Source of the DNA: Microbacterium luteum
GTDB lineage: Bacteria > Actinomycetota > Actinomycetes > Actinomycetales > Microbacteriaceae
NCBI RefSeq assembly: GCF_015277875.1
Contig: NZ_CP063814.1
Span: forward strand, 2,542,001-2,606,000
Reading direction: 5' to 3'
DNA: 64,000 bases
Every line of letters starts with the position of its first letter. Positions within the stretch are counted from its first letter, which is position 1. The translations under genes and the position numbers were made by a program. Positions 1 through 64,000 of the stretch are shown one piece after another. The notes under the pieces were generated by a model. It ran no database searches, was not told the DNA's origin, and worked only from the letters and a program-made list of their open reading frames with translations.

Positions 1-1
1 T

Positions 2-649
2 CTGGCGGCCCTCGCCGCCGTCCCGGTCGCCGGTGCGACCGCGTGGCGTGGCCTTCTCAGCGCCGGTGCGCTCACGGCCGGAGAGACCGTGGTCATCCCC
101 GGTGCCGGATCGGGCCTCGGCGCCGCCGGCGTGCAGATCGCCCTCTCCCGCGGCGCACGGGTGATCACCCTCGTTTCGGGTGAGCGCAAGCGCAAGCGCG
201 CCTTGCGCTCGGGTGCGCACGAGGTCATCGACCGTGCCGCGACCCCCGACTGGGTCGCCGAGGTGTACCGCCTGACCGATGGCCGCGGAGCGGATCTCGT
301 GTGGGACCACGTCGGCGGCGAGTTCCTGGGAGCCGCTCTGCGCGCGACGCGTCCGGCCGGCCGGGTAGTGCTCTCGGGAACGACGGCGGGCCTGGATACT
401 CACCTCCACCTGCCCGACTTGTATCAGCCGGGGCGGAACATCCTCGGGCACGGCAGTTACAGCCGCGCGGACATGGCGGCGGCGATCCATGCGTTCACGA
501 GCGGCGAGTTCACCGTCGTGATCGACTCGGTCTTCGACTTCGAGGAGCTGCCAGACGCGGAACGCAGACTCGAATCCAACGACTTCTTCGGCAAGATCGT
601 CGTACTCGGCCCCGAGCGTTCCCCTTCCCCGACCCCGATTCCGGAGTGA
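2..649 (+). CDS. Medium-chain (zinc/quinone-type) oxidoreductase, 5' end outside window
   Basis: This is the C-terminal 215 residues of an MDR-superfamily NAD(P)H-dependent oxidoreductase; the open frame runs back to the window edge. A Rossmann nucleotide-binding loop (VVIPGAGSGLGAAGVQIA) is visible about 30 residues in, followed by the family's GADLVWDHVGGEFL segment and a C-terminal FGKIVVLGP that resembles the quinone oxidoreductase ending. Substrate is unknown. The GTG at 89 is internal to the fold and is not the real start. The stop lies 1 base before the ATG of the ABC ATPase, so it is probably in one operon with the transporter. It may reduce a product of the flavin monooxygenase further on; that is inference. 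Confidence 0.85.
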   Translation: MAALAAVPVAGATAWRGLLSAGALTAGETVVIPGAGSGLGAAGVQIALSRGARVITLVSGERKRKRALRSGAHEVIDRAATPDWVAEVYRLTDGRGADLVWDHVGGEFLGAALRATRPAGRVVLSGTTAGLDTHLHLPDLYQPGRNILGHGSYSRADMAAAIHAFTSGEFTVVIDSVFDFEELPDAERRLESNDFFGKIVVLGPERSPSPTPIPE

Positions 650-650
650 G

Positions 651-1466
651 ATGACGATGAGTCAGAACCAGAGCGACGCGACGATCGAGGTCAGCGGGGT
701 CGGGCGCACCTACGTGCGCGGCAAGAAATCGGTCCAGGCCCTCTCAGGCATCGACCTGTCGATCCGGCAGGGCGAGTTCGTGACCCTGTTCGGCCCGTCC
801 GGATGCGGCAAGTCGACGCTCCTGCGCCTGCTGGCAGGACTGGACGAGCAGACCACCGGCGAGATCTCCATTTTCGGGTCGACGCCTCGCAAGGCGTCCG
901 CACGCAAGGACATCGCGTGGATCCCGCAGTCCTCCGCGCTGCTGCCCTGGCTCGACATCCGCGCGAACGCGGCGTTGTCCGCCGTGATCAACAAGAAGGC
1001 GGACCGCAAGGGGGTCAGCACGCGCCGCCCCGAGGATGCCGAGGCGATTCTCGCCGAAGTCGGGCTCGGGGACTTCCAGCGCTCGCGACCCGATCAGCTC
1101 TCCGGCGGGATGCGGCAGCGCGCCTCGATCGCACGCGGCTTCGCGCAGGGCGCCCCTGTGATGCTGATGGACGAACCGTTTTCCGCGCTGGACGAATTGA
1201 CCCGCGATGCGCTGCGCATCCGGCTGTTGGAGCTGTGGGAGCACCACAAGAAAACGATCGTGTTCGTCACCCACTCGGCACAGGAGGCGGTGCTGCTCAG
1301 CGACCGCGTCGTGGTCATGAGCCCGCGCCCTGGTCGCATCAGCGACATCGTCAGAGTCGACTTCCCACGCCCTCGCGGGTGGGAGCTGACCGAGACCCCC
1401 GAATTCACGGCGAAGGTCGCCGAGGTCAAACAGATCCTCTGGAGCGCGTGGAAGGGCGACGAATGA
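651..1466 (+). CDS. ABC transporter ATP-binding protein, nitrate/sulfonate/taurine family
   Basis: This 271-residue cytoplasmic ATPase powers an importer. Walker A GPSGCGKST is near residues 48-56, the signature LSGGMRQR is mid-domain, and Walker B MLMDEPFSALD is followed by the H-loop FVTHSAQEAV. The C-terminal MSPRPGRISDIV segment is typical of the SsuB/TauB/NrtD group, which imports sulfonates, taurine, nitrate or pyrimidine precursors. GGAG at 643-646 precedes the ATG; a second in-frame ATG at 657 is possible. It overlaps the permease gene by ATGA. The matching binding protein is not in view and may lie upstream of the window. The substrate cannot be read from the sequence. Confidence 0.92.
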   Translation: MTMSQNQSDATIEVSGVGRTYVRGKKSVQALSGIDLSIRQGEFVTLFGPSGCGKSTLLRLLAGLDEQTTGEISIFGSTPRKASARKDIAWIPQSSALLPWLDIRANAALSAVINKKADRKGVSTRRPEDAEAILAEVGLGDFQRSRPDQLSGGMRQRASIARGFAQGAPVMLMDEPFSALDELTRDALRIRLLELWEHHKKTIVFVTHSAQEAVLLSDRVVVMSPRPGRISDIVRVDFPRPRGWELTETPEFTAKVAEVKQILWSAWKGDE

Positions 1467-2257
1467 GCACGATCGACACCCCCGCCGAGCGCCGCCGGAC
1501 GCGCCGCCGCCTCGGCGTTCGCACGGGAAACGCGGCGCTCACAGTCGGGGCGCCGCTGGTCCTGTTCGTCGTCCTCGCCGTGCTGTGGCAATGGACGGCG
1601 GCGACCTTCACGAGCGTCCTGCCCCCGCTGCAGGACATCGCCGCGGACATCGCGGAGCGCCCTGAGTTCTACGTCGAGAACCTGATGGTCACGATCCGCT
1701 CCGCGATGACCGGTCTGCTCATCGGCGTCGTCGTCGCGCTCCTGCTGGCGGCCACGGTCGTTCATTTCACGTTCCTCCGCTCGGCCATCATGCCCGTCGC
1801 GTTGTTGTTGAACGTCACACCCATCGTCGCGATCGCACCCGCTCTGGTGGTCGCCTTCGGGTTCAGCGACGTGCCGCGGATCATCATCGCCGCCATCTCG
1901 GCGTTCTTCCCGATGCTCATCAACGCCATCACGGGTCTGCGGTCCGTCGACCCGCAGGCGCTCGAGGTGTTCAACGCCATGGCCGCGAGCAGGCGGGAGA
2001 TCTTCTTCCGCCTGCGCATCCCCTCGAGCCTGCCCTACCTGTTTGCCGGTGCCCGGCTGTCGGTGACGGCCGCGATGATCGGCGCCGTGGTCTCCGAGTT
2101 CACTGGCTCCAGCAAGGGCATCGGCGCCGTCATCGTGACCGCGACGACCTATCTGAACCTGCCCCAGATGTGGGCAGCGATTCTCTTCTCGGCCGTCACA
2201 ACATTGTGCCTGTTGGGCATTATCGGGCTCATCGAGCGCGTGATCGTGCGCTGGTAG
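1463..2257 (+). CDS. ABC transporter permease, nitrate/sulfonate/taurine family
   Basis: A 264-residue integral membrane subunit with about six hydrophobic helices. The cytoplasmic EAA-type loop that docks on the ATPase is visible as EVFNAMAASRREIFFRLRIP around residues 170-190. The start is the ATG that overlaps the ATPase stop (ATGA), so the two are translationally coupled. An open frame extends far upstream, but only as a shadow of the ATPase gene. The family fits SsuC/TauC/NrtB permeases. Its stop TAG is also the start of a TAGGCT hexamer that could serve as the -10 element of the next gene. Confidence 0.92.
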   Translation: MSTIDTPAERRRTRRRLGVRTGNAALTVGAPLVLFVVLAVLWQWTAATFTSVLPPLQDIAADIAERPEFYVENLMVTIRSAMTGLLIGVVVALLLAATVVHFTFLRSAIMPVALLLNVTPIVAIAPALVVAFGFSDVPRIIIAAISAFFPMLINAITGLRSVDPQALEVFNAMAASRREIFFRLRIPSSLPYLFAGARLSVTAAMIGAVVSEFTGSSKGIGAVIVTATTYLNLPQMWAAILFSAVTTLCLLGIIGLIERVIVRW

Positions 2258-2269
2258 GCTTTCTGCGCC

Positions 2270-3319
2270 ATGCCTCTCGTCCCGCAGGGCCATGGGCCCG
2301 TGACACTCAAGGACGTCGCGGCGCGTGCCGGCGTGAGCATCTCCACCGCGAGCAACGCGCTGACCGGGTCACGCGCCGTCAGCGCGAGCTCGGTACAGCG
2401 TGTGCTGCAGGCGGCCGCCGAGCTCGGTTATCAGAAGAACGAGGCCGCCCGCACCCTGCGCACGGGGTTGCGCAGCGCGATCGGCCTCGTGGTGCCCGAT
2501 GTCACCAACCCGTTCTGGGGCGGCATGATCGGCACGATCGATCGAATCGCCGCCGAATCGGGGTTCCAGGTAGCGCTGACGAACACGGAGTTCGATCCGC
2601 AGCGCGAGACGGCAGCACTGGCACGACTGGTCTCGCGGGTGGACGGTATCCTGCTCTTCTCCACGCAGCCGACCGGACCGGCCGTGCGTCCGCTGCTGGA
2701 GATGGGCATTCCCATGGTGGCATGCGACGAGGTGTTCGATCTCGACGGCCTGGGCGGGGTGTATTCGGACAACGAGGCCGGCGCGCGCGCGGCCGCGCAC
2801 CACCTCGTGGATGTCGGCGGGCGGGTGTTCGGCATGCTGGAGGGCCCGGTCAGCCTCACGACCGCGCAGCAGCGGGCCCGTGGTTTCCGGCAGGGACTGG
2901 TCGATCGAGGGATCTCACCCTCCCATATCCACACCGCCGTCGCGGAGTACTCCTTCGAGGGTGGCCGCGCCGGCATTCGGCGCCTGCTCGAAGAGCATCG
3001 CGACGTCGACGCGGTCTTTGCGTGCACCGACAATCAGGCGATCGGCGGCATCTTCGAGGCGATCGATCTGGGCCGTTCGATCCCCGACGATCTGCTGGTG
3101 TGCGGGTTCGATGACATCAGCTGGTCGTCGCGCCTGGCACCCTCGCTCACCACGCTGCGCCAGGATGCCGAGGGAATGGCCACGTGTGCCGCGCTGATGC
3201 TTCTGGAGATGATCACGGTGGGCGGCGAACCGCGCGTCGAGGTGTTCCCCGTCGAACTCGTCGCGCGCGATTCCACGCGCCGTCAGGGCGCGTGGACGAC
3301 CTCGGTTACGACTGTGTAA
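2270..3319 (+). CDS. LacI-family transcriptional regulator
   Basis: A 349-residue DNA-binding repressor. The N-terminal LacI helix-turn-helix is at residues about 11-60 (VTLKDVAARAGVSISTASNAL, then a hinge with AARTLRTG). The effector-binding core begins at IGLVVPDVTNPFWGGMIG and ends with the usual DDLLVCGFDDISWSSRLAPSLTTL motif. A TAGGCT hexamer lies 9 bases before the ATG and no good ribosome site is seen, so it may be near-leaderless. It sits between the ABC genes and the flavin monooxygenase, and a LacI-type palindrome overlaps its own stop codon, so it probably controls the monooxygenase and perhaps the whole locus. Ligand unknown. Confidence 0.93.
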   Translation: MPLVPQGHGPVTLKDVAARAGVSISTASNALTGSRAVSASSVQRVLQAAAELGYQKNEAARTLRTGLRSAIGLVVPDVTNPFWGGMIGTIDRIAAESGFQVALTNTEFDPQRETAALARLVSRVDGILLFSTQPTGPAVRPLLEMGIPMVACDEVFDLDGLGGVYSDNEAGARAAAHHLVDVGGRVFGMLEGPVSLTTAQQRARGFRQGLVDRGISPSHIHTAVAEYSFEGGRAGIRRLLEEHRDVDAVFACTDNQAIGGIFEAIDLGRSIPDDLLVCGFDDISWSSRLAPSLTTLRQDAEGMATCAALMLLEMITVGGEPRVEVFPVELVARDSTRRQGAWTTSVTTV

Positions 3320-3328
3320 AACGTTTTA
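3317..3328. promoter_or_regulatory. Putative LacI-family operator
   Basis: The perfect 12-base palindrome TAAAACGTTTTA has the central CG that LacI-family operators usually carry and sits in a small AT-rich patch. It overlaps the stop codon of the LacI gene and lies 108 bases before the start of the flavin monooxygenase gene. The likely role is repression of that gene by the adjacent regulator. Binding is inferred. Confidence 0.6.
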
Positions 3329-3436
3329 TATTTGGCGCGGATCGGATGTCGCCACACGGCAAGCTGGGATGGCGCACCGTCGTGCGCCGCGTGGGCCATG
3401 ACATCGACGGCCGCGTGAATCATCGAAGGGGTACGC

Positions 3437-4798
3437 ATGGCCGAACCGCTGCACTTCGGGGTGTTTGAGATCCTCACCCCCTCCAATGGCGTCCCCACCT
3501 GGCGCCACCCGCACGGTCGCGCCGACGTATACGGCGACGTCGCGTACTGGACGACTCTCGCGCGAACGCTCGATGACGCCGGCTTCGACTTTCTCTTTTT
3601 CGCCGACAGCTACGGCTACCCCCTCGTAGACGGCGCCGTCCCCGACGAAGTGCTCTCCCATGGCATTCTCTTCCCCGGCTACGACCCGATGCTGCTGGTG
3701 AGTGCGGTCGCGCAGGCGGCACCGAGCCTGGGCATCGTCATCACCTCCTCGACCTCGCTCGAACAGCCCTTCCCCACCGCCCGACGCTTCGCGACGCTCG
3801 ATGCGTTCACCGGCGGCCGGATCGGGTGGAACATCGTGACCGGATCGACCGCGCAGGTCACCGAGGGCCTGTTCGGCATCACGCACTACGACCACGACAC
3901 CCGCTACGACGTCGCCGACGAGTTCGTCGACCTCTGCCGCACACTCTGGGAAGACGCGTGGGACGACGACGCGGTCGTCCTCGACCGCGGTGCCGGCGTA
4001 CTGATCGACCCTGAACGCGTGCGCGAGGTCGACTACCGCGGCGAGTACTTCGCCAGCCACGGGATGTTCAAGGTGCCGCCGGGGCCGCAGCGCACCCCCA
4101 TGCTGTTCCAGGCAGGCGCCTCGGCCCGCGGACGCGACTTCGGTGCCCGCAACGCGGAAGCGATGTTCATCCAGGGGCAGGACAAGGAACAGGCGTTGAA
4201 AGCCACGCGCGACATCCGCGCCCGCGTCGCCGCGGCAGGCCGTGACCCGCACAGCCTCAAGCTGCTCAGCGGCGTCACTGTCACCGTCGCCCCGACGAGC
4301 GCGGAGGCGCAACGAAAGCGCGAGGAGCTCGAGAGCCTGTTCTCGATGGACGACGCCGCCGTCCTGTTCGCCGGGTTCACCGGTATCGACCTGCGAAGCC
4401 TTGACCCTTCGATGCGCATCGAGGACATCCCGGGCAACGACCAGGGGCAGACCCCACTGGACCGGTATCGCACGGTGGAGGGCGTGGACACCGTCGGCGA
4501 CGTCCTGGAGGCCTTCCGTGTGCAGGAGCGCGGCTTCATCGTCACCGGCAATCCATGCGAGGTCGCCGAGGAACTCGTGGAGACGGCCGCCTACGCCGAC
4601 ATCGACGGGTTCATGCTCGAGCCGACCTTCGGCGACGCGCAGGCCTACGAGGAGTTCATCGAGCTCGTGGTGCCGGAGCTTCAGCGGATGGGCGCGTGGC
4701 CAGAGCCCGACCGCTCCGCCACGCTCCGCCAGCGGATGGGATTCGCGACACGTACCCCGTCGTTCCGCCCGCTATCCCGCAACACGAGGGCATCCTGA
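3437..4798 (+). CDS. LLM-class flavin-dependent monooxygenase (NtaA/SnaA/DszA type)
   Basis: A 453-residue luciferase-fold monooxygenase of the group that includes nitrilotriacetate, dibenzothiophene sulfone and pristinamycin IIA monooxygenases. These use FMNH2 supplied by a separate reductase. Typical features are the start LHFGVFEILTPSNG, the SSTSLEQPFPTARRFATLDAFTGGRIGWNIVTG segment, PQRTPMLFQAGAS, and a length near the family norm. GAAGGGG at 3425-3431 gives a good ribosome site. No flavin reductase gene is visible here, so the partner must be encoded elsewhere. With the sulfonate-type ABC genes and MDR oxidoreductase it suggests uptake and oxidative cleavage of an organosulfur or amine compound; the substrate is inferred only at this broad level. 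Confidence 0.88.
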   Translation: MAEPLHFGVFEILTPSNGVPTWRHPHGRADVYGDVAYWTTLARTLDDAGFDFLFFADSYGYPLVDGAVPDEVLSHGILFPGYDPMLLVSAVAQAAPSLGIVITSSTSLEQPFPTARRFATLDAFTGGRIGWNIVTGSTAQVTEGLFGITHYDHDTRYDVADEFVDLCRTLWEDAWDDDAVVLDRGAGVLIDPERVREVDYRGEYFASHGMFKVPPGPQRTPMLFQAGASARGRDFGARNAEAMFIQGQDKEQALKATRDIRARVAAAGRDPHSLKLLSGVTVTVAPTSAEAQRKREELESLFSMDDAAVLFAGFTGIDLRSLDPSMRIEDIPGNDQGQTPLDRYRTVEGVDTVGDVLEAFRVQERGFIVTGNPCEVAEELVETAAYADIDGFMLEPTFGDAQAYEEFIELVVPELQRMGAWPEPDRSATLRQRMGFATRTPSFRPLSRNTRAS

Positions 4799-4813
4799 CC
4801 CCCTCCCGCCCTT

Positions 4814-5704
4814 TCACCTCTCAGCCGGACAACCGCGCTCGGCGGCCTCGACGACGTTCGTCATGAGCAGCGCGACGGTCATCGGGCCGACGCCGCCGGG
4901 ATTCGGGGAGAGACAGCCGGCGACATCCGCCACATCCGGGTCCACGTCACCATAGACCGCGCTCTTGCCGGTCTCGGGGTCGGTCTCGCGCGTCACACCG
5001 ACGTCGAGCACCGCCGCGCCGGGTTTGACGTCCGCCGCGCGCACGATGTGCTTCACGCCCGCGGCGGCCACGATGACATCCGCCTGCTTCAGGTGCTGCG
5101 ACAGGTCGGCCGTGCCGGTGTGCGTGAGCGTCACCGTCGCGTTGATCTCGCGCCGGGTCAGCAGCAGGCCGATCGAGCGGCCGATGGTGACACCGCGCCC
5201 GACGACCACCACGTGCTTGCCGTTCAGGTCGTAGCCGTTGCGCTGCAGCAGCTCGATGACACCGCGCGGCGTGCACGGCAGCGGCGTCGTGATCGGGGCG
5301 TTCACGTTCAGCACGAGCCGACCGAGGTTCGTCGGATGCAGCCCGTCCGCGTCCTTGGCGGGATCGATCCGCTCGAGGACCGCGTCGGTGTCGATGTGCT
5401 TCGGCAGCGGCAGCTGCACGATGTAGCCGTGGCAGCTCGGATCGGCGTTGAGCTCGTCGATGAGCGCCTCGACGTCCGTCTGCGTGGCGTCGGCGGGCAG
5501 CTCGCGCTGGATGGAGTTCATCCCGATCGCCTCGCTGGCGCGGTGCTTCATGCCGACGTACAGCTGCGATGCCGGATCGGCGCCGACGAGCACCGTCGCG
5601 ATCCCGGGCACGACCCCCTTCTCGGCGAGCGCGGCGACCCGCGCGCGCAACTCGTCTTTGATCGCCGCCGACGCGGCCTTTCCGTCCAGCTTCTGCGCGG
5701 TCAT
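4814..5704 (-). CDS. folD: Bifunctional methylenetetrahydrofolate dehydrogenase/cyclohydrolase
   Basis: FolD oxidises 5,10-methylene-THF to methenyl-THF with NADP and hydrolyses it to 10-formyl-THF, in the cytoplasm. The 296-residue protein has [13 protein letters not shown] with the catalytic lysine, [24 protein letters not shown], the nucleotide loop [14 protein letters not shown] and the C-terminal [10 protein letters not shown]. The ATG at 5704 is chosen because AGAGGGAG stands just upstream; the frame is open 17 codons further but into the intergenic hairpin. It follows glyA on the same strand, 99 bases away, so both may be read from the ZTP-riboswitch transcript. Its 3' end converges with the monooxygenase gene 15 bases away. 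Confidence 0.97.
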
Positions 5705-5737
5705 GACGCTCCCTCTCGGATCGATAAACACATCCCG

Positions 5738-5772
5738 CCCCGAGACATCGGGCATTGCGTGATGTCTCGGGG
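5738..5772 (-). promoter_or_regulatory. Perfect hairpin between glyA and folD
   Basis: CCCCGAGACATC at 5738-5749 and its exact complement at 5761-5772 form a 12-bp stem with an 11-base loop. It lies 31 bases after the glyA stop and 33 bases before the folD start. No U-run follows it on the minus strand, so it looks less like a simple terminator than a processing, stabilising or partial-attenuation element that sets the folD to glyA ratio. Function is inferred. Confidence 0.6.
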
Positions 5773-5803
5773 CAGAAGTGGTTTTTCGGATGTCGTCCCG
5801 GCG

Positions 5804-7078
5804 TTACTGCTGCAGCTCGGGGTAGAGCGGGAAGGCGCCGGTGAGCGCAGCCACGCGGGCCCGCAGAGCCTCGACGTCGGCGCCGGGCAGCAGGGCCAGG
5901 GCGATGATGTCGGCGACCTCGGCGAACTCGTCGTCACCGAAGCCGCGGGTGGCGAGGGCGGGCGTGCCGACGCGCAGACCAGAGGTGACCATCGGCGGAC
6001 GCGGGTCGTTCGGCACGGCGTTGCGGTTGACGGTGATGTGGATCTCGTGCAGGAGGTCTTCGGCCTGCTTGCCGTCGATCTCGGCGTCGCGCAGGTCGAC
6101 GAGCACGAGGTGCACGTCGGTGCCGCCGGAGCGCACGGTCACGCCGGCGCCGGCGACGTCTTCGCGCTGGAGACGCTCGGCGAGGATCGCGGCACCGCGC
6201 ACGGTGCGCTCCTGACGGTCGCGGAACTCCGGGGTGCCGGCGAGCTTGAAGGCGGTCGCCTTGGCGGCGATCACGTGCATGAGGGGGCCACCCTGCTGAC
6301 CCGGGAAGACGGCGGTGTTGATCTTCTTGGCGAGGTCGGCGTCGTTGGTGAGGATGAAGCCCGAGCGAGGTCCGCCGATGGTCTTGTGCACCGTGGAGGA
6401 GACCACGTGGGCGTGGGGAACCGGCGACGGGTGCACGCCGGCTGCGACAAGGCCCGCGAAGTGGGCCATGTCCACCCACAGGTACGCGCCGACCTCGTCG
6501 GCGATCTCGCGGAAGCGGGCGAAGTCGAGCTGACGCGGATACGCCGACCAGCCGGCGATGATGACCCTGGGCTCGTGCTCGACGGCGAGGCGGTGCACCT
6601 CGTCCATGTCGATCAGACTCGTCTCGGGGTCGACGCCGTAAGCGACGATGTCGTAGAGGCGGCCCGAGAAGTTGATCTTCATGCCGTGGGTGAGGTGGCC
6701 GCCCTGGTCGAGCGCGAGGCCCAGGATGGTGTCGCCCGGCCGGGCGATCGCGTGCAGCACGGCCGCGTTCGCGGTGGCGCCGGAGTGGGGCTGCACGTTG
6801 GCGAACTCCGCACCGAACAGCTCCTTGGCGCGCGCGATCGCGAGCTCCTCGGCCACATCGACCTCTTCGCAGCCGCCGTAGTAGCGGCGACCGGGGTATC
6901 CCTCGGCGTACTTGTTGGTGAGCACCGAGCCCTGCGACTGCAGCACCGAGACGGGAACGAAGTTCTCCGAGGCGATCATCTCGAGGTAGCCGCGCTGGCG
7001 GTCGAGCTCGCGCTCGAGCACCTGCGCGATCTCGGGGTCGACCTCGGCCAGCGGGGCCGTGAAGAAAGAGTCGGTCAT
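5804..7078 (-). CDS. glyA: Serine hydroxymethyltransferase
   Basis: GlyA interconverts serine plus THF with glycine plus 5,10-methylene-THF and is PLP-dependent. The 424-residue protein shows [19 protein letters not shown], the PLP lysine in [13 protein letters not shown], and [15 protein letters not shown] near the C-terminus. The ATG at 7078 has GGAG (in AAGGAGAACGCC) directly before it. The frame stays open 39 codons upstream, but that stretch is the riboswitch leader, not protein. Expression should respond to ZTP/ZMP through the leader. The downstream gene is folD, which uses the methylene-THF made here. Confidence 0.97.
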
Positions 7079-7109
7079 GGCGTTCTCCTTGCAGACGGGA
7101 TCGGGATTC

Positions 7110-7200
7110 CGAGTGTTCGATCGGCCCAGGCGTGCGGTCGACGTGCCATGCGGTCGCTTCCCGGTGGTCATCCACCTCAACGCCAGTCGCGACATCCCCG
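7110..7200 (-). ncRNA. ZTP (pfl) riboswitch upstream of glyA
   Basis: Read on the minus strand, the leader has the conserved parts of the pfl motif in order. GTCGC followed by GACTGGCG is at about 7181-7193. A GGTGG-ATG-ACCACC hairpin follows, then CGGGAAGCGAC, whose GCGAC pairs with the first GTCGC. After a linker comes CGCCTGGGC (complement near 7124-7132). The class senses ZTP/ZMP, a sign of 10-formyl-THF shortage, and is known to control glyA, folD and purH genes. A TATGAT box at 7201-7206 places the transcript start just before the aptamer. The expression platform is not resolved. One consensus position differs (GGGAAG for GGGGAG). Confidence 0.9.
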
Positions 7201-7206
7201 ATCATA
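7201..7206 (-). promoter_or_regulatory. glyA promoter -10 box
   Basis: TATGAT on the minus strand, about 10 bases before the first riboswitch helix. No clear -35 hexamer is seen at the expected spacing. It lies within 40 bases of the divergent GH20 promoter, so the two promoters are effectively shared DNA. Confidence 0.6.
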
Positions 7207-7228
7207 ACGGATGCCGTCTCGGCCGGAG

Positions 7229-7246
7229 TTTGTTAGGTTGCCTTAC
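7229..7246 (+). promoter_or_regulatory. Putative ROK operator and leaderless -10 of the GH20-nagA operon
   Basis: TTTGTTAG-GTTG-CCTTAC ends exactly at the ATG of the GH20 gene. GTTAGG and CCTTAC form an imperfect inverted repeat with 3 bases between. The same TTTGTTAG-N4-CCTTAC string occurs at 18532-18549 over the start of the ROK regulator gene. TAGGTT at 7234-7239 ends 7 bases before ATG and could be the -10 of a leaderless message, so a bound repressor would block it directly. Confidence 0.6.
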
Positions 7247-8743
7247 ATGAGCCTTCCGCTGGTGCCTTACCCGGCGTCCACCACCGCCCTCGACGAGCCC
7301 GCCTTCCGGCTCGACGCGAGCGCCGGCGTCACCGGCGACGAGACCTGCGCGGCGCTGCTGCGCCGCGAGCTCGAGGCGGTCACGGGCACCACCATCGGGT
7401 CGGATGAGGGCATCCGACTCGATGTCGCGACGGACGGAGCCCCCGAGTCGTACACGCTGGATGCGTCGGCGCACGGCGTGGTGGTCACCGGGGCGGACCC
7501 CGCCGGCCTGTTCTACGGCGTGCAGACCCTCCTGCAGCTCGTCGCCCGCGATGAAAATGGATGGCTGATCCCCGCCGTCCGGATCACCGACCGCCCCCGG
7601 TTCGCCTACCGCGGGGTCATGCTCGACGTCGCACGCCACTTCTTCGACGTCGACACGGTGTGCAGATGGATCGACCGGGCCGCCTCCCTGAAGGCCAACC
7701 ACCTGCACCTGCACCTGAGCGACGACCAGGGATGGCGGATCGCCCTCCCGTCGCGACCCGAGCTCGCCCAGCGCGCCTCGGCGACGGCTATCGGCGCCGA
7801 CGATGGCGGCTGGTACTCGGCGGCGGACTACGCCCGCATCGTCGCCCACGCGGCCTCCCGTCACATGACCGTCGTGCCCGAGCTCGACATGCCCGGGCAC
7901 ACCCACGCGGTGTCCCTCGCCTACCCCGCCCTCGCGGCGGAGCCGGTGATCACCGACGAGGTGCGCGCGGCCGCCGACGCGTTCGGCGGCGGCCTCCCCC
8001 GCACCGGGGAGCCCTACCGCGGGCTGGCGGTCGGCTTCTCGTCCCTGCGCATCGGCGACGACGAGGTCGACCGGTTCGTCACCGACGTGTTCACCGATCT
8101 CGCCGCCCTCACCCCGGGGCCGTACCTGCACCTCGGCGGCGACGAGGCCCTCGGCACCGACCCGGCGCGCTATGCCTCGTTCGTCGCCCGCGTCACCGAG
8201 ATCATCACGGGGCTCGGCAAGACCCCCGTCGCCTGGCACGAGGCCGGCGCCGCGGACCACCTCGCCGCCGGCACGACCGGCCAGTACTGGGGGTTCACCA
8301 CGCCGGTGGACGGGTCCGCCGAGACGATACGGAGCTTCGTCGCGCGAGGCGGCCGCATCATCCTCTCCCCCGCCGACGCGGTCTACCTCGATATGAAGCC
8401 GGACGCCGACTTCCCCCTCGGGCTCACGTGGGCGAACGGCCCCACGAGCGTGCGGCGGGCCTACGAATGGGAGCCGTCCACGGTGATCGGCGGTCTCGAC
8501 GAGGACGACATCCTCGGCGTGGAGGCGCCGCTGTGGACGGAGACGGTGCGCACCGCCGCCGACATCGACGCCCTCGCCTTCCCGCGCATCGCGGCGGCCG
8601 CCGAAGCCGCGTGGTCTCCGCCGACCGACGCTTCCCCGGAGCGCACGTGGGACTCGTTCCGGCACCGGGTCGGCGCGCAGGGCCCGCGCTGGGCCGCGCG
8701 GGGCATCCGCTTCCACGCCAGTGGGGAGATCCCGTGGGCGTGA
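7247..8743 (+). CDS. Cytoplasmic GH20 beta-N-acetylhexosaminidase
   Basis: This 498-residue glycoside hydrolase family 20 enzyme releases GlcNAc from chitobiose and related chito-oligosaccharides. The N-terminal GH20b domain is followed by the catalytic barrel. RGVMLDVARHFF, HLHLSDDQGWR, ELDMPGHTHA and the catalytic pair in LHLGGDEALG are all present. It has no signal peptide, so it should act on imported sugar. ATG 7247 is preferred over an upstream in-frame start because it follows the -10 box and operator directly. Its stop overlaps nagA by GTGA. It is the first gene of the rightward arm of the GlcNAc locus. Confidence 0.95.
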   Translation: MSLPLVPYPASTTALDEPAFRLDASAGVTGDETCAALLRRELEAVTGTTIGSDEGIRLDVATDGAPESYTLDASAHGVVVTGADPAGLFYGVQTLLQLVARDENGWLIPAVRITDRPRFAYRGVMLDVARHFFDVDTVCRWIDRAASLKANHLHLHLSDDQGWRIALPSRPELAQRASATAIGADDGGWYSAADYARIVAHAASRHMTVVPELDMPGHTHAVSLAYPALAAEPVITDEVRAAADAFGGGLPRTGEPYRGLAVGFSSLRIGDDEVDRFVTDVFTDLAALTPGPYLHLGGDEALGTDPARYASFVARVTEIITGLGKTPVAWHEAGAADHLAAGTTGQYWGFTTPVDGSAETIRSFVARGGRIILSPADAVYLDMKPDADFPLGLTWANGPTSVRRAYEWEPSTVIGGLDEDDILGVEAPLWTETVRTAADIDALAFPRIAAAAEAAWSPPTDASPERTWDSFRHRVGAQGPRWAARGIRFHASGEIPWA

Positions 8744-9918
8744 CCGTCATCCACTCCGCGCGCCTGGTCACCGGCGGCGCGGTGACCGCCGACGCGTGGG
8801 TGCGCTTCGACGGCGACCGGGTGGCGGCCGTCGGCACCGGGTCGGGGTGGGCTGCGACGACGGATGCCGGGGTCGACGTCGTCGATGCGTCGGCCGTCGC
8901 GGGTGACGGCGCCGTGCTCACTGCCGGCTTCATCGACCTGCACGCCCACGGCGGCGCGGGCGCGTCGTTCGACGAGGGCGCCGACGCCATCCGCACCGCG
9001 CGCGCCCTGCACCGCGGCCACGGCACGACCCGCGGCCTGATCTCGCTCGTGTCGGCACCGATCGAGGTGCTCGCCGCGCGCGCCGGCGTCGTCGCCGACG
9101 TCGCCGGCACCGATCCCGATGTGCTGGGGACGCACCTGGAGGGACCTTTCCTCGACCGCGGCCGCCGAGGCGCGCACGACGAGCGCGCGCTCCTCGATCC
9201 GACCCCCGACGCGGTCGACCGCCTGCTCGAGGCCGGACGCGGCACCGTGCGGCAGGTCACCCTCGCGCCGGAGCGCCCCGGCGCCCTGGCTGCCATCGCC
9301 CGCCTGCGAGAGGCGGGCGTCGTGCCGGCCGTCGGTCACACCGCTGCCGGCTTCGACCTCGCTCGCGCGGCGTTCGACGCCGGCGCCGGCATCCTCACGC
9401 ACGCCTTCAACGCGATGCCCGGGCTGCACCACCGGCACCCGGGTCCGATGGCGGCCGCCGCGGCCGATTCCCGCGTGACGCTGGAGATCATCGCCGACGG
9501 CGTGCACCTGCATCCCGAGACCGTGCGCATCGCATTCGCGGCCGCGCCGCACCGCATCGCCCTGATCACCGACGCCATGGCGGCGACCGGACGCCCCGAC
9601 GGCGCGTACGAGCTCGGCAGCCAGCGGGTCGACGTCGAGGGGGGTGTCGCCCGACTCGCGGAGGGGACGCGTGCGATCGCCGGGTCGACGCTCACGCAGG
9701 ATGCCGCCCTCCGGCGCACGATCGAGGCGGGCGTATCGCTCCCCGACGCCGTCCACGCCCTCACGGCCGCCCCGGCTCGCGCGATCGGGCGAGACGACCT
9801 CGGCGCTCTGGCCCCCGGCATGCTCGCCGACGCGGTCCTGCTCACCCGTGACCTCGAGGTGCGCCGCGTGTGGACGGGCGGACGCGCGTCCGCGGGCCCC
9901 GAAGAGGGCGCGGCGTAG
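8740..9918 (+). CDS. nagA: N-acetylglucosamine-6-phosphate deacetylase
   Basis: NagA removes acetate from GlcNAc-6-phosphate to give glucosamine-6-phosphate, the substrate of NagB. The 392-residue amidohydrolase shows the metal motif FIDLHAHGGAG, THLEGPFLD, the VGHTAAGFD and THAFNAMPGLHHR histidines, and LITDAMAATG with the catalytic aspartate. The GTG at 8740 forms a GTGA overlap with the GH20 stop; GTG 8734 is an alternative, 5 bases from GGGGAG at 8723-8728. The shared message with GH20 and the distant nagB indicates one pathway from chitobiose to fructose-6-phosphate. Confidence 0.95.
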   Translation: MTVIHSARLVTGGAVTADAWVRFDGDRVAAVGTGSGWAATTDAGVDVVDASAVAGDGAVLTAGFIDLHAHGGAGASFDEGADAIRTARALHRGHGTTRGLISLVSAPIEVLAARAGVVADVAGTDPDVLGTHLEGPFLDRGRRGAHDERALLDPTPDAVDRLLEAGRGTVRQVTLAPERPGALAAIARLREAGVVPAVGHTAAGFDLARAAFDAGAGILTHAFNAMPGLHHRHPGPMAAAAADSRVTLEIIADGVHLHPETVRIAFAAAPHRIALITDAMAATGRPDGAYELGSQRVDVEGGVARLAEGTRAIAGSTLTQDAALRRTIEAGVSLPDAVHALTAAPARAIGRDDLGALAPGMLADAVLLTRDLEVRRVWTGGRASAGPEEGAA

Positions 9919-9927
9919 AATCGGAGC

Positions 9928-10320
9928 ATGCCCGAGAACGCCTCACCCTCCTCGGCCGCGCCCGCTTCCCCCGCGCCCGGCATGCGCGCACCGCTCACCG
10001 GCCTCGACATCCTCGCCTTCGTATGCGAGCTGTTCGCGCTCGGCTCGTTGGCGCTGTGGGGGTTCCTCGCGTTCGACCTGCCGTGGAACATCGTCGTCGG
10101 CGTCGGGGCACCGACCCTCGCCCTGGTCGTGTGGGCACTGTTCGTCTCCCCGCGCGCGGTCTTCGCCGTGCACCCGTTCATCCGGGGTCTCGTCGAGCTG
10201 CTGGTCTACCTGTCGGCCACGATCGCCTGGTGGGACCTCGGCTACGCGTGGATCGGCGTCGTCTTCGCCGTGATCGCCGTGACGTGCGGCGTGCTGGTCG
10301 GACGGCGCCGCCTGTCGTGA
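9928..10320 (+). CDS. DUF2568 (YrdB-like) small membrane protein
   Basis: A 130-residue protein with a proline/alanine-rich N-terminus and four hydrophobic segments, including LAFVCELFALGSLALWGFLAF and LVYLSATIAWWDLGYAWIGVVFAV. It matches the layout of the DUF2568/YrdB family, whose function is unknown. The start ATG has CGGAG before it, and TAGAAT (9916-9921, made from the nagA stop) ends 6 bases upstream, so it could also have its own promoter. The stop overlaps the next gene by GTGA. Confidence 0.85.
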   Translation: MPENASPSSAAPASPAPGMRAPLTGLDILAFVCELFALGSLALWGFLAFDLPWNIVVGVGAPTLALVVWALFVSPRAVFAVHPFIRGLVELLVYLSATIAWWDLGYAWIGVVFAVIAVTCGVLVGRRRLS

Positions 10321-11708
10321 CCGACGCCGTCGAGGTCGTCGCCCGTCTCGCCGCCGAGCTCGGCGATCGCGTCGACGTCTCCTTCGACGCCCGTCGTGCC
10401 GCTCGGGCCGACAAGTCCGGGCACGCCGCAGCGGGCATCCCCGTCGCGGTCGTGCACGCCGGCTCGGTCGAGGACGTGCAGGCGACCCTTCGCGTCGCCA
10501 CCGCCACCGGCACGCCCGTCGTGACCCGCGGCGCCGGTACGGGCCTCGCGGGTGCCGCGAACGCCGGCGACGGCGAGATCGCCCTCTCGGTGCGCGGGAT
10601 GGACCGCATCCTCGAGGTGCGCCCCGACGACCTGATCGCCGTCGTCGAACCGGGCATCCTCAACGCCGACCTCAACGCGGCCCTCGCGCCGCAGGGCCTC
10701 TGGTGGGCCCCCGATCCGGCCAGCCGCGCCATCTCGACGGTGGGCGGCAACATCGCCACCGGAGCGGGAGGCCTGCTGTGCGCAAAGTACGGCGTCGTGC
10801 GCGATGCGGTGCTCGGCGTCGACGTCGTGCTCGCCGACGGCCGCCTGCTGCGCCTGGGCCATCGCACCGTCAAGGGCGTCACCGGTCTCGACCTCACGTC
10901 GCTCATGATCGGCTCCGAGGGGACGCTCGGAGTGATCGTCGGGGCGACCCTCAAGCTCCGGCGCACCGTGCCGGGCGAGGTGTGCACGATCGCCGCGACC
11001 TTCCCGGCGGTGCGCGACGCGGCGACCGCATCCGCCGCCGTCACCGCGTCCGGGGTGCAGCCGGCGATCATGGAGCTCATGGATGCGGCTTCCCTCGCCG
11101 CCGTGCACGCTCACCTCGGGCTGACCGCGCCGACACCGGGCGCCTCGCAGCTGACCATCCAGACCGACGGCATCTCGGCGGCAGCCGACGCCGAGGCGAT
11201 CGGGCGGATGCTCGCCGACGCCGGCGGCACGGTCGCCGTCACGCGCGACCCGATGGAGGGCGAACGACTGCTCGCGGTGCGCCGCGCGATGCATCCGGCC
11301 ATGGAACGCCTCGGCACGACCCTCATCGAAGACGTCTCGGTGCCCCGCAGCGCCCTCCCGGCGATGTTCGACGAAATCGCCCGCGTCGAGCGCGAGTACG
11401 GACTGCCCATCCCCACCGTCGCCCACGCCGGCGACGGCAACCTGCATCCGAACTTCGTGTTCGACGCCTCCCCCGACGCGTCGGGCGTCGTCGAGGTGCC
11501 CCCGGTCGTGTGGCGCGCGGCCGACGCGCTCTTCCGCGCCGCGCTCGCCCTCGGCGGCACCCTCACCGGTGAGCACGGCGTCGGCGTGCTGAAGAGCCGA
11601 TGGCTCGCCGACGAGCTCGGCGACGACCAGTGGGAGATCCAGCGCCAGATCACCCGCGTGTTCGATCCGGACGGCATCCTGAACCCGGGGAAGGTGTTCG
11701 CCCGGTGA
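10317..11708 (+). CDS. FAD-binding oxidase (glycolate oxidase GlcD / D-lactate dehydrogenase type)
   Basis: A 463-residue flavoprotein. The FAD PCMH-type domain is N-terminal (TRGAGTGLAGAA, then PDPASRAISTVGGNIATGAGG and SEGTLGVIV). The C-terminal FAD-oxidase domain ends with HAGDGNLHPNFVFD and GGTLTGEHGVGVLKSRW, as in D-2-hydroxyacid dehydrogenases. It probably oxidises a 2-hydroxy acid such as glycolate or D-lactate and passes electrons to the membrane. GTG 10317 overlaps the preceding stop by 4 bases, and the Nudix gene overlaps its own stop the same way. No GlcE or GlcF partner is present, so it is a single-subunit form. Confidence 0.9.
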   Translation: MTDAVEVVARLAAELGDRVDVSFDARRAARADKSGHAAAGIPVAVVHAGSVEDVQATLRVATATGTPVVTRGAGTGLAGAANAGDGEIALSVRGMDRILEVRPDDLIAVVEPGILNADLNAALAPQGLWWAPDPASRAISTVGGNIATGAGGLLCAKYGVVRDAVLGVDVVLADGRLLRLGHRTVKGVTGLDLTSLMIGSEGTLGVIVGATLKLRRTVPGEVCTIAATFPAVRDAATASAAVTASGVQPAIMELMDAASLAAVHAHLGLTAPTPGASQLTIQTDGISAAADAEAIGRMLADAGGTVAVTRDPMEGERLLAVRRAMHPAMERLGTTLIEDVSVPRSALPAMFDEIARVEREYGLPIPTVAHAGDGNLHPNFVFDASPDASGVVEVPPVVWRAADALFRAALALGGTLTGEHGVGVLKSRWLADELGDDQWEIQRQITRVFDPDGILNPGKVFAR

Positions 11709-12103
11709 GCGGCACGATCCACGTGGCGGCCGCGGTGGTCGTCGCCGACGACGGTCGCACCCTCGTGGTGCGAAAGCGCGGCGCGCGGGTCTTCCAGCAG
11801 CCGGGCGGCAAGCCCGACGCGGGTGAAGACGCCCTGGCGGCCGTCGTGCGCGAGGTGGCCGAGGAGACCGGCATCGCCGCCGACCCGGGCGACTACGTGC
11901 CGCTCGGGCGCTTCGCCGACGACGCCGCGAACGAGCCCGGCCACCGCGTCGTCGGCGACGCGTTCCTCCTGCGGGTCGGCCCGGCTGAGGCGACCGCGTC
12001 GGGAGAGATCGAGGAGCTCCGCTGGCTGACGCCGGCCGAGGTGCCCGACACACCGCTGGCGAACCTGAGCCGCAACCACCTCATCCGCTTTGCCTGGCGC
12101 TGA
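11705..12103 (+). CDS. Nudix hydrolase
   Basis: A 132-residue Nudix-fold pyrophosphohydrolase. The Nudix box reads GKPDAGEDALAAVVREVAEE followed by TGI, matching GX5EX7REUXEEXGU, and PGG precedes it as in 8-oxo-dGTP-type members. GTG 11705 overlaps the FAD oxidase stop by 4 bases; an open frame upstream is only a shadow. The substrate is probably an oxidised or non-canonical nucleotide, but the family is broad. It is the last gene of the rightward run and converges on nagB. Confidence 0.9.
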   Translation: MSGTIHVAAAVVVADDGRTLVVRKRGARVFQQPGGKPDAGEDALAAVVREVAEETGIAADPGDYVPLGRFADDAANEPGHRVVGDAFLLRVGPAEATASGEIEELRWLTPAEVPDTPLANLSRNHLIRFAWR

Positions 12104-12129
12104 CCGCCTTCGCCGATCCACCCCGTTCG

Positions 12130-12194
12130 CGTCGAGCCGGCCCTCTCGCGACGCGAAGAACGGGCCGGCTCGGCGGGAAGGGGCCGGCTCGACG
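12130..12194. terminator. Bidirectional hairpin with competing arms between Nudix gene and nagB
   Basis: CGTCGAGCCGGCCC (12130-12143) can pair perfectly with GGGCCGGCTCGACG (12181-12194), or almost perfectly with GGGCCGGCTCGGCG (12162-12175). It lies between two convergent genes and should terminate both. The presence of two alternative right arms is unusual. The GGGCCGGCTCG core recurs after sucD at 39894-39904. Confidence 0.65.
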
Positions 12195-12199
12195 CGGCG

Positions 12200-12979
12200 T
12201 CAGAGGCGCTGCCAGGCCGGCTTGTTCGCGTAGGCGTAGCGGTAGTAGTCCGCGTGGGCGAGGTCCGTCGCCGCCGCCTCGTCGAGGACCACCGTGGCGT
12301 GGGGATGCAGCTGGATGGCCGAGCCCGGCGACGACGCCGACAGCGGGCCTTCGACCGCCGCGGCCACCGCGGCCGCCTTGCCCTCGCCGAAGGCCAGGAG
12401 CATCAGGTGCCGGGCGCGGAGGATCGTGCCGAGCCCCTGCGTGATGCAGTGCATCGGCACATCGTCGATCGTGTCGAAGAAGCGGGCATTGTCGCGGCGG
12501 GTCTGCTCCGTCAGCGTCTTCACGCGCGTGACCGACGCGAACGACGACCCCGGCTCGTTGAATCCGATGTGCCCGTCGGTGCCGATGCCGAGGATCTGCA
12601 GGTCGACACCGCCCGCGGCTTCGATCGCCGCCTCGTAGTCCGACCCGGCGTGCTCGATGCCCGCGGGGCTCCCGTCGGGAACGTGCACGCGCGCGGGGTC
12701 GAGCCCGAGCGGGTCGACCACCTCGCGCGAGATCACCGACCGGTAGCTCTGTGGATGGGCGGGATCGATCCCCACGTACTCATCGAGCGCGAAGCCGCGC
12801 ACAAGCGACAGGTCGGTGCCCGCCAGCCGCCCGCGCAGCGCTTCGTACACCGGGAGCGGAGTCGAACCGGTCGCAAGTCCCAGCACCGTGTCGGGCCGCG
12901 CCTCGATCACCCGCGCGATCGCGTCGGCCACGAGCGCACCGGCCGCGCGGGCGTCGGGCACGATGACGACTTCAGCCAT
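12200..12979 (-). CDS. nagB: Glucosamine-6-phosphate deaminase
   Basis: NagB converts glucosamine-6-phosphate to fructose-6-phosphate and ammonia. The 259-residue protein contains the sugar-phosphate loop LGLATGSTPLPVYEAL, FALDEYVGIDPAHPQSY, and GIGTDGHIGFNEPGS around the catalytic region. ATG 12979 is chosen because AGGAGG lies 9 bases upstream; a TTG at 12985 is too close to that site. It overlaps the stop of the ROK kinase gene by 8 bases, making it the last gene of the leftward import operon. Confidence 0.95.
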   Translation of the reverse strand: MAEVVIVPDARAAGALVADAIARVIEARPDTVLGLATGSTPLPVYEALRGRLAGTDLSLVRGFALDEYVGIDPAHPQSYRSVISREVVDPLGLDPARVHVPDGSPAGIEHAGSDYEAAIEAAGGVDLQILGIGTDGHIGFNEPGSSFASVTRVKTLTEQTRRDNARFFDTIDDVPMHCITQGLGTILRARHLMLLAFGEGKAAAVAAAVEGPLSASSPGSAIQLHPHATVVLDEAAATDLAHADYYRYAYANKPAWQRL

Positions 12980-13895
12980 GCGCAAGCACCTCCTCGCTGG
13001 CCCGGCCGACCAGAGCGGCGCCGAGCGCTGCGGCCGGTGATGCCGGCGGCAGCAGGGTCGCCCGATCGCGCAGGTGGAGGGAGCGGATGAACGCCGACGC
13101 GGCGGCGCCGGCGTCGAGCTCGTCGACCACCGGGCCGGTGAGCCGCTCGCCGAGGGCGCTGAGCCCGCCGCCGATCACGACGGTGTCGACGTCGGCGGTG
13201 AGCACGAGCACGCGGATCGCCGAGGCCACGCCGCGTGCGAGGTCCGCGCGCAGCGCGACGGCCCGGGGGTCTCCGGCGTCGGCGGCGTCGAAGACGTCGC
13301 GCACGGGAAGCGCTCCGGGGCGCCCCCACCGCTCCGCGACGGCTCCCCCGCCCGCGAGCGCCTCGATGCATCCGCGCTGTCCGCACCGGCACGGTGGACC
13401 CGCCGGGTCGACGGAGATGTGCCCGACCTCGCCGGCGCTTCCGCCGGCGCCGCGCCACAGCTGCCCGTCGACCACGATGCCGGCGGCGACGCCGGTGCCG
13501 AGGTTGAGATAGGCCATGGTCCCGGTTCCAGCACCGTGCAGGGCGTGCGCGCCGAGCGCAGCCGCCTTCACGTCGTTCTCGACCCGCACGGGAAGGCCGA
13601 GCATCGGCTCGACGGTGCTGGCGACGTCGAGGTCGTGCACGCCGAGGTTCACCGCGTGCACGACGCGGGTGGAGCCCGGGGCGACCTGCCCCGGCATCCC
13701 GATCCCGACCGACCGGATCCCGTCGCGGCCGACGCCGGCTTCGGCGGCGACCAGGTCGACGGCGCGCACGATGGTCGCGCCGACCGCGTCGACGCCCCAG
13801 CCGGTGGCCAGCCGCGTGCGGGCGAGCACGCGAGCGGCGTCGTCGACGACCACGGCGTCGGTCTTGGTGCCCCCGACGTCGAGCCCGACCCTCAT
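12972..13895 (-). CDS. ROK-family sugar kinase, probable N-acetylglucosamine kinase
   Basis: A 307-residue ROK kinase. The ATP phosphate loop is MRVGLDVGGTKTDAV at the N-terminus. The sugar site and zinc cluster are visible as GEVGHISVDP and CRCGQRGCIEAL. It has no helix-turn-helix, so it is an enzyme, unlike the ROK regulator at 17331-18530. Placed between the CUT1 permease and nagB, it most likely phosphorylates cytoplasmic GlcNAc released by the GH20 enzyme, filling the step before NagA. Glucokinase activity is the alternative. Confidence 0.9.
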   Translation of the reverse strand: MRVGLDVGGTKTDAVVVDDAARVLARTRLATGWGVDAVGATIVRAVDLVAAEAGVGRDGIRSVGIGMPGQVAPGSTRVVHAVNLGVHDLDVASTVEPMLGLPVRVENDVKAAALGAHALHGAGTGTMAYLNLGTGVAAGIVVDGQLWRGAGGSAGEVGHISVDPAGPPCRCGQRGCIEALAGGGAVAERWGRPGALPVRDVFDAADAGDPRAVALRADLARGVASAIRVLVLTADVDTVVIGGGLSALGERLTGPVVDELDAGAAASAFIRSLHLRDRATLLPPASPAAALGAALVGRASEEVLAHG

Positions 13896-13938
13896 CGGCC
13901 GCGCTCCCGTTCGAAGGCGGCGGTGGTGCGCGGCGCCA

Positions 13939-14910
13939 TCAGCCCTTGACCGCCCCGGCCACGAGCCCTCCGGTCATCTTGCCCTGCACGATGAGGAAGA
14001 AGATCATCACCGGGATGGCGATGAGCGTCGAGCCGGCCATGACGGCGCCCCAGTCGACGGAGCCGCCGACGCTGGAGGACTGGAAGGCGTTCAGCCACGG
14101 CATGAGCGGAAGGTTGTAGCCGCTCATGAGAAGCAGCGCCATCGTGAACTCGTTCCACGACTGGATGAACGCGAAGATGCCGGTCGAGATGAGCCCGGGC
14201 GCCAGCAGCGGGAAGGTGACCTTCCAGAACGCCTGCGACTTCGTGCACCCGTCGATCATGGCCGCTTCTTCGAGATCCGCGGGGACCCCCGCCACGAATC
14301 CGCGAAGCGTCCAGATCGTGAAGGGGATGACCGCGGCGGTGTAGACGATGCCGAGACCGAGCAGGGTGTTCATCAGCTGCCAGTCGTCGATCATCCCGTA
14401 GATCGTGAACATCATCGCCTCACCGGGGATCATCTGCACGATGAGGACCGAGACGATGAACCCGCGGCGTCCCTTGAAGTGGAATCGCGCGACGGCGATC
14501 GAGGCGAGGAAGGCGAACAGCAGGGTGGCCACGAGCACGCCGGCGGTCACCGTGAGTGAGGTCATGAGCGCGTGCGGGAAGTCGGTCTGTCCGGGGGCCG
14601 CTTCGCGCGTCCACGCCGTGAGGTAGTTCTGCAGCGTGAAATCGAAGGGCAGAAAGCTCGGCTCGCGCGTGATGATCTCGCTGTTGGGCGTCAGCGACAT
14701 GTTGATCATCCAGTACACCGGGAACACGCTCATGGCGAAGACGATCGCCGCGGCGACGTTGAGGAGCGTGCGGGTGAGCACGCGCCGGCTCGAGGGGCGC
14801 CGCGCCTGCAGGGACCGGGGCGCGGGGCGGTTCGGCGAACCCGGCTCGCCGAGCACCTCGTCGACGCCGACGGTGCCGACCTGGGTGGCGGTGGTGACCT
14901 GTGTGCTCAC
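13939..14910 (-). CDS. Carbohydrate ABC transporter permease (CUT1, MalG-like)
   Basis: A 323-residue inner-membrane permease with six predicted helices after a long basic cytoplasmic N-terminus. The EAA loop appears as LEEAAMIDGCTKSQAFWKVTFPL. It forms the sugar channel with the preceding permease. The GTG at 14910 overlaps that gene by GTGA; a much longer open frame running to 15774 is a shadow of the first permease. The transporter ATPase is not encoded here, so a shared MsiK-type ATPase elsewhere probably energises it, as is common for actinobacterial CUT1 systems. Confidence 0.93.
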   Translation of the reverse strand: MSTQVTTATQVGTVGVDEVLGEPGSPNRPAPRSLQARRPSSRRVLTRTLLNVAAAIVFAMSVFPVYWMINMSLTPNSEIITREPSFLPFDFTLQNYLTAWTREAAPGQTDFPHALMTSLTVTAGVLVATLLFAFLASIAVARFHFKGRRGFIVSVLIVQMIPGEAMMFTIYGMIDDWQLMNTLLGLGIVYTAAVIPFTIWTLRGFVAGVPADLEEAAMIDGCTKSQAFWKVTFPLLAPGLISTGIFAFIQSWNEFTMALLLMSGYNLPLMPWLNAFQSSSVGGSVDWGAVMAGSTLIAIPVMIFFLIVQGKMTGGLVAGAVKG

Positions 14911-15884
14911 AGCTCCTCCTCCTTCAGGGTGGTGCGCACGTATCCCCAGGAGAGGACGAGCAGCAGGATGACCATGACGACGCCGATAGCCGCGGTGGCC
15001 CCGAATTCGCCGACGCCCTGGCGGAACAGGTAGGTGCCGAGCACGTTCGTCTCGGAGGCGAGGCCGCCGCGGCTCTGCAGCGCGTAGACCTGGGTGAAGA
15101 TGCGCAGGTTCCAGATGATCTGCAGCACGAGGACGACGGTGAGGATGCTGCGCAGGTACGGGAAGACGACCAACCAGAACCGCTTCCACGGGTGCGCGCC
15201 GTCCAGGGAGGCGGCTTCGAGCACCTCGCCGGGAACCTGTCCGAGACCGGCGTAGGTGGTGAAGGCCACGAAGGGCACCGACTGCCACACGATGATGATC
15301 GTGAGGACGAAGAAGAACGACCACGGGTTCAGCAGCCACGAGTGGTTGGTCCAGTCGGTCGTGCCGGTGAGGGTGTTCATCGCCCAGTTCACGACGCCGT
15401 ACTCGGTGTCGAAGATCCACCCCCAGACGACCGTTGCCGTCAGGGGCGGCATGGCCCATGCGAGCAGGAGCCCGATCGACACGACGATGCGCCAGGCACG
15501 CGAGAGCCGGGTCATGAGCACCGCGACCAGCACGCCGAGACCCATGTTGAGCACGGTGAGCACGACCATGAGCCCGAGGCTGCGCATGAGCACGGCCGGG
15601 AAGTCGGACTGGGTGAACAGGTCGATGTAGTTCTCGAGACCGACGAAGGCGGGGAGGGTGCCCTGCACCTTGTTCTTCACCGTGTAGTCGGTGAACGACT
15701 GGATCACCATCAGCACGGCGGGGTAGCCCACCATGACGCCGAGGATGATCAGCGACGGGGTGAGCAGCGACCACGCGCCGCGGGCTTCGCGGCGCCGCCG
15801 GGAGCGCTCGCGCGGGGTGAGCGACGTGGTCGGGCGTCGCCCGGAGGCCGGGCGTCCCACGGTGAGGGCACGGGTCTCGCTCAT
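14907..15884 (-). CDS. Carbohydrate ABC transporter permease (CUT1, MalF-like)
   Basis: A 325-residue membrane protein with a basic, proline-rich N-terminus and six helices. The docking loop is LEAASLDGAHPWKRFWLVVFPYL. It starts at an ATG with a GAGGAGG ribosome site and overlaps the second permease by 4 bases. A hairpin separates it from the binding-protein gene, the usual way to make binding protein in excess. In this context the cargo is probably chitobiose or GlcNAc. Confidence 0.93.
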   Translation of the reverse strand: MSETRALTVGRPASGRRPTTSLTPRERSRRRREARGAWSLLTPSLIILGVMVGYPAVLMVIQSFTDYTVKNKVQGTLPAFVGLENYIDLFTQSDFPAVLMRSLGLMVVLTVLNMGLGVLVAVLMTRLSRAWRIVVSIGLLLAWAMPPLTATVVWGWIFDTEYGVVNWAMNTLTGTTDWTNHSWLLNPWSFFFVLTIIIVWQSVPFVAFTTYAGLGQVPGEVLEAASLDGAHPWKRFWLVVFPYLRSILTVVLVLQIIWNLRIFTQVYALQSRGGLASETNVLGTYLFRQGVGEFGATAAIGVVMVILLLVLSWGYVRTTLKEEEL

Positions 15885-15931
15885 GTCGCCTCCTCTCTCG
15901 GTGGTGCGGATGCGGGGGTGTGGACAGGGAT

Positions 15932-15962
15932 GCAGGGGGCCCGGTGGGGCCGGACCCCCTGC
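15932..15962 (-). terminator. Intra-operon hairpin after the binding-protein gene
   Basis: GCAGGGGG (15932-15939) pairs with CCCCCTGC (15955-15962), with further GC pairing inside. It begins 15 bases after the stop of the solute-binding protein gene and lies before the two permease genes. It probably protects the upstream message or stops part of transcription, so that binding protein exceeds permease. Confidence 0.65.
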
Positions 15963-15977
15963 GAAGACCGACGGGTG

Positions 15978-17261
15978 TCAGTCGTTGAGGATGGCCTCGA
16001 TCTGCTCGTCGAGCGACGTCGCGATCTCGGTCACATCCCCGCCCTGGGCGATGCCGACGAGGGCGTCGGGGATGATCTGCGCAGCCTCGACCTCGGCCCA
16101 GTTCGGGCTGGCCGGGGTGCCCTTGGAGTTGGCGAGCGCGGCGGCCTGCGCCTGGGCGACCGGGGTGTCCGGCAGCGATGCGGCGGCCGACACGATCCCG
16201 GGCGTCAGGCCCTGCTCGGCGAGCAGCGTCTGGTAGCCCTCGGAGAGCATGATCTCCAGGGCGGCCTTGGCCTTCTCGGGCGCTGCGCTCTTGGTGGCGA
16301 CGGCCACGTTGGACCCGCCGGCGAAGATCGGCGCCGTCTCACCCTCGACGAGGCCCGGCAGCGCGAACGCGCCGAGGTCCTTCGCGTAGGTGTCGGGGCA
16401 TCCTTCCTCGACCTCTTCACCGGCGGCCTCGTCGCCCCACGGCCAGTCGCCGGTGAGGTTGCCGGCGGCCCATGCGGGACTGGAGATGAAGCCGGCCTCG
16501 CCGTCGCAGAACGCGATGTTCGCCATGAGCTCGTTGCCATCGGCGGGGGCGACCGAGGCGTTGAGGTAGACCTGCTGCAGCAGTTCGAGCCCCTCGATGC
16601 TCTCCGGGCTCGAGAACTGCGCGTCCCACGTGTCGCCGTCCTGCACCGCGATCTCGCCGCCGTAGGCCCAGACGTAGGGAAGCGCGTTGTACCAGTCCTT
16701 GCCGGGGGCGTAGATGCCCGAGACGCTGTCGGTGGTGAGCGCCTCGCCCTGAGCGACGTAGTCCTCGAGCGTCGCGGGAACCTCGTCGACCATCATGGGG
16801 CTGTAGAAGACGACGCGACCACCGGCGTAGTACGGCGCGGCGTACAGCGCGCCGTCGTAGGTGCCGGCGTCCACCAGGCCGCTCAGCAGATCGTCGCCGC
16901 CGAGCTCCTCCTGGATGTCGGAGATGTCGAGGAACAGTCCGGCGTCGGCGAAGCCGAGCGCCTGGGTGTTGCCGACCTCGACGACGTCGGGGCTGTCGTT
17001 GGACGACAGTGCCGCGGTGTAGGTGTCGGAGACGTCGGCCCAGGTCTTCTCCTCGATCGTGAGGGTCCAGCCCTCGTTCTCGGCCTCGAAGGTCTCGGTC
17101 AGGTAGTCGCGCGCCGTCTGCGGGGTGTCGGTGCCGACGAGCCAGACCGTCAGGTCGCCGGTCTCGGGCTCCGTGGAGGCGGCGTCATTGCCACCGGCGC
17201 AGCCGGCGAGAGCGACAGCCGAGGCGCCCACGAGCGCGAACGCTCCGAGCTTGTGCTTCAT
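15978..17261 (-). CDS. Extracellular sugar-binding lipoprotein (CUT1 ABC importer)
   Basis: A 427-residue solute-binding protein of the MalE-like family. The N-terminus is a lipoprotein signal with lipobox LAGC (Cys21), so the mature protein is tethered outside the membrane. The body has the family's GDLTVWLVGTD opening, EVGNTQALGFADAGLFLDIS and a GGSNVAVATKS segment. It delivers sugar to the two permeases downstream. Given the neighbouring GH20, NagA, NagB and kinase genes, chitobiose or N-acetylglucosamine is the likely ligand. The ROK regulator ends 69 bases upstream on the same strand. Confidence 0.93.
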   Translation of the reverse strand: MKHKLGAFALVGASAVALAGCAGGNDAASTEPETGDLTVWLVGTDTPQTARDYLTETFEAENEGWTLTIEEKTWADVSDTYTAALSSNDSPDVVEVGNTQALGFADAGLFLDISDIQEELGGDDLLSGLVDAGTYDGALYAAPYYAGGRVVFYSPMMVDEVPATLEDYVAQGEALTTDSVSGIYAPGKDWYNALPYVWAYGGEIAVQDGDTWDAQFSSPESIEGLELLQQVYLNASVAPADGNELMANIAFCDGEAGFISSPAWAAGNLTGDWPWGDEAAGEEVEEGCPDTYAKDLGAFALPGLVEGETAPIFAGGSNVAVATKSAAPEKAKAALEIMLSEGYQTLLAEQGLTPGIVSAAASLPDTPVAQAQAAALANSKGTPASPNWAEVEAAQIIPDALVGIAQGGDVTEIATSLDEQIEAILND

Positions 17262-17330
17262 GGTGTCATCCTTCGTTCTTCTTGGTGAGGACGAGCCGGG
17301 CGACCCGTCCGGGGAGGGTGGAGCGTGGCC

Positions 17331-18530
17331 CTACGAGACGCCGAGCTGTGCCGAGAGGACCATGACGGCGGCGCCGCGCAGGACGATGTCCTGGCCTTGC
17401 TCCGTCATCCGCACCCGCACGCCGTCGTGGTGCGTGGCGAGCGTTCGTGCGCGGAGGGTCTCGACGGCCTGCTCGGCAAGAGCACCGTCGAGAAGTTCAC
17501 GAGGACCCGAGAGCACGATCTCGGGGAGGTCGAGGACGCCCACGATGGGCGCGAGCGCGATCCCCAGGCGCTCGCCCGCGTCGCGCAGCACGCCGGCGGC
17601 GGGTTCGGCGGTCGCGGCGATCCGGGCGGTCAGCGCTGGGACCGCCAGCCACGCCTCGAGACAGCCGATCTTGCCGCACGCGCACCGCGGGCCACCGTCG
17701 GTGCCGACGGTGACGTGACCGATCTCGCCCGCGGCGAACCGGGCGCCGCGCACCGGCTGCCCCCCGGCGAGCAGCCCGGAACCGACACCCCGACCGACCC
17801 GAACGAGGAGCACATCCTCGCTCGCGCCCCCGAAGGTGTACTCGGCGAGCACGGCAGCGTTGGCGTCGTTCGCGACGAGCACCGGCAGCCCCAGCGCCTC
17901 GCGCAGTTCGCCTTCGAGGTCGAGGCCGTCCCAGCCGAGGTTGGGGGCGGTGAGAATGACGCCATGGGCGTCGATCACACCGGGGGCGCCCACGCCGACG
18001 CCGAGCACGGGCGCATGGGCGTCGGCGACGAGGTCGCGGGCGAGCGCGATCACCGCACCGAGCGCCGCGTCGGCGTCGGCGGGCACGGCCACTTCCGACC
18101 GCACGACGATGTCGCCGTCGAGCGTGAGGACGGCGCCGAGGAAGGTTTCACTGCCCGACAGGTCGAGACCGACGATGCGATGACCGTCACGATCGAGATC
18201 GACGAGGATCGCGGGTTTTCCGGGCCGCGAGGATTCCCGGACACCCTGCTCGGCGACGAAACCGTCGGTGATGAGGCCCGCGACGAGATCGGAGATCGTC
18301 ACACGCGTGAGGCCCGTCTCCCGCGCGAGGTCGGCGCGACTCATGGCGCCGCCGTGGAAGAGGGTCTGCAGGACGAGCGAGCGGTTGTGCCCTCGCGCGT
18401 GCTCGGGCAGCACCTTCGCACCGGTGCGGGAGGCACGGGCGCGGACGAATCCGCCGGAGGGGGCGGTGTTCTCGAGGGGGGTGGCATCCGTCGAGAGGAA
18501 GGAGCCAGGCCGCAGGTCCGGAGCAGACAT
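17331..18530 (-). CDS. ROK-family transcriptional regulator of the GlcNAc locus
   Basis: A 399-residue NagC/XylR-type repressor. Residues about 45-95 hold a winged helix (LVLQTLFHGGAMSRADLARE, then LTRVTISDLVAGL). A ROK sugar-binding domain follows, with AAGEIGHVTVGTDGGPRCACGKIGCLEAW containing the zinc-type cysteines. Binding of a sugar or sugar phosphate should release it from DNA. It heads the leftward import operon. The putative operator covers its own start codon and recurs before the GH20 gene, so it probably represses both arms and itself. No ribosome site is seen; TACTAA lies 5 bases before the ATG, which fits a leaderless message. Confidence 0.92.
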   Translation of the reverse strand: MSAPDLRPGSFLSTDATPLENTAPSGGFVRARASRTGAKVLPEHARGHNRSLVLQTLFHGGAMSRADLARETGLTRVTISDLVAGLITDGFVAEQGVRESSRPGKPAILVDLDRDGHRIVGLDLSGSETFLGAVLTLDGDIVVRSEVAVPADADAALGAVIALARDLVADAHAPVLGVGVGAPGVIDAHGVILTAPNLGWDGLDLEGELREALGLPVLVANDANAAVLAEYTFGGASEDVLLVRVGRGVGSGLLAGGQPVRGARFAAGEIGHVTVGTDGGPRCACGKIGCLEAWLAVPALTARIAATAEPAAGVLRDAGERLGIALAPIVGVLDLPEIVLSGPRELLDGALAEQAVETLRARTLATHHDGVRVRMTEQGQDIVLRGAAVMVLSAQLGVS

Positions 18531-18531
18531 G

Positions 18532-18556
18532 TTTGTTAGTAGACCTTACGAACAAA
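18532..18556 (-). promoter_or_regulatory. Putative ROK operator over its own start
   Basis: Immediately upstream of the ROK start codon lies TTTGTTAGTAGACCTTAC (18532-18549), followed by GAACAAA. The outer TTTGTT and AACAAA arms and the inner GTTAGT/CCTTAC make a near-palindrome. TTTGTTAG-N4-CCTTAC is identical in pattern to 7229-7246. The TTAGT core is also reminiscent of known XylR-type ROK operators. Autoregulation is inferred. Confidence 0.6.
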
Positions 18557-18692
18557 GCCGCCGCAACCCTTTCGTCGCTTTTGCACGGCGCATTTACAAA
18601 ACCGTTACACGTCGGTGACGCTGCGGTGAGCGCATTCTCACAATCCGAGCGCATGCCCCTCGCCTACGCTGGGAGCACCGCGAAGGAGATTC

Positions 18693-19172
18693 ATGAACCG
18701 CACCCTCCCCGCCGCCGCGATGACCGCCGCGGCCCTGCTCCTGCTCGTCGGATGCACCGGCGACGCAGAGCCCGACACCGCAGCCACGGCAGCCACGGCC
18801 GAGGACGAGAGCACCGGACAGTCGCAGGACGCCCCCGGCGACGACGGCCAGAGCGTCGAGGACGCGTGCGCCGTGATCGCCCAGACGATCACCGACGCGA
18901 CCGCCGAGTTCGAAGGCGGCGATGCCGACGACCTGGCCGCGGTCGCGGAGGCCATGGAGGCCGCTGCCGCGGAGCTCGCGACCGAGGCCGGAGCGATCAC
19001 CAACGACGAGGTCGCCGCGCTGGTGCCCGATCTGCAGCAGATGTTCGCGGAGGCCGGCGAGGTGTTCGTCGCCCTCGGCGAGGGCGACGCGTCGGGGGTC
19101 GAGGATCTGGAGGAGATCGGCACCCGCTTCCAGGAGACCGGCGCGGCCTTCGAGGAGCTCTGCGCGGGCTGA
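18693..19172 (+). CDS. Small acidic lipoprotein of unknown function
   Basis: A 159-residue secreted lipoprotein. The signal sequence is MNRTLPAAAMTAAALLLLVGC with Cys21 as the lipidation site. A low-complexity Asp/Thr/Ala/Glu linker follows, then about 110 residues of amphipathic, Ala/Glu-rich helices (DDLAAVAEAMEAAAAELATE) ending in a second cysteine, ELCAG. GAAGGAGATTC is a good ribosome site and TACGCT upstream could be the -10. It has the look of small actinobacterial surface lipoproteins; no function can be assigned. Confidence 0.85.
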   Translation: MNRTLPAAAMTAAALLLLVGCTGDAEPDTAATAATAEDESTGQSQDAPGDDGQSVEDACAVIAQTITDATAEFEGGDADDLAAVAEAMEAAAAELATEAGAITNDEVAALVPDLQQMFAEAGEVFVALGEGDASGVEDLEEIGTRFQETGAAFEELCAG

Positions 19173-19265
19173 ACGATTCTCGGCAGACCGTGATCAATCC
19201 GTAGCACGCCCGCATCCGGCCTCCTTTACCATGGATGAACGTGCAGAGCAGGCGGGGGTGAGCGC

Positions 19266-20768
19266 GTGACGGATGTCGTGACACGACCGGACGCGGGTGT
19301 CGACGAGGGTGCGGGCGGACCGACCTCGGGCGACGACGCGACGGTTCCGACCGATCCCACCTACGAGTGGGCCCCGGTCGAGCCGGAGCCGCGCAAACGG
19401 CGCATCGGCCTGTGGATCGGTATCGGCGCGGGGGCCGTGGCCCTCGGCGCGGCCGCAGCATCGCTCGTGCTCATCGCGCCCGGCACATCGGTCGCCGGCG
19501 TCCATGTCGGCTTCATGACGCAGGGCGCCGCCGCCGACGCCATCTCCGGCCGACTCGCCGAGACGACCGTCGTGCTCGCCGGTGACGGGGGCGACGCCCG
19601 TGTCTCCGGCGCCGACCTCGGAGCGACCGTCGAGGCACAGGCTCTCGCCGAGACCGCCTTCGCCGAGCATCCCCTCTGGAATGTCACGGCGTGGTTCCCC
19701 GAACCCCTCGACGCCCCCGTGGCGATCGACGAGGCCGTCGCTGCCGAAGCCCTCGCCGCGGCCGTCCCGGCGATGTACACGGATCCCGTCGACGCCGAGG
19801 TGGCCTTCGACGCCGACAGCACCGCCTACGTCGTGACGCCCGGCGTCGACGGAACCGGCGTCGATGCCGGCGCGGTGCGCGAGAGCCTCGCCACCGCGTT
19901 CGCGGCCGGCGAGACCACGATCGAGGTCGACGCCGTCGCCTCGCCGGTCTCGCCCGAACGGGAGACCTACGTCGCCGAGGCGACGGCCGCGCGCCTGAAC
20001 ACGATGCTCGACGAGGCCGGGTTCTACGTCGGCGACGAACGGGTCGTTCCGATCGAGGCCTCGACGCTCGCCTCCTGGATCACGCTGTCCCCCGGCGAGC
20101 GCGGCACCCTCGACATCGCCGTCGACGAGTCCGCCGTGCAGGAGGTCGTGGACACCCTGCCCGAGGCTGTGAACCGCGACCCGGTGAACAACAAGATCCT
20201 CGTGAACATGGCCGGCACGACCCTCGCGGAAGAGAACGAGGGCACCGTCGGCCGCGAACTGGAGACCACCGACGGCATCGCCGCAGGTTTCTCCGAGCAG
20301 GTCGCCACCGCGAACGGCGCGTACCAGCTCCCGGTGGTCGAGACCCCCTACGAGACTGCCGAGGTGGTGCGTCTGCTCGAGGTCGACCTGAGCTCGCAGA
20401 TGCTGTACCTGAAGGAGAACGACCGGGTCGTCGACAGCTGGGCGATCTCGAGCGGTCAGAGCAACACACCGACCTACACCGGTCGCTACACGGTTCACGC
20501 GCACCTCACGAGTCAGACCATGCGCGGCAGCGAGCGCGACGCCAACGGCGACGTGCTCCGTGATGCCAACGGCGATCCGGTGACCTACACGACCCCCGAC
20601 GTCAAGTGGGTCATGTACTTCAACGGCGACCAGGCCTTCCACGGCGTCTACTGGCACTCCAACTGGGGCACGCCGATGAGCCACGGATGCGTCGGCATGC
20701 CCGAGTGGCGGGCCGAGCAGATCTTCAACTGGACCGCCAACGGCACCGACGTGTGGATCCACGCCTGA
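19266..20768 (+). CDS. L,D-transpeptidase (YkuD) with peptidoglycan-binding domains
   Basis: A 500-residue cell-wall cross-linking enzyme. A cytoplasmic acidic N-terminus is followed by one membrane anchor at residues about 45-70. Then come extracellular repeats of the PG_binding_4 type (FDADSTAYVVTPGVDG). The C-terminal YkuD catalytic domain carries HGVYWHSNWG and MSHGCVGMP with catalytic Cys475. It forms 3-3 or lipoprotein-type links in peptidoglycan. GTG 19266 follows a GGGGG run. It converges on icd with a strong shared terminator. Confidence 0.93.
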   Translation: MTDVVTRPDAGVDEGAGGPTSGDDATVPTDPTYEWAPVEPEPRKRRIGLWIGIGAGAVALGAAAASLVLIAPGTSVAGVHVGFMTQGAAADAISGRLAETTVVLAGDGGDARVSGADLGATVEAQALAETAFAEHPLWNVTAWFPEPLDAPVAIDEAVAAEALAAAVPAMYTDPVDAEVAFDADSTAYVVTPGVDGTGVDAGAVRESLATAFAAGETTIEVDAVASPVSPERETYVAEATAARLNTMLDEAGFYVGDERVVPIEASTLASWITLSPGERGTLDIAVDESAVQEVVDTLPEAVNRDPVNNKILVNMAGTTLAEENEGTVGRELETTDGIAAGFSEQVATANGAYQLPVVETPYETAEVVRLLEVDLSSQMLYLKENDRVVDSWAISSGQSNTPTYTGRYTVHAHLTSQTMRGSERDANGDVLRDANGDPVTYTTPDVKWVMYFNGDQAFHGVYWHSNWGTPMSHGCVGMPEWRAEQIFNWTANGTDVWIHA

Positions 20769-20803
20769 GCCCGAGCGACATCGCCGCCCGCTGACAACGC
20801 GAC

Positions 20804-20854
20804 CGCACGAGAACGGCGCCCCAACCCGCGAGGGTGAGGCGCCGTTCTCGTGCG
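20804..20854. terminator. Bidirectional rho-independent-type hairpin between L,D-transpeptidase and icd
   Basis: GCACGAGAACGGCGCC (20805-20820) and its perfect complement (20838-20853), extended by one more pair, give a 17-bp stem with a 17-base loop. It is centred between two convergent stop codons. No long T-run follows, as is usual for high-GC actinobacterial terminators. Confidence 0.85.
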
Positions 20855-20862
20855 AGCCGGAC

Positions 20863-23082
<2,220 letters not shown>

Positions 23083-23130
23083 CTGTTCGTCTTTCGCTCG
23101 GTTGTCGTTCCAGCCTAACGCAGGCGCCTG

Positions 23131-23152
23131 TTTATCTTGACGTCAAGATAAA
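23131..23152 (-). promoter_or_regulatory. Perfect 22-base palindromic operator upstream of icd
   Basis: TTTATCTTGAC is followed directly by its exact complement, giving a 22-base perfect palindrome centred on TTGACGTCAA. On the minus strand it ends 13 bases before the TAGGCT -10 box, so it covers the -35 region. A related CTTGACGTCGAG lies before sucC. The regulator is not identifiable from the window. Confidence 0.75.
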
Positions 23153-23213
23153 TCGGTTGCGGCCCGTGACGGCGTGCGTGTGTGGCGACGGGGTTACCGG
23201 CTAGCCTGTGCGT

Positions 23214-23666
23214 ATGGCCGAGCTGCGACTTGTCGAACTGTCCGCCGCGACGATCGTCGCAGTCAACAACATGTCCCTCAAGCCCGGACAGGAGCAGTTC
23301 CTCGCTCCGGTGAGCTATGGGATCGCCGCGACGGTCGCGGATCCGCGCACATCCTGGCAGCGGGTCGTCCTCGACGCGAACGAGGTCGTCGGCTTCGTCA
23401 GCGCCGGCTTCGATCCCGAAGCGCCCGAGGAGCACTTCCGCTCCGTGCTGTGGCGCATCAACGTCGACGCCGACGACCAGGGCCGCGGCATCGGCCGCTT
23501 CGCCATCGAGAAGCTGCTCGACGAGGCGCGCGACCGTGGCCTCGACAAGCTCAACGTCATCTACGAAGAGGGCGAAGCCGGACCCGAGGCGTTCTTCACG
23601 CGCATGGGCTTCACCCCGGTGGGTGAGACGGAGTACGGTGAGGTCATCGCCGAGATCCGTCTCTGA
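23214..23666 (+). CDS. GNAT-family N-acetyltransferase
   Basis: A 150-residue acetyl-CoA-dependent acetyltransferase. The acetyl-CoA loop is DDQGRGIGRFAIEKLLDEA around residues 86-105, and the C-terminal FFTRMGFTPVGETEYGE is typical. The ATG at 23214 is preferred over the GTG two codons earlier because TAGCCT at 23202-23207 ends 6 bases before it, fitting a leaderless message. Substrate is unknown; amine or small-molecule acetylation is possible. It stands alone, divergent from icd, with its own terminator. Confidence 0.9.
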   Translation: MAELRLVELSAATIVAVNNMSLKPGQEQFLAPVSYGIAATVADPRTSWQRVVLDANEVVGFVSAGFDPEAPEEHFRSVLWRINVDADDQGRGIGRFAIEKLLDEARDRGLDKLNVIYEEGEAGPEAFFTRMGFTPVGETEYGEVIAEIRL

Positions 23667-23697
23667 CGGGCGGCGATCGGCCCACCCCTCAAAACAA

Positions 23698-23729
23698 GGT
23701 CCCGGTCGCCGCATTCCGGCGGCGGGGCC
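23698..23729 (+). terminator. Hairpin after the GNAT gene
   Basis: GGTCCC at 23698 pairs with GGGGCC ending at 23729 (one G-T pair), and CGCCG pairs with CGGCG around a CATTC loop. It starts 31 bases after the GNAT stop. Confidence 0.6.
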
Positions 23730-24037
23730 TCGGATTCCCCTCCCCCACCGAGGCTCCGTCGCCCTCGCATCACCCCGGCCCGCCGCGCATCCGCGCCCGC
23801 CCGCGCCCGCCGCGCATCCGAGCCCGCCGCGCATCCCCCACCCGCCCCTTCCCAAGGTCGGAGAATCGGCCGGATGTCGGAGGATTCGGCCGTCATTCTC
23901 CGACATCGGCGCGATTCTCCGACATCGGCGGAACGAGGCGGCGGGATGCACCCTCCACAGGCCGGTCGCGGGAACGCACGCTCCACAGTTCCGGCGCCCG
24001 GTAGCCGCAGTGACGGCTGAGCGGGCATCGTGTCGGC
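23730..24037. other. Non-coding interval with short GC repeats
   Basis: No gene is seen here. The interval has a proline-codon-like C-rich tract with three copies of CCCGCCGCGCATCC (23779-23792, 23806-23819, 23823-23836), then the four-unit palindromic element annotated separately, and then about 110 bases of plain leader before the AbiEi/DUF559-type gene. Confidence 0.6.
23856..23929. repeat. Four-unit palindromic element, left copy
   Basis: Four versions of the 14-mer GATGTCGGAGAATC occur at roughly 19-20 base spacing: two forward (from 23856 and 23873) and two reverse (from 23895 and 23913). The pair-and-mirror order lets the element fold into one long hairpin. The same arrangement recurs at 24881-24953 on the other side of the AbiEi/DUF559-type gene. 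Candidate roles are a REP/BIME-like repeat or paired operator sites. Confidence 0.75.
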
Positions 24038-24871
24038 ATGGATGTGAAGAGCTGGCTGGCCGCGCGCGCGGGAATCGCCCATCGCGACGAGGTGGGTCGG
24101 GCCGGATTCACCACGGGTGCCGTGTCCGCCGCCGTCCGGGCCGGGCGCGTGCGCCGGATCCGCCGCGTGTGGATTGCCCTCCCGCGCGGCGACGGCGAAC
24201 TGATCCGGGCCGCAGAACTCGGTGGACGGGTCGCGTGCCTCTCGGTCGCGCGACGCCGGGGGTGGTGGATCCCGGAGCAGGTCGACGTGCAGCCGCATCT
24301 GCACTTCCGCCCCAACGGTCGAGCGGTGCCGTTCGACGGCGTCTCGCACTGGACGAAGCCGCTCTCCCCGGTGTCGCCGTCATCGCTGCTCGAATCCGTC
24401 GAGGATGCACTGGCCCACATCGCATCGTGCCTCGACCGCGAGGCGGCCCTCGTGGTGTGGGAATCAGCCATCCGCTCCGAGAACCTCTCGACAGACGCGC
24501 TCCGCTCGGTGCGGTGGCGCTCACGCGCGTCGGCCGAGTGCGCCGCCGAGGTCAACGGGCTCTCCGACTCGGGCCTCGAGACGATCGCGATCGTGCGCCT
24601 GTCGCGCTGGGGTGTGCCGATCCGCCAGCAGCTCTACCTCGCCGGGCACCCGGTCGATCTCCTGATCGGTGACCGCCTGGTCGTTCAGCTCGACGGGTTC
24701 GCGCATCACTCGACGTCGAAGGACCGCACGCGCGACCTGCGGCACGACGCCGAGCTTCGTCTGCGCGGATACACGGTGCTGCGATTCAGCTACGCACAGG
24801 TGATCCACGACTGGCCGGCCGTCGAGCGGACGATCGGGCGAGCCATGGCCGCCGGCGCCCACCTCGCATGA
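24038..24871 (+). CDS. AbiEi-antitoxin-like / DUF559 nuclease-fold protein
   Basis: A 277-residue two-part protein. The N-terminal 60 or so residues look like the AbiEi antitoxin helix-turn-helix type (GIAHRDEVGRAGFTTGAVSAAV then RAGRVRRIRRVWIAL). The C-terminal part has the DUF559/Vsr-like pattern of the PD-(D/E)XK fold: LSDSGLETIAIVRL, GHPVDLLIGDRLVVQLDGFAHH, then DLRHDAELRLRGYTVLRFSY. The usual acidic residue before the core Asp is Gln here (VQLDG), so activity is uncertain. No toxin gene of the AbiEii type is adjacent. It is bracketed by two four-unit palindromic elements, which hints at self-regulation or spread as a cassette. No convincing ribosome site is seen. Confidence 0.75.
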   Translation: MDVKSWLAARAGIAHRDEVGRAGFTTGAVSAAVRAGRVRRIRRVWIALPRGDGELIRAAELGGRVACLSVARRRGWWIPEQVDVQPHLHFRPNGRAVPFDGVSHWTKPLSPVSPSSLLESVEDALAHIASCLDREAALVVWESAIRSENLSTDALRSVRWRSRASAECAAEVNGLSDSGLETIAIVRLSRWGVPIRQQLYLAGHPVDLLIGDRLVVQLDGFAHHSTSKDRTRDLRHDAELRLRGYTVLRFSYAQVIHDWPAVERTIGRAMAAGAHLA

Positions 24872-24880
24872 CCCACTCCG

Positions 24881-24953
24881 GATGTCGGAGAATCGAGCCG
24901 ATGTCGGGGAATCCGACGTGAATCCTCCGACATCCGACCGATTCTCCGACCTC
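24881..24953. repeat. Four-unit palindromic element, right copy
   Basis: GATGTCGGAGAATC (24881-24894) and GATGTCGGGGAATC (24900-24913) are followed by reverse forms from 24920 and 24940, again at about 20-base steps. It begins 9 bases after the AbiEi/DUF559-type stop. Sequence between units differs from the left copy while the units are kept, so the units are what is conserved. It could also act as a terminator. Confidence 0.75.
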
Positions 24954-24970
24954 CGCGCGGCCGCGAGGGC

Positions 24971-25050
24971 CCGGCGTCCCTGGGCATCAGACCAGGGACT
25001 GCTGCCAAGCCCGGCGTCCCTGGGCGTCAGACCAGGGACTGCTGCCAAGC
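24971..25050 (-). repeat. 40-base tandem duplication containing a terminator hairpin
   Basis: Bases 24971-25010 repeat 25011-25050 with a single mismatch (24986 against 25026). The second copy holds the last codons and stop of the ABC exporter gene. Each copy contains TCCCTGG-N8-CCAGGGA, a 7-bp hairpin over or next to the stop. The effect is two tandem terminators made by a recent duplication. Confidence 0.85.
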
Positions 25051-26841
25051 ACTGTGGAGCTGAGCGAACTTGCCGTCACCGGCGATCAGGGCCGCGGGAG
25101 CGTCATCCTCGATGATGCGTCCGTGCTCCATGACGAGCACGCGGTCCGCGATCGCGACGGTGGACAGCCGGTGCGCGATGATGATCGCGGTGCGATCCGC
25201 GAGCAGGGTCTGGAGCGCCTCCTGGATCAGACGCTCGCTCGGGATGTCGAGCGAGGCGGTCGCCTCGTCGAGGATGAGCACGGCCGGATTCGCCAGGAAC
25301 GCCCGGGCGAACGAGATCAGCTGCCGCTGCCCCGCCGACACCCGGCCGCCGCGCTTGTTCACATCGGTCGCGTAGCCGTCGGGAAGCGCCTCGATGAACT
25401 CGTGCGCGCCGACGGCGCGCGCGGCATCCTGGATCTCCTCGATCGTCGCGTCGGGCTTGCCCAGCGCGATGTTGTCGGCAACCGTGCCGCTGAACAGGTA
25501 CGCCTCCTGCGTGACCATGACGATGGCCCGTCGCAGGTCTTTCGGATGCAGCTGACGCAGGTCGACGTCGTCCAGGGTGATGGCGCCGCGGGTGGGGTCG
25601 TAGAACCGCGAGACGAGCTTGGCCAGGGTCGACTTGCCCGCACCCGTCGTTCCCACCAGCGCGATGGTCTGTCCGGCGGGGATGTCCAGCGTGAAGTCGG
25701 GCAGGATCACCCGGTCCTCGGAGTATCCGAAGCGCACGTCGTCGAAGCGCACGTGACCGCGCGCCCGCCACAGGTCGACCGGCTTCGCCGGGTCGGGCAC
25801 CGTCGGCTCCTCCTCGAGCACGCCCGAGACCTTCTCGAGCGCGGCGGTGGCCGACTGGTAGGAGTTGAGGAAGAACGCCACCTCCTGCAGCGGCGAGAAG
25901 AAGTTCCGAACGTAGAGGACCGCCCCCACGAGGGTTCCGATCGCCATCGCACCCTCGGCCACGCGCACGCCGCCCCAGAAGACGATGAGGGCGAGCGACA
26001 CCGACGCGATGGCCATGAGTCCCGGCTCGAACGTGCCGAAGAGGCGGATCGAGCGCATGTTGACGTCGCGGTACCGCATCGCGAGGCCGCCGAACTCGTC
26101 GTCGTTGCGCGGCTCCTTTCGGAACGCCTTCACCGCCCGCACACCCGTCATCGTCTCGACGAACTTCACGATCACCTGGGCGCTGATCACACGCGACTCC
26201 CGGTAGACCAGCTGGGAGCGCAGGTAGAACCACCGCATGAGGAAGAAGAGGGGGATGCCCATCAGCACGATGATGACGCCGGACTGCCAATCGAGCAGCA
26301 GCAGCGCGGCGAGCGTGAACACGCCGTAGAGGAGCCCCGAGACGAGCTCGTTGAGACCGCCGTCGAGCAGCTCGCGGATGGTGTCGAGGTCACTCGTCTG
26401 CCGCGAGATGATGCGGCCGGAGGTGTAGGACTCGTGGAACTCCAGGCTCAGGCGCTGGGTGTGCAGGAAGATCCGCTTGCGCAGGTCGAGCATGATCGCC
26501 TGGGTCAGCCGCGCCGCGACGACGGCGTACCAGCCGACGAGACCGGCACCTCCGAACGCCGTGAGCAGGTAGACGGCGACGACACCCACCGTCGGCATCC
26601 AATCCATCCGATCGACGGCTGCGGGGAGGGCCGTGTTGATGCCGTAGGTGATCAGAGCGGGGCCGGCCACGCGCAGCACCGTCGACACGATGAGCACGGC
26701 TGCGGCCAGCACGAGCTGCCAGCGAAGGGTGCTCACGAGCGAGCCGAGCAGGCGCAGCGAGCGCCGCCGGATCGCCCGGCTCTCCTCGCGGGTGTAATCG
26801 GAGCGGTCCTCGCCGCGGGTTCCGATGATGCCGGTGCTCAC
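25027..26841 (-). CDS. Heterodimeric ABC exporter, subunit with canonical catalytic Glu
   Basis: A 604-residue half-transporter: about six membrane helices, then an ATPase domain. Walker [11 protein letters not shown]-loop [12 protein letters not shown], Walker [13 protein letters not shown] and H-loop IAHRLST are all standard, but the signature is VSAGQRQL instead of LSGGQ. The partner gene upstream has the opposite defects, so the pair should form one active and one degenerate ATP site, as in BmrCD or TM287/288. GTG 26841 overlaps the partner stop by GTGA. Cargo is probably a drug or lipid; multidrug efflux is inference. The 3' end is duplicated. Confidence 0.93.
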
Positions 26842-28673
26842 AGGTTCACCTCCGTCTCGCGCGCACGCGCTTCGTCGTCTTCGAGGCTCGAGATCACATG
26901 CCGGTAGTGGGCGCTCTCGCGCAGCAGATCGGAGTGCGCCCCGACCGCGGTGACCTTTCCGGCCTCGAGCAGGGCGACCCGATCGGCGAGCATCACCGTC
27001 GACGGGCGGTGCGCGACGATCATCGCCGTGGTGTCGTGCAGCACCTCGCGCAGCGCATCCTCCACGAGCGCCTCGGTGTCGACGTCGAGGGCGGACAGCG
27101 GGTCGTCGAGCACGAGGATCGACGGCCGTGCGGCAACGGCGCGGGCCAGCGCGAGACGCTGACGCTGCCCGCCGGACAGGCTCAGGCCCTCCTCGCCGAT
27201 CACGGTGTCCACGCCGTTCGGCAGATCGTCGACGAAGTGCGCCTGCGCCACCTGCAGCGCTTCGCGCAGGATGCGCTCGGCCTCCTCGCTGCCCGGCTCG
27301 AGGTCTTCGCGCCCCAGCAGCACGTTCTCCCGCACGGTCTGCGAGAACAGGGTGGCGTCCTCGAACGCCATGCCCACGTGCGTGCGCAGCTCCGCGAGCG
27401 TGAGGTCGCGCACGTCGACGCCGTCGACGGTGACACGCCCCGCGGTGACGTCGTACAGGCGCCCGGGAAGGGTCGTGAGGGTCGTCTTCCCCGAACCGGT
27501 CAGGCCGACGAGGGCCATCGTCTCCCCCGGACGCAGCACGAGGTCGACGCCGTCGAGCAGATCTCGCTCGTGGTCGCGCGCATCCTGGTAGCGGAAATGG
27601 ACCCCCTCGAACGCGAGCTCGCCGCGGGGCTCGGCGATCGTCTTCGGCTCGTCCGGATCGACGATGGGGTTCTGCTCGTCGAAGACCTCGAAGATGCGGT
27701 CGGTCGCGGTGCGCGCATCCAGCAGGAACGAGAACAGGAACCCGATCGACTCGACCGGCCACCGCAGGATGGTCGTCATCGCGAAGAATGCCACCAGCTC
27801 CCCGACGCCGAGCTGCCCCAGGGCGACCAGGTAGATTCCCGCGCCGAGGCAGAGCGCGAACGCGATGTCGGGCAGCAGCACGAGCCAGAACCAGATCCAC
27901 CCCACCGCGCGCGCCTTGTCGAGCTCGGTCTCGCGGAGGGTCTCGGCCTGACGGGTGAACTTCTTGAGCGCGTGCGAGCCGCGGCCGAATGCTTTGAGCA
28001 CCCGGATGCCGTGGACGCTCTCCTCCACGCTCGTCGCCAGGTCGCCTGCCTGATCCTGGCTCTGCCGTGCGAGCACCCCGTAGGTCTTCTCGAACCGGTA
28101 CCCGGCGTACCACAGCGGTGCCGAGGTCACGAGGAAGATCGTGCCGAGCACCCAGTGCCAGCGGAACAGCAGCGCCGCACCGACGAGGATCGTCAGCACG
28201 TTCACGACGAGGAGCACGAGTCCGAACGCGATCCAGCGACGCAGCATGCTGATGTCCTGCATCATGCGGCTGAGCAGCTGACCCGACTGCCACCGGTCGT
28301 GGAACGCGACAGGCAGGCGCTGCAGACGCGAGTAGAACGTCTGCCGGATGTCGTACTCCATGAGCGTCGCCGGTGCCAGCACGAACCACCGCCGCAGCCA
28401 CACCATGAGGGCCTCGGCCAGGCCGAGGCCGAGGATCGCGGCGGCTCCCCACGCGATGAGAACCGTCGAGCCCGAGGCGATCGGGCCGCGCACGACCTCC
28501 TCGAGGATGAGCGGGATCATGAGGGCGAGGATGCTCGCGCCGAGAGCGCTCACGGCGCCGAGCGCCAGTCGCGGCAGGACGGGCTTGGCGAACGGGATGA
28601 GGCGCGCGAGCGCGCGCGGCGTCGAGAGGCGGTGCGGAGTCGGATCGGTCTGATCAGGAGCGGTGGTGGTCAT
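26838..28673 (-). CDS. Heterodimeric ABC exporter, subunit with degenerate ATP site
   Basis: A 611-residue half-transporter with N-terminal membrane domain and C-terminal ATPase. Walker [10 protein letters not shown] and signature LSGGQRQR are intact. The Q-loop glutamine is Glu ([10 protein letters not shown]) and the catalytic Glu after Walker B is Asp ([12 protein letters not shown]), the marks of the non-catalytic site in asymmetric exporters. ATG 28673 has AAGGATC before it. A 25-codon ORF with a perfect ribosome site and a GC hairpin stand between the promoter and this gene, which suggests attenuation control. It overlaps the second subunit by 4 bases. Confidence 0.93.
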
Positions 28674-28787
28674 GATCCTTGTGGGAGTGGTGGAGCGGAC
28701 CGCGCAGATGAAGCGGTGGGGCGGCGCCGGATGGCGCAGAGATCGGAGGGCGTGCGATCAGGTGAACGCACGGACGGGACAGAAGAT

Positions 28788-28805
28788 GCCCGGAATGCAC
28801 CGGGC
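28788..28805 (-). terminator. Candidate attenuator hairpin in the exporter leader
   Basis: GCCCGG-TGCATT-CCGGGC on the minus strand, a 6-bp GC stem that begins 14 bases after the stop of the small ORF and is followed by ATCTTCTGTC. It lies 114 bases before the exporter start. Its place is right for a transcription attenuator governed by ribosomes on the small ORF, but the stem is short. Confidence 0.45.
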
Positions 28806-28819
28806 GCGCGCGAGGAGAC

Positions 28820-28897
28820 TCAGCGGGCGCGGTCGGGAAGGATCCCGAACCCGGCGACGAGGACGGATGCGCTCTTCACAACGGCGGCGTGGGACAT
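28820..28897 (-). CDS. 25-residue leader ORF upstream of the ABC exporter
   Basis: An ATG preceded by AGGAGG at exactly 5 bases (28903-28908) opens a 25-codon frame, MSHAAVVKSASVLVAG...PDRAR, ending in TGA. It is the best ribosome site in the region, better than that of the exporter itself. A promoter with TTGCGG and TATTCT at 18-base spacing lies upstream. The peptide is hydrophobic in the middle with a basic end. The likely role is a cis-acting leader peptide controlling the exporter, by analogy with BmrB before BmrCD; a free functional peptide is the alternative. Confidence 0.65.
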   Translation of the reverse strand: MSHAAVVKSASVLVAGFGILPDRAR

Positions 28898-28946
28898 GGC
28901 ATCCTCCTAGGGTTCACGGGAATGTCGCGATCGGCGACAGCCGTTC

Positions 28947-28976
28947 AGAATATCGGGATCGGCGCGACGTCCGCAA
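28947..28976 (-). promoter_or_regulatory. Promoter of the leader ORF and ABC exporter
   Basis: On the minus strand TTGCGG (28971-28976) and TATTCT (28947-28952) are 18 bases apart. They lie about 40 bases before the ribosome site of the leader ORF. The promoter sits in the gap after the ogt stop codon. Confidence 0.55.
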
Positions 28977-29027
28977 GCGCTTTCCTTCGACCGCCGATCG
29001 CGGCGCCGCGTGCACGGAGTGCGGCGA

Positions 29028-29540
29028 TCAGCCGGCGACGGCCTCGCGGGCGAGGAGGCTGCGCTTGACGTCCAGTCCCCACGCGAAGCCGCCGAGTGTC
29101 CCGTCCGAGCGCAGCACGCGGTGGCAGGGAACGAACAGCGCCGGCGCGTTGCGGGCGCAGATCGCCGCGGCGGCGCGCACGGCACTGGGAGAGCCGAGAG
29201 CCTCGGCGAATTCCGTGTACGTGAGCGGACGGCCGGGCGCGATCCCGCGCAGCGCCGCCCATCCCGCGCGCTGCAGGGTCGTGCCGGTCTGCGACACCGG
29301 CACCGCATCGATCGCGTGCACGTCGCCGTCGTAGTAGGCAGCGGCGGCGACCGCGGCATCGGATGCGGGGCTCTCGCCCGCCACGGTGCGCACGTCGGTG
29401 GGGCGCTGGACCGGCCGCAGCCGCGCGAGGATCGTCTCGGCATCTGCGGTCCAGCCGGATGCGATCACGCGCCCTCCGTCGTCGGCGAGGATCGTGAAGG
29501 CGCCGTCCGGGGTGTCGAGGGTCTGCAGCGTGGCGGTCAT
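29028..29540 (-). CDS. ogt: Methylated-DNA-protein cysteine methyltransferase
   Basis: This suicide repair protein moves methyl groups from O6-methylguanine to its active cysteine, in [19 protein letters not shown]. It has 170 residues; the N-terminal ribonuclease-H-like half is followed by the DNA-binding domain with [22 protein letters not shown] 29540 overlaps the stop of the Ada-AlkA gene (ATGA), so the two are co-translated. Together they form a methylation-damage repair unit. Confidence 0.95.
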
Positions 29541-31060
29541 GATGCCTCCTGGAGCGGGCTGTCGGTCGGTACGGATGCGCGCCGCGAAGTCGGCGCGGCG
29601 GCCCAGAGGTGCGCGGTGAGGTAGCTGCGCCACGGCGCGAGTCGCTCGGCCCACGCGGCATACCCCTTCGGATCGGACGGGATGCCCAGCGCACGCGCTC
29701 CCGCACGCACCGCGACGTCACCGGGAAGGGTGATGTCGGGGTCGGCGAGCACGCGCATGCGCACGTAGTCGGCCGTCCACGGTCCGATCCCGGGGCGGGC
29801 GAGCAGGGTCGCGCGCTGCTCGGAGGCGTCGTCGCCCGGCCCGAGGGCGAGCTCCCCCGACGCGAGTGCGGCGGCGGCTCCCGCGATGGCGCGGATGCGC
29901 GCGGCCGGCCCGCGCAGCACCTCACGACCGTGCTCGGCGATCGCAGCCATCGTGGGGAACAGCCGGTCGGTGCCGGCGTGCGGCGCGACCCGCTCCCCCA
30001 GCGCCGCGGCGAGCGCCGTGAGCGCCGTGCGCGCGGCGGCGACCGTGACCTGCTGGCCCACCATCGCCCGGATGAGCATCTCGTGCGGGTCCGCGGCCCC
30101 CGGAACCCGGATGCCGGGAAGAGCCGCGACCCGCCCCGCGAGCTCGGGGTGTCGCGCCAGCGCCTCGTCGACGGCGAGGGGATCGGCGTCGAGGTCGAAC
30201 AGCCGGCGCACTCGCGTGACGAGCACGGGCAGATCGCCGAGGTGTGCCAGGCGTGCGTGCAGGCGCACACGGTCGTCCGCGCCGACGCGCACCTGGAACC
30301 AGGCCGCGCCTGCGGGAAGCCGCAGCGCGCGGGCGAAGGATGCGTCGTCGGCGACTTCGACGCCGGCGACGGCGCGCGCAGACATCCACGCGAAGAGTCC
30401 GGCGGCGTCAAGCGGTCCGCGGTGGGGCAGCACGAGATCGATCGCCCCCGCGACCGGCTCGCCCGCTCGCGTGCGACGCCGACGGGCGCGCAGGTCGAGC
30501 GGCGACATCCCGAACACCTCGCGCACCGTGTCGTTGAATTGACGCACGCTCGAGAAGCCCGCCGAGAACGCGACGTCGGCGGCGGGCATGTCGGTGCCCA
30601 CGAGGAGCATGCGCGCCGTGTGCGCGCGGTGCGCCCGACTGAGCGCGAGCGGACCGGCGCCGAGCTCGGCGGTGAGAAGCCGTGTGAGGTGACGCGTCGA
30701 GTAGCCGAGCCGGCGTGCGAGGCCCGGCACGCCCTCGCGCTCGATGACGCCGTCGGCGATCAGACGCATCGCCCGGCCGGTCACATCGCCCCGCAGGTTC
30801 CACTGCGGCGAGCCCGGCGCGGCCTCGGGCAGGCAGCGCTTGCACGCGCGGTATCCCGCCTCGTGCGCCGCCGCCGACGTGGCGTAGAAGGTGACGTTCG
30901 ACTCCTTCGGCGTGCGCGCCGGGCAGCTCGGGCGGCAATAGATGCCCGTCGAGCGCACAGCGGTGACGAACTGCCCGTCGAAGCGGCGATCGCGAGAGCG
31001 GATGACGCGATAGCGCTCGTCGAAGGACATCACGGGGATGCTCGTCGCCGGCGTGCTCAT
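29537..31060 (-). CDS. Ada-AlkA fusion: methyl-sensing regulator and 3-methyladenine DNA glycosylase
   Basis: A 507-residue fusion. Residues about 10-80 are the Ada zinc domain, with four cysteines in [13 protein letters not shown] and [11 protein letters not shown]; the first is the methyl acceptor. An AraC-type helix-turn-helix follows ([20 protein letters not shown]). The C-terminal half is AlkA, with its N-terminal domain and the HhH-GPD motif [15 protein letters not shown] plus the catalytic Asp in DPDITLPGD. It repairs alkylated bases and, once methylated, should activate its own operon including ogt. The ATG at 31060 starts the zinc domain; the open frame beyond is a shadow. Confidence 0.94.
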
Positions 31061-31201
31061 GCCTCCACCCTGCCACTCCCCAAGGCTGCACACTCGCGGA
31101 AATCGGCCATCGCGGTGCGCGGGTCGGCGGCACGGTGACATGCGAGCGGGGGCGCACGCAAGGCCCGTGCGCCGACACGGCGCGGGGGTAGCGTGACGAC
31201 C

Positions 31202-32629
31202 ATGACGGAACGCGAGTACGACGTGATCGTGATCGGAGCCGGAGCGGTGGGCGAGAACGTCGCCGACCGCGCGGTGCAGGGCGGGATGAGCACCGCGATC
31301 GTGGAGGCCGAACTCGTCGGCGGCGAGTGCTCGTACTGGGCGTGCATGCCCTCGAAGGCGCTGCTGCGCAGTGCCGCCGCGGTGCGCGCGGCGCGGGCCG
31401 TCGACGGTGCGAAGCAGGCGGTCACGGGCGAGCTCGACGTCGCCGGAGTGCTTCGGCGCCGCGACGCGATGACGCACGACTGGAACGATTCCTCCCAGGT
31501 GGAGTGGCTCTCCGGCGCCAGCATCGACCTCGTCCGCGGGCACGCCCGCTTCTCGGGCGAAAAGACCCTCACGGTGGCGGGCTCCGACGGAACCGAGGAG
31601 ACGCTCGTGGCCCGCCACGCGATCGCCGTCTGCACCGGATCCGCAGCGCTGCTCCCTGAGATCCCGGGCCTGGCGGAGATCGAGCCGTGGACGAGCCGTG
31701 ACGCGACGAGTGCGAAGCAGATCCCCGCCAGTCTCGCGGTGCTCGGCGGCGGGGTCGTCGGCGCCGAGATGGCCACGGCCTACGCGGGCTTCGGCACCGA
31801 CGTCACCGTCATCGCGCGCTCGTCGCTGCTGAACGGGATGGAGCCCTTCGCCGGCGAGCGGGTGACCGAGGCGCTCCGGGCCATGGGTGCGTCCGTTCGC
31901 ACCGGCGCCGAGGTCATCGCGGCCCGTCGCACCGACGTCGGCGCAGAACTGGAGCTCTCGGACGGCTCGCGCGTCGCGGCCGAGCAGGTGCTCGTGGCCA
32001 CCGGCCGCATCCCCCGCACCGGCGACCTGGGGCTCGAGGCGATCGGCCTGGAGCCGGACTCGTGGCTCGAGACGGACGACACGCTGCGGGTCGACGGCTT
32101 CGACTGGCTCTACGCCGTCGGCGACGTCAACCACCGCGCCCTCCTCACCCACCAGGGCAAGTACCAGGCGCGCGCGGCGGGTGACGTCATCGCCGCCCGC
32201 GCTCACGGGGCGACGGTCGACGATGCTCCGTGGGGAGTGCACGCGGCGACGGCCGACCACGACGCGGTGCCGCAGGTGACCTTCACCGATCCCGAGGTCG
32301 CCTCCGTCGGACTCACGGCGGCCGCCGCCGAGAAGGCCGGACGGACCGTGCGCGTCATCGACTACGACCTCGGCTGGATCGCGGGCGCATCCACGCACAG
32401 CGACGACTACCAGGGTGCCGCGCGGGCTGTGATCGACACCGACCGCGGCGTGCTCGTCGGTGCCACGTTCGTCGGGCCCGACGTCGCCGAGCTGCTGCAC
32501 GCCGCGACGATCGCGATCGTCGGCGAGGTGCCGGTGGACCGCCTGTGGCACGCCGTGCCGTCGTATCCGACGATCAGCGAGGTGTGGCTGCGCTTCCTCG
32601 AGGAGTTCGGCCGCCCCACCCCCTCCTGA
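31202..32629 (+). CDS. FAD/NAD(P)-dependent disulfide reductase (lipoamide dehydrogenase-like)
   Basis: A 475-residue class I flavoprotein disulfide reductase. The FAD fold is [14 protein letters not shown], the redox pair is [17 protein letters not shown] (two cysteines five apart), the NAD fold is [21 protein letters not shown], and the dimer domain ends with [16 protein letters not shown]. The final motif departs from the HAHPTLSE of true lipoamide dehydrogenases, so the substrate is unclear; mercuric-reductase-like or soluble transhydrogenase-like roles are possible. TAGCGT (31189-31194) ends 7 bases before ATG 31202, so a leaderless start is preferred over the GTG three codons upstream. 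Confidence 0.9.
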
Positions 32630-32656
32630 CCCCGCATGTCCCCCTCCTGGCACCAC

Positions 32657-32783
32657 CATGTCCCCATTTCTGTCCTTCTGGGTGGCTATGGCAACAGAAA
32701 AGGGGACATGCCGGTCGGCCGGAATGACGCATGTCCCCATTTCTGTCTGTATGCAGCGCTATGGCGACAGAAATGGGGACATG
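32657..32783. repeat. Two tandem 54-base palindromic elements
   Basis: Units 32657-32710 and 32730-32783 are each exactly 54 bases. Both open with CATGTCCCCATTTCTGT and close with its complement (one mismatch in the first, perfect in the second), around 20-base loops that share CTATGGC. A remnant of the left arm occurs at 32634. Base composition is less GC-rich than the genes around. They lie between convergent genes and look like REP-type mobile palindromes; they would also terminate transcription. Confidence 0.85.
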
Positions 32784-32795
32784 GTGATGAGGTGG

Positions 32796-32869
32796 GGATG
32801 CCGGCGGGCGGCAGGGCCTGCCGGGGCGGCAGGGATGCCGGCGGACGACGGGGCGTGCCGGGGCGGCAC
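32796..32869. repeat. Two tandem 37-base direct repeats
   Basis: GGATGCCGGCGG begins at 32796 and again at 32833, and the 37-base units match apart from a few changes. They abut the 54-base palindromes and end just before the purH stop codon. Not coding in a convincing frame. Confidence 0.7.
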
Positions 32870-32881
32870 ATCCCCGGGGCG

Positions 32882-34486
32882 TCAGTGGAAGAAGTGGCGC
32901 TCGCCGGTGAAGAACATCGTCACCCCGGCGTCGCGGGCGGCATCGACGACCTCCTGATCGCGCACGGATCCACCCGGCTGGATGATCGTCGTGATGCCCG
33001 CGTCGATGAGCACCTGGGGCCCGTCGGCGAAGGGGAAGAACGCATCGGATGCGGCGATCGACCCTGCCGCACGGTCGCCTGCCCGCTCGACGGCGAGGCG
33101 GCACGAGTCGACGCGGTTCACCTGCCCCATGCCGATGCCGACGGTCGCGGAGTTCTTCGCCAGGACGATGGCGTTCGACTTCACCGCGCGGCACGACTTC
33201 CATGCGAAGATGAGGTTCGTCATCTCCTCGTCGCTCGGACGCTCGCCGGAGACCAGCTCCCAGTCTTTCGCCACCGACTCGATGTCGTCGGGGAACCGGT
33301 CGGCATCCTGGAGCAGCAGACCACCCGACACCAGGCGCACATCCATGCTCTCCTGACGCCAGTCGGCGGGCAGCTGCAGCACCCGAAGGTTCTTCTTCAG
33401 CGCGAAGACCTCCAGCGCTTCCGGCTCGAAGTCGGGCGCCACGATCACCTCGGTGAAGATGTCGCGCAGGTTCTCGGCCATCTTGAGCGTCACGGTGCGG
33501 TTGGCCGCGATGACGCCGCCGAAGGCCGACACCGGGTCGCACTCGTGCGCGCGCAGGTGGGCGCTCGCGATCGGGTCGAGGGCCTGCGGCGCCGCGACGG
33601 CGATGCCGCACGGGTTCGCGTGCTTGATGATCGCCACGGCGGGCTTGATCATGTCGAAGGCCGCGCGCAGCGCCGCATCCGCATCGATGTAGTTGTTGTA
33701 GGACATGCCCTTGCCCTGCAGCTGCGTCGCCTGCGCGATGCCGTGACCGCCGACCCGGGAGTAGATCGCGGCGCGCTGGTGCGCGTTCTCGCCGTAGCGG
33801 AGTGTCTCCAGGCGCTCCGCCTTGATGGTGAGGTGCTCGGGCAGCTCCTCCTCCACGAGCGTGCCCTCGGCGAACCACGTCGCGACGGCGGTGTCGTAGG
33901 CGGCGGTGTGCGCGAAGGCGCGCGCGGCGAGATCCTTGCGCTGCGTCAGACTCGTCCCGCCGGAGCCGACGGCCTCGACGATGGCGGGGTAGGACTCGGG
34001 CGAGACGACGATGGCGACGTTCGCGTAGTTCTTGGCCGATGCGCGCACCATCGCGGGTCCGCCGATGTCGATCTGCTCGACGACGGCGTCGCCTTCGGCA
34101 CCGGAGGCGACCGTCTGCACGAACGGGTAGAGATTGACCACGACGAGGTCGAAGGGCCGGATGCCGAGATCGGCCAGCTGCGCCTCGTGGTGCTCCAGCC
34201 GCAGGTCCGCCAGGAGGCCCGCGTGCACGCCGGGGTGGAGCGTCTTCACGCGCCCGTCGAGCGACTCGGGGAACCCGGTGACCGCCGCGACGTCCGTCAC
34301 GTCGTGCCCGGCCTCGCGGATGGTCGCTGCGGTCGAGCCGGTCGAGACGATCTCGACACCCGCCCCGGCGAGGGCCTGAGCGAGCTCCAGCAGTCCGGTC
34401 TTGTCGCTCACCGAGATCAGGGCTCGGCGAATCGGGACGACGTCGCGGTCGCGGTACAGGGACGGGTCGTGGCTGGGACCGGCCAT
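32882..34486 (-). CDS. purH: Bifunctional AICAR transformylase / IMP cyclohydrolase
   Basis: PurH carries out the last two steps of IMP synthesis: formyl transfer from 10-formyl-THF to AICAR, then ring closure. The 534-residue protein opens its cyclohydrolase domain with [13 protein letters not shown] and [14 protein letters not shown], and the transformylase domain shows [23 protein letters not shown] and [22 protein letters not shown] before ATG 34486 supports the start. It follows purN by 20 bases. Its cofactor comes from the FolD route regulated by ZTP elsewhere in the window. Confidence 0.97.
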
Positions 34487-34506
34487 GGGACTCCTTCGTT
34501 CGGTGG

Positions 34507-35103
34507 TCAGGTCGTGGATGCTGCGGCGGACAGGTCGAGCTCTCCCGACGCGATGCGCTGCACCACGTCGATCAGGAGGCGTCGCTCGACCGGCTTGATG
34601 CGGTCGTGGAGGGTGTGCTCGTCGTCGCCGGGGAGGACCGGGACGCGCTCCTGGGCGAGGATGGGGCCGGTGTCCACGCCGCTGTCGACGACGATGACGC
34701 TCGCACCGGTGCGGTCGACTCCGGCCGCGAGCGCATCGCGCACGCCGTGAGCGCCGGGGAACTCGGGCAGGTGCGCCGGGTGGGTGTTGATCAGGCGCGG
34801 CGCCCACTCGTCGACGAGGGATGCCGGCAGCAGTCGCATGAGTCCGCTGAGCACGACCAGGTCGGGCTTCCACACCGCCAGGTGGGAGCCGAGCTCGGCT
34901 CCCCACTCCTCACGGGAGGCGTATTCCTCCCAGGGCACGAGGAAGGTCGGGATGCCGTAGGCCTCGGCGTGGGCGAACCCGTCGGCCTCACGGTCGGCGC
35001 CGACGGCGACGATGCGTGCGGGGAAATCCGGCTCTGCCGCCGCGTCGAGAAGAGCCCGAAGGTTCGACCCGGCACCGGAGATGAGGACGACGACCGAGAG
35101 CAC
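34507..35103 (-). CDS. purN: Phosphoribosylglycinamide formyltransferase
   Basis: PurN formylates GAR with 10-formyl-THF in purine synthesis. It has 198 residues, close to the family norm. [13 protein letters not shown] binds the phosphate, [22 protein letters not shown] contains the catalytic histidine, and [15 protein letters not shown] completes the site. The GTG start at 35103 follows TAGACT (35110-35115 on the other strand) by 6 bases, suggesting a leaderless promoter. It precedes purH. Confidence 0.96.
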
Positions 35104-35107
35104 CCGG

Positions 35108-36361
35108 TCAGTCTAGCGGCGGTGCGACACGTTCCCCGCGGGGCTCCTCCCCCGCCATCCAGGCGCGGGCGCCGCGGGGTGACAGCAGCAGGATCGCCAC
35201 CCCGACGAGGGTCTCGAGCCCGACCGCGAGAGCCACTGCGCCGGGATCGGGGCCGACCTCGGTCAGCCGGCCGGGCCCGAGTGATCCGGATGCCGCCCAG
35301 GAGAGCACAGCGGCGACCCCCGCGGCGCCGGCGGCGATGCCGAGCGCGGTGACGATGCGCGGCGCCCACTCCTCGGTCTCCGAGGCGGCCAGGCGCGATC
35401 GCGCCACCCATCCGGCGAAGGCCCCGGCCGCGATCGGCACGAGCACGAGCATCAGCAGCCACGTGCTGGTCGAGTCGGGAACGGCACCGAGCAGGGGGAT
35501 GCCCGGGAGCACGCCCACGGTCGTGCCTCCGGGTGCCGCGGCGGCGCCGGCACCGAGTGCGACGCCGGGTCCGGCGACGAAGGCGAGCCCCCACACGATG
35601 AGCGTCGGGAGGTAGGCGAGCTGCCCGAGGGTGAGCACGATCGCGCCGAGCGCGTCGACGTGGGCGGATTGGAACAGCGCCAGGATCTCGCCGATGCGGA
35701 GAGTGATCGCCACGGCCACGATCAGCGCTCCAGCCCCGACGAGCACCGTGATGACCACGGCGACGCCGCGTGCGATCTCCCCCGGGACCTCGCTCCACGC
35801 GGCCGAATCCCCCTCGGCCCGATCACGCAGGTCGGCGATCAGACCCTCGGGCGACTCGCGCCACTCGGTCACGACGGCGGCGACGGTCAACGGCACCGCG
35901 TAGACGAGCGCGGGCGCGGCGATCGCGATGACGGGGTCCACCGCGGCGACGGGGTTCGCCCCGGTCAGGGCGACGGCCGCCGCCGCGGCGGTGAACACGA
36001 GCAGACCGGTGATCGCCCCGGTCGCCCAGGACTCTGCCCGCGAGGCGCGAATCCCGGAGCGCGCACCGGCCAGCGCGGTGAAGACGACGAAGGCGAGCGG
36101 GGCGAGCGACAGCGTGAACGTCGAGGCGTCGGCGTCGACACCCGCGGCGACCAGGTAGTCGTCGGTGAGCGCGACGTCGACGGGCACGAGGTGACCGAAC
36201 TGCCAGATCGTCGCCGACGCCGGCCACAGCGCCCCCCAGTCGGGCGCGGCCAGACCGATCACCCAGATCAGGGTCAGCGGCGCGAAGACGGCGGCCACGC
36301 CGACGGCCGCCGCGACGGCGGAATCGACGGCGGCGAGGAGGGCGACGGTGAGGCGATGCAT
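35108..36361 (-). CDS. DUF6350 multi-pass membrane protein
   Basis: A 417-residue integral membrane protein with about ten hydrophobic segments, glycine/alanine-rich, starting [21 protein letters not shown]. The layout and the position next to purN-purH match the actinobacterial DUF6350 family, sometimes annotated as related to cell-division protein PerM. Function is unknown. The gene ends 4 bases before purN. TAGGGT lies 9 bases before the start. Confidence 0.8.
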
Positions 36362-36416
36362 GCGCCATCGACCCTACCCACGCCGAACGCGCGCTCCGTG
36401 CACGCCGCGGCGCTCT

Positions 36417-36444
36417 CGCCACGCTGTCAGCCAAACGCGTGGCG
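36417..36444 (-). terminator. Hairpin after the deacetylase gene
   Basis: CGCCACGC (36417-36424) and GCGTGGCG (36437-36444) form a perfect 8-bp stem with a 12-base loop, beginning 8 bases after the stop of the deacetylase gene. Confidence 0.65.
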
Positions 36445-36452
36445 GGCGGGGT

Positions 36453-38003
36453 TCAGCGTGCGGACTGCCAGGCGCCGCCGCCGGGGAAGGCACCGCCGAA
36501 CAGCTGCTGCACGGTCACCAGCACGAAGCCGCGGTCGCGCAGACCCGACATCACCGCATCGACGGTGCGGCCGGTGTTGGCGTGGATGTCGTGCTGCAGC
36601 ACGATCGAGCCCGGGCGCGGCTGCGTGACCGCGCGCCGCAGCAGCTCGTCGTCGCTGATCTGCTTCCAGTCCTCGGTGTCGACGTCCCACAGGATCGCGG
36701 GCAGGCCCGCCTCCTTCAGCACCTCGCGGTTCCACTCCCCGTACGGCGGACGGAAGGCGCGCACGGCCTCTCCGGAGGCGGTCCGCAGGGCGACGGTCGT
36801 GTCGCCGATCTGCGCGCGCACCTCCTCCGGCTCCAGGGTCGTCAGATCAGGATGGTTCCAGGTGTGGTTCTCGACGAGATGACCCTCAGCGGTCGCCCGC
36901 GAGAGCGTTTCCGCCCAGCCCGCGGCCTTCTGCCCGAGGGCGAAGAAGGTCAGCCCGGCGTCGTGCTCCCGCGCGGCGTCGAGAATCGCCGACGTCCACT
37001 GCGACGGGCCGTCGTCGTAGGTCAGCGACACGCAGGGATGCAGCTCGCAGTCGACCTCGCGCGCACCCTCGGGCGGCCCGGCCGGCGCGGTGAACGGCGC
37101 CGCCGCGACCACCGCGGAGACGAGGTCGGCACCGGTCCCGCTCACGAGCTCGGCGGACCGGGGCGGCGCGACGGCGACAGCGACCGGATCGGTCGTCGCG
37201 GCGATCCCGAGCGCCTCCAGTTCCGGGGCCCGGAACCCCGCCGGGATCGTCACCACCAGGGATCCGTCGGCGGCGGGAACGGTGGTCGCGAGCGCCGCGT
37301 CCAGGAGCACCACCGCCTCCTCATCCGGGGGCGTGACCGGGGCCAGCGACAGCGAACCGGCCTCCCGACGGATCGCGTCGACGACGTCCTCCCACAGCCG
37401 ATCCGCGGCGCCGTCGGCCCACAGCGCGGCCGGCGCGATGAGGCGGCCGTCGTCGACGTCGATGTAGCGCAGGGTCGTCGCGTCGTCCGTGACCTCGCCG
37501 GAAGCTCCGGTGACCGTGCGGATGCGCTGTCCGATCATGGCGCCTGCGGCGACGACGACGTCGCACACCACCGCCGTCCCCGACCCACCGACCGGGCCCA
37601 GGGCGGGATCGGCGAGCACGTCGGCCGCGGGCAGCAGGGTGGATCCCGTGACGCAGTCACGATCGCCGAGTCCGGCGTCCGCGTCGAACACCTGCGGGCT
37701 GTAGACGTCGCCGGTGGCCGCCTCCTGCCCGTCGATCGCCGCGCGAACCGCCGGCAGCGCCACCTCTTCGACGGCGGGAACGCCGGGGAGGCGCATCCAT
37801 CGCGATTGCACGCGCACGTCGTCGTTGCGGATGCGCTCGCCCACCAGCCCGGGCACGGATGCGGCCTCGATCGGCGCGGGCACCTCGACGACGCTCACGT
37901 GGGGGGCGGGCCAGGTCGGCGGCCGCCAATCGACGTCGGTCGGCACGGCGCACGCGGTGAGAGCGAGAACCGCCACGAGGCCGCCGGCCGCGAGACGCCT
38001 CAC
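36453..38003 (-). CDS. Polysaccharide deacetylase (NodB domain) lipoprotein
   Basis: A 516-residue surface protein. The lipoprotein signal ends in LTAC (Cys18). A long N-terminal region of about 290 residues resembles RsiV/DUF3298-like extracytoplasmic segments but is not firmly placed. The NodB domain follows, with the metal aspartates in LTYDDGPS, the histidine motif HTWNHPD, RPPYGEWN, WDVDTEDW and LQHDIHANT. It should remove acetyl groups from an N-acetylated glycan such as peptidoglycan or a chitin-like polymer. The GTG start overlaps the upstream small membrane protein by 4 bases. Confidence 0.9.
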   Translation of the reverse strand: MRRLAAGGLVAVLALTACAVPTDVDWRPPTWPAPHVSVVEVPAPIEAASVPGLVGERIRNDDVRVQSRWMRLPGVPAVEEVALPAVRAAIDGQEAATGDVYSPQVFDADAGLGDRDCVTGSTLLPAADVLADPALGPVGGSGTAVVCDVVVAAGAMIGQRIRTVTGASGEVTDDATTLRYIDVDDGRLIAPAALWADGAADRLWEDVVDAIRREAGSLSLAPVTPPDEEAVVLLDAALATTVPAADGSLVVTIPAGFRAPELEALGIAATTDPVAVAVAPPRSAELVSGTGADLVSAVVAAAPFTAPAGPPEGAREVDCELHPCVSLTYDDGPSQWTSAILDAAREHDAGLTFFALGQKAAGWAETLSRATAEGHLVENHTWNHPDLTTLEPEEVRAQIGDTTVALRTASGEAVRAFRPPYGEWNREVLKEAGLPAILWDVDTEDWKQISDDELLRRAVTQPRPGSIVLQHDIHANTGRTVDAVMSGLRDRGFVLVTVQQLFGGAFPGGGAWQSAR

Positions 38004-38548
38004 GCGGGGACCCCGTCGAGGCGGATGCCGTCGAGGATCAGCGCGAGAGCCGTGACGTAGTCGTCCAGGTCGGCCTCGGGCGACGCCTCGGCCGTCACGA
38101 GCACTGTCGCGGTTCCGCCGTCGCCGACCGTCGCGACGAACCGTCCGTTCTGGAACGCGTGGCGCGCGTCGAGCCCCGACGCGAGCCTCTCGGTGACGGC
38201 GTCCGACGCGACAGCGACCTCGGCGGACACCTCCTCGGCATCGCCGTCGTCTGCGACGAGCGACACGGTGAGACCCGCATCCGGGGAACTCAGCCGCAGG
38301 GTGTCGTCGAACGGCGAACGTCGCACCACCCAGCCGGCGGGCACGAGCACCGTGGCCGTGCCGTCATCGGCGATCGGCACCGTCGTCTCGTCCGCCACGG
38401 CCTCGGCCGACAGATTCGCCAGCACCGGCGGCAGCACCGTCACGGCAAGCAGTCCCACGATGACGGCGATCACCGCCGACACCCCCGCGACGACGATCAG
38501 CGCTTCGCGTGCGCGCCACCGCGCCGCGGCATCCCCAGCCGGCCCCAT
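38000..38548 (-). CDS. Single-pass membrane protein of unknown function
   Basis: A 182-residue protein: short cytoplasmic N-terminus, one membrane helix at about residues 16-42 (ALIVVAGVSAVIAVIVGLLA), then about 135 extracellular residues rich in valine and aspartate with a beta-like pattern. No known domain is recognised. TAACCT ends 7 bases before the ATG, so it is probably leaderless. It is translationally coupled to the deacetylase lipoprotein and may assist it at the cell surface. Confidence 0.8.
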   Translation of the reverse strand: MGPAGDAAARWRAREALIVVAGVSAVIAVIVGLLAVTVLPPVLANLSAEAVADETTVPIADDGTATVLVPAGWVVRRSPFDDTLRLSSPDAGLTVSLVADDGDAEEVSAEVAVASDAVTERLASGLDARHAFQNGRFVATVGDGGTATVLVTAEASPEADLDDYVTALALILDGIRLDGVPA

Positions 38549-38584
38549 GACCCACAGGTTATCGAGACCGAGCGGCTCCGGCGG

Positions 38585-39328
38585 TCAGCGGCGCGGCGTC
38601 CATCCCGACGGCAGCGGGCCGTCCGGGTCGCCGCGTTCGGCATCCGCGCGGGCCGACCATCCCTGCGCGGCGTCGACGGCGTCGAAACCGCCGCGGGCCA
38701 GCCGCATCCCGACGTCGTCGTGGTGCATGCGCGGCCCGCCGCCGCGTCGCGCTCCGGCGCGGACGCTGTGGGCGTCGTCGGCGAAGCCACCGCCGCGGAA
38801 CACCCGGTAATCGCCGTAGCGAGCGGGATCGAGCAGATCCCAGCACCACTCCCAGACGTTCCCGAGCGTGTCGAACAGACCGAAGAGGTTCGGATGCCGC
38901 GCGCCGACGTCGTGGGGAGCGGACAAGCCGTCGGCGGCCGTCCAGGCCACCTCGGCCAGCGGCCCGTAGTGCGCGCCGGTCGATCCGGCTCGGCAGGCGT
39001 ACTCCCATTCGGCCTCGGTCGGCAGCCGGAACCCGTCGGAGTCCACGTGCCACGTCACCTCGTCGCCGTCGACGGCATAGGCGGGATCCAGCCCCTCCCA
39101 CTCCGATGCCGCGTTGCACACGCGCACCGCCCGCAGCCACGAGATGTGCGTCGCCGGCCGTCGGGGGTGCTGCGCGGTCTCCCCCAGCAGCTCGCCGAGT
39201 TCCGCCTGCGTGAGCGGGAACCGGGCGATCTCGAAGGGCTCGAGGTCGACCGCGCGTCGGATGCTGCGCCGCGCGTCGTGAAGCTCGACACGGCCGGCGG
39301 GCAGGCGCGCGGTCTCAATCTCGCTCAT
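38585..39328 (-). CDS. SUMF1/FGE-sulfatase domain protein without the catalytic cysteines
   Basis: A 247-residue protein of the formylglycine-generating-enzyme fold. It has FPLTQAELGELLGE, FRLPTEAEWEYACRAGS, LGNVWEWCWDLLD and RVFRGGGFADDAHSVRAGARR. In true FGEs two cysteines follow the RGGSF motif; here those places are Ala/Asp/Ser/Val, so formylglycine formation is unlikely. Roles as an EgtB-like or purely binding fold are possible. Start ATG 39328 is chosen from the domain boundary. It shares a strand with its neighbours at 28-36 base gaps. Confidence 0.8.
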   Translation of the reverse strand: MSEIETARLPAGRVELHDARRSIRRAVDLEPFEIARFPLTQAELGELLGETAQHPRRPATHISWLRAVRVCNAASEWEGLDPAYAVDGDEVTWHVDSDGFRLPTEAEWEYACRAGSTGAHYGPLAEVAWTAADGLSAPHDVGARHPNLFGLFDTLGNVWEWCWDLLDPARYGDYRVFRGGGFADDAHSVRAGARRGGGPRMHHDDVGMRLARGGFDAVDAAQGWSARADAERGDPDGPLPSGWTPRR

Positions 39329-39356
39329 CGCGCCGGTGAGAACCGGACCCGCTGCC

Positions 39357-39797
39357 TCACGCCTCGCGGGGCTCGAGGACGAAGACCGCGATCTGCCGAT
39401 CGGTCTTCGCCTGGTAGGCGTCGTAGTCGGGCCAGACCTCCGCGGCGCGCTTCCACCAGAGCTCGCGCTCCTCGCCGGAGAGCTCGCGGGCGTCGTAGTC
39501 CCGCTTGTCGGCGCCGTCCTGCAGCTCCACATGGGCGTGAGCACGCATGTTCGCGGCCCAGCGAGGCTCATCGGGCGCGCCGCCCTTCGAGGCGACGACG
39601 GCGTAGCGGCCGTCGTGCTCGACCCGCATCAGCGCCGTCTTGCGCAATCCGCCGCTGGTGGCCCCGACGGTCGTCAGCACGATGATCGGCACCCCCCGCA
39701 GCGTGTTCGCCTCGGTGCCACCGGAGGCCTCGAACTGCTCGGCCTGGTTGCGTGCCCATTCGGACGTGGACGGGATGTACTCACCACTCAACGGCAT
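39357..39797 (-). CDS. F420-type (deazaflavin) nitroreductase-family oxidoreductase
   Basis: A 146-residue split-barrel protein of the Ddn/DUF385 type. [34 protein letters not shown] is the cofactor-binding half and [17 protein letters not shown] is also characteristic. Related proteins reduce various compounds with F420H2. TAGGCT (complement at 39804-39809) ends 6 bases before the ATG, fitting a leaderless message. A second, more distant relative lies at 52300-52809. Confidence 0.88.
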
Positions 39798-39864
39798 GCC
39801 GCCAGCCTACGCCGCCGCGCGCGGGCGCAGCCGATCCCCGTCACCGAACCGCCCCTCTCGACGC

Positions 39865-39922
39865 GAACCACCCCTCTGCCCACCGTCCCGAAAGGGCCGG
39901 CTCGCGTGCAGAGGGGTGGTTC
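39865..39922 (-). terminator. sucCD terminator hairpin
   Basis: GAACCACCCCTCTGC (39865-39879) pairs perfectly with GCAGAGGGGTGGTTC (39908-39922); outer CTCTCG and CGAGAG extend the stem. It lies 18 bases after the sucD stop. A partial direct repeat of the left arm stands just before it, at 39845-39860. The loop includes the GGGCCGGCTCG core also found at 12162-12191. Confidence 0.75.
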
Positions 39923-39940
39923 GGCGAGAGAAGGGTCAGA

Positions 39941-40843
39941 TCACAGACCCTCGATGATCTCTCGCATCAGTGCGGCGGTCTCGGACGGGGTCTTGCCGAC
40001 CTTGACGCCGGCGGCCTCGAGGGCCTCCTTCTTCGCCTGTGCGGTTCCGGCCGAGCCCGACACGATCGCGCCGGCGTGGCCCATGGTCTTGCCCTCGGGC
40101 GCGGTGAAGCCGGCGACGTAGCCCACGACGGGCTTGGTGACGTTCGCCTTGATGAAGTCGGCTGCGCGCTCCTCGGCGTCGCCCCCGATCTCGCCGATCA
40201 TGACGATCGCCTTGGTCTCGGGGTCGGCCTCGAACGCCTCGAGCGCGTCGATGTGCGTCGTGCCGATGACGGGGTCGCCGCCGATGCCGATGGCGGTCGA
40301 GAAGCCCAGGTCGCGCAGCTCGAACATCATCTGGTAGGTCAGCGTGCCCGACTTCGACACGAGCCCGATCGGACCCTTGCCGGTGATGTTGGCCGGGGTG
40401 ATGCCGACGAGCGACTCACCGGGGGTGATGATGCCCGGGCAGTTCGGCCCGATGATGCGAGTGGTGTTGCCCTTGCTCTTGGCGTAGGCCCACGCCTCGG
40501 CGGTGTCGCCGACCGGCACGCCCTCGGTGATGACGACGAGCAGCCCGATCTCGGCGTCGATGGCCTCGATCATGGCGTCCTTCGTGAACGCGGGCGGCAC
40601 GAAGGCGATCGACACGTCGGCGCCGGTCTTCTCCATCGCTTCGGCGACCGAGCCGAAGACGGGGAGCTCGACGGCGTTGCCGTCCTTGTCGGTGTGGGAG
40701 ACGGTCGTCCCGGCCTTGCGGGCGTTGACGCCGCCGACGACGTTCGTGCCGGCCTCCAGCATCAGCGCGGTGTGCTTGGTGCCTTCGCCGCCGGTGATGC
40801 CCTGGACGATGACCTTGGAATCCTGGTTGAGGTAGATCGACAT
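39941..40843 (-). CDS. sucD: Succinate-CoA ligase, alpha subunit
   Basis: SucD, with SucC, interconverts succinyl-CoA and succinate with nucleotide phosphorylation. The 300-residue protein starts [21 protein letters not shown], carries the CoA fold, and has the phospho-histidine in [24 protein letters not shown] is also diagnostic. ATG 40843 follows AAGGACC. It is 25 bases after sucC on the same message, with a strong hairpin beyond its stop. Confidence 0.97.
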
Positions 40844-40868
40844 TTTCTGGTCCTTATCCGGATGCGGT

Positions 40869-42035
40869 TCAGGCGGCGGCCAGCTCGGCGGCCTTGTCGG
40901 CGCCCTCGTCCATGCCCGCGGCGAGCGTGACGAGGGGGTTGTTCGCGGCGGCGAGGATGGCGCGGCCTTCCTCGACCTGGTTCCCGTCGAGGCGCACGAC
41001 CAGCGGCTTGGTCGCGGCGTCGCCCAGGATCTCGAGGGCCTTGACGATGCCCTCGGCCACGGCGACGCACGACGTGATGCCGCCGAACACATTGACGAAG
41101 ACGCTCTTGACCTGCTCGTCGCCGAGGATGACATCCAGTCCTGCGGCCATGACGGTGGCGGAGGCGCCGCCGCCGATGTCGAGGAAGTTCGCCGGCTTCA
41201 CGCCGCCGTGGCCCTCGCCGGCGTAGGCGACGACGTCGAGGGTCGACATGACCAGGCCCGCGCCGTTGCCGATGATGCCGACCTCGCCGTCGAGCTTGAC
41301 GTAGTTGAGGCCGGACTCCTTGGCCTTGGCCTCGAGCGGGTCGGCCGCGCCCTTGTCCTCGAGCTCCTCGTGCTCGGGGTGACGCACCTCGCTGGCGTTC
41401 TCGTCGAGCGAGACCTTGCCGTCCAGGGCGATGATCTCGCCCTCCTCGGTGCGCACCAGCGGGTTGACCTCGACGAGGGTCGCGCCCTCGCCGGTGTAGA
41501 CGTCGTACAGCTTCACGAACACGTCTGAGACGGCCTCGACGAGGTCGTCGGGGAAGTTGGCGGCTTTCGCGATCTCGACGGCCTTGGCCTTGTCGATGCC
41601 TCCCAGCGGGTCGACCTCGACACGGGCGAGGGCTTCGGGCTTCTCGACGGCGAGCTGCTCGATCTCCATGCCGCCCTCGACCGAGCACAGGCTCAGGTAG
41701 GAGCGGTTGGAGCGGTCGAGCAGCACAGAGAAGTAGTACTCCTCGGCGATGCGGGCACCGGCGGCGACCATGACGCGCTGGACCACGTGCCCCTTGATGT
41801 CGAGGCCGAGGATGGCCTGCGCGGCCTCGTAGGCCTCGTCGGGGGTCTTGGCGACCTTCACACCGCCGGCCTTGCCGCGGCCTCCGGTCTTGACCTGGGC
41901 CTTGACGACCACGACACCGCCGAGCTTCTCGGCCGCCGCGCGCACCTCCTCCGGCGTGTCGGCGACGATGCCCGGGAGCACCGGCACCTCGTACTTCTCG
42001 AACAGATCGCGTGCCTGGTACTCGTACAGATCCAC
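40869..42035 (-). CDS. sucC: Succinate-CoA ligase, beta subunit
   Basis: A 388-residue ADP-forming beta subunit with an ATP-grasp fold. It starts from GTG as [22 protein letters not shown] and has [29 protein letters not shown] and [23 protein letters not shown] lies upstream; the longer open frame is non-coding leader. About 65 bases upstream lies CTTGACGTCGAG, related to the palindrome before icd, which suggests shared control of TCA-cycle genes. Confidence 0.97.
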
Positions 42036-42100
42036 AGTGCGTTCCTTCGCTGTTGCGATGGGTGGGTGATGTGGTGAACCTTCTCGGCGCCGAGGATTCG

Positions 42101-42112
42101 CTTGACGTCGAG
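42101..42112 (-). promoter_or_regulatory. Imperfect TTGACGTC palindrome upstream of sucC
   Basis: CTTGACGTCGAG is a palindrome apart from one base pair and continues into AGATATCG. The core matches the centre of the perfect palindrome at 23131-23152 before icd. A TAGGCT hexamer at 42130-42135 (minus strand) may be the -10, which would place this site just inside the transcript, where a repressor could block it. Confidence 0.55.
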
Positions 42113-42135
42113 ATATCGACCGGTCCCCCAGCCTA

Positions 42136-43668
42136 CTATCCTGCGGCGACCTCTCCCGGCACACGGGGCAGCCGCTGCAGGTCGCAGACGGCCGGTCCTT
42201 CGATGCGCAGACCGGCGGCGGTGAATCGGGATGCGTGGAGCGGACAGTCCCACGAGCCCTCGGCGTCGTTCCACGCGAGCACTCCGCCCAGGTGGGGGCA
42301 GACGGCGTTCACGGCGCGGGTGACGCCCTGCACGGTCGAAACGCCGACGGGGTGACCCGCGCGATTGACGACGACGCCGTCGCCCTCGGCGGGGCGTGCG
42401 ACGGGCACCGCGCGGCGCTGGGCGCCCACCCATCCGGATGCCGCCTCCCAGCCCACCCGCAGGTTCTCGATCCCGCCCCGGCCGAGATCGGCGGGCACGG
42501 TGAACCGGCGGGAGATGAGGTTCATCCACGCGGGCCGCTCCCGTCGGGGCGTGCGGGTGACCTCGGCGGCGATGCGCAGCGCCGCGGCGGGGCCGTTGGA
42601 CAGTCCCCACTTGCCGAATCCGGTCGCGAAACGAACCCGGCCGAGCGTGCGCGGCATGACGCCGACGAACGGGATGAGGTCGTGCGACTCGTAGTCCTGC
42701 GCCGACCACGACGCGACGGGTTCCGCCCCGGGGATGTGCTCGCGCGTCCATGCGATGAGATCCGTCACGCACGCGCGCGGCGACGACGAGCGCCCCACCG
42801 GGTGCCCGTTTCCCCCGACCACGAGGCGTGCTCCGCCGTCGGGGCCGTCGGACGACGTGACCGACCGGAGGGAGCGGGTGGGCGCATCCACCGACAGGTA
42901 GAGCCCGTCGGGCACCTCGCCGTCGACGTCGAACGCGACGGCGTAGGAACGCAGGCCACGGGTCTTCGCGAAGTAGAGGCCGCGATCTGTCAGAGGCGCC
43001 CCGGTGGCCAGCACCACATCGCGCGCCGAGATGAAACCCGCGCTCGTCTCGAGCACGGGATGCGGCACCACGCGCAGCCCGGTGACGCGGATGCCGGTGT
43101 GGAGCGTCGCGCCGGCTTCCACCGCCGCCCGGGCGAGGGCGGCCGTGACCGCGTAGGGGTCGATCGCGACCTGATCGTCGAGCGCGACGGCATCGACGAC
43201 CGGAAAGGGCAGCGTCGGATCGGGCGGCACACGACGCACCGGCAGCCCGGCCTCTCGCGCGGTCTCCATCTCGGCCGCCACCGTTTCCCCTCCCGCGGCG
43301 GACTGCGCGTAGGAGTACGCGGTGCGGCGTGTGAACGGGACGCCGGCCTCTGTCGCGAACGCCGTGAGCCACTGTGCGCCGTCGCGGTTCGCGTCGACGT
43401 ATGCGCGCACGAGCGATGCGGGATGATGCGCGCGGAGTGTCGACAGGACGGACCCCTGCAGGAGGGACAGCTTTCCGGTGTTCGATCCCGAGGCCAGATG
43501 TGCCACCTCGCCGGCGTCGACCACCGCCACGTCGCGACCGGCCCGCGCCAGCAGCAGCGCCGTCGACAGACCGGTGATCCCCGCGCCGACGATCACGACG
43601 TCGGGGCGCCGGCCGTCCCACGGCTGCGACTGGACAGGGTCTGCGGTGCGGGTCCACAACGACGTCAT
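42136..43668 (-). CDS. FAD-dependent amine-oxidoreductase-like protein with C-terminal Rieske domain
   Basis: A 510-residue fusion. The N-terminal DAO-type FAD fold begins [23 protein letters not shown], with [16 protein letters not shown] and [18 protein letters not shown] later. The last about 110 residues are a Rieske [2Fe-2S] domain with [10 protein letters not shown] and CPLHASRF, the two Cys-His pairs. This architecture matches the known FAD-Rieske oxidoreductases near sucCD in other bacteria; substrate unknown. ATG 43668 has GAGGGC before it. It reads toward sucC, and its stop TAG overlaps possible sucC promoter bases. Confidence 0.9.
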
Positions 43669-43724
43669 GCCCTCATGCAACGCTGCGCGACTGCCTGCGA
43701 CAACCGGGTTGACAGCGCCCCGGC

Positions 43725-43747
43725 GACCCGGCCGGATCGGCCGGGTC
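43725..43747 (-). terminator. Hairpin after the GH18-like gene
   Basis: GACCCGGCC (43725-43733) and GGCCGGGTC (43739-43747) form a perfect 9-bp stem with a GGATC loop, directly after the stop codon of the GH18-like gene. Confidence 0.75.
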
Positions 43748-43748
43748 C

Positions 43749-45326
43749 TCAGTCGTCGGCGCCGGCTGCGACCTCGGCCACCTCCGCTGCGGTGAGCGCG
43801 CGCCACGGCGAGCCGTCCGGGTCGTCGCCGATCGCGGCGGGGCTGTCACCACTGGTCCACCACTTCGCCTCGAACGGCAGCCCTTCGAACTCGACCCGAT
43901 CGCCGGCCTCGTAGTCGGCGGCGCCGTCCCACTCGTCGTAGGTGCCCTCCGGGACCGTCGGGATCTCGTAGGGCTTCTCTCCGGGCAGCACCGGCCCGAT
44001 GAGGGTCCACGGGCTGTCCGCGGCGACCGTCAGCGGGTCGTCCGGCTGGTCGCCCTGCGTCCACCACTTCGCCTCGTAGACGTTCCCGTGCCACACCGTC
44101 TTCGTCCCGGCGAGATAGCGCGTGTTCTCGCCCCAGATCGGATAGGGGCTGGTCGCGGGATCGTCGACCGGTGTCGTCGGCTCCGGCGAAGCCGTCGGCG
44201 ACGGGCTCGCGGTCGTGGTCGCGCGTGCGGCCGGCGCCGAGAAGCCGGCGTCGAGCACACCGGCGAAGGTGAGATCGCCCTGATCGACGCCGCTGCACAG
44301 ATTGGAGACCACGGAGGTCACCGCGTAGTTGTCGCTGCACGATCGATCGCGGTTGAGCGACCACATCGAGACCCGGCCGAGTCCCTGCGCATGGGCCGAC
44401 GCGTTCACCGCTTCGGCGTCGGCGAGGGTGAATACCTCAGCGGGGATGTCGTTCTGCCCGATCATCGGCGTCGTGCCGATCTTGGCCCACAGCACCGCAT
44501 CGGCCTGGGCGTCGTCGGCCTCCGCGTAGAGCGCATCCAGCTGCGCGTGAAGTCCCTCGAGTGCGGAGTCGTTGACGGCGGCCATGGACCGGCCGTCGAG
44601 GTCGACGCCGTAGTCCATGGTCATGGCGTTCACCCCCGCCAGGTCGACGCCGGCGGCCAGGAACTGACGCACCTGGTCGATGCCGTCCGCCGTGAGGCCG
44701 GTGGGCGACACCGGAAGCGTCAGCCATACCTGCAGGTCTCGCGTCTCCTGCAGCTGCGCGACCGCCTCGGCGCGCCGCTCCGCGGCAGCGGCATCGGCGA
44801 GGTCGTCGTTCTCGATGTCGAGGTCGATGACCTCCACGTCGTAGCGGTCGATCGCGGCCGCGTACGCGGCGCGGGTCTGGTCAGCGGTGTCGCACGCCGT
44901 CGCCAGTTCCACGCCCGCGGCACCGCCGAAGGAGAGGACCACGTCGCCGCCGGCGTCGCGGAGCCGGGCGATCCGGCGGTCGAGGTCGAGGTCGCGCGCC
45001 GCCTCGCTCAGCGAGTAGGCACCTCCCCAGCTCGGTTCGCAGGCTTGGCCGCCGGTGGGGGCGGTCAGGAACGCCAGCACGACGCTCGCCTCGCTCTCGT
45101 CGGCGGGGTCCCCGAAGTCGTAGGTGGGCGTGAGGGTCACATCGACATAGGCCGCGAACCACGGGTCGTCGAACGACTGCACCACGGCCTGCGCCGCGAC
45201 CCAGCGCACGCCGAACACGCCGCCCACGGCGACGACCGACACGGCGCCGACGCCGAGCAGCAGGCGCCACAGCGACAGCCGCTTTCCGGCGTGGGGCCCG
45301 GACGCCCGACCGCGCAGCGGGCTCAT
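43749..45326 (-). CDS. Membrane-anchored GH18-like glycosidase with two CBM5/12 modules
   Basis: A 525-residue exported protein. One N-terminal membrane helix (residues about 20-45) is followed by a chitinase-like GH18 barrel. The catalytic motif reads EVIDLDIE: the proton-donor Glu is kept and the first Asp of DXXDXDXE is Glu. A Ser/Thr/Pro linker leads to two CBM5/12 chitin-binding modules, each with YEAKWW or FEAKWW followed by a GD motif. It overlaps the preceding GT2 gene by ATGA, so it probably trims or binds the glycan that the GT2 enzyme makes. Chitin degradation is the simpler alternative. Confidence 0.88.
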   Translation of the reverse strand: MSPLRGRASGPHAGKRLSLWRLLLGVGAVSVVAVGGVFGVRWVAAQAVVQSFDDPWFAAYVDVTLTPTYDFGDPADESEASVVLAFLTAPTGGQACEPSWGGAYSLSEAARDLDLDRRIARLRDAGGDVVLSFGGAAGVELATACDTADQTRAAYAAAIDRYDVEVIDLDIENDDLADAAAAERRAEAVAQLQETRDLQVWLTLPVSPTGLTADGIDQVRQFLAAGVDLAGVNAMTMDYGVDLDGRSMAAVNDSALEGLHAQLDALYAEADDAQADAVLWAKIGTTPMIGQNDIPAEVFTLADAEAVNASAHAQGLGRVSMWSLNRDRSCSDNYAVTSVVSNLCSGVDQGDLTFAGVLDAGFSAPAARATTTASPSPTASPEPTTPVDDPATSPYPIWGENTRYLAGTKTVWHGNVYEAKWWTQGDQPDDPLTVAADSPWTLIGPVLPGEKPYEIPTVPEGTYDEWDGAADYEAGDRVEFEGLPFEAKWWTSGDSPAAIGDDPDGSPWRALTAAEVAEVAAGADD

Positions 45327-47671
45327 CGCACGACCTCCGGCGTCTGCTCATCCGAGGTCGCCGGCTCCGCTTCCGCCGGCGGCGGTGCGGCCGGCAGCGC
45401 ATCCCGCACCGGCGCCACGGCGCGATGCGACTCGCCCGAAGCCGGGTAGCCCCGGTACAGCACCTCCCGCCAGTCGACCTCGGCGGCCTCCGACGCCGCG
45501 GCCGATGCCTTCGGACGCGTGTCGACCCACATCCAGTCGGTGAGCCCGAGCCAGGTGTCGGCCACCGACGCGCGCAGGCCGATGTTCTCCAGCGTCGCCC
45601 ACAGCGCCGTCACGGCGTTGAACGCCGCGAACGCCGCCGTGCCCCAGTTCTCCGACTGCGCGTTCCACCACGTGGTGTACACCGAGAAGGCGATGATCGC
45701 CCACGGCGCTGCGACGTAGAGCAGCTGCGTGGCGGTGCGGTCCTTCACCTTGGGTGTGCGGGCGAAGGGGATCTTGCGGCCGGTCAGCGCCTGCTCGATC
45801 GACTTCAGCACGCCGGCGAGGTTCACCGGCAGCAGGATCAGGTTGAAGCCGTAGATGCGGAAGATGTCGATGCGGCGGTATCCGCAGTACTTCAGATCGC
45901 TCGCCTGTGCCAGGAAGTACGGCAGCGCCGCGAAGACCACCAGCGGGCTCAGCAGACGGCTGTCGAAGGGAAGGGTGAGCATGAGGATGAGCCCGAAGCT
46001 CGCCCACACGAGCGAGGCCATGTAGTTGGTGCGCAGCATCCACTCGGCGAGGGAGACCGATCGCCCGGAGCGGTGGCGGGAACGGGCGAATCGCCAGAAC
46101 TTCGGCAGGATCAGGAGCCCGCCGTTCGCCCACCGCCGGCGCTGCACGACCAGCGATCCGAAGTCCGGCGGCGTGGCGCTGTAGCTCAGCCGCTCGGGGT
46201 AGTTCGCCAGCGTCCAGCCGCGGTCGGCGATGTCGATACTCGACTCGGTGTCTTCGATCACGGTGCGGTCCTGCACGTATCGCCTGACCTCGAATCCGTC
46301 GACGGTGTCGATCTCGAGGATGTCGTCCAGCGCCTCCATGCGGATGACGGCGTTGGCCCCCACCCAGAACGTCGCGCCGTGCGCGGTCATGCCCTGGTGC
46401 AGGATGTGCTGGATGTCGGTCGAGGCGCCCGCGAGCCGTTCGATGCGCGTGGGAGCGCCTCGGAAGGACGAGTACGGCGTCTGCGTGACCGCGACCCGCT
46501 CGTTGCCCGGCTGCTCGAGGAAGTAGACCAGACGGATGCAGTAGTCCCGCAGCAGCAGCGAGTCGGCGTCGAGCGTGAGGAGGTAGTCGGCGTTCGGCAC
46601 GATGAGGTCGGCCGAGGTGGAGCCGGCGACCGGGCGCAGGAGCGTTCCGCCGGGGCCGTGCTCCTCGCGATACCGACCTCCCATCAGGCCGATGTAGGAG
46701 TTGAGGTTCATCGCCTTGTTCGGCTCGTGCGACAAAGACGCGTACTGCTTGCGCTCGAAGGTCGTCAGCTCGGCGGTGAAGATCCGCACAAGGCGGCGTC
46801 GCATGTCGCGCACGTGCGCCACGGTGGGCGTGTCGCCGTCGGCCGCCGCGAGCGAGAGCGCCTGCGCGGTGAGGTCGAGGTCGGAGGCGAGTTCGCGGAG
46901 CACCTGATCGATGAAGAAGGTGTCGACGTGGTCTTCGTGCGGCCAGGTGCCGGCCATGTCGCGGAGCCACTGGGAGGCGAGGTCGTAGTCGGCCACGAGG
47001 TGCTCGAGCGCTTCGGCGTCGACGACGGGATCGGGCGTGTTCCCGAGGATCCACCGGTGTTCGAGGGCGAACAGATTCTCGGCGAAGCGCGCTCGCGGCA
47101 TCTCCAGCGCCGTCGCGATCTCGGCCGCGATCCCCCGGGTCTCCTCGAGCCGTGCGCGGACGGCCGGGTCCGCGGGCGTCGGCGGATCATCCAGCAGCAG
47201 CACGACCCGCAGATCGGGATACTCCTGCAGCGCCGCCGACCACATCGTCTTGCGGATGACGCTGGTCTCCTCGGCGTAGGACGGCACCAGAACGGTCATC
47301 CCCGAGCCCGCGCGATGGGCGAAGTGACGATCGAGTTCTCCCCGGGGAATACGCGCGTGGTCGCGGAACCGGCCGAACGCGCCCGAGCGTGCCACGAGGT
47401 ACATCAGCGCGGAGAAGCTGAGGAACGTGACGACGAGACCGTAGAGGATCGCCTCGAGCGTCGCGAGGACCCCCTCGCCGGAGAGGATGCGGGGCACGAC
47501 CGTGAAGACGAGATATCCGACCCAGGCCGCGATCGTGACGATGATCGCCACACGCCCCCAGATGATCTTCATCTCGCTCGGCGTGCGATGCACCGTGTCC
47601 AGCGGTGTGCGGGTGCGCTCGGACCCCCACTGCGCCCGCCGCGACGACGGCTGCCGGTCGATTCTCCCCAT
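45323..47671 (-). CDS. Membrane glycosyltransferase family 2 (cellulose/chitin synthase-like)
   Basis: A 782-residue processive-type GT2. Two helices precede the catalytic domain, whose substrate motifs are VLLLDD, LDADS, EDTES and VVQRRRWANGG (the QXXRW type). Four or more helices follow, with ALTGRKIPFARTPKVKDRT, as in cellulose synthase-like proteins. It should polymerise a beta-linked sugar and push it across the membrane; the sugar is unknown. GGGGAG lies 8 bases before ATG 47671; a second start at 47572 would drop 33 residues. It is coupled to the GH18-like gene and divergent from a TetR gene. Confidence 0.9.
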   Translation of the reverse strand: MGRIDRQPSSRRAQWGSERTRTPLDTVHRTPSEMKIIWGRVAIIVTIAAWVGYLVFTVVPRILSGEGVLATLEAILYGLVVTFLSFSALMYLVARSGAFGRFRDHARIPRGELDRHFAHRAGSGMTVLVPSYAEETSVIRKTMWSAALQEYPDLRVVLLLDDPPTPADPAVRARLEETRGIAAEIATALEMPRARFAENLFALEHRWILGNTPDPVVDAEALEHLVADYDLASQWLRDMAGTWPHEDHVDTFFIDQVLRELASDLDLTAQALSLAAADGDTPTVAHVRDMRRRLVRIFTAELTTFERKQYASLSHEPNKAMNLNSYIGLMGGRYREEHGPGGTLLRPVAGSTSADLIVPNADYLLTLDADSLLLRDYCIRLVYFLEQPGNERVAVTQTPYSSFRGAPTRIERLAGASTDIQHILHQGMTAHGATFWVGANAVIRMEALDDILEIDTVDGFEVRRYVQDRTVIEDTESSIDIADRGWTLANYPERLSYSATPPDFGSLVVQRRRWANGGLLILPKFWRFARSRHRSGRSVSLAEWMLRTNYMASLVWASFGLILMLTLPFDSRLLSPLVVFAALPYFLAQASDLKYCGYRRIDIFRIYGFNLILLPVNLAGVLKSIEQALTGRKIPFARTPKVKDRTATQLLYVAAPWAIIAFSVYTTWWNAQSENWGTAAFAAFNAVTALWATLENIGLRASVADTWLGLTDWMWVDTRPKASAAASEAAEVDWREVLYRGYPASGESHRAVAPVRDALPAAPPPAEAEPATSDEQTPEVVR

Positions 47672-47853
47672 GCGTGTTCTCCCCTCGGCGCGGCGGAACA
47701 CATCCCCGTCGCGCGCCGTCGGCCACGCTAAGCGCGGGCGCCGGGAAGGTTCCGCGACGATGCGAAGACTTGAGGTGCCCTTGGCGGAATATTCGCCGCG
47801 CTGGGTCGAACGTCGGGAAATCCTCACGGAGATGGCGGGGTATGCTCCGGGGC

Positions 47854-47880
47854 ATGCCGGCACCCGAGGACGACCGATGA
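47854..47880 (+). CDS. Possible eight-codon leader ORF before the TetR gene
   Basis: TATGCT at 47841-47846 ends 7 bases before this ATG, the same spacing as the leaderless genes of the window. The frame encodes MPAPEDDR and stops in an ATGA that contains the TetR start. It could couple translation of the TetR gene, or simply be chance. Confidence 0.3.
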   Translation: MPAPEDDR

Positions 47881-48533
47881 CCGACACCCGCACGGCGGTG
47901 ATCGCCGCCGCCTTGGACCTCTTCGCCGAGCAGGGGTTCGAGGCCACATCGGTGGAGCAGATCGCCCGGGCGGCCGGGGTGTCGCGCTCCACGTTTTTCC
48001 GTCAGTTCGGGGGCAAGGACGACGTCGTCTTCGCCGACCACGAACTCCTCCTCGACCGTGCCCGCGCCCGGCTCGACAAGGGTCACGACGATCCGTGGGC
48101 GGCCGTGTGCGAGGCTTCGCTCGAGGTGTACCGGCACTTCGCCGCCGACCCCGACCTCGCCCGCCGCCGATACGCCGTCGTGCGGGGCGTGCCGGCGCTG
48201 CGCGATCGCGAGATCGTCACGGTGTTCCGGTACGAGCGCCTCTTCGACGAGTACCTGCGACGCGCGCTTCCGGGCCTCGACCCGGTCGACGCGGTGGGCT
48301 TCGCCGCCGCCGTCACCGCGGTGCACAACCACGTGCTCCGCCGCCTGCTGCGCGGCCCGAAGCGCGTGCCGGCGACCACGCTCGTCCGCGCCCTCGACGG
48401 GGTGCGGCGCCGTTACGGTGTTCTCGCCGACGACACCGCGGAGGAGACCGGCGACGTGGTCGTGGCGGTGTTCCCGCGGCGGATGCCCGCCGCGGAGGTG
48501 ACCCGTCGGCTGCGCGGCAAGCTGGGTCCGTGA
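47877..48533 (+). CDS. TetR-family transcriptional regulator
   Basis: A 218-residue regulator. The N-terminal TetR helix-turn-helix is TAVIAAALDLFAEQGFEATS then VEQIARAAGVSRSTFFRQFGGKDDVVF. The C-terminal ligand domain is arginine-rich and unlike named subfamilies. ATG 47877 is chosen because GAGGA lies 6 bases upstream; ATG 47832 is also in frame. It stands between the GT2 gene (divergent) and an acyl-CoA dehydrogenase (74 bases downstream), so either could be its target. Confidence 0.92.
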   Translation: MTDTRTAVIAAALDLFAEQGFEATSVEQIARAAGVSRSTFFRQFGGKDDVVFADHELLLDRARARLDKGHDDPWAAVCEASLEVYRHFAADPDLARRRYAVVRGVPALRDREIVTVFRYERLFDEYLRRALPGLDPVDAVGFAAAVTAVHNHVLRRLLRGPKRVPATTLVRALDGVRRRYGVLADDTAEETGDVVVAVFPRRMPAAEVTRRLRGKLGP

Positions 48534-48607
48534 CCCTATCTTGAGACTCAGTGCCGCCTCCGATGACACTCGGTTTCGCTAGACTCCGATGGGGCGAAAG
48601 GATTCTC

Positions 48608-49837
48608 ATGAACGACACCTCCCTTCCGGGCGAACGCACGACGCGGTATGACCTCGGCGCGCGGCTCGACACCGACTACTACGCCGTCTTCACCGACATC
48701 GACGACGCCGACCGCGCCGCCTGGAACCGCGCGAAGGAGCTCGTCGACGAGGTCGCGCCCCTCATGCGCGACGCGTGGGACACCGCCTCCTACCCCGTCG
48801 AGGTCGTGGGCCGGATGGGCGAGCTCGACCTCTTCACCGACGGGATCGACCATCCCGACCTGACGCACCTGTCACCCCTGGGTGCCGGGCTGGTCAACAT
48901 GGAGGTCTCGCGCGGCGACGGCTCACTCGGCACCGTGCTGGCCGTGCAGGGCGGGCTGGCCCTGCGCACCCTCGCCCTCTTCGGCAGCCCCGAGCAGCAG
49001 GCCCGATGGCTGCAGCCCCTCGCCCGAGGAGAGGTGCTCGGGGCGTTCGCGCTGACCGAACCCGACCACGGCTCCGACTCCGTCTCGCTCGAGACCGCCG
49101 CCCGCCGTGACGGCGACGGCTGGGTGCTGCGGGGAGCGAAGAAGTGGATCGGAAACGGCGCGTCGGGCGGCATCACCTTCGTGTGGGCCCGCGTCGACGA
49201 CGAGGGCGCCGACGACCACGGCACGGTCCGCTGCTTCCTGGTCGAACAGGACACCCCGGGTTACACCGGCACCGTCATCACCGGCAAGGTGTCGCTGCGC
49301 GGCATCCACCAGGCGCACATCGCCCTCGACGACGTGCGCGTGCCGCAGGCGGCCGTGCTGCCGGGCTCGCGCTCGTTCAAGGACGCATCGGTCGTGCTGT
49401 ACTCCACGCGATCGGGCGTCGCCTGGTCAGCGCTCGGCCACGCCACCGCCTGCTATGAGGCGGCCCTGTCGTATTCCCAGCAGCGCATGCAGTTCGGCAA
49501 GCCGCTCGCGACCTTCCAGATGGTGCAGGAGCGCCTGGCGCAGATGCTCGAGGAGCTGACGGCGATGCAGCTGTACTGCCGCCATCTCGCCGACCTCGAG
49601 ACCTCCGGCGGTCTCCGCCCGACGCAGGCCTCCCTCGCGAAGTATCACAACACGCGCGCCGCGCGACGGATCGCTTCCACGGCGCGCGACCTCCTGGGCG
49701 GCAACGGCATCCTGCTCGAGAACGGCGTCATGCAGCATCTCGCCGACATCGAGGCCATCCACACCTACGAGGGCACCGAGAGCGTGCAGGCGCTGCTCAT
49801 CGGTCGGGACATCACGGGTCTGAGCGCTTTCGCCTGA
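48608..49837 (+). CDS. Acyl-CoA dehydrogenase (glutaryl-CoA dehydrogenase-like)
   Basis: A 409-residue FAD enzyme that forms an alpha-beta double bond in acyl-CoA. LGAFALTEPDHGSDSVSL and KKWIGNGASGGITFVWAR bind flavin, YSQQRMQFGKPLATFQMVQERLA is the helix region, and the catalytic Glu is in HTYEGTESVQALLIGRDITG, the pattern of the glutaryl-CoA branch. TAGACT at 48580-48585 is a likely -10 with a short leader; AAAGGATTCTC precedes the ATG, so the earlier in-frame ATG at 48551 lies upstream of transcription. The electron acceptor genes are elsewhere. Confidence 0.94.
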   Translation: MNDTSLPGERTTRYDLGARLDTDYYAVFTDIDDADRAAWNRAKELVDEVAPLMRDAWDTASYPVEVVGRMGELDLFTDGIDHPDLTHLSPLGAGLVNMEVSRGDGSLGTVLAVQGGLALRTLALFGSPEQQARWLQPLARGEVLGAFALTEPDHGSDSVSLETAARRDGDGWVLRGAKKWIGNGASGGITFVWARVDDEGADDHGTVRCFLVEQDTPGYTGTVITGKVSLRGIHQAHIALDDVRVPQAAVLPGSRSFKDASVVLYSTRSGVAWSALGHATACYEAALSYSQQRMQFGKPLATFQMVQERLAQMLEELTAMQLYCRHLADLETSGGLRPTQASLAKYHNTRAARRIASTARDLLGGNGILLENGVMQHLADIEAIHTYEGTESVQALLIGRDITGLSAFA

Positions 49838-49852
49838 GCACCCCGCCTGAGG

Positions 49853-49884
49853 CCCTTGCCGAGCCGGGCATCGGTGCGCAAGGG
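49853..49884 (+). terminator. Hairpin after the acyl-CoA dehydrogenase gene
   Basis: CCCTTGC (49853-49859) pairs with GCAAGGG (49878-49884). It lies 15 bases after the stop and before the promoter of the next gene. Confidence 0.6.
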
Positions 49885-49922
49885 GGCAGTTCGGAAGGGC
49901 TCGTCTCGGTAGCCTCGACCCC

Positions 49923-51074
49923 ATGGGCCTCTTCCGCCGCGAACCACAGCACGTTCAGCTCGATCCGTCCCTCGCCGAGGAGCAGACCAAGCGCGCTCCC
50001 TGGCGGCTCTGGACCGACGGATTCGGGATGCTGGCCACCCGCGCCATCCAGATCATCGTCGTCGTGATCGTCGCCGCCGCCGTGATCTGGGGCATGCGGC
50101 AGCTCACGGTCGTCGTCATCCCGCTGATGCTCGCGCTCATCATCGCGTGCGCGTTCTCACCGGTGATGGGGTGGCTCCGCGCCCGCGGGGTGCCCTCCGT
50201 GGTCGCCACCCTGCTCGCGCTGCTGGCGATCGTGCTCATCCTCTCGGGTGTCGGCTGGCTGATCGTGTGGGCGGTGCGCGACCAGTGGGATGAGCTCTAC
50301 GCCTCGGCGCAGAGCGGCATCACCTCGGTCATCGAGTGGGCGCAGGGGCTGCCGTTCGCCCCGACGCAGGACGACATCGACTCATGGATCGCCACGGCGA
50401 CCGACTTCGTCACGAGCGCGCAGTTCGGCTCGGGAGCTCTCGCGGGCGTCAGCGCGGTGGCGAACTTCGTCACCGGGTTCGTGCTGCTCGTGGTCATCCT
50501 CTTCTTCTTCCTCAAGGACGGCCCGCAGATGTGGGAGTTCCTCCTGCGTCCGTTCCGCGGCGACGACTACGTGCGCGCCCGCCGCATCGGCGACAAGACG
50601 GTGTCGGTGCTCGGGTCCTACGTGCGCGGCACCGCGACCGTTGCGCTCGTTGACGCCATCGGCATCCTGATCGGTCTGCTGATCCTGCAGGTGCCGCTCG
50701 CGATCCCGCTCGCCGTGCTCGTCTTCCTGCTCGCCTTCATCCCCATCGTCGGGGCGACGCTGGCGGGCACGCTCGCGGCCCTCGTCGCACTCGTGGCCAA
50801 CGGCTGGGTCAACGCCCTGTTCGTCGTCGGCGTGGTCGTGCTCGTCAACCAGCTCGAGGGCAACTTCCTGCAACCGTTCCTCATGGGCCGGTCGATGAAG
50901 CTGCACGCCTTCGTCATCTTGGTCGCCCTGACCGTCGGCACGGTGCTCGGCGGCATCGTCGGCGCCGTTCTCGCGGTGCCGATCGCCGCGGCGGCGTGGG
51001 GCGTCATCCAGGTGTGGGACGGTCCGCACCGCCCCGCGCGCTGGGCGCGCCCGAAGGATCCGGTCGAGGCCTGA
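49923..51074 (+). CDS. AI-2E family transporter-like membrane protein
   Basis: A 383-residue membrane protein of the AI-2 exporter/PerM superfamily. About eight helices are visible, with IPLMLALIIACAFSPVMGWL early, LFFFLKDGPQMWEFLLRPF in the middle and the conserved FIPIVGATLAGTLAALVAL and NQLEGNFLQPFLMGRSMKLH late. Members export signals, drive Na+/H+ exchange or are uncharacterised, so the substrate is open. TAGCCT (49910-49915) ends 7 bases before the ATG, fitting a leaderless message. Confidence 0.9.
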   Translation: MGLFRREPQHVQLDPSLAEEQTKRAPWRLWTDGFGMLATRAIQIIVVVIVAAAVIWGMRQLTVVVIPLMLALIIACAFSPVMGWLRARGVPSVVATLLALLAIVLILSGVGWLIVWAVRDQWDELYASAQSGITSVIEWAQGLPFAPTQDDIDSWIATATDFVTSAQFGSGALAGVSAVANFVTGFVLLVVILFFFLKDGPQMWEFLLRPFRGDDYVRARRIGDKTVSVLGSYVRGTATVALVDAIGILIGLLILQVPLAIPLAVLVFLLAFIPIVGATLAGTLAALVALVANGWVNALFVVGVVVLVNQLEGNFLQPFLMGRSMKLHAFVILVALTVGTVLGGIVGAVLAVPIAAAAWGVIQVWDGPHRPARWARPKDPVEA

Positions 51075-51102
51075 CCCGCCCCTGCAGCACCGCGCGCTCC
51101 CC

Positions 51103-51166
51103 GAGGAGATCCCGCCTCCGGAGGACGCGCGGCCGCCCTTTCGTCCTCTCGAAGCGGGATTTCCTC
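51103..51166. repeat. Long imperfect inverted repeat after the AI-2E gene
   Basis: Two 25-base arms (51103-51127 and 51142-51166) are complementary at about 20 positions, both containing GAGGA, ATCCCGC and GAGGACG parts, with a 14-base loop. A second hairpin, CGCGCCGCC with GGCGGCGCG (51186-51228, loop holding CTCCGGAG), follows. The first probably terminates the AI-2E transcript; the second is in the ligase leader. Confidence 0.65.
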
Positions 51167-51245
51167 CCGACCGGTCGCGATCGGGCGCGCCGCCTTCGCA
51201 GCTCCGGAGGATGCGGCAGGGCGGCGCGAGCGAGAGGATGAGCCC

Positions 51246-52289
51246 ATGACCTACGACATTCCGCAGCCGATGCTGGCGAAGTCGGTCCCGACCGTGCCCG
51301 ATCCGGCGAAGACGCCGGGCGGGTTGAGCTTCGAACCGAAGTGGGACGGTTTCCGCGCGCTGGTGTCCTTCGACGGCGAGAGCGTCGAGATCGGCAGCCG
51401 CGGCGCGAAGCCACTGACCCGGTACTTCCCCGAGCTGGTCGAGGCCTTCGCGCGCATCCTGCCCGAGCCGTGTCTCATCGACGGCGAGATCGTCGTGCCG
51501 CGCGGAGAGCCCGGTGCGCAGCGGCTCGACTGGGAGTCGCTGAGCCAGCGCATCCACCCGGCGGCGTCGCGTGTGACGATGCTCTCGGAGCAGACGCCGG
51601 CCATGCTGATCGCCTTCGACCTGCTGGCCCGCGGCGATCGCGACCTGCAGGGCGAGCCCTTCTCGACCCGGCGCGCCGAACTCGTCGATCTGCTCGGCGG
51701 CGTCCCTCATCCCGTGCATGTGACCCGCACGACCGCCGACGCCGCCGTCGCCGAGCGCTGGCTCGCGGAGTTCGAGGGCGCCGGGCTCGACGGCGTCATC
51801 GCAAAGCCCCTGGATCAGCCCTACGCTCCGAACAAGCGCGCGATGTTCAAGATCAAGCACGCCCGCACGGCCGATGTCGTGACGTTCGGCTATCGCATCC
51901 ACAAGTCCGGCCGAGGCGTCGGCTCCCTGCTGGTGGGCCTGTACGACGATGCGGGCGAGCTGTGGAACGTCGGCGGCGTGGCCGCGTTCAGCAACCAGCG
52001 ACGCCTCGAGCTGGTCGACGAGCTCGAGCCGCTCGTGGTGCGCGACGACGACGGCGCCGCTGTGACCGGCGCGACCGAGAAGTCACGCTTCTCGGGTGGT
52101 CGTGACGCCGGCTTCGTGCGCCTTCGCCCGGGGCGGGTGCTCGAGGTGCGCTACGACCAGCTCGAGGGGCGCCGTTTCCGCCACACGGTGCAGTTCGCAC
52201 GGTGGCGCCCCGACCGCGAGCCCGCGTCGTGCACCTACGACCAGCTCGACACCGTCAGCGCCTACGACCTCGGCGCGGTCCTGGTCTGA
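51246..52289 (+). CDS. ATP-dependent DNA ligase (LigC/LigD-ligase type)
   Basis: A 347-residue ligase that seals nicks with ATP. The adenylated lysine is Lys32 in FEPKWDGFRAL; further nucleotidyltransferase motifs are IDGEIVVP, FDLLA, GLDGVIAKPLD and KIKHARTADVV. A C-terminal OB domain follows (RFSGGRDAGFVRLRPGRVLEVRY). It is too short to include polymerase or nuclease domains. A LigD-type polymerase is encoded convergently just beyond, so the two may act together in end joining or repair. No Ku gene is in the window. Confidence 0.92.
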   Translation: MTYDIPQPMLAKSVPTVPDPAKTPGGLSFEPKWDGFRALVSFDGESVEIGSRGAKPLTRYFPELVEAFARILPEPCLIDGEIVVPRGEPGAQRLDWESLSQRIHPAASRVTMLSEQTPAMLIAFDLLARGDRDLQGEPFSTRRAELVDLLGGVPHPVHVTRTTADAAVAERWLAEFEGAGLDGVIAKPLDQPYAPNKRAMFKIKHARTADVVTFGYRIHKSGRGVGSLLVGLYDDAGELWNVGGVAAFSNQRRLELVDELEPLVVRDDDGAAVTGATEKSRFSGGRDAGFVRLRPGRVLEVRYDQLEGRRFRHTVQFARWRPDREPASCTYDQLDTVSAYDLGAVLV

Positions 52290-52299
52290 ATCGGGCGGC

Positions 52300-52809
52300 T
52301 CAGGCCTTCCGCTCAGGCGGCGTGAATTCGATCACCGGGATCGCCGCCTCACCCCCGGCCAGGTCGTCCATCGCCCGTTCGAGGTGCCGCCATGCCGAGG
52401 GATGCTCCCGCGCGTAGCGCGCGAGGACCGCGGCGGATTCAGCGGGTGCAAGGATGCGTGCATGCGCGGGAACCCGCCGCGCGGTCCCGGTGGAGAGGAA
52501 GGCGACGCCGTTCGCGGAGATGTTGCGGTACCACTGCGAGGCGGTGCCGAATCCGGAGGCGACGCGCAGGAGGTTGCGCTCGCGGGAGACGACCTCGACG
52601 ACGACGTAGCGCGGCCGCCCGCTCGTGCGACCGAGGTGCTCGATCATCACGAACCGTTGTCCGAGCATCCATCCGAACCCGCGGCGGAACATCGGGATCG
52701 GCAGACGCATGAGCCAGCGGGTGCGGAGCAGGCGCGCCACCAGGCGGTCCGTCACCGGGGAGAGGCGCGCTTGCTCCGCCTCACGAGCGGATGCGCGTGG
52801 ACGGCTCAT
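52300..52809 (-). CDS. Deazaflavin-dependent (nitroreductase-like, DUF385) oxidoreductase
   Basis: A 169-residue protein. HLGRTSGRPRYVVVEVVSRERNLLRVASGFG and WYRNISANGVAFLSTGTARRVPA match the split-barrel fold of F420/Ddn-like proteins. ATG 52809 overlaps the stop of the LigD-type polymerase gene (ATGA), so it is co-translated with a DNA repair protein, a curious pairing. Its 3' end faces the DNA ligase gene across 10 bases. Confidence 0.85.
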   Translation of the reverse strand: MSRPRASAREAEQARLSPVTDRLVARLLRTRWLMRLPIPMFRRGFGWMLGQRFVMIEHLGRTSGRPRYVVVEVVSRERNLLRVASGFGTASQWYRNISANGVAFLSTGTARRVPAHARILAPAESAAVLARYAREHPSAWRHLERAMDDLAGGEAAIPVIEFTPPERKA

Positions 52810-53831
52810 CCGTCCTTCTTCGCTCGGCTGGGCTGTACGCGCGGCGGCTCCCCCGGCATCTTCGGGAAGTCCGGCGGAAAGGGCAGCTCGCCGAGCCCGG
52901 CCTCGAGGTCGCGCTGCCACCAGGCCAGGAGGGTGTCGATCCGGCCCGGTCGTGCGGCGAAGTCCGCCCACGGGTCGCCGTGCCGTTCGAGCCGCTCCGG
53001 GGTGCTGCGCACGGTGAACGCGGACGGGTCGACCCCCGCCTCGAGCTCGTCCCAGCTGAGCGGGGTGGAGACGGTTGCGGCCGGCAGCGCGCGGGGACTG
53101 TAGGCCCCGGCCATCGTACGGTCACGGTTGGCCTGATTGAAGTCCACGAACACGCGATCGCCGCGCTCCTCCTTCCACCAGGCCGTGGTGACCTTCTCCG
53201 GCAGGCGACGTTCCAGTTCGCGCGCGAGCGCGATGACGGCGTGGCGCACATCCAGGAACTCGTGCGTCGGCTCGATCGGGCAGAACACGTGCAGACCCCG
53301 GTTGCCGCTGGTCTTCACCCACGGCTGGAGCCCCGCCTCGCGCAGCACCCCGCGCAGCTCGGGCGCGACCGCCGCGGCGTCGTCGAAATCGGTCGCGCCG
53401 TGGGGGTCGAGGTCGATGCGCAGCTCGACCGGACGGTCGGTGTCGGCCGTGCGCGAGGCCCACGGGTGAAAGACGACGGTGTTCATCTGAGCCGCCCACA
53501 CGACGGCCGCGGGCTCGGTGAGGACGAGCTGCGGATGACGGCGCCCGCTGTTGTAGGTGACCGTCACGGTCTCGACGAAGTCGGGGGCGCCCTTGGGCGG
53601 ATTCTTCGAGTAGAACCGTTCCCCGTCGACGCCGTCGGGGAACCGCTCCAGCGACACCGGGCGATCGCCGTTCGCGGCGAGGAACGGGTCGGCGACGGCG
53701 ATGAAGTACTCAGCGAGCTCCCGCTTGGTGATCCCCGCCTCCGGCCACAGCACGCGGCTCGGGCTGGAGAGCCCGACCTCGCGGTCGCCGTGCGGTCCCG
53801 GGACGGTCAGCGTGATGCGCTCGGACGCCAT
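52806..53831 (-). CDS. LigD-type polymerase/primase domain protein
   Basis: A 341-residue stand-alone polymerase of the archaeo-eukaryotic primase family, as in the polymerase domain of LigD. Metal-binding Asp residues lie in LRIDLDPHGATDF. KTSGNRGLHVFCPI, VFVDFNQANRDRTMAGAYSPRA and the TVSTPLSWDEL motif are highly typical. It can fill gaps with NTPs or dNTPs in double-strand break repair. TAGGGT (complement at 53839-53844) ends 7 bases before ATG 53831, so a leaderless start is chosen over an earlier in-frame one. Confidence 0.94.
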   Translation of the reverse strand: MASERITLTVPGPHGDREVGLSSPSRVLWPEAGITKRELAEYFIAVADPFLAANGDRPVSLERFPDGVDGERFYSKNPPKGAPDFVETVTVTYNSGRRHPQLVLTEPAAVVWAAQMNTVVFHPWASRTADTDRPVELRIDLDPHGATDFDDAAAVAPELRGVLREAGLQPWVKTSGNRGLHVFCPIEPTHEFLDVRHAVIALARELERRLPEKVTTAWWKEERGDRVFVDFNQANRDRTMAGAYSPRALPAATVSTPLSWDELEAGVDPSAFTVRSTPERLERHGDPWADFAARPGRIDTLLAWWQRDLEAGLGELPFPPDFPKMPGEPPRVQPSRAKKDG

Positions 53832-53867
53832 ACCCACGACCCTAGGCCCCACCCCGCGTCGCCGAAA

Positions 53868-53885
53868 CCACCTCTCGAGCGGTGG
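53868..53885 (-). terminator. Short hairpin between SseB-like gene and polymerase gene
   Basis: CCACC and GGTGG form a 5-bp stem around TCTCGAGC, directly after the SseB-like stop. The surrounding GAAACCACCTCTCGA resembles the arm of the sucCD terminator. Weak on its own. Confidence 0.4.
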
Positions 53886-53888
53886 GTC

Positions 53889-54986
53889 TCAGGCGAGGGC
53901 GATCACCGGTGCGAGCTGATCGCGCGTGAGGCGGATCCACGGCCCGCCCGGGTCGATGACGACGCCGCCGATCTCGGGATCGGCCTTGAGGGCTCCGGCC
54001 AGCTGCGCCGCCGTCACCGGAGCGGGCTGGTCGCTGCGCTTCATCGCGGCCACTTCGAGGGGATGCGTGAACACCTCGAGGTAGCGGGTGCCGTCGTCGG
54101 CGCGGCCCTGCGCGATGCCCATCTTCTCGCCGTCCGGCGCCTTGCCGACGGCGACCCACAGGCGCGCTTCGGGGATCGCCGCGACCACCGCCTCCGGCGT
54201 CGCATCCGTACGCGGTGTCGACAGCAGCGTCTTGACGGTGAGCTTCTCGTCGGCCTGGTCGAGCATCTTCTCGATCAGCTCGCGTGGCACCACGGCGCGC
54301 GCCGGAGCGGAGGCCGGATCGATGATGAGGCCGGCGTACGCACCGCCGAGAACGTACTTCAGCACGGCGGTGACGGGCTGTCCGACCGCCGAGGTCTGCG
54401 CGTCGTTGTCGGCCGCGAGACTCTTCTGCAGCGCCGCCCCGCTGCTGTAGGCGAGCACGAACTGCTTCTCGCCGATCTTGGTGACGGCCAGCGGCAGGCT
54501 CTTCCCCTCCGACAGCAGCGTGCGCGCGTCGCCCTTCACGCGCAGGAACAGATGCCCCTGCAGCAGCTGGCGGGCGACCTCGAGGAGGCCGTCGGCGGGC
54601 GCGGTGTCGGCGAGCTTCGCGATGGCCTCGCGCACGGGCACGTTGTCCCGCACGCCCGGGATCGATTCGGCCCGCACCGGACCGGACGGCGCTGCGGTCG
54701 ACGGGGCCGGCTTCGCGTTCGCGGGCGCGGCGTCCTCGCTCGGCGTCGACGGCCTCGCGGCAGCGGAGGGACCGCCCCCGAGTCCGCGGAAGGACGACAT
54801 CGAGATGTTGACCGATGCTGCGGCCTCCTGCGCTGCCGCATCCGCGGCGGCGTCATCCGTCTGCGCACCGCTCGTGACGTCGGTGTCGGTGGTCGGGGCG
54901 TCCGTCGGCTCCGCGGGCTCGGCTGCTCCCTCACGGGAACGCTCGGGCTGGGAGTCTTCGCGCTTGCGGCGGGAGAAGAAAGCCAT
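53889..54986 (-). CDS. SseB-like domain protein with disordered N-terminus
   Basis: A 365-residue cytoplasmic protein. The first about 100 residues are low-complexity (Asp, Thr, Ala, Pro) after the basic start MAFFSRRKRED. The middle has an SseB N-terminal-like region, PLAVTKIGEKQFVLAYSSGAALQKS then AVLKYVLGGAYAGLIIDPAS. The C-terminal third, EAVVAAIPEARLWVAVGKAPDGEKMGIAQ, resembles a second SseB-type domain. Function is unknown. ATG 54986 fits the domain start. Confidence 0.75.
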   Translation of the reverse strand: MAFFSRRKREDSQPERSREGAAEPAEPTDAPTTDTDVTSGAQTDDAAADAAAQEAAASVNISMSSFRGLGGGPSAAARPSTPSEDAAPANAKPAPSTAAPSGPVRAESIPGVRDNVPVREAIAKLADTAPADGLLEVARQLLQGHLFLRVKGDARTLLSEGKSLPLAVTKIGEKQFVLAYSSGAALQKSLAADNDAQTSAVGQPVTAVLKYVLGGAYAGLIIDPASAPARAVVPRELIEKMLDQADEKLTVKTLLSTPRTDATPEAVVAAIPEARLWVAVGKAPDGEKMGIAQGRADDGTRYLEVFTHPLEVAAMKRSDQPAPVTAAQLAGALKADPEIGGVVIDPGGPWIRLTRDQLAPVIALA

Positions 54987-55039
54987 CGCTTCGAGACTAA
55001 CCCGTCCCTGCCGCGGAGCCACCCCGGCGGCGGCGACCC

Positions 55040-57508
55040 TCAGCCGATCTTCTCGATCGGCGCGATCTTCACGAGAAGCTTCTTCGGGCCGGCCGTGTCG
55101 AAGCGCACGTGCGCCACACGTTTGGCGCCCTCCCCCGTGACGGTGTCGATGCGCCCTTCGCCGAAGTCGTCGTGCCGGATGCGGTCGCCGGGCGCGAGCA
55201 CCATGTCGCCGTTGTCGCGCACCTTCGCCGGGATGCGGTTGGTGAATTTGTCGAGGGAGGGTTTCGGCTCCCGGCGCCCGAGCGGCACGAGATCGTCGCC
55301 GTACCGGCCGCCGCCGCCTCGCGCCGATCCGCCCCGCGCGTTGAGCGCACGCGAGCGGGTCCCCCCGCGCGAGTTGACGTCGCCGGGCGACTGGCGCCAG
55401 TGCAGCAGCTCGGCCGGGATCTCCTGCAGGAAACGGCTCGGCATCGCCACCGTCACCTCGCCGAACTGCGCGCGGGTCATCGCGAGCGACAGGTGGAGGC
55501 GCTTGCGGGCACGGGTGATGCCGACGTAGAACAGGCGCCGCTCCTCCTGCGGGCCGCCCGGTTCGCCCGCCGAGATGCGGTGCGGGATGAGGTCTTCCTC
55601 GACGCCGGTGACGAAGACCGCGTCGTACTCGAGACCCTTCGCGGTGTGGAGCGTCATGAGCGAGACGGAGCCGGATGCGTCGTCGAGGTCGTCGGCGTCG
55701 GCGACGAGGGCGACCTCGGCGAGGAAGTCGATGACCGTGCCGTCGGGGTTGTTGCGGGCGAACTCGCGCGCGACCGCGACGAGCTCGTCGAGGTTCTCCA
55801 ACCGCGCTTCGTCCTGCGGATCGCGGCTCGCGCGCAGCGCATCCGAGTATCCGCTCTTGTTCAGCAGCAGCTGCAGGCCCTCGGCGACCGCGGTCGGCGG
55901 GGCGAGCTCGCCCGACGGCGGCAGCATGAGTTCGGACGCCTCCGCGATCACCGCGTCGAGCTGCAGGATGGCCGCCTGGATCTTCGGGCCGACCCCCAGT
56001 GCTGAGGCGTTGGCCAGCGCGTCGCGGAACGTGATGCGCTCGTCGGCGGCGTACCGGGCGATCGCGGTCTCGGTGACGTCGCCGATGCCGCGGCGGGGCT
56101 TGTTGAGGATGCGGCGCACCGCCATCTCGTCGGCGGGGTTGGCGACGGCGATGAGGTACGCCAGGGCGTCCTTGATCTCGGCGCGCTCGTAGAACTTGGT
56201 GCCGCCCATGATCTTGTAGGGCAGCGCGGAGCGGATGAAGATCTCCTCCAGCGCGCGTGACTGACTGTTGGTGCGGTAGAAGACCGCGATCTGGGAGTAG
56301 TCCACGCCGTCGCGGTGGAGCCGCTCGATCTCATCGGCGACGAACTGCGCCTCGTCGTGCTGCGAGTAGCCGGTGAAGCCGACGATCTGCTCCCCCGCGC
56401 CGACGTCGGTCCACAGCTTCTTGTCCTTGCGGTCGAAGTTGTTGCCGATGACGGCGTTCGCGGCCGAGAGGATGTTCTGCGTCGACCGGTAGTTCTGCTC
56501 CAGCAGCACGACCTTGGCACCGGGGAAGTCGCGCTCGAATTCGCTGATGTTGCGGATGTCGGCGCCCCGGAACGCGTAGATCGACTGATCGGAGTCGCCC
56601 ACGACCGTCAGCGACGCCGCGTCTGCTTCGTCCGGCTCGGCATCCCAGATCATCATGCCTGCGCCGCCGCCGACAGGTTCGCTGTCGACGCCCGGCGGAC
56701 GGGTGAGTTCGTGGATGAGCGCGTACTGGGCGTGGTTGGTGTCCTGATACTCGTCCACGAGGATGTGGCGGAATCGACGCCGATAGGTGTCTGCGACCGT
56801 CGGGAAAGCCCGGAAGAGGTAGACCGTCTGCGCGATGAGGTCGTCGAAATCGAAGGCGTTGGCCCGCTGCAGCGAGCGCTGATAGTCGCCGAACACCTCG
56901 ACGAACACCCGTTCGGCCGGGTCGCTCATGTTCGCCTGACGCGCATACGACTCCGCGTCGGCGAGCTCGTTCTTGAGCTTGGAGATCTTCGACTGCACCG
57001 CGGCGGGGGTGAGACCGAAGGCATCCGCCTCGTGCTCCTTCACGAGGCGCTTGATGAGCGCGCGCGAGTCGCCCGAGTCGTAGATGGTGAACGACCGCGT
57101 GAAACCGAACTGCTCGGCCTCGCGGCGCAGGATGCGCACGCAGGCCGAGTGGAAGGTGGAGATCCACATGCCGCGGGCGCGATCGCCGATGAGCTGTTCC
57201 ACGCGTTCGCGCATCTCGCCGGCGGCCTTGTTGGTGAAGGTGATCGCCAGGATCTGGCTGGGCCACGCATCGCGCGTGCGGAGCAGGCTCGCGATGCGAT
57301 GGGTGAGCACGCGCGTCTTGCCGGAGCCGGCCCCGGCCACGATCAGCAGCGCCTTGCCGCGGTAGGTCACGGCGTCGCGCTGGGGCGGGTTGAGACCCTC
57401 GACGAGGTCGGCGTCGACGCGGGAATCCCCGGAGCGGGGGCCGGCGTCGGCGCCGACGATGAGCGGGACGGATGCCGCGTCGGAGGCGGCCGCGAAGGCG
57501 TCGGTCAT
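55040..57508 (-). CDS. pcrA: UvrD/PcrA-type DNA helicase
   Basis: An 822-residue superfamily 1A 3'-5' helicase. Motifs in order are LIVAGAGSGKTRVLTHRI (Walker A), ITFTNKAAGEMRERV, FHSACVRIL, LVDEYQDTNHAQY (Walker B), VVGDSDQSIYAFRGA, VLLEQNYRSTQNIL, LMTLHTAKGLEYDAVFVTGVEE and RLFYVGITRARKRL. The C-terminal SH3-like tail GDRIRHDDFGEGRIDTV is usual for PcrA. It acts in nucleotide excision repair and in clearing replication forks. TAGACT lies 9 bases before the ATG. Confidence 0.96.
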   Translation of the reverse strand: MTDAFAAASDAASVPLIVGADAGPRSGDSRVDADLVEGLNPPQRDAVTYRGKALLIVAGAGSGKTRVLTHRIASLLRTRDAWPSQILAITFTNKAAGEMRERVEQLIGDRARGMWISTFHSACVRILRREAEQFGFTRSFTIYDSGDSRALIKRLVKEHEADAFGLTPAAVQSKISKLKNELADAESYARQANMSDPAERVFVEVFGDYQRSLQRANAFDFDDLIAQTVYLFRAFPTVADTYRRRFRHILVDEYQDTNHAQYALIHELTRPPGVDSEPVGGGAGMMIWDAEPDEADAASLTVVGDSDQSIYAFRGADIRNISEFERDFPGAKVVLLEQNYRSTQNILSAANAVIGNNFDRKDKKLWTDVGAGEQIVGFTGYSQHDEAQFVADEIERLHRDGVDYSQIAVFYRTNSQSRALEEIFIRSALPYKIMGGTKFYERAEIKDALAYLIAVANPADEMAVRRILNKPRRGIGDVTETAIARYAADERITFRDALANASALGVGPKIQAAILQLDAVIAEASELMLPPSGELAPPTAVAEGLQLLLNKSGYSDALRASRDPQDEARLENLDELVAVAREFARNNPDGTVIDFLAEVALVADADDLDDASGSVSLMTLHTAKGLEYDAVFVTGVEEDLIPHRISAGEPGGPQEERRLFYVGITRARKRLHLSLAMTRAQFGEVTVAMPSRFLQEIPAELLHWRQSPGDVNSRGGTRSRALNARGGSARGGGGRYGDDLVPLGRREPKPSLDKFTNRIPAKVRDNGDMVLAPGDRIRHDDFGEGRIDTVTGEGAKRVAHVRFDTAGPKKLLVKIAPIEKIG

Positions 57509-57544
57509 TGCCCCACCAGTCTAGAACGACCCGCCGACACTGCC

Positions 57545-58423
57545 TCAGTCGAGGGCGAGACGGGCCTCGCGGATCCGCGCCAGCGGCTTCTTCACGCCCG
57601 GCGGCTTCTCTCCCGTCCCGCCGCGCACCGTACGCACGATGTCGCCGTAGACGTCGGCGGGTTCACCCGCACGCCCGGCGAGCACGCCTTCGCGCTCGAC
57701 GAAGGCGAGGAAGGCGACGGCGTCGCGATGGCCGCCGAGGCGGTCGTGGATGGCGTCGCCCGCGTCCGCGAGCGTCGCGACCTGCTCCGGGTGCACCTCG
57801 GGCGCGGCGGAGGCGATCGCCTCGGAGACATAGCGCAGACGCCGCGCCGCCTTGCGCAGCGCGTGGAGCGGCGCATTCGTGCCGTCGAGCAGCTTCGCGG
57901 CCCGGAGCACGCGTCGCGCTTCGTGCCGCAGCACCGTCGAGACGAGATCGTCGGCGGGCGCCTGCGGGTCGTCGACGCGGAGCTCGAGGACGAATCCGCG
58001 CAGCAGCCGGTCCCTCTCGCGCGCACGCCGAAGGTCGATCAGTTCCCCGAGGCGCGCGTGCGCACGCGCGTACTCGGCGCGCGGTCGGTCGACGAGACGC
58101 TCGAAGGCGGCGCCGTCCGCGATGCCGCGTGAAGCGAGCTCGGCTTCCCCCGCGTCGGCGAGGACCTCGAGGTCGCGCGCGACACCGAGCTGCCGACCCC
58201 ACTCGGCGTAGAGCACGCGCAGCCGCTCGACGGCGGGCTCGTCGAGCACGTCGCGGAACCCGGCGAGCACGCTGCGCAGGCGGCGAACGCGCGTGCGGTG
58301 CTGGTGCAGGCCGTCCGGCACGTCTTCGAGCATCCCGGCGCGGGTCTGGTCGAGGTCGTCCGCGGCACTGCGGACGATGCGCACGACGAGGTCGCCGGCT
58401 GACGCCGGACTCTGGCTGGTCAT
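57545..58423 (-). CDS. CHAD domain protein
   Basis: A 292-residue all-helical protein with the conserved histidines and arginines of the CHAD fold: VHQMRTRVRRLRSVLAGF-like sequence in LHQHRTRVRRLRSVLAGF, EWGRQLGVARDLEVL, and LHALRKAARRLRYVSEAI. CHAD proteins bind polyphosphate and often pair with CYTH phosphatases; none is adjacent. TAGAGT (complement at 58431-58436) ends 7 bases before the ATG. Confidence 0.92.
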   Translation of the reverse strand: MTSQSPASAGDLVVRIVRSAADDLDQTRAGMLEDVPDGLHQHRTRVRRLRSVLAGFRDVLDEPAVERLRVLYAEWGRQLGVARDLEVLADAGEAELASRGIADGAAFERLVDRPRAEYARAHARLGELIDLRRARERDRLLRGFVLELRVDDPQAPADDLVSTVLRHEARRVLRAAKLLDGTNAPLHALRKAARRLRYVSEAIASAAPEVHPEQVATLADAGDAIHDRLGGHRDAVAFLAFVEREGVLAGRAGEPADVYGDIVRTVRGGTGEKPPGVKKPLARIREARLALD

Positions 58424-58507
58424 GGCCCTCACTCTAGAGCGGCAAGGAGCGCGCCCGGCCGCTCCGCCCCCAGAGGACTCCCGGCCGGCTGCGCCATGAT
58501 GAGAGGC

Positions 58508-58915
58508 ATGCGCCTGGTCCTCAACATCATCTGGCTCGTGCTGTCGGGCTTCTGGATGTTCCTCGCCTACCTGCTCGCCGGTGTGCTGCTGTGCATCCCC
58601 ATCATCACGATCCCGTGGGCGATCGCATCCTTCCGTGTCGGCCTGTACGCCCTGTGGCCGTTCGGCCGCACGATCGTCGACAAGCCGGGAGCCGGCGTGG
58701 GGTCGTTCCTCGGCAACGTCATCTGGGTGATCTTCGCCGGAATCTGGCTCGCGATCGGCCACATCGTCACGGGAGTCGCGATGTGCCTGACCATCATCGG
58801 CATCCCGCTCGGCATCGCGAGCTTCAAGCTCGTGCCGATCTCGCTCATGCCGCTGGGCAAGGACATCGTCGACGTGGACGCCGCCCGCGGCGCCGTGCCC
58901 ATCGTGCGCGCCTGA
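58508..58915 (+). CDS. YccF-domain membrane protein
   Basis: A 135-residue protein with two YccF (DUF307) repeats, each two helices: IPIITIPWAIASFRVGLYALWPFGRTIV and LTIIGIPLGIASFKLVPISLMPLGKDIV. Function unknown. GAGAGG stands before ATG 58508; an in-frame ATG four codons earlier has no ribosome site. Convergent with the next gene. Confidence 0.9.
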   Translation: MRLVLNIIWLVLSGFWMFLAYLLAGVLLCIPIITIPWAIASFRVGLYALWPFGRTIVDKPGAGVGSFLGNVIWVIFAGIWLAIGHIVTGVAMCLTIIGIPLGIASFKLVPISLMPLGKDIVDVDAARGAVPIVRA

Positions 58916-58925
58916 GCGCGGCCGT

Positions 58926-59672
58926 TCAGCCCACGGCGGCGGCCCGCGCCGGTCGCCGCAGCTGGGTCACCAGCGCCCACCCGGCGGCGACGAACACCCA
59001 CACGAACAGGGCGAACACGAGCGCGACGTAAACGGTGCGCGTCACGGCGTTGGCCCAGACGGTGTCCCAGAACCCCCCGGGACCGGCGACCGACATCGCC
59101 CCGAGCATGATCGTGCACCGGCCCACCAGCGCTCCTCCGGCAGCGGCGAAGACCGGCCACGGCGACCGCCTGCCCGCCAGCAGCCGCAGCACGATCGCGA
59201 CGACGCCCCAACCGAGCAAGGTGATGACGAGTTCGGTGAGGGCGAGGAAGGAGGCCTGCACCACGCTCGTGCCCACGAGCAGCGCGGCCGGAACGCCGAA
59301 CGTGAGTCGCCGGTCCAGCGGCAGCATGCCGAGCGTCGACTCGCGCGCCCGCCACGGCCGCGTCGACGACAGCCACGTCGACCGCGCCGCGGCCGCACCG
59401 GGCCGGCGCACCAGACGCGTGCGCGCGGCGAGCATGCCGATGACGAGCCACAGGGCCGCCAGCACCAGCAGCACCCGCGCCACCCACGCCATCGCGGTGT
59501 CGCGCTCGGCGCGTTCGGCGTCGGTGACGGGAGCGAAGGAGGCCTGTTCGAGGGCGCCCGCCCACCGACGCAGCTCTTCCTCGGGCAGAACGAGGGCGAA
59601 GGTCGCTCCGACCGCCAGGAGGATCACGAAGGTGGCGATGGCGAGGATTCCTCGCCGTGCCGCCGTCGTCAT
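58926..59672 (-). CDS. Integral membrane protein of unknown function
   Basis: A 248-residue protein with about six hydrophobic segments, among them ILAIATFVILLAVGATFALVL, VLLVLAALWLVIGMLAA and ALVFALFVWVFVAAGWALVTQL. No family is recognised. TAACGT (complement at 59679-59684) ends 6 bases before the ATG, so it is probably leaderless. It is divergent from the phosphatidyltransferase operon, with 100 bases between. Confidence 0.8.
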   Translation of the reverse strand: MTTAARRGILAIATFVILLAVGATFALVLPEEELRRWAGALEQASFAPVTDAERAERDTAMAWVARVLLVLAALWLVIGMLAARTRLVRRPGAAAARSTWLSSTRPWRARESTLGMLPLDRRLTFGVPAALLVGTSVVQASFLALTELVITLLGWGVVAIVLRLLAGRRSPWPVFAAAGGALVGRCTIMLGAMSVAGPGGFWDTVWANAVTRTVYVALVFALFVWVFVAAGWALVTQLRRPARAAAVG

Positions 59673-59772
59673 GTGATCACGTTAGTCGATGCCGATGCCG
59701 CGTCTTTACCACAGCCGACCCGACCGGGTCAGGTGCTGGGCGCGGCGGGCACCGCGTTGCTAGCGTGCCGAC

Positions 59773-60534
59773 ATGACCGTGGCAGAGCGGCTCTCCCCGT
59801 CGGCGTCCCCGCGCGCCGCCGCGCGCCTGCCTCCGCTGCGACGATTCATCTCACTGTCGGCGGTGTGCGTCGCCGGTACCGTCGCGATCATCGCGTCGCT
59901 GCGTCTTCCGGCGCCCGCGGCGGGCGGCGCCGTCGCCCTCCTGGTCGCGGCTCTCGTGGTGTCGATCGCGGGCTTCCGGGCCCACCACGGTCACGGCCGG
60001 GTCGGCGCCGCCAACGCGGTGACCCTCGTGCGTCTCGGGGTCGTCGCGGTGCTCGCCGGCATCCTCTTCGCCGGGGCGACGCAGCCGGTGGCGGTCCTCG
60101 CCCTCGGCACGATCGCGCTGTGCCTGGACGGCGTCGACGGATACCTCGCGCGGCGTCAGCGCCTCACCTCTCGCTTCGGTGCGGCGTTCGACATGGAGGT
60201 CGACTCGGCGTTCGCGCTCGTCCTGGCTCTGCTGGCGGCCGCCGGACCGGCCGGAGCGTGGGCGGTGCTCCTGGGCGTGCCGCGCTACGCGTTCGGAGCC
60301 GCGGCACTGGCCGCCCCCTGGCTGAAGGGGCCGCTGGCCGACCGCGCGAGCCGCAAGGTGGTGTGCGTGCTGCAGCTCGTGGCCCTGCTCGTGCTGCAGG
60401 TGCCGTTCCTCCCTGCGCCCGTCGCACTGGCCATGGTCGGGGTGACAGCCGGGCTGCTGCTGTGGTCGTTCGGCAGCGACGTCGTGGCCCTGCGCCGCGC
60501 GCGCGTGCCACGGTCGAAAGCTCGTCGGGCGTGA
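59773..60534 (+). CDS. CDP-alcohol phosphatidyltransferase
   Basis: A 253-residue membrane enzyme that transfers a phosphatidyl group from a CDP-linked lipid or alcohol. The full signature DG(X2)AR(X8)G(X3)D(X3)D is present as DGYLARRQRLTSRFGAAFDM then EVD, near residues 120-140. About six helices surround it. The second alcohol substrate is not clear. TAGCGT (59761-59766) ends 6 bases before the ATG. It is the first of five overlapping genes, with a flippase-like protein next and an ABC importer after. Confidence 0.92.
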   Translation: MTVAERLSPSASPRAAARLPPLRRFISLSAVCVAGTVAIIASLRLPAPAAGGAVALLVAALVVSIAGFRAHHGHGRVGAANAVTLVRLGVVAVLAGILFAGATQPVAVLALGTIALCLDGVDGYLARRQRLTSRFGAAFDMEVDSAFALVLALLAAAGPAGAWAVLLGVPRYAFGAAALAAPWLKGPLADRASRKVVCVLQLVALLVLQVPFLPAPVALAMVGVTAGLLLWSFGSDVVALRRARVPRSKARRA

Positions 60535-61592
60535 CCGACTCGGGGCGGCCCGCCCGTCGGCGCACGCGGTGGATCCGCACCGCGCAGGCCGTCGTCACCG
60601 TCGTCCTCCTGGTCCTGCTGTGGCGCGTCGTCGGCGGCCCCGACGTCGCCGACCTGCTGGCCACCGCGCACATCGGATGGCTCGCCCTGGCCGTCGCGCT
60701 CCTGATCGCCCACACGATCTTCGCGGCGTGGCGCTGGAAGGTGACCGCAGCGCCCTTGGGCCTGCACCTGTCGGCACGCACGGCTGTCGAGGAGTACTTC
60801 CTCGCGCAGCTGATCAATTCCGCCCTCCCCGGCGGCGTGCTCGGAGACGTCGGCCGCGCCGCACGGTCGCGTCACCGGGCGACCCTGCGCGTGGCCGCCG
60901 GCGCTGTCGCGGTCGAACGCGGGATCGGGCAGGCGGCACTGGCCGTGGTCCTCGTCGTCGGGGTGGTCGTCACGGCCGCCCTCCCCGGCGGCTTCACCCT
61001 CCCGCGGCCGTGGCTGGCCGGCGTCTCGATCGGGATCGCCGGGGCGGTGCTCGTGCTCGTCGCCCTGATCATGACGACACGGGTGCTCGCCCGCCGACAC
61101 GTCGCGTGGGCCGCCCGAGTCGCGGACGGCATGCACCGCAGCACCACCGGACCGGGCGTGCGGAGCGCTCAGGCCGCCCTGAGCATGGTGGCCGTCGCGT
61201 GCCTGCTCGCGGCCTTCTGGTGCTGCACTGCCGCCGTCGGGGCCGCGCTCCCCGTCGGCGCGGTCGCGACACTCGTGCCGCTCGTGCTGCTGTCGATGCT
61301 GCTGCCGGTCTCCATCGGAGGCTGGGGGGTGCGCGAGACCGCGGCGGTGGCGCTCCTCCCGGTGGCCGGGATCACGGGCGCGCAGGCCCTCGCCTCGAGC
61401 ATCGCCTTCGGCGTGGTCGCGCTCGTCGCCACGCTTCCGGGCCTCGCCGCCCTGTGGACGGCTCGGCACGCCGCCGAACCGACGGCATCGGGCCCCGCTT
61501 GCGCACCCGAACCGCCGGCGTCGGGCCGCGCCACCGCATCCATCCCACGCCCGAACGCACCGCACACCACGCTCTCGGAGGAGCATCCATGA
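60531..61592 (+). CDS. Lysylphosphatidylglycerol synthase/flippase-like (UPF0104) membrane protein
   Basis: A 353-residue protein with about eight helices. AHTIFAAWRWKVTAAPLG, FLAQLINSALPGGVLGDVGRAAR and LLPVSIGGWGVRETAAVALL are the conserved blocks of the LPG synthase transmembrane/flippase family. GTG 60531 overlaps the phosphatidyltransferase stop by GTGA. It may flip the lipid that enzyme makes. The C-terminus ends in a proline-rich tail. The stop overlaps the binding-protein gene by ATGA. Confidence 0.9.
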   Translation: MTDSGRPARRRTRWIRTAQAVVTVVLLVLLWRVVGGPDVADLLATAHIGWLALAVALLIAHTIFAAWRWKVTAAPLGLHLSARTAVEEYFLAQLINSALPGGVLGDVGRAARSRHRATLRVAAGAVAVERGIGQAALAVVLVVGVVVTAALPGGFTLPRPWLAGVSIGIAGAVLVLVALIMTTRVLARRHVAWAARVADGMHRSTTGPGVRSAQAALSMVAVACLLAAFWCCTAAVGAALPVGAVATLVPLVLLSMLLPVSIGGWGVRETAAVALLPVAGITGAQALASSIAFGVVALVATLPGLAALWTARHAAEPTASGPACAPEPPASGRATASIPRPNAPHTTLSEEHP

Positions 61593-62605
61593 ACGATCGA
61601 CTGATCCTCTCCCGCCGCACCCTCCTCGGGGCCGGGCTCGTCGGCGCCATCGGCATCGTCGGCGCGGCATGCAGCATGCCCGGCACCGGCGGCTCGCCGT
61701 CGGCGACGCGCGCGGCGAGCCTGCAGCTGTCGTGGCTGCACTCGGTGCAGTTCGGCGGCAGCTACATCGCGCTCGATCGCGGGTGGTGGCAGGAGTCCGG
61801 TCTCGAGGTCGACCTGCTGCAGGGTGGACCGAACGCGCCGGTGGAGCCGCCGGTCGTGGCGGGTACCGCGCTGGTGGGGGTCTCCGCCGCGGACTACACC
61901 GCCGCGGCCGTCGCCGAGGGCGCCCCGTTCCGCATCATCGGGGTCGCGATGCAGAAGAACCCCTTCGTGATCGCCTCGCTGCCGGACCGGCCGGTGAACG
62001 AGCCGGCCGACATGGCGGGCATGCGCATCGGCATGGCCACCGCCAACACGCCGGTGCTCGAGACGCTGTGCACCCTCAACGACGTCGACATCGAGGCGAT
62101 CGAGATCGTGCCGACCCAGTACTCCGCTCAACCGCTCCTCGCCGGCGAGGTCGACTGCCTGCTGTGCTGGGAGACCGACCTGCCGGTCGCCATGGCCGTG
62201 CAGGGCGTCGACAGCGTCACGATGCTGATGGCCGACTACGGCTACGCCCTGCACTCGCAGACCTACATCGCCACCGAGGACTCCCTCGCCAACCGGCGCG
62301 ACGACCTCGTGGCCCTCATGAGCGGTGAAGTGCGCGGATGGGAGGCTTACCGCGAAGACACCGACGCCGCCGCCCAGCTCGCCGTGGACATGTTCCCCGA
62401 CGCGGGGCTCGACCTCGAGACGCAGCGGCTTCAGGCCGAGCGACAGGTGCCGCTGATGTTCTCGGGGACCACCGACGCGAACGGCTTCGGCTGGTGGTCC
62501 GACGAGTCCGTCGCGCAGAACATCGAGACCCTTGCCCTCCTCGGGCAGGACGTCGACGCGTCGCTGTGGGACCGATCCGTCCTGGAGCAGGTGCATGGCG
62601 CCTGA
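61589..62605 (+). CDS. NMT1/THI5-like ABC substrate-binding lipoprotein
   Basis: A 338-residue exported binding protein. The signal has a twin-arginine-like SRRTLLGAG followed by a lipobox ending at Cys28 (GAAC). The body has LQLSWLHSVQFGGSYIALDRGWWQESGLEVDLLQGG, the typical opening of NMT1/SsuA-like proteins for pyrimidine, riboflavin or sulfonate ligands, and cysteines at VDCLLCWETD that suggest an unusual site. ATG overlaps the flippase stop, with GGAGGAG before it. The ligand is unknown. Confidence 0.9.
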   Translation: MNDRLILSRRTLLGAGLVGAIGIVGAACSMPGTGGSPSATRAASLQLSWLHSVQFGGSYIALDRGWWQESGLEVDLLQGGPNAPVEPPVVAGTALVGVSAADYTAAAVAEGAPFRIIGVAMQKNPFVIASLPDRPVNEPADMAGMRIGMATANTPVLETLCTLNDVDIEAIEIVPTQYSAQPLLAGEVDCLLCWETDLPVAMAVQGVDSVTMLMADYGYALHSQTYIATEDSLANRRDDLVALMSGEVRGWEAYREDTDAAAQLAVDMFPDAGLDLETQRLQAERQVPLMFSGTTDANGFGWWSDESVAQNIETLALLGQDVDASLWDRSVLEQVHGA

Positions 62606-63395
62606 GACCGCTCCCGGCCCGCGGGTCGAGGTGCGAGGCGCCTCGAAGACGTACCCCGACGGCACCGAGGCGCTCGCACCGCTCGACCTGGTGCTGGAGT
62701 CCGGTCGCACGACCGCCCTGGTCGGACCATCCGGATGCGGCAAGTCGACGCTGTTGCGCATGATCGCGGGCCTCGAAACGGCGACCACGGGCGAGGTGCG
62801 CATCGACGGCGACCACCCGGCGAGCGTTGCCGCCCGCGGCGAACTGGCCGTGGCGTTCCAGGATCCGTCGCTGCTTCCGTGGCGCACCGTGCGTCGCAAC
62901 GTCGCCCTCGCCCGCACGCTCGCCGGACGCCGGGCCGATGGAGCCGCGGTCGACGCGATGATCTCCCGGGTCGGACTCGACGGGTTCGAAGACACCCGCC
63001 CGGCGTCGCTGTCGGGCGGGATGCGACAGCGCGCCGCGATCGCGCGCGCCCTCGTCGCCGAACCGCGCCTGCTTCTGCTGGACGAGCCGTTCGGCGCGGT
63101 CGACGAGATCACCCGCGGCGACCTCGTGTCCGAGCTGCCGCCGCTGTGGCGACGCCGCGGCACGACGACGCTGCTCGTGACGCACTCACTGCGCGAGGCG
63201 GTGCGGATCGCCGATCGCGTCGTGGTGCTGAGCCCCCGTCCGGCGCGCATCGTGGCGGACATCCCGGTGCCGCTGCCGCACCCGCGCACCGACGCGATGG
63301 CGCACGATCCCGCCTTCGAACGGCTGGTCGACACCGTGGCCGATGCCCTCGCGCGATCGCGCCGGCCCGCACCGGAAGCCGGCGCGCGGCCGTGA
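62595..63395 (+). CDS. ABC transporter ATP-binding protein (nitrate/sulfonate/thiamine-precursor family)
   Basis: A 266-residue ATPase. Walker A is GPSGCGKST, Q-loop VAFQDPSLLPWRTV, signature LSGGMRQR, Walker B LLLLDEPFGAVDE, H-loop LVTHSLREAV. The start ATG lies inside the binding-protein gene with GGAGCAGG before it, and the permease overlaps by GTGA. It resembles the ATPase at 651-1466, but is a separate system. Confidence 0.93.
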   Translation: MAPETAPGPRVEVRGASKTYPDGTEALAPLDLVLESGRTTALVGPSGCGKSTLLRMIAGLETATTGEVRIDGDHPASVAARGELAVAFQDPSLLPWRTVRRNVALARTLAGRRADGAAVDAMISRVGLDGFEDTRPASLSGGMRQRAAIARALVAEPRLLLLDEPFGAVDEITRGDLVSELPPLWRRRGTTTLLVTHSLREAVRIADRVVVLSPRPARIVADIPVPLPHPRTDAMAHDPAFERLVDTVADALARSRRPAPEAGARP

Positions 63396-64000
63396 CCGTG
63401 CCGGCAGTCGGCACCCCTGCCCCGACGCGGTACGGCGCGCGTCGAGGCGTCGGGATCGCCGTCGTGCTCGTCGCGGTGCTGCTGGTGTGGGAGGCGTCGG
63501 CGCGTGCGCTGAGCGGTGCATACGTGCTGGCGGCGCCGAGCGAGATCGCCGTCACGATGTGGACCGACGCCGACCTGTTGTGGCGCGCGCTGCTCACCAC
63601 CGGGCGGGCGGCTCTGATCGGATTCGTCCTCGGAAACCTCGCCGCCGTGCTGCTCGCGACGCTGGCGGTGCTCGCACCTTTCACGGAGCGGGTGATCACG
63701 GTCGTCGCCCTCGTCGTGTTCTGCCTGCCGCTGGTCGCGACCGGCCCGGTGCTGCGCGTCGTCTTCGGCCCGGGCGACGGGCCGCAGATCGTGCTCGCCG
63801 CGCTCGCGGTGTACTACACCACGATGATCCCGCTGCTGGTGGGCGTGCGGGCGGCGCCGTCGACCTGGTTCGACCTGGTGCGCAGCTACGGTCGCGGACG
63901 CGCGGCGCAGCTGCGCTACGTGCGCGCCCGGGCCGCCGTCCCCTACCTCGTCGCGGGGCTCCAGATCGCAGCGCCCGCCGCCTTCCTGGGCGCCATGGTG
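63392..64000 (+). CDS. ABC transporter permease, 3' end outside window
   Basis: The first 203 residues of a permease of the same importer. It starts from GTG (GTGA overlap) as MTVPAVGTPAPTRYG and has four hydrophobic segments by the window edge, including GIAVVLVAVLLVWEASA and AALIGFVLGNLAAVLLATLAVL. The docking loop region, DLVRSYGRGRAAQLRYVRARAAVPYL, is present. A second permease may follow outside the window. Confidence 0.9.
   Translation, partial: MTVPAVGTPAPTRYGARRGVGIAVVLVAVLLVWEASARALSGAYVLAAPSEIAVTMWTDADLLWRALLTTGRAALIGFVLGNLAAVLLATLAVLAPFTERVITVVALVVFCLPLVATGPVLRVVFGPGDGPQIVLAALAVYYTTMIPLLVGVRAAPSTWFDLVRSYGRGRAAQLRYVRARAAVPYLVAGLQIAAPAAFLGAMV

Follow-up and report, generated by a model that had tools for sequence, protein, structure and literature searches.

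Small open reading frames (ORFs) placed ahead of resistance or transporter genes are known from several bacteria. The bmrB ORF of Bacillus subtilis precedes bmrCD and holds both an intrinsic terminator and an antiterminator, with AbrB controlling the growth phase of expression (PMC4191407). The upstream ORFs (uORFs) of Streptomyces are5sc and tiaA regulate ABCF proteins and encode very short peptides (MLV and MVGDDDISG), and their leaders have predicted terminator/antiterminator folds and toeprint responses to named drugs (PMC12421871). Another actinobacterial case is whiB7/wblC, where ribosome stalling in a uORF induces the downstream resistance gene; its target is a transcription factor, and a regulatory hairpin is predicted in its leader, for which a Term-seq track is given (PMC13236596). 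Finally, toiL-topAI of Escherichia coli uses its uORF as a general sensor of translation stress linked to Rho, the first seven residues of toiL being the conserved part and a hairpin hiding the topAI ribosome site (PMC12121999). A sequence-only reading of the DNA considered here had held that an antibiotic-sensing leader would be new in actinobacteria, and this does not stand in view of the Streptomyces uORFs (PMC12421871) and whiB7/wblC (PMC13236596). No paper on the Microbacterium exporter leader itself was found among the literature matches listed.

The leader in question lies in a 64,000-nucleotide stretch of Microbacterium luteum DNA (the window). A promoter, an AGGAGG ribosome site, a 25-codon ORF, a hairpin, and an asymmetric ABC exporter had been proposed to follow one another there, and all were recovered at the same positions and spacings (Table 1). 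The two promoter elements are 18 bases apart, five bases separate AGGAGG from the small-ORF ATG at 28897, and 114 bases separate the hairpin from the exporter ATG.

Table 1. Leader and exporter features, in window coordinates
Feature	Position	Strand	Remark
-35 element TTGCGG	28976-28971	minus	TTG with an 18-base spacer in 85 of the 87 leaders having the -10 motif
-10 element TATTCT	28952-28947	minus	TANNCTG...GCT motif in 87 of 89 distinct leaders
5′ leader hairpin TGTCGC-CGATC-GCGACA	28923..28939	minus	between the inferred start site and the small-ORF ribosome site
Shine-Dalgarno AGGAGG of small ORF	28908-28903	minus	GGAGG pattern passed by 108/108 loci with upstream DNA
5′ arm of masking helix GAGGATGC	28906-28899	minus	predicted window fold
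Small ORF MSHAAVVKSASVLVAGFGILPDRAR, 25 codons plus TGA	28897-28820	minus	conserved in relatives
Anti-Shine-Dalgarno arm GCATCCGTCCTC	28859..28870	minus	inside small ORF; pairs with 28906-28899 in predicted fold
Hairpin GCCCGG-TGCATT-CCGGGC of the earlier reading	28805-28788	minus	present, 14 bases past ORF stop
Second hairpin CGTGCG...CGCACG with CGTTC stretch	28751..28772	minus	window fold
Exporter ribosome site and start CAAGGATCATG	28671..28681	minus	SD-like stretch and ATGAC in 85 of 89 leaders
Exporter subunit 1, 611 aa	26838..28673	minus	ATG at 28673; Pfam ABC_membrane and ABC_tran
Exporter subunit 2, 604 aa from GTG	25027..26841	minus	4-base overlap with subunit 1

By its sequence hallmarks, the gene pair is a heterodimeric ABC exporter in which one ATP site is degenerate. 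The complementary degenerate motifs claimed for it were confirmed, since subunit 1 carries LVLDDP (Asp replacing the catalytic Glu) with a canonical LSLSGGQ, whereas subunit 2 carries LILDEA with a degenerate RVSAGQ signature. Paired half-transporters with such complementary motifs are also found in TM287/288 and BmrCD, and among solved structures the best sequence matches of subunit 1 are multidrug ABC exporters, including TM_0288 and YheI, a PDB name that we take to denote a BmrCD subunit. No NCBIfam family reached its cut-off among the best 25 of 183 matches for each subunit. Subunit 1 is 97% identical to that of Microbacterium sp. EAC103; matches to this ABC protein occurred in all 98 genomes searched (58 of the same genus), and the plasmid collection gave no match. 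An exporter match with one in-frame TGA was reported in Microbacteriaceae genomes G217, G148, G138, G177, G114, G256, and G195. The gene upstream of the leader matches ogt-type DNA methyltransferases and is co-oriented with the exporter in 85 of 89 relatives; its ogt-type region lies at 29028-29654 of the window, and an Ada/AlkA-like ORF adjoins it by eye.

Conservation of the small ORF was followed in a near set of 110 loci at 79% identity or above, some species being present in both contributing sets, with 500 upstream bases inspected per locus. A GGAGG-led ORF of 17–40 codons precedes the exporter in 108 of them, and the other two (L028 and L100) stop at a contig end. The ORF is thus conserved beyond chance, as every near locus with upstream DNA carries it, whereas shuffling the last 320 leader bases produced such an ORF in 6 of 1780 cases. 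Control intergenic stretches contained such an ORF in 1 of 16 and 0 of 12 cases, and AGGAGGANGCCATG occurs only once in the 3.52 Mb genome, at the small ORF. Removal of identical upstream stretches left 89 distinct leaders of the 108, and features of the ORF pattern in these 89 are not independent evidence, because the leaders were kept by that pattern. One locus with the same leader type, 81% identical to the window's exporter, comes from a record titled Planococcus sp. APC 4015 (L086), a title that is probably a mislabel. A more distant sample comprised 27 of the 29 remaining same-genus loci, 40 loci from other genera of Microbacteriaceae, and the 13 best hits outside that family, the scan being relaxed slightly to admit AGGAG and ORFs of up to 50 codons. 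The ORF was found in 18 of the 27 and 28 of the 40, and in none of the 13 from other families.

Base composition suggests that the ORF is read as codons, with GC fractions by codon position of 0.75/0.605/0.85 inside it versus 0.746/0.747/0.746 in the 60 bases past the stop. Its stops across 89 relatives are TAG (51), TGA (19), and TAA (19), and the stop type differs in 4 of 28 close pairs. Conservation of the peptide, implicit in the notion of an antibiotic-sensing leader peptide, was not borne out. Over the 28 close pairs, pN was 0.102 and pS 0.124 in the small ORF, while the exporter gave 0.020 and 0.246 over 16 of these pairs, the other 12 being dropped where the ungapped comparison failed. 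Substitutions in the ORF showed no third-position excess (65, 78, and 78 by codon position over the 28 pairs), and multiples of three were not enriched among its indels (33 of 98 between nearest neighbours, in alignments of partly diverged pairs). The pN/pS ratio was 0.8–1.0 in each of three ORF parts, and codons 2–9 changed least, at synonymous and nonsynonymous sites alike (pS 0.059, pN 0.058), which points to the RNA. The peptides range from 18 to 38 residues and have very different sequences. We infer that the small ORF is translated and that its peptide is not the target of selection.

These data bear on two readings in which the peptide itself would matter. Position-specific ribosome arrest by the peptide, through a macrolide-type +X+ motif, would agree with the many arginine-rich ends and with the finding that 61% of 85 peptides carry Arg or Lys at the sixth position from the end. 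It is very unlikely, as that motif occurred in 30 of 85 peptides versus 27.5 ± 4.2 in shuffles, for which it was rejected, and as the ORF parts all share the pN/pS range given above. A functional small protein as the product of the ORF, for example an accessory peptide of the exporter or an exported substrate, is highly improbable; proximity to the exporter in every near relative examined and a translated-looking composition would suit this, but purifying selection on amino acids hardly goes beyond that at synonymous sites, and neither length nor sequence is kept. An amino-acid attenuator of the trpL or ilv type was rejected as well, with no shared run of one-amino-acid codons seen by eye in 89 peptides; the peptide composition is led by Ala, Val, Arg, and Pro, with Trp at 0.001, Cys at 0.001, and His at 0.015.

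Another property of the ORF is that its own codons can, on the evidence of predicted pairing, mask the small-ORF ribosome site in the clade near the window. The predicted window helix pairs the 5′ arm with GCATCC and CCTC of the anti-Shine-Dalgarno (anti-SD) arm, a stretch within codons 9–16, and the window's SD-ORF duplex is -14.6 versus a null of -12.3. Among relatives, 74 of 89 ORFs contain CCTCC, TCCTC, or TTCCT, mostly at ORF bases 34–41, versus 37 ± 3.5 when codons were redrawn from exporter usage. Since that first null used exporter codon usage, the SD test was repeated with the uORFs' own usage, which gave 73 of 87 versus 56 ± 3.5, a conservative null because the uORF codons include the motif. 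CCTCC falls in either of two frames (38 and 18 cases), so that amino-acid constraint does not explain the anti-SD.

The duplex energies agree with the motif counts. Over 87 distinct leaders, the SD pairs with bases 24–60 of its own ORF at -13.3 kcal/mol, below the lowest draw of all four nulls, namely synonymous codons at exporter usage (-10.7 ± 0.24, 200 draws) or uORF usage (-12.16 ± 0.19, 200), shuffled codon order (-9.3 ± 0.23, 200), and swaps between sequences (-12.6 ± 0.15, 300), all of which, like the other nulls used here, overstate significance because the sequences are related. The signal is maximal at ORF bases 24–48; 81 of 87 leaders lie under their own exporter-usage null mean, and 33 lie at or under its fifth percentile. 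Other potential anti-SD partners (5′ UTR, spacer, and exporter start) were all weaker than the synonymous null. The SD has a predicted mean unpaired share of 0.20 in 84 leaders, and among the predicted folds of 88 leaders its main partner is the ORF in 51 and the spacer in 24. RNAalifold drew the masking helix in clade alignments A, B, D, and E, and not in C, of the five tried, which is taken as a lead only. The helix was not significant in 18 further Microbacterium leaders (-9.9 vs -9.73 ± 0.45) and was weak in 28 leaders from other genera (-10.66 vs -10.11 ± 0.34). Taken as one segment, the SD through base 60 forms a less stable fold than its synonymous variants (-23.1 vs -26.6), and the whole window leader is no more stable than shuffles (z -0.78).

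The promoter upstream of the ORF is also shared by relatives, its TANNCTG...GCT motif having a chance level of 3 in 1600 shuffles (the shuffled sequences being those of the other 80 loci). The two leaders that have this motif and depart from the usual spacing have TTG at a 17-base spacer, and a strict sigma-70 scan of the window did not pick up the promoter. The start-site region 3′ of the -10 is conserved as GGAGGGCTG in most relatives and reads GAACGGCTG in the window. Exact TANNCTGGAGGGCTG is present as a single copy per genome in 10 of 11 genomes, by coordinates always at the exporter leader, and the remaining genome is the window's own, in which the letters differ; this single-copy placement suggests a promoter dedicated to the exporter leader rather than the mark of a regulon. 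The bases after the -10 (window 28947-28930, GGAGGGCTG) are conserved beyond what an ordinary promoter needs, also in several ORF-less leaders. An operator-like CCAGG-N5-CCTGG, noted by eye, overlaps the -10 in many relatives.

A putative hairpin with some covariation follows the promoter in the 5′ leader. Folding of this stretch gave a mean z of -1.75 over 87 leaders (28 below -2), with -1.9 in the window and 0.0 in its nearest relative, L031. Covariation was counted in 34 sequences of similar length, chosen from 85 located stretches, on a six-pair stem drawn from the same alignment. The stem was formed in 88% of cells versus 77.8 ± 1.5 in shuffles, and sliding it along the alignment gave 30–65%; cells changed on both sides numbered 20 versus 3.3 ± 2.1, a level reached by 0 of 500 shuffles. 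Pairs changed on both sides (2 vs 1.7) and pair types (9 vs 7.6, equaled or exceeded in 42 of 500 shuffles) were unexceptional.

The ORF is absent from 9 of the 27 further Microbacterium loci and 12 of the 40 other Microbacteriaceae loci, so the exporter can do without it. In eight of these nine Microbacterium loci the promoter motif is retained, and its median distance to the aligned exporter start is 79 bases, versus 268.5 in 16 of the 18 ORF-bearing ones; the small ORF therefore accompanies some 190 extra leader bases. Outside Microbacterium, the promoter motif was found in 15 of 40 loci (9 with the ORF and 6 without) and in none of the 13 other-family loci. ORF presence is clustered and requires no fewer than 14 changes, of which branches with strong support force 2, on a tree of 110 rows and 80 columns in which 48 of 105 inner branches are open and gain looks the same as loss. 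These shorter leaders under the same promoter, the drift of the peptide, and a similar 5′ stem that can be drawn by eye in ORF-less leaders would all suit a leader that regulates nothing, its length serving 5′ stability or a fixed expression level and its ORF being a by-product of a strong ribosome site. Such a reading is rather doubtful given that GGAGG and a start codon are kept in all near loci with upstream DNA, that the composition is of coding type, and that the anti-SD exceeds its four nulls.

Between the ORF and the exporter lies a spacer, untranslated over 146 bases in the window. The original proposal had been tied to conservation of the ORF or of the hairpin past its stop; the former is conserved, and the latter is weak. 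Ribosome-mediated transcription attenuation, in which a stalled ribosome favours an antiterminator over this GC hairpin as in bmrB or whiB7/wblC, draws support from the order of parts, which resembles bmrB, from Streptomyces uORF ribosome sites that overlap anti-terminator hairpins, and from the window hairpin, which with its tail ATCTTCTGTC passes a terminator-like scan as one weak candidate. The hairpin fails as a conserved terminator or switch, for terminator-like sites were found in 3 of 89 leaders versus 1.7 ± 1.0 in shuffles, and the 65 bases past the stop, slightly more stable than shuffles, have a mean z of only -0.53 (6 of 88 below -2). The remainder of the spacer gave -0.81 (2 of 45 below -2), and even in the closest relative, L031, the hairpin is not identical base for base. 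With no conserved terminator in 89 leaders for a competing antiterminator of the bmrB or ARE5/WblC type to oppose, attenuation of this kind is unlikely.

The base content of the spacer is C 0.479, G 0.264, T 0.167, and A 0.09 over the 89 leaders. Its C minus G is 0.213, versus 0.019 and 0.066 in controls of only 12 and 16 intergenic stretches, and this C-rich, G-poor character may hint weakly at Rho. Of the 89 spacers, 62 contain CGTT, at unrelated positions in some, and a GGCATA hairpin followed by CGTTCYC recurs in relatives of window 28750-28820. Rfam found in the window only a ZTP riboswitch far from the leader (ZMP/ZTP, 7117-7200, minus strand, 52.5 bits, above the gathering score), and in 18 related loci one sub-threshold microRNA match.

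Translation attenuation of the ermC or toiL kind, in which the leader hides the exporter ribosome site until a stalled ribosome frees it, is a mechanism known for toiL. GATCCTT in the window ORF is complementary to the exporter site over 7 bases without a mismatch, and with a ribosome modelled at the ORF start, accessibility of that site rose by over 0.05 in 18 of 84 leaders and fell in 7. Such control is quite unlikely, though, as hiding is not enriched (longest complement 5.1 bases vs 4.98 in shuffles, 85 leaders), and ribosomes modelled at the start, codon 8, codon 14, and stop shift accessibility by at most 0.017 on average (84 leaders) and at most 0.01 in the window. Because of this lack of enrichment, and because the modelled ribosome opens nothing on average, GATCCTT is treated as chance; the exporter site is predicted to be about 0.56 unpaired as it is. 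With neither a conserved terminator nor conserved masking of the exporter site, the candidates left are Rho, mRNA decay, and no regulation.

What remains of the proposed leader is a conserved ORF with coding-type composition, a promoter, and an asymmetric exporter; a conserved terminator or switch hairpin and a conserved peptide have fallen away. The region could be the regulatory leader of the exporter operon, with one dedicated promoter giving rise to a transcript that would carry a hairpin, a short translated ORF, an untranslated spacer, and the exporter pair. This layout is shown by sequence and comparison, its start site and translation being presumed. A perfect ribosome site on the small ORF and its complement in codons 9–16 would form a switch between open and masked states; the pairing potential is statistical and belongs to the near-window clade, and switching would be a further step. 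Since the peptide drifts, it is presumably ribosome occupancy of the ORF, rather than peptide identity, that counts. Occupancy would then set the amount of transcript reaching the exporter, via Rho or mRNA decay acting on the spacer, and translation stress, for example from sub-inhibitory ribosome-targeting drugs, would lead to more exporter; the outcome step, direction, and signal are all conjectural. A ribosome-occupancy leader of this sort, perhaps acting through Rho or mRNA decay, is the reading we tentatively favor, at somewhat less than an even chance. The more specific claim of a self-masking uORF is doubtful, if quite conceivable; it holds jointly that the ORF's own codons are the anti-SD, that the peptide is irrelevant, that ribosome availability or early elongation stalls set exporter output, and that neither an intrinsic terminator nor a hidden exporter ribosome site takes part.

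Set beside the described systems, the Microbacterium leader resembles bmrB-bmrCD in having a small ORF, here presumably translated, upstream of a heterodimeric ABC exporter and under its own promoter, and differs from what is described there in lacking a conserved terminator and in having a small ORF maskable by its own codons (PMC4191407). The Streptomyces ARE5 uORFs, whose ribosome site lies in a hairpin, offer the closest likeness to the masking helix; a uORF site so placed, as in the ARE5/WblC type, is predicted here only in the clade near the window, and unlike are5sc and tiaA the Microbacterium ORF precedes an ABC exporter with no conserved terminator (PMC12421871). The whiB7/wblC system likewise has an actinobacterial uORF, before a resistance gene there and before a drug-pump-like exporter here (PMC13236596). 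The toiL uORF would be alike in sensing translation stress with a link to Rho, and its conserved part likewise lies near the start; unlike the case reported for toiL, hiding of the exporter site is not a conserved feature of the Microbacterium leader (PMC12121999). Within the literature matches listed, the self-masking design, together with an exporter preceded by such a leader, may be new.

The relatives that have lost or never had the ORF and spacer and yet keep the promoter are natural deletions in which the function of the leader could be measured. If the reading is true, uORF control of ABC exporters would gain a testable example that spans much of an actinobacterial family, with a switch resting on RNA pairing within the uORF rather than on a stalling peptide.
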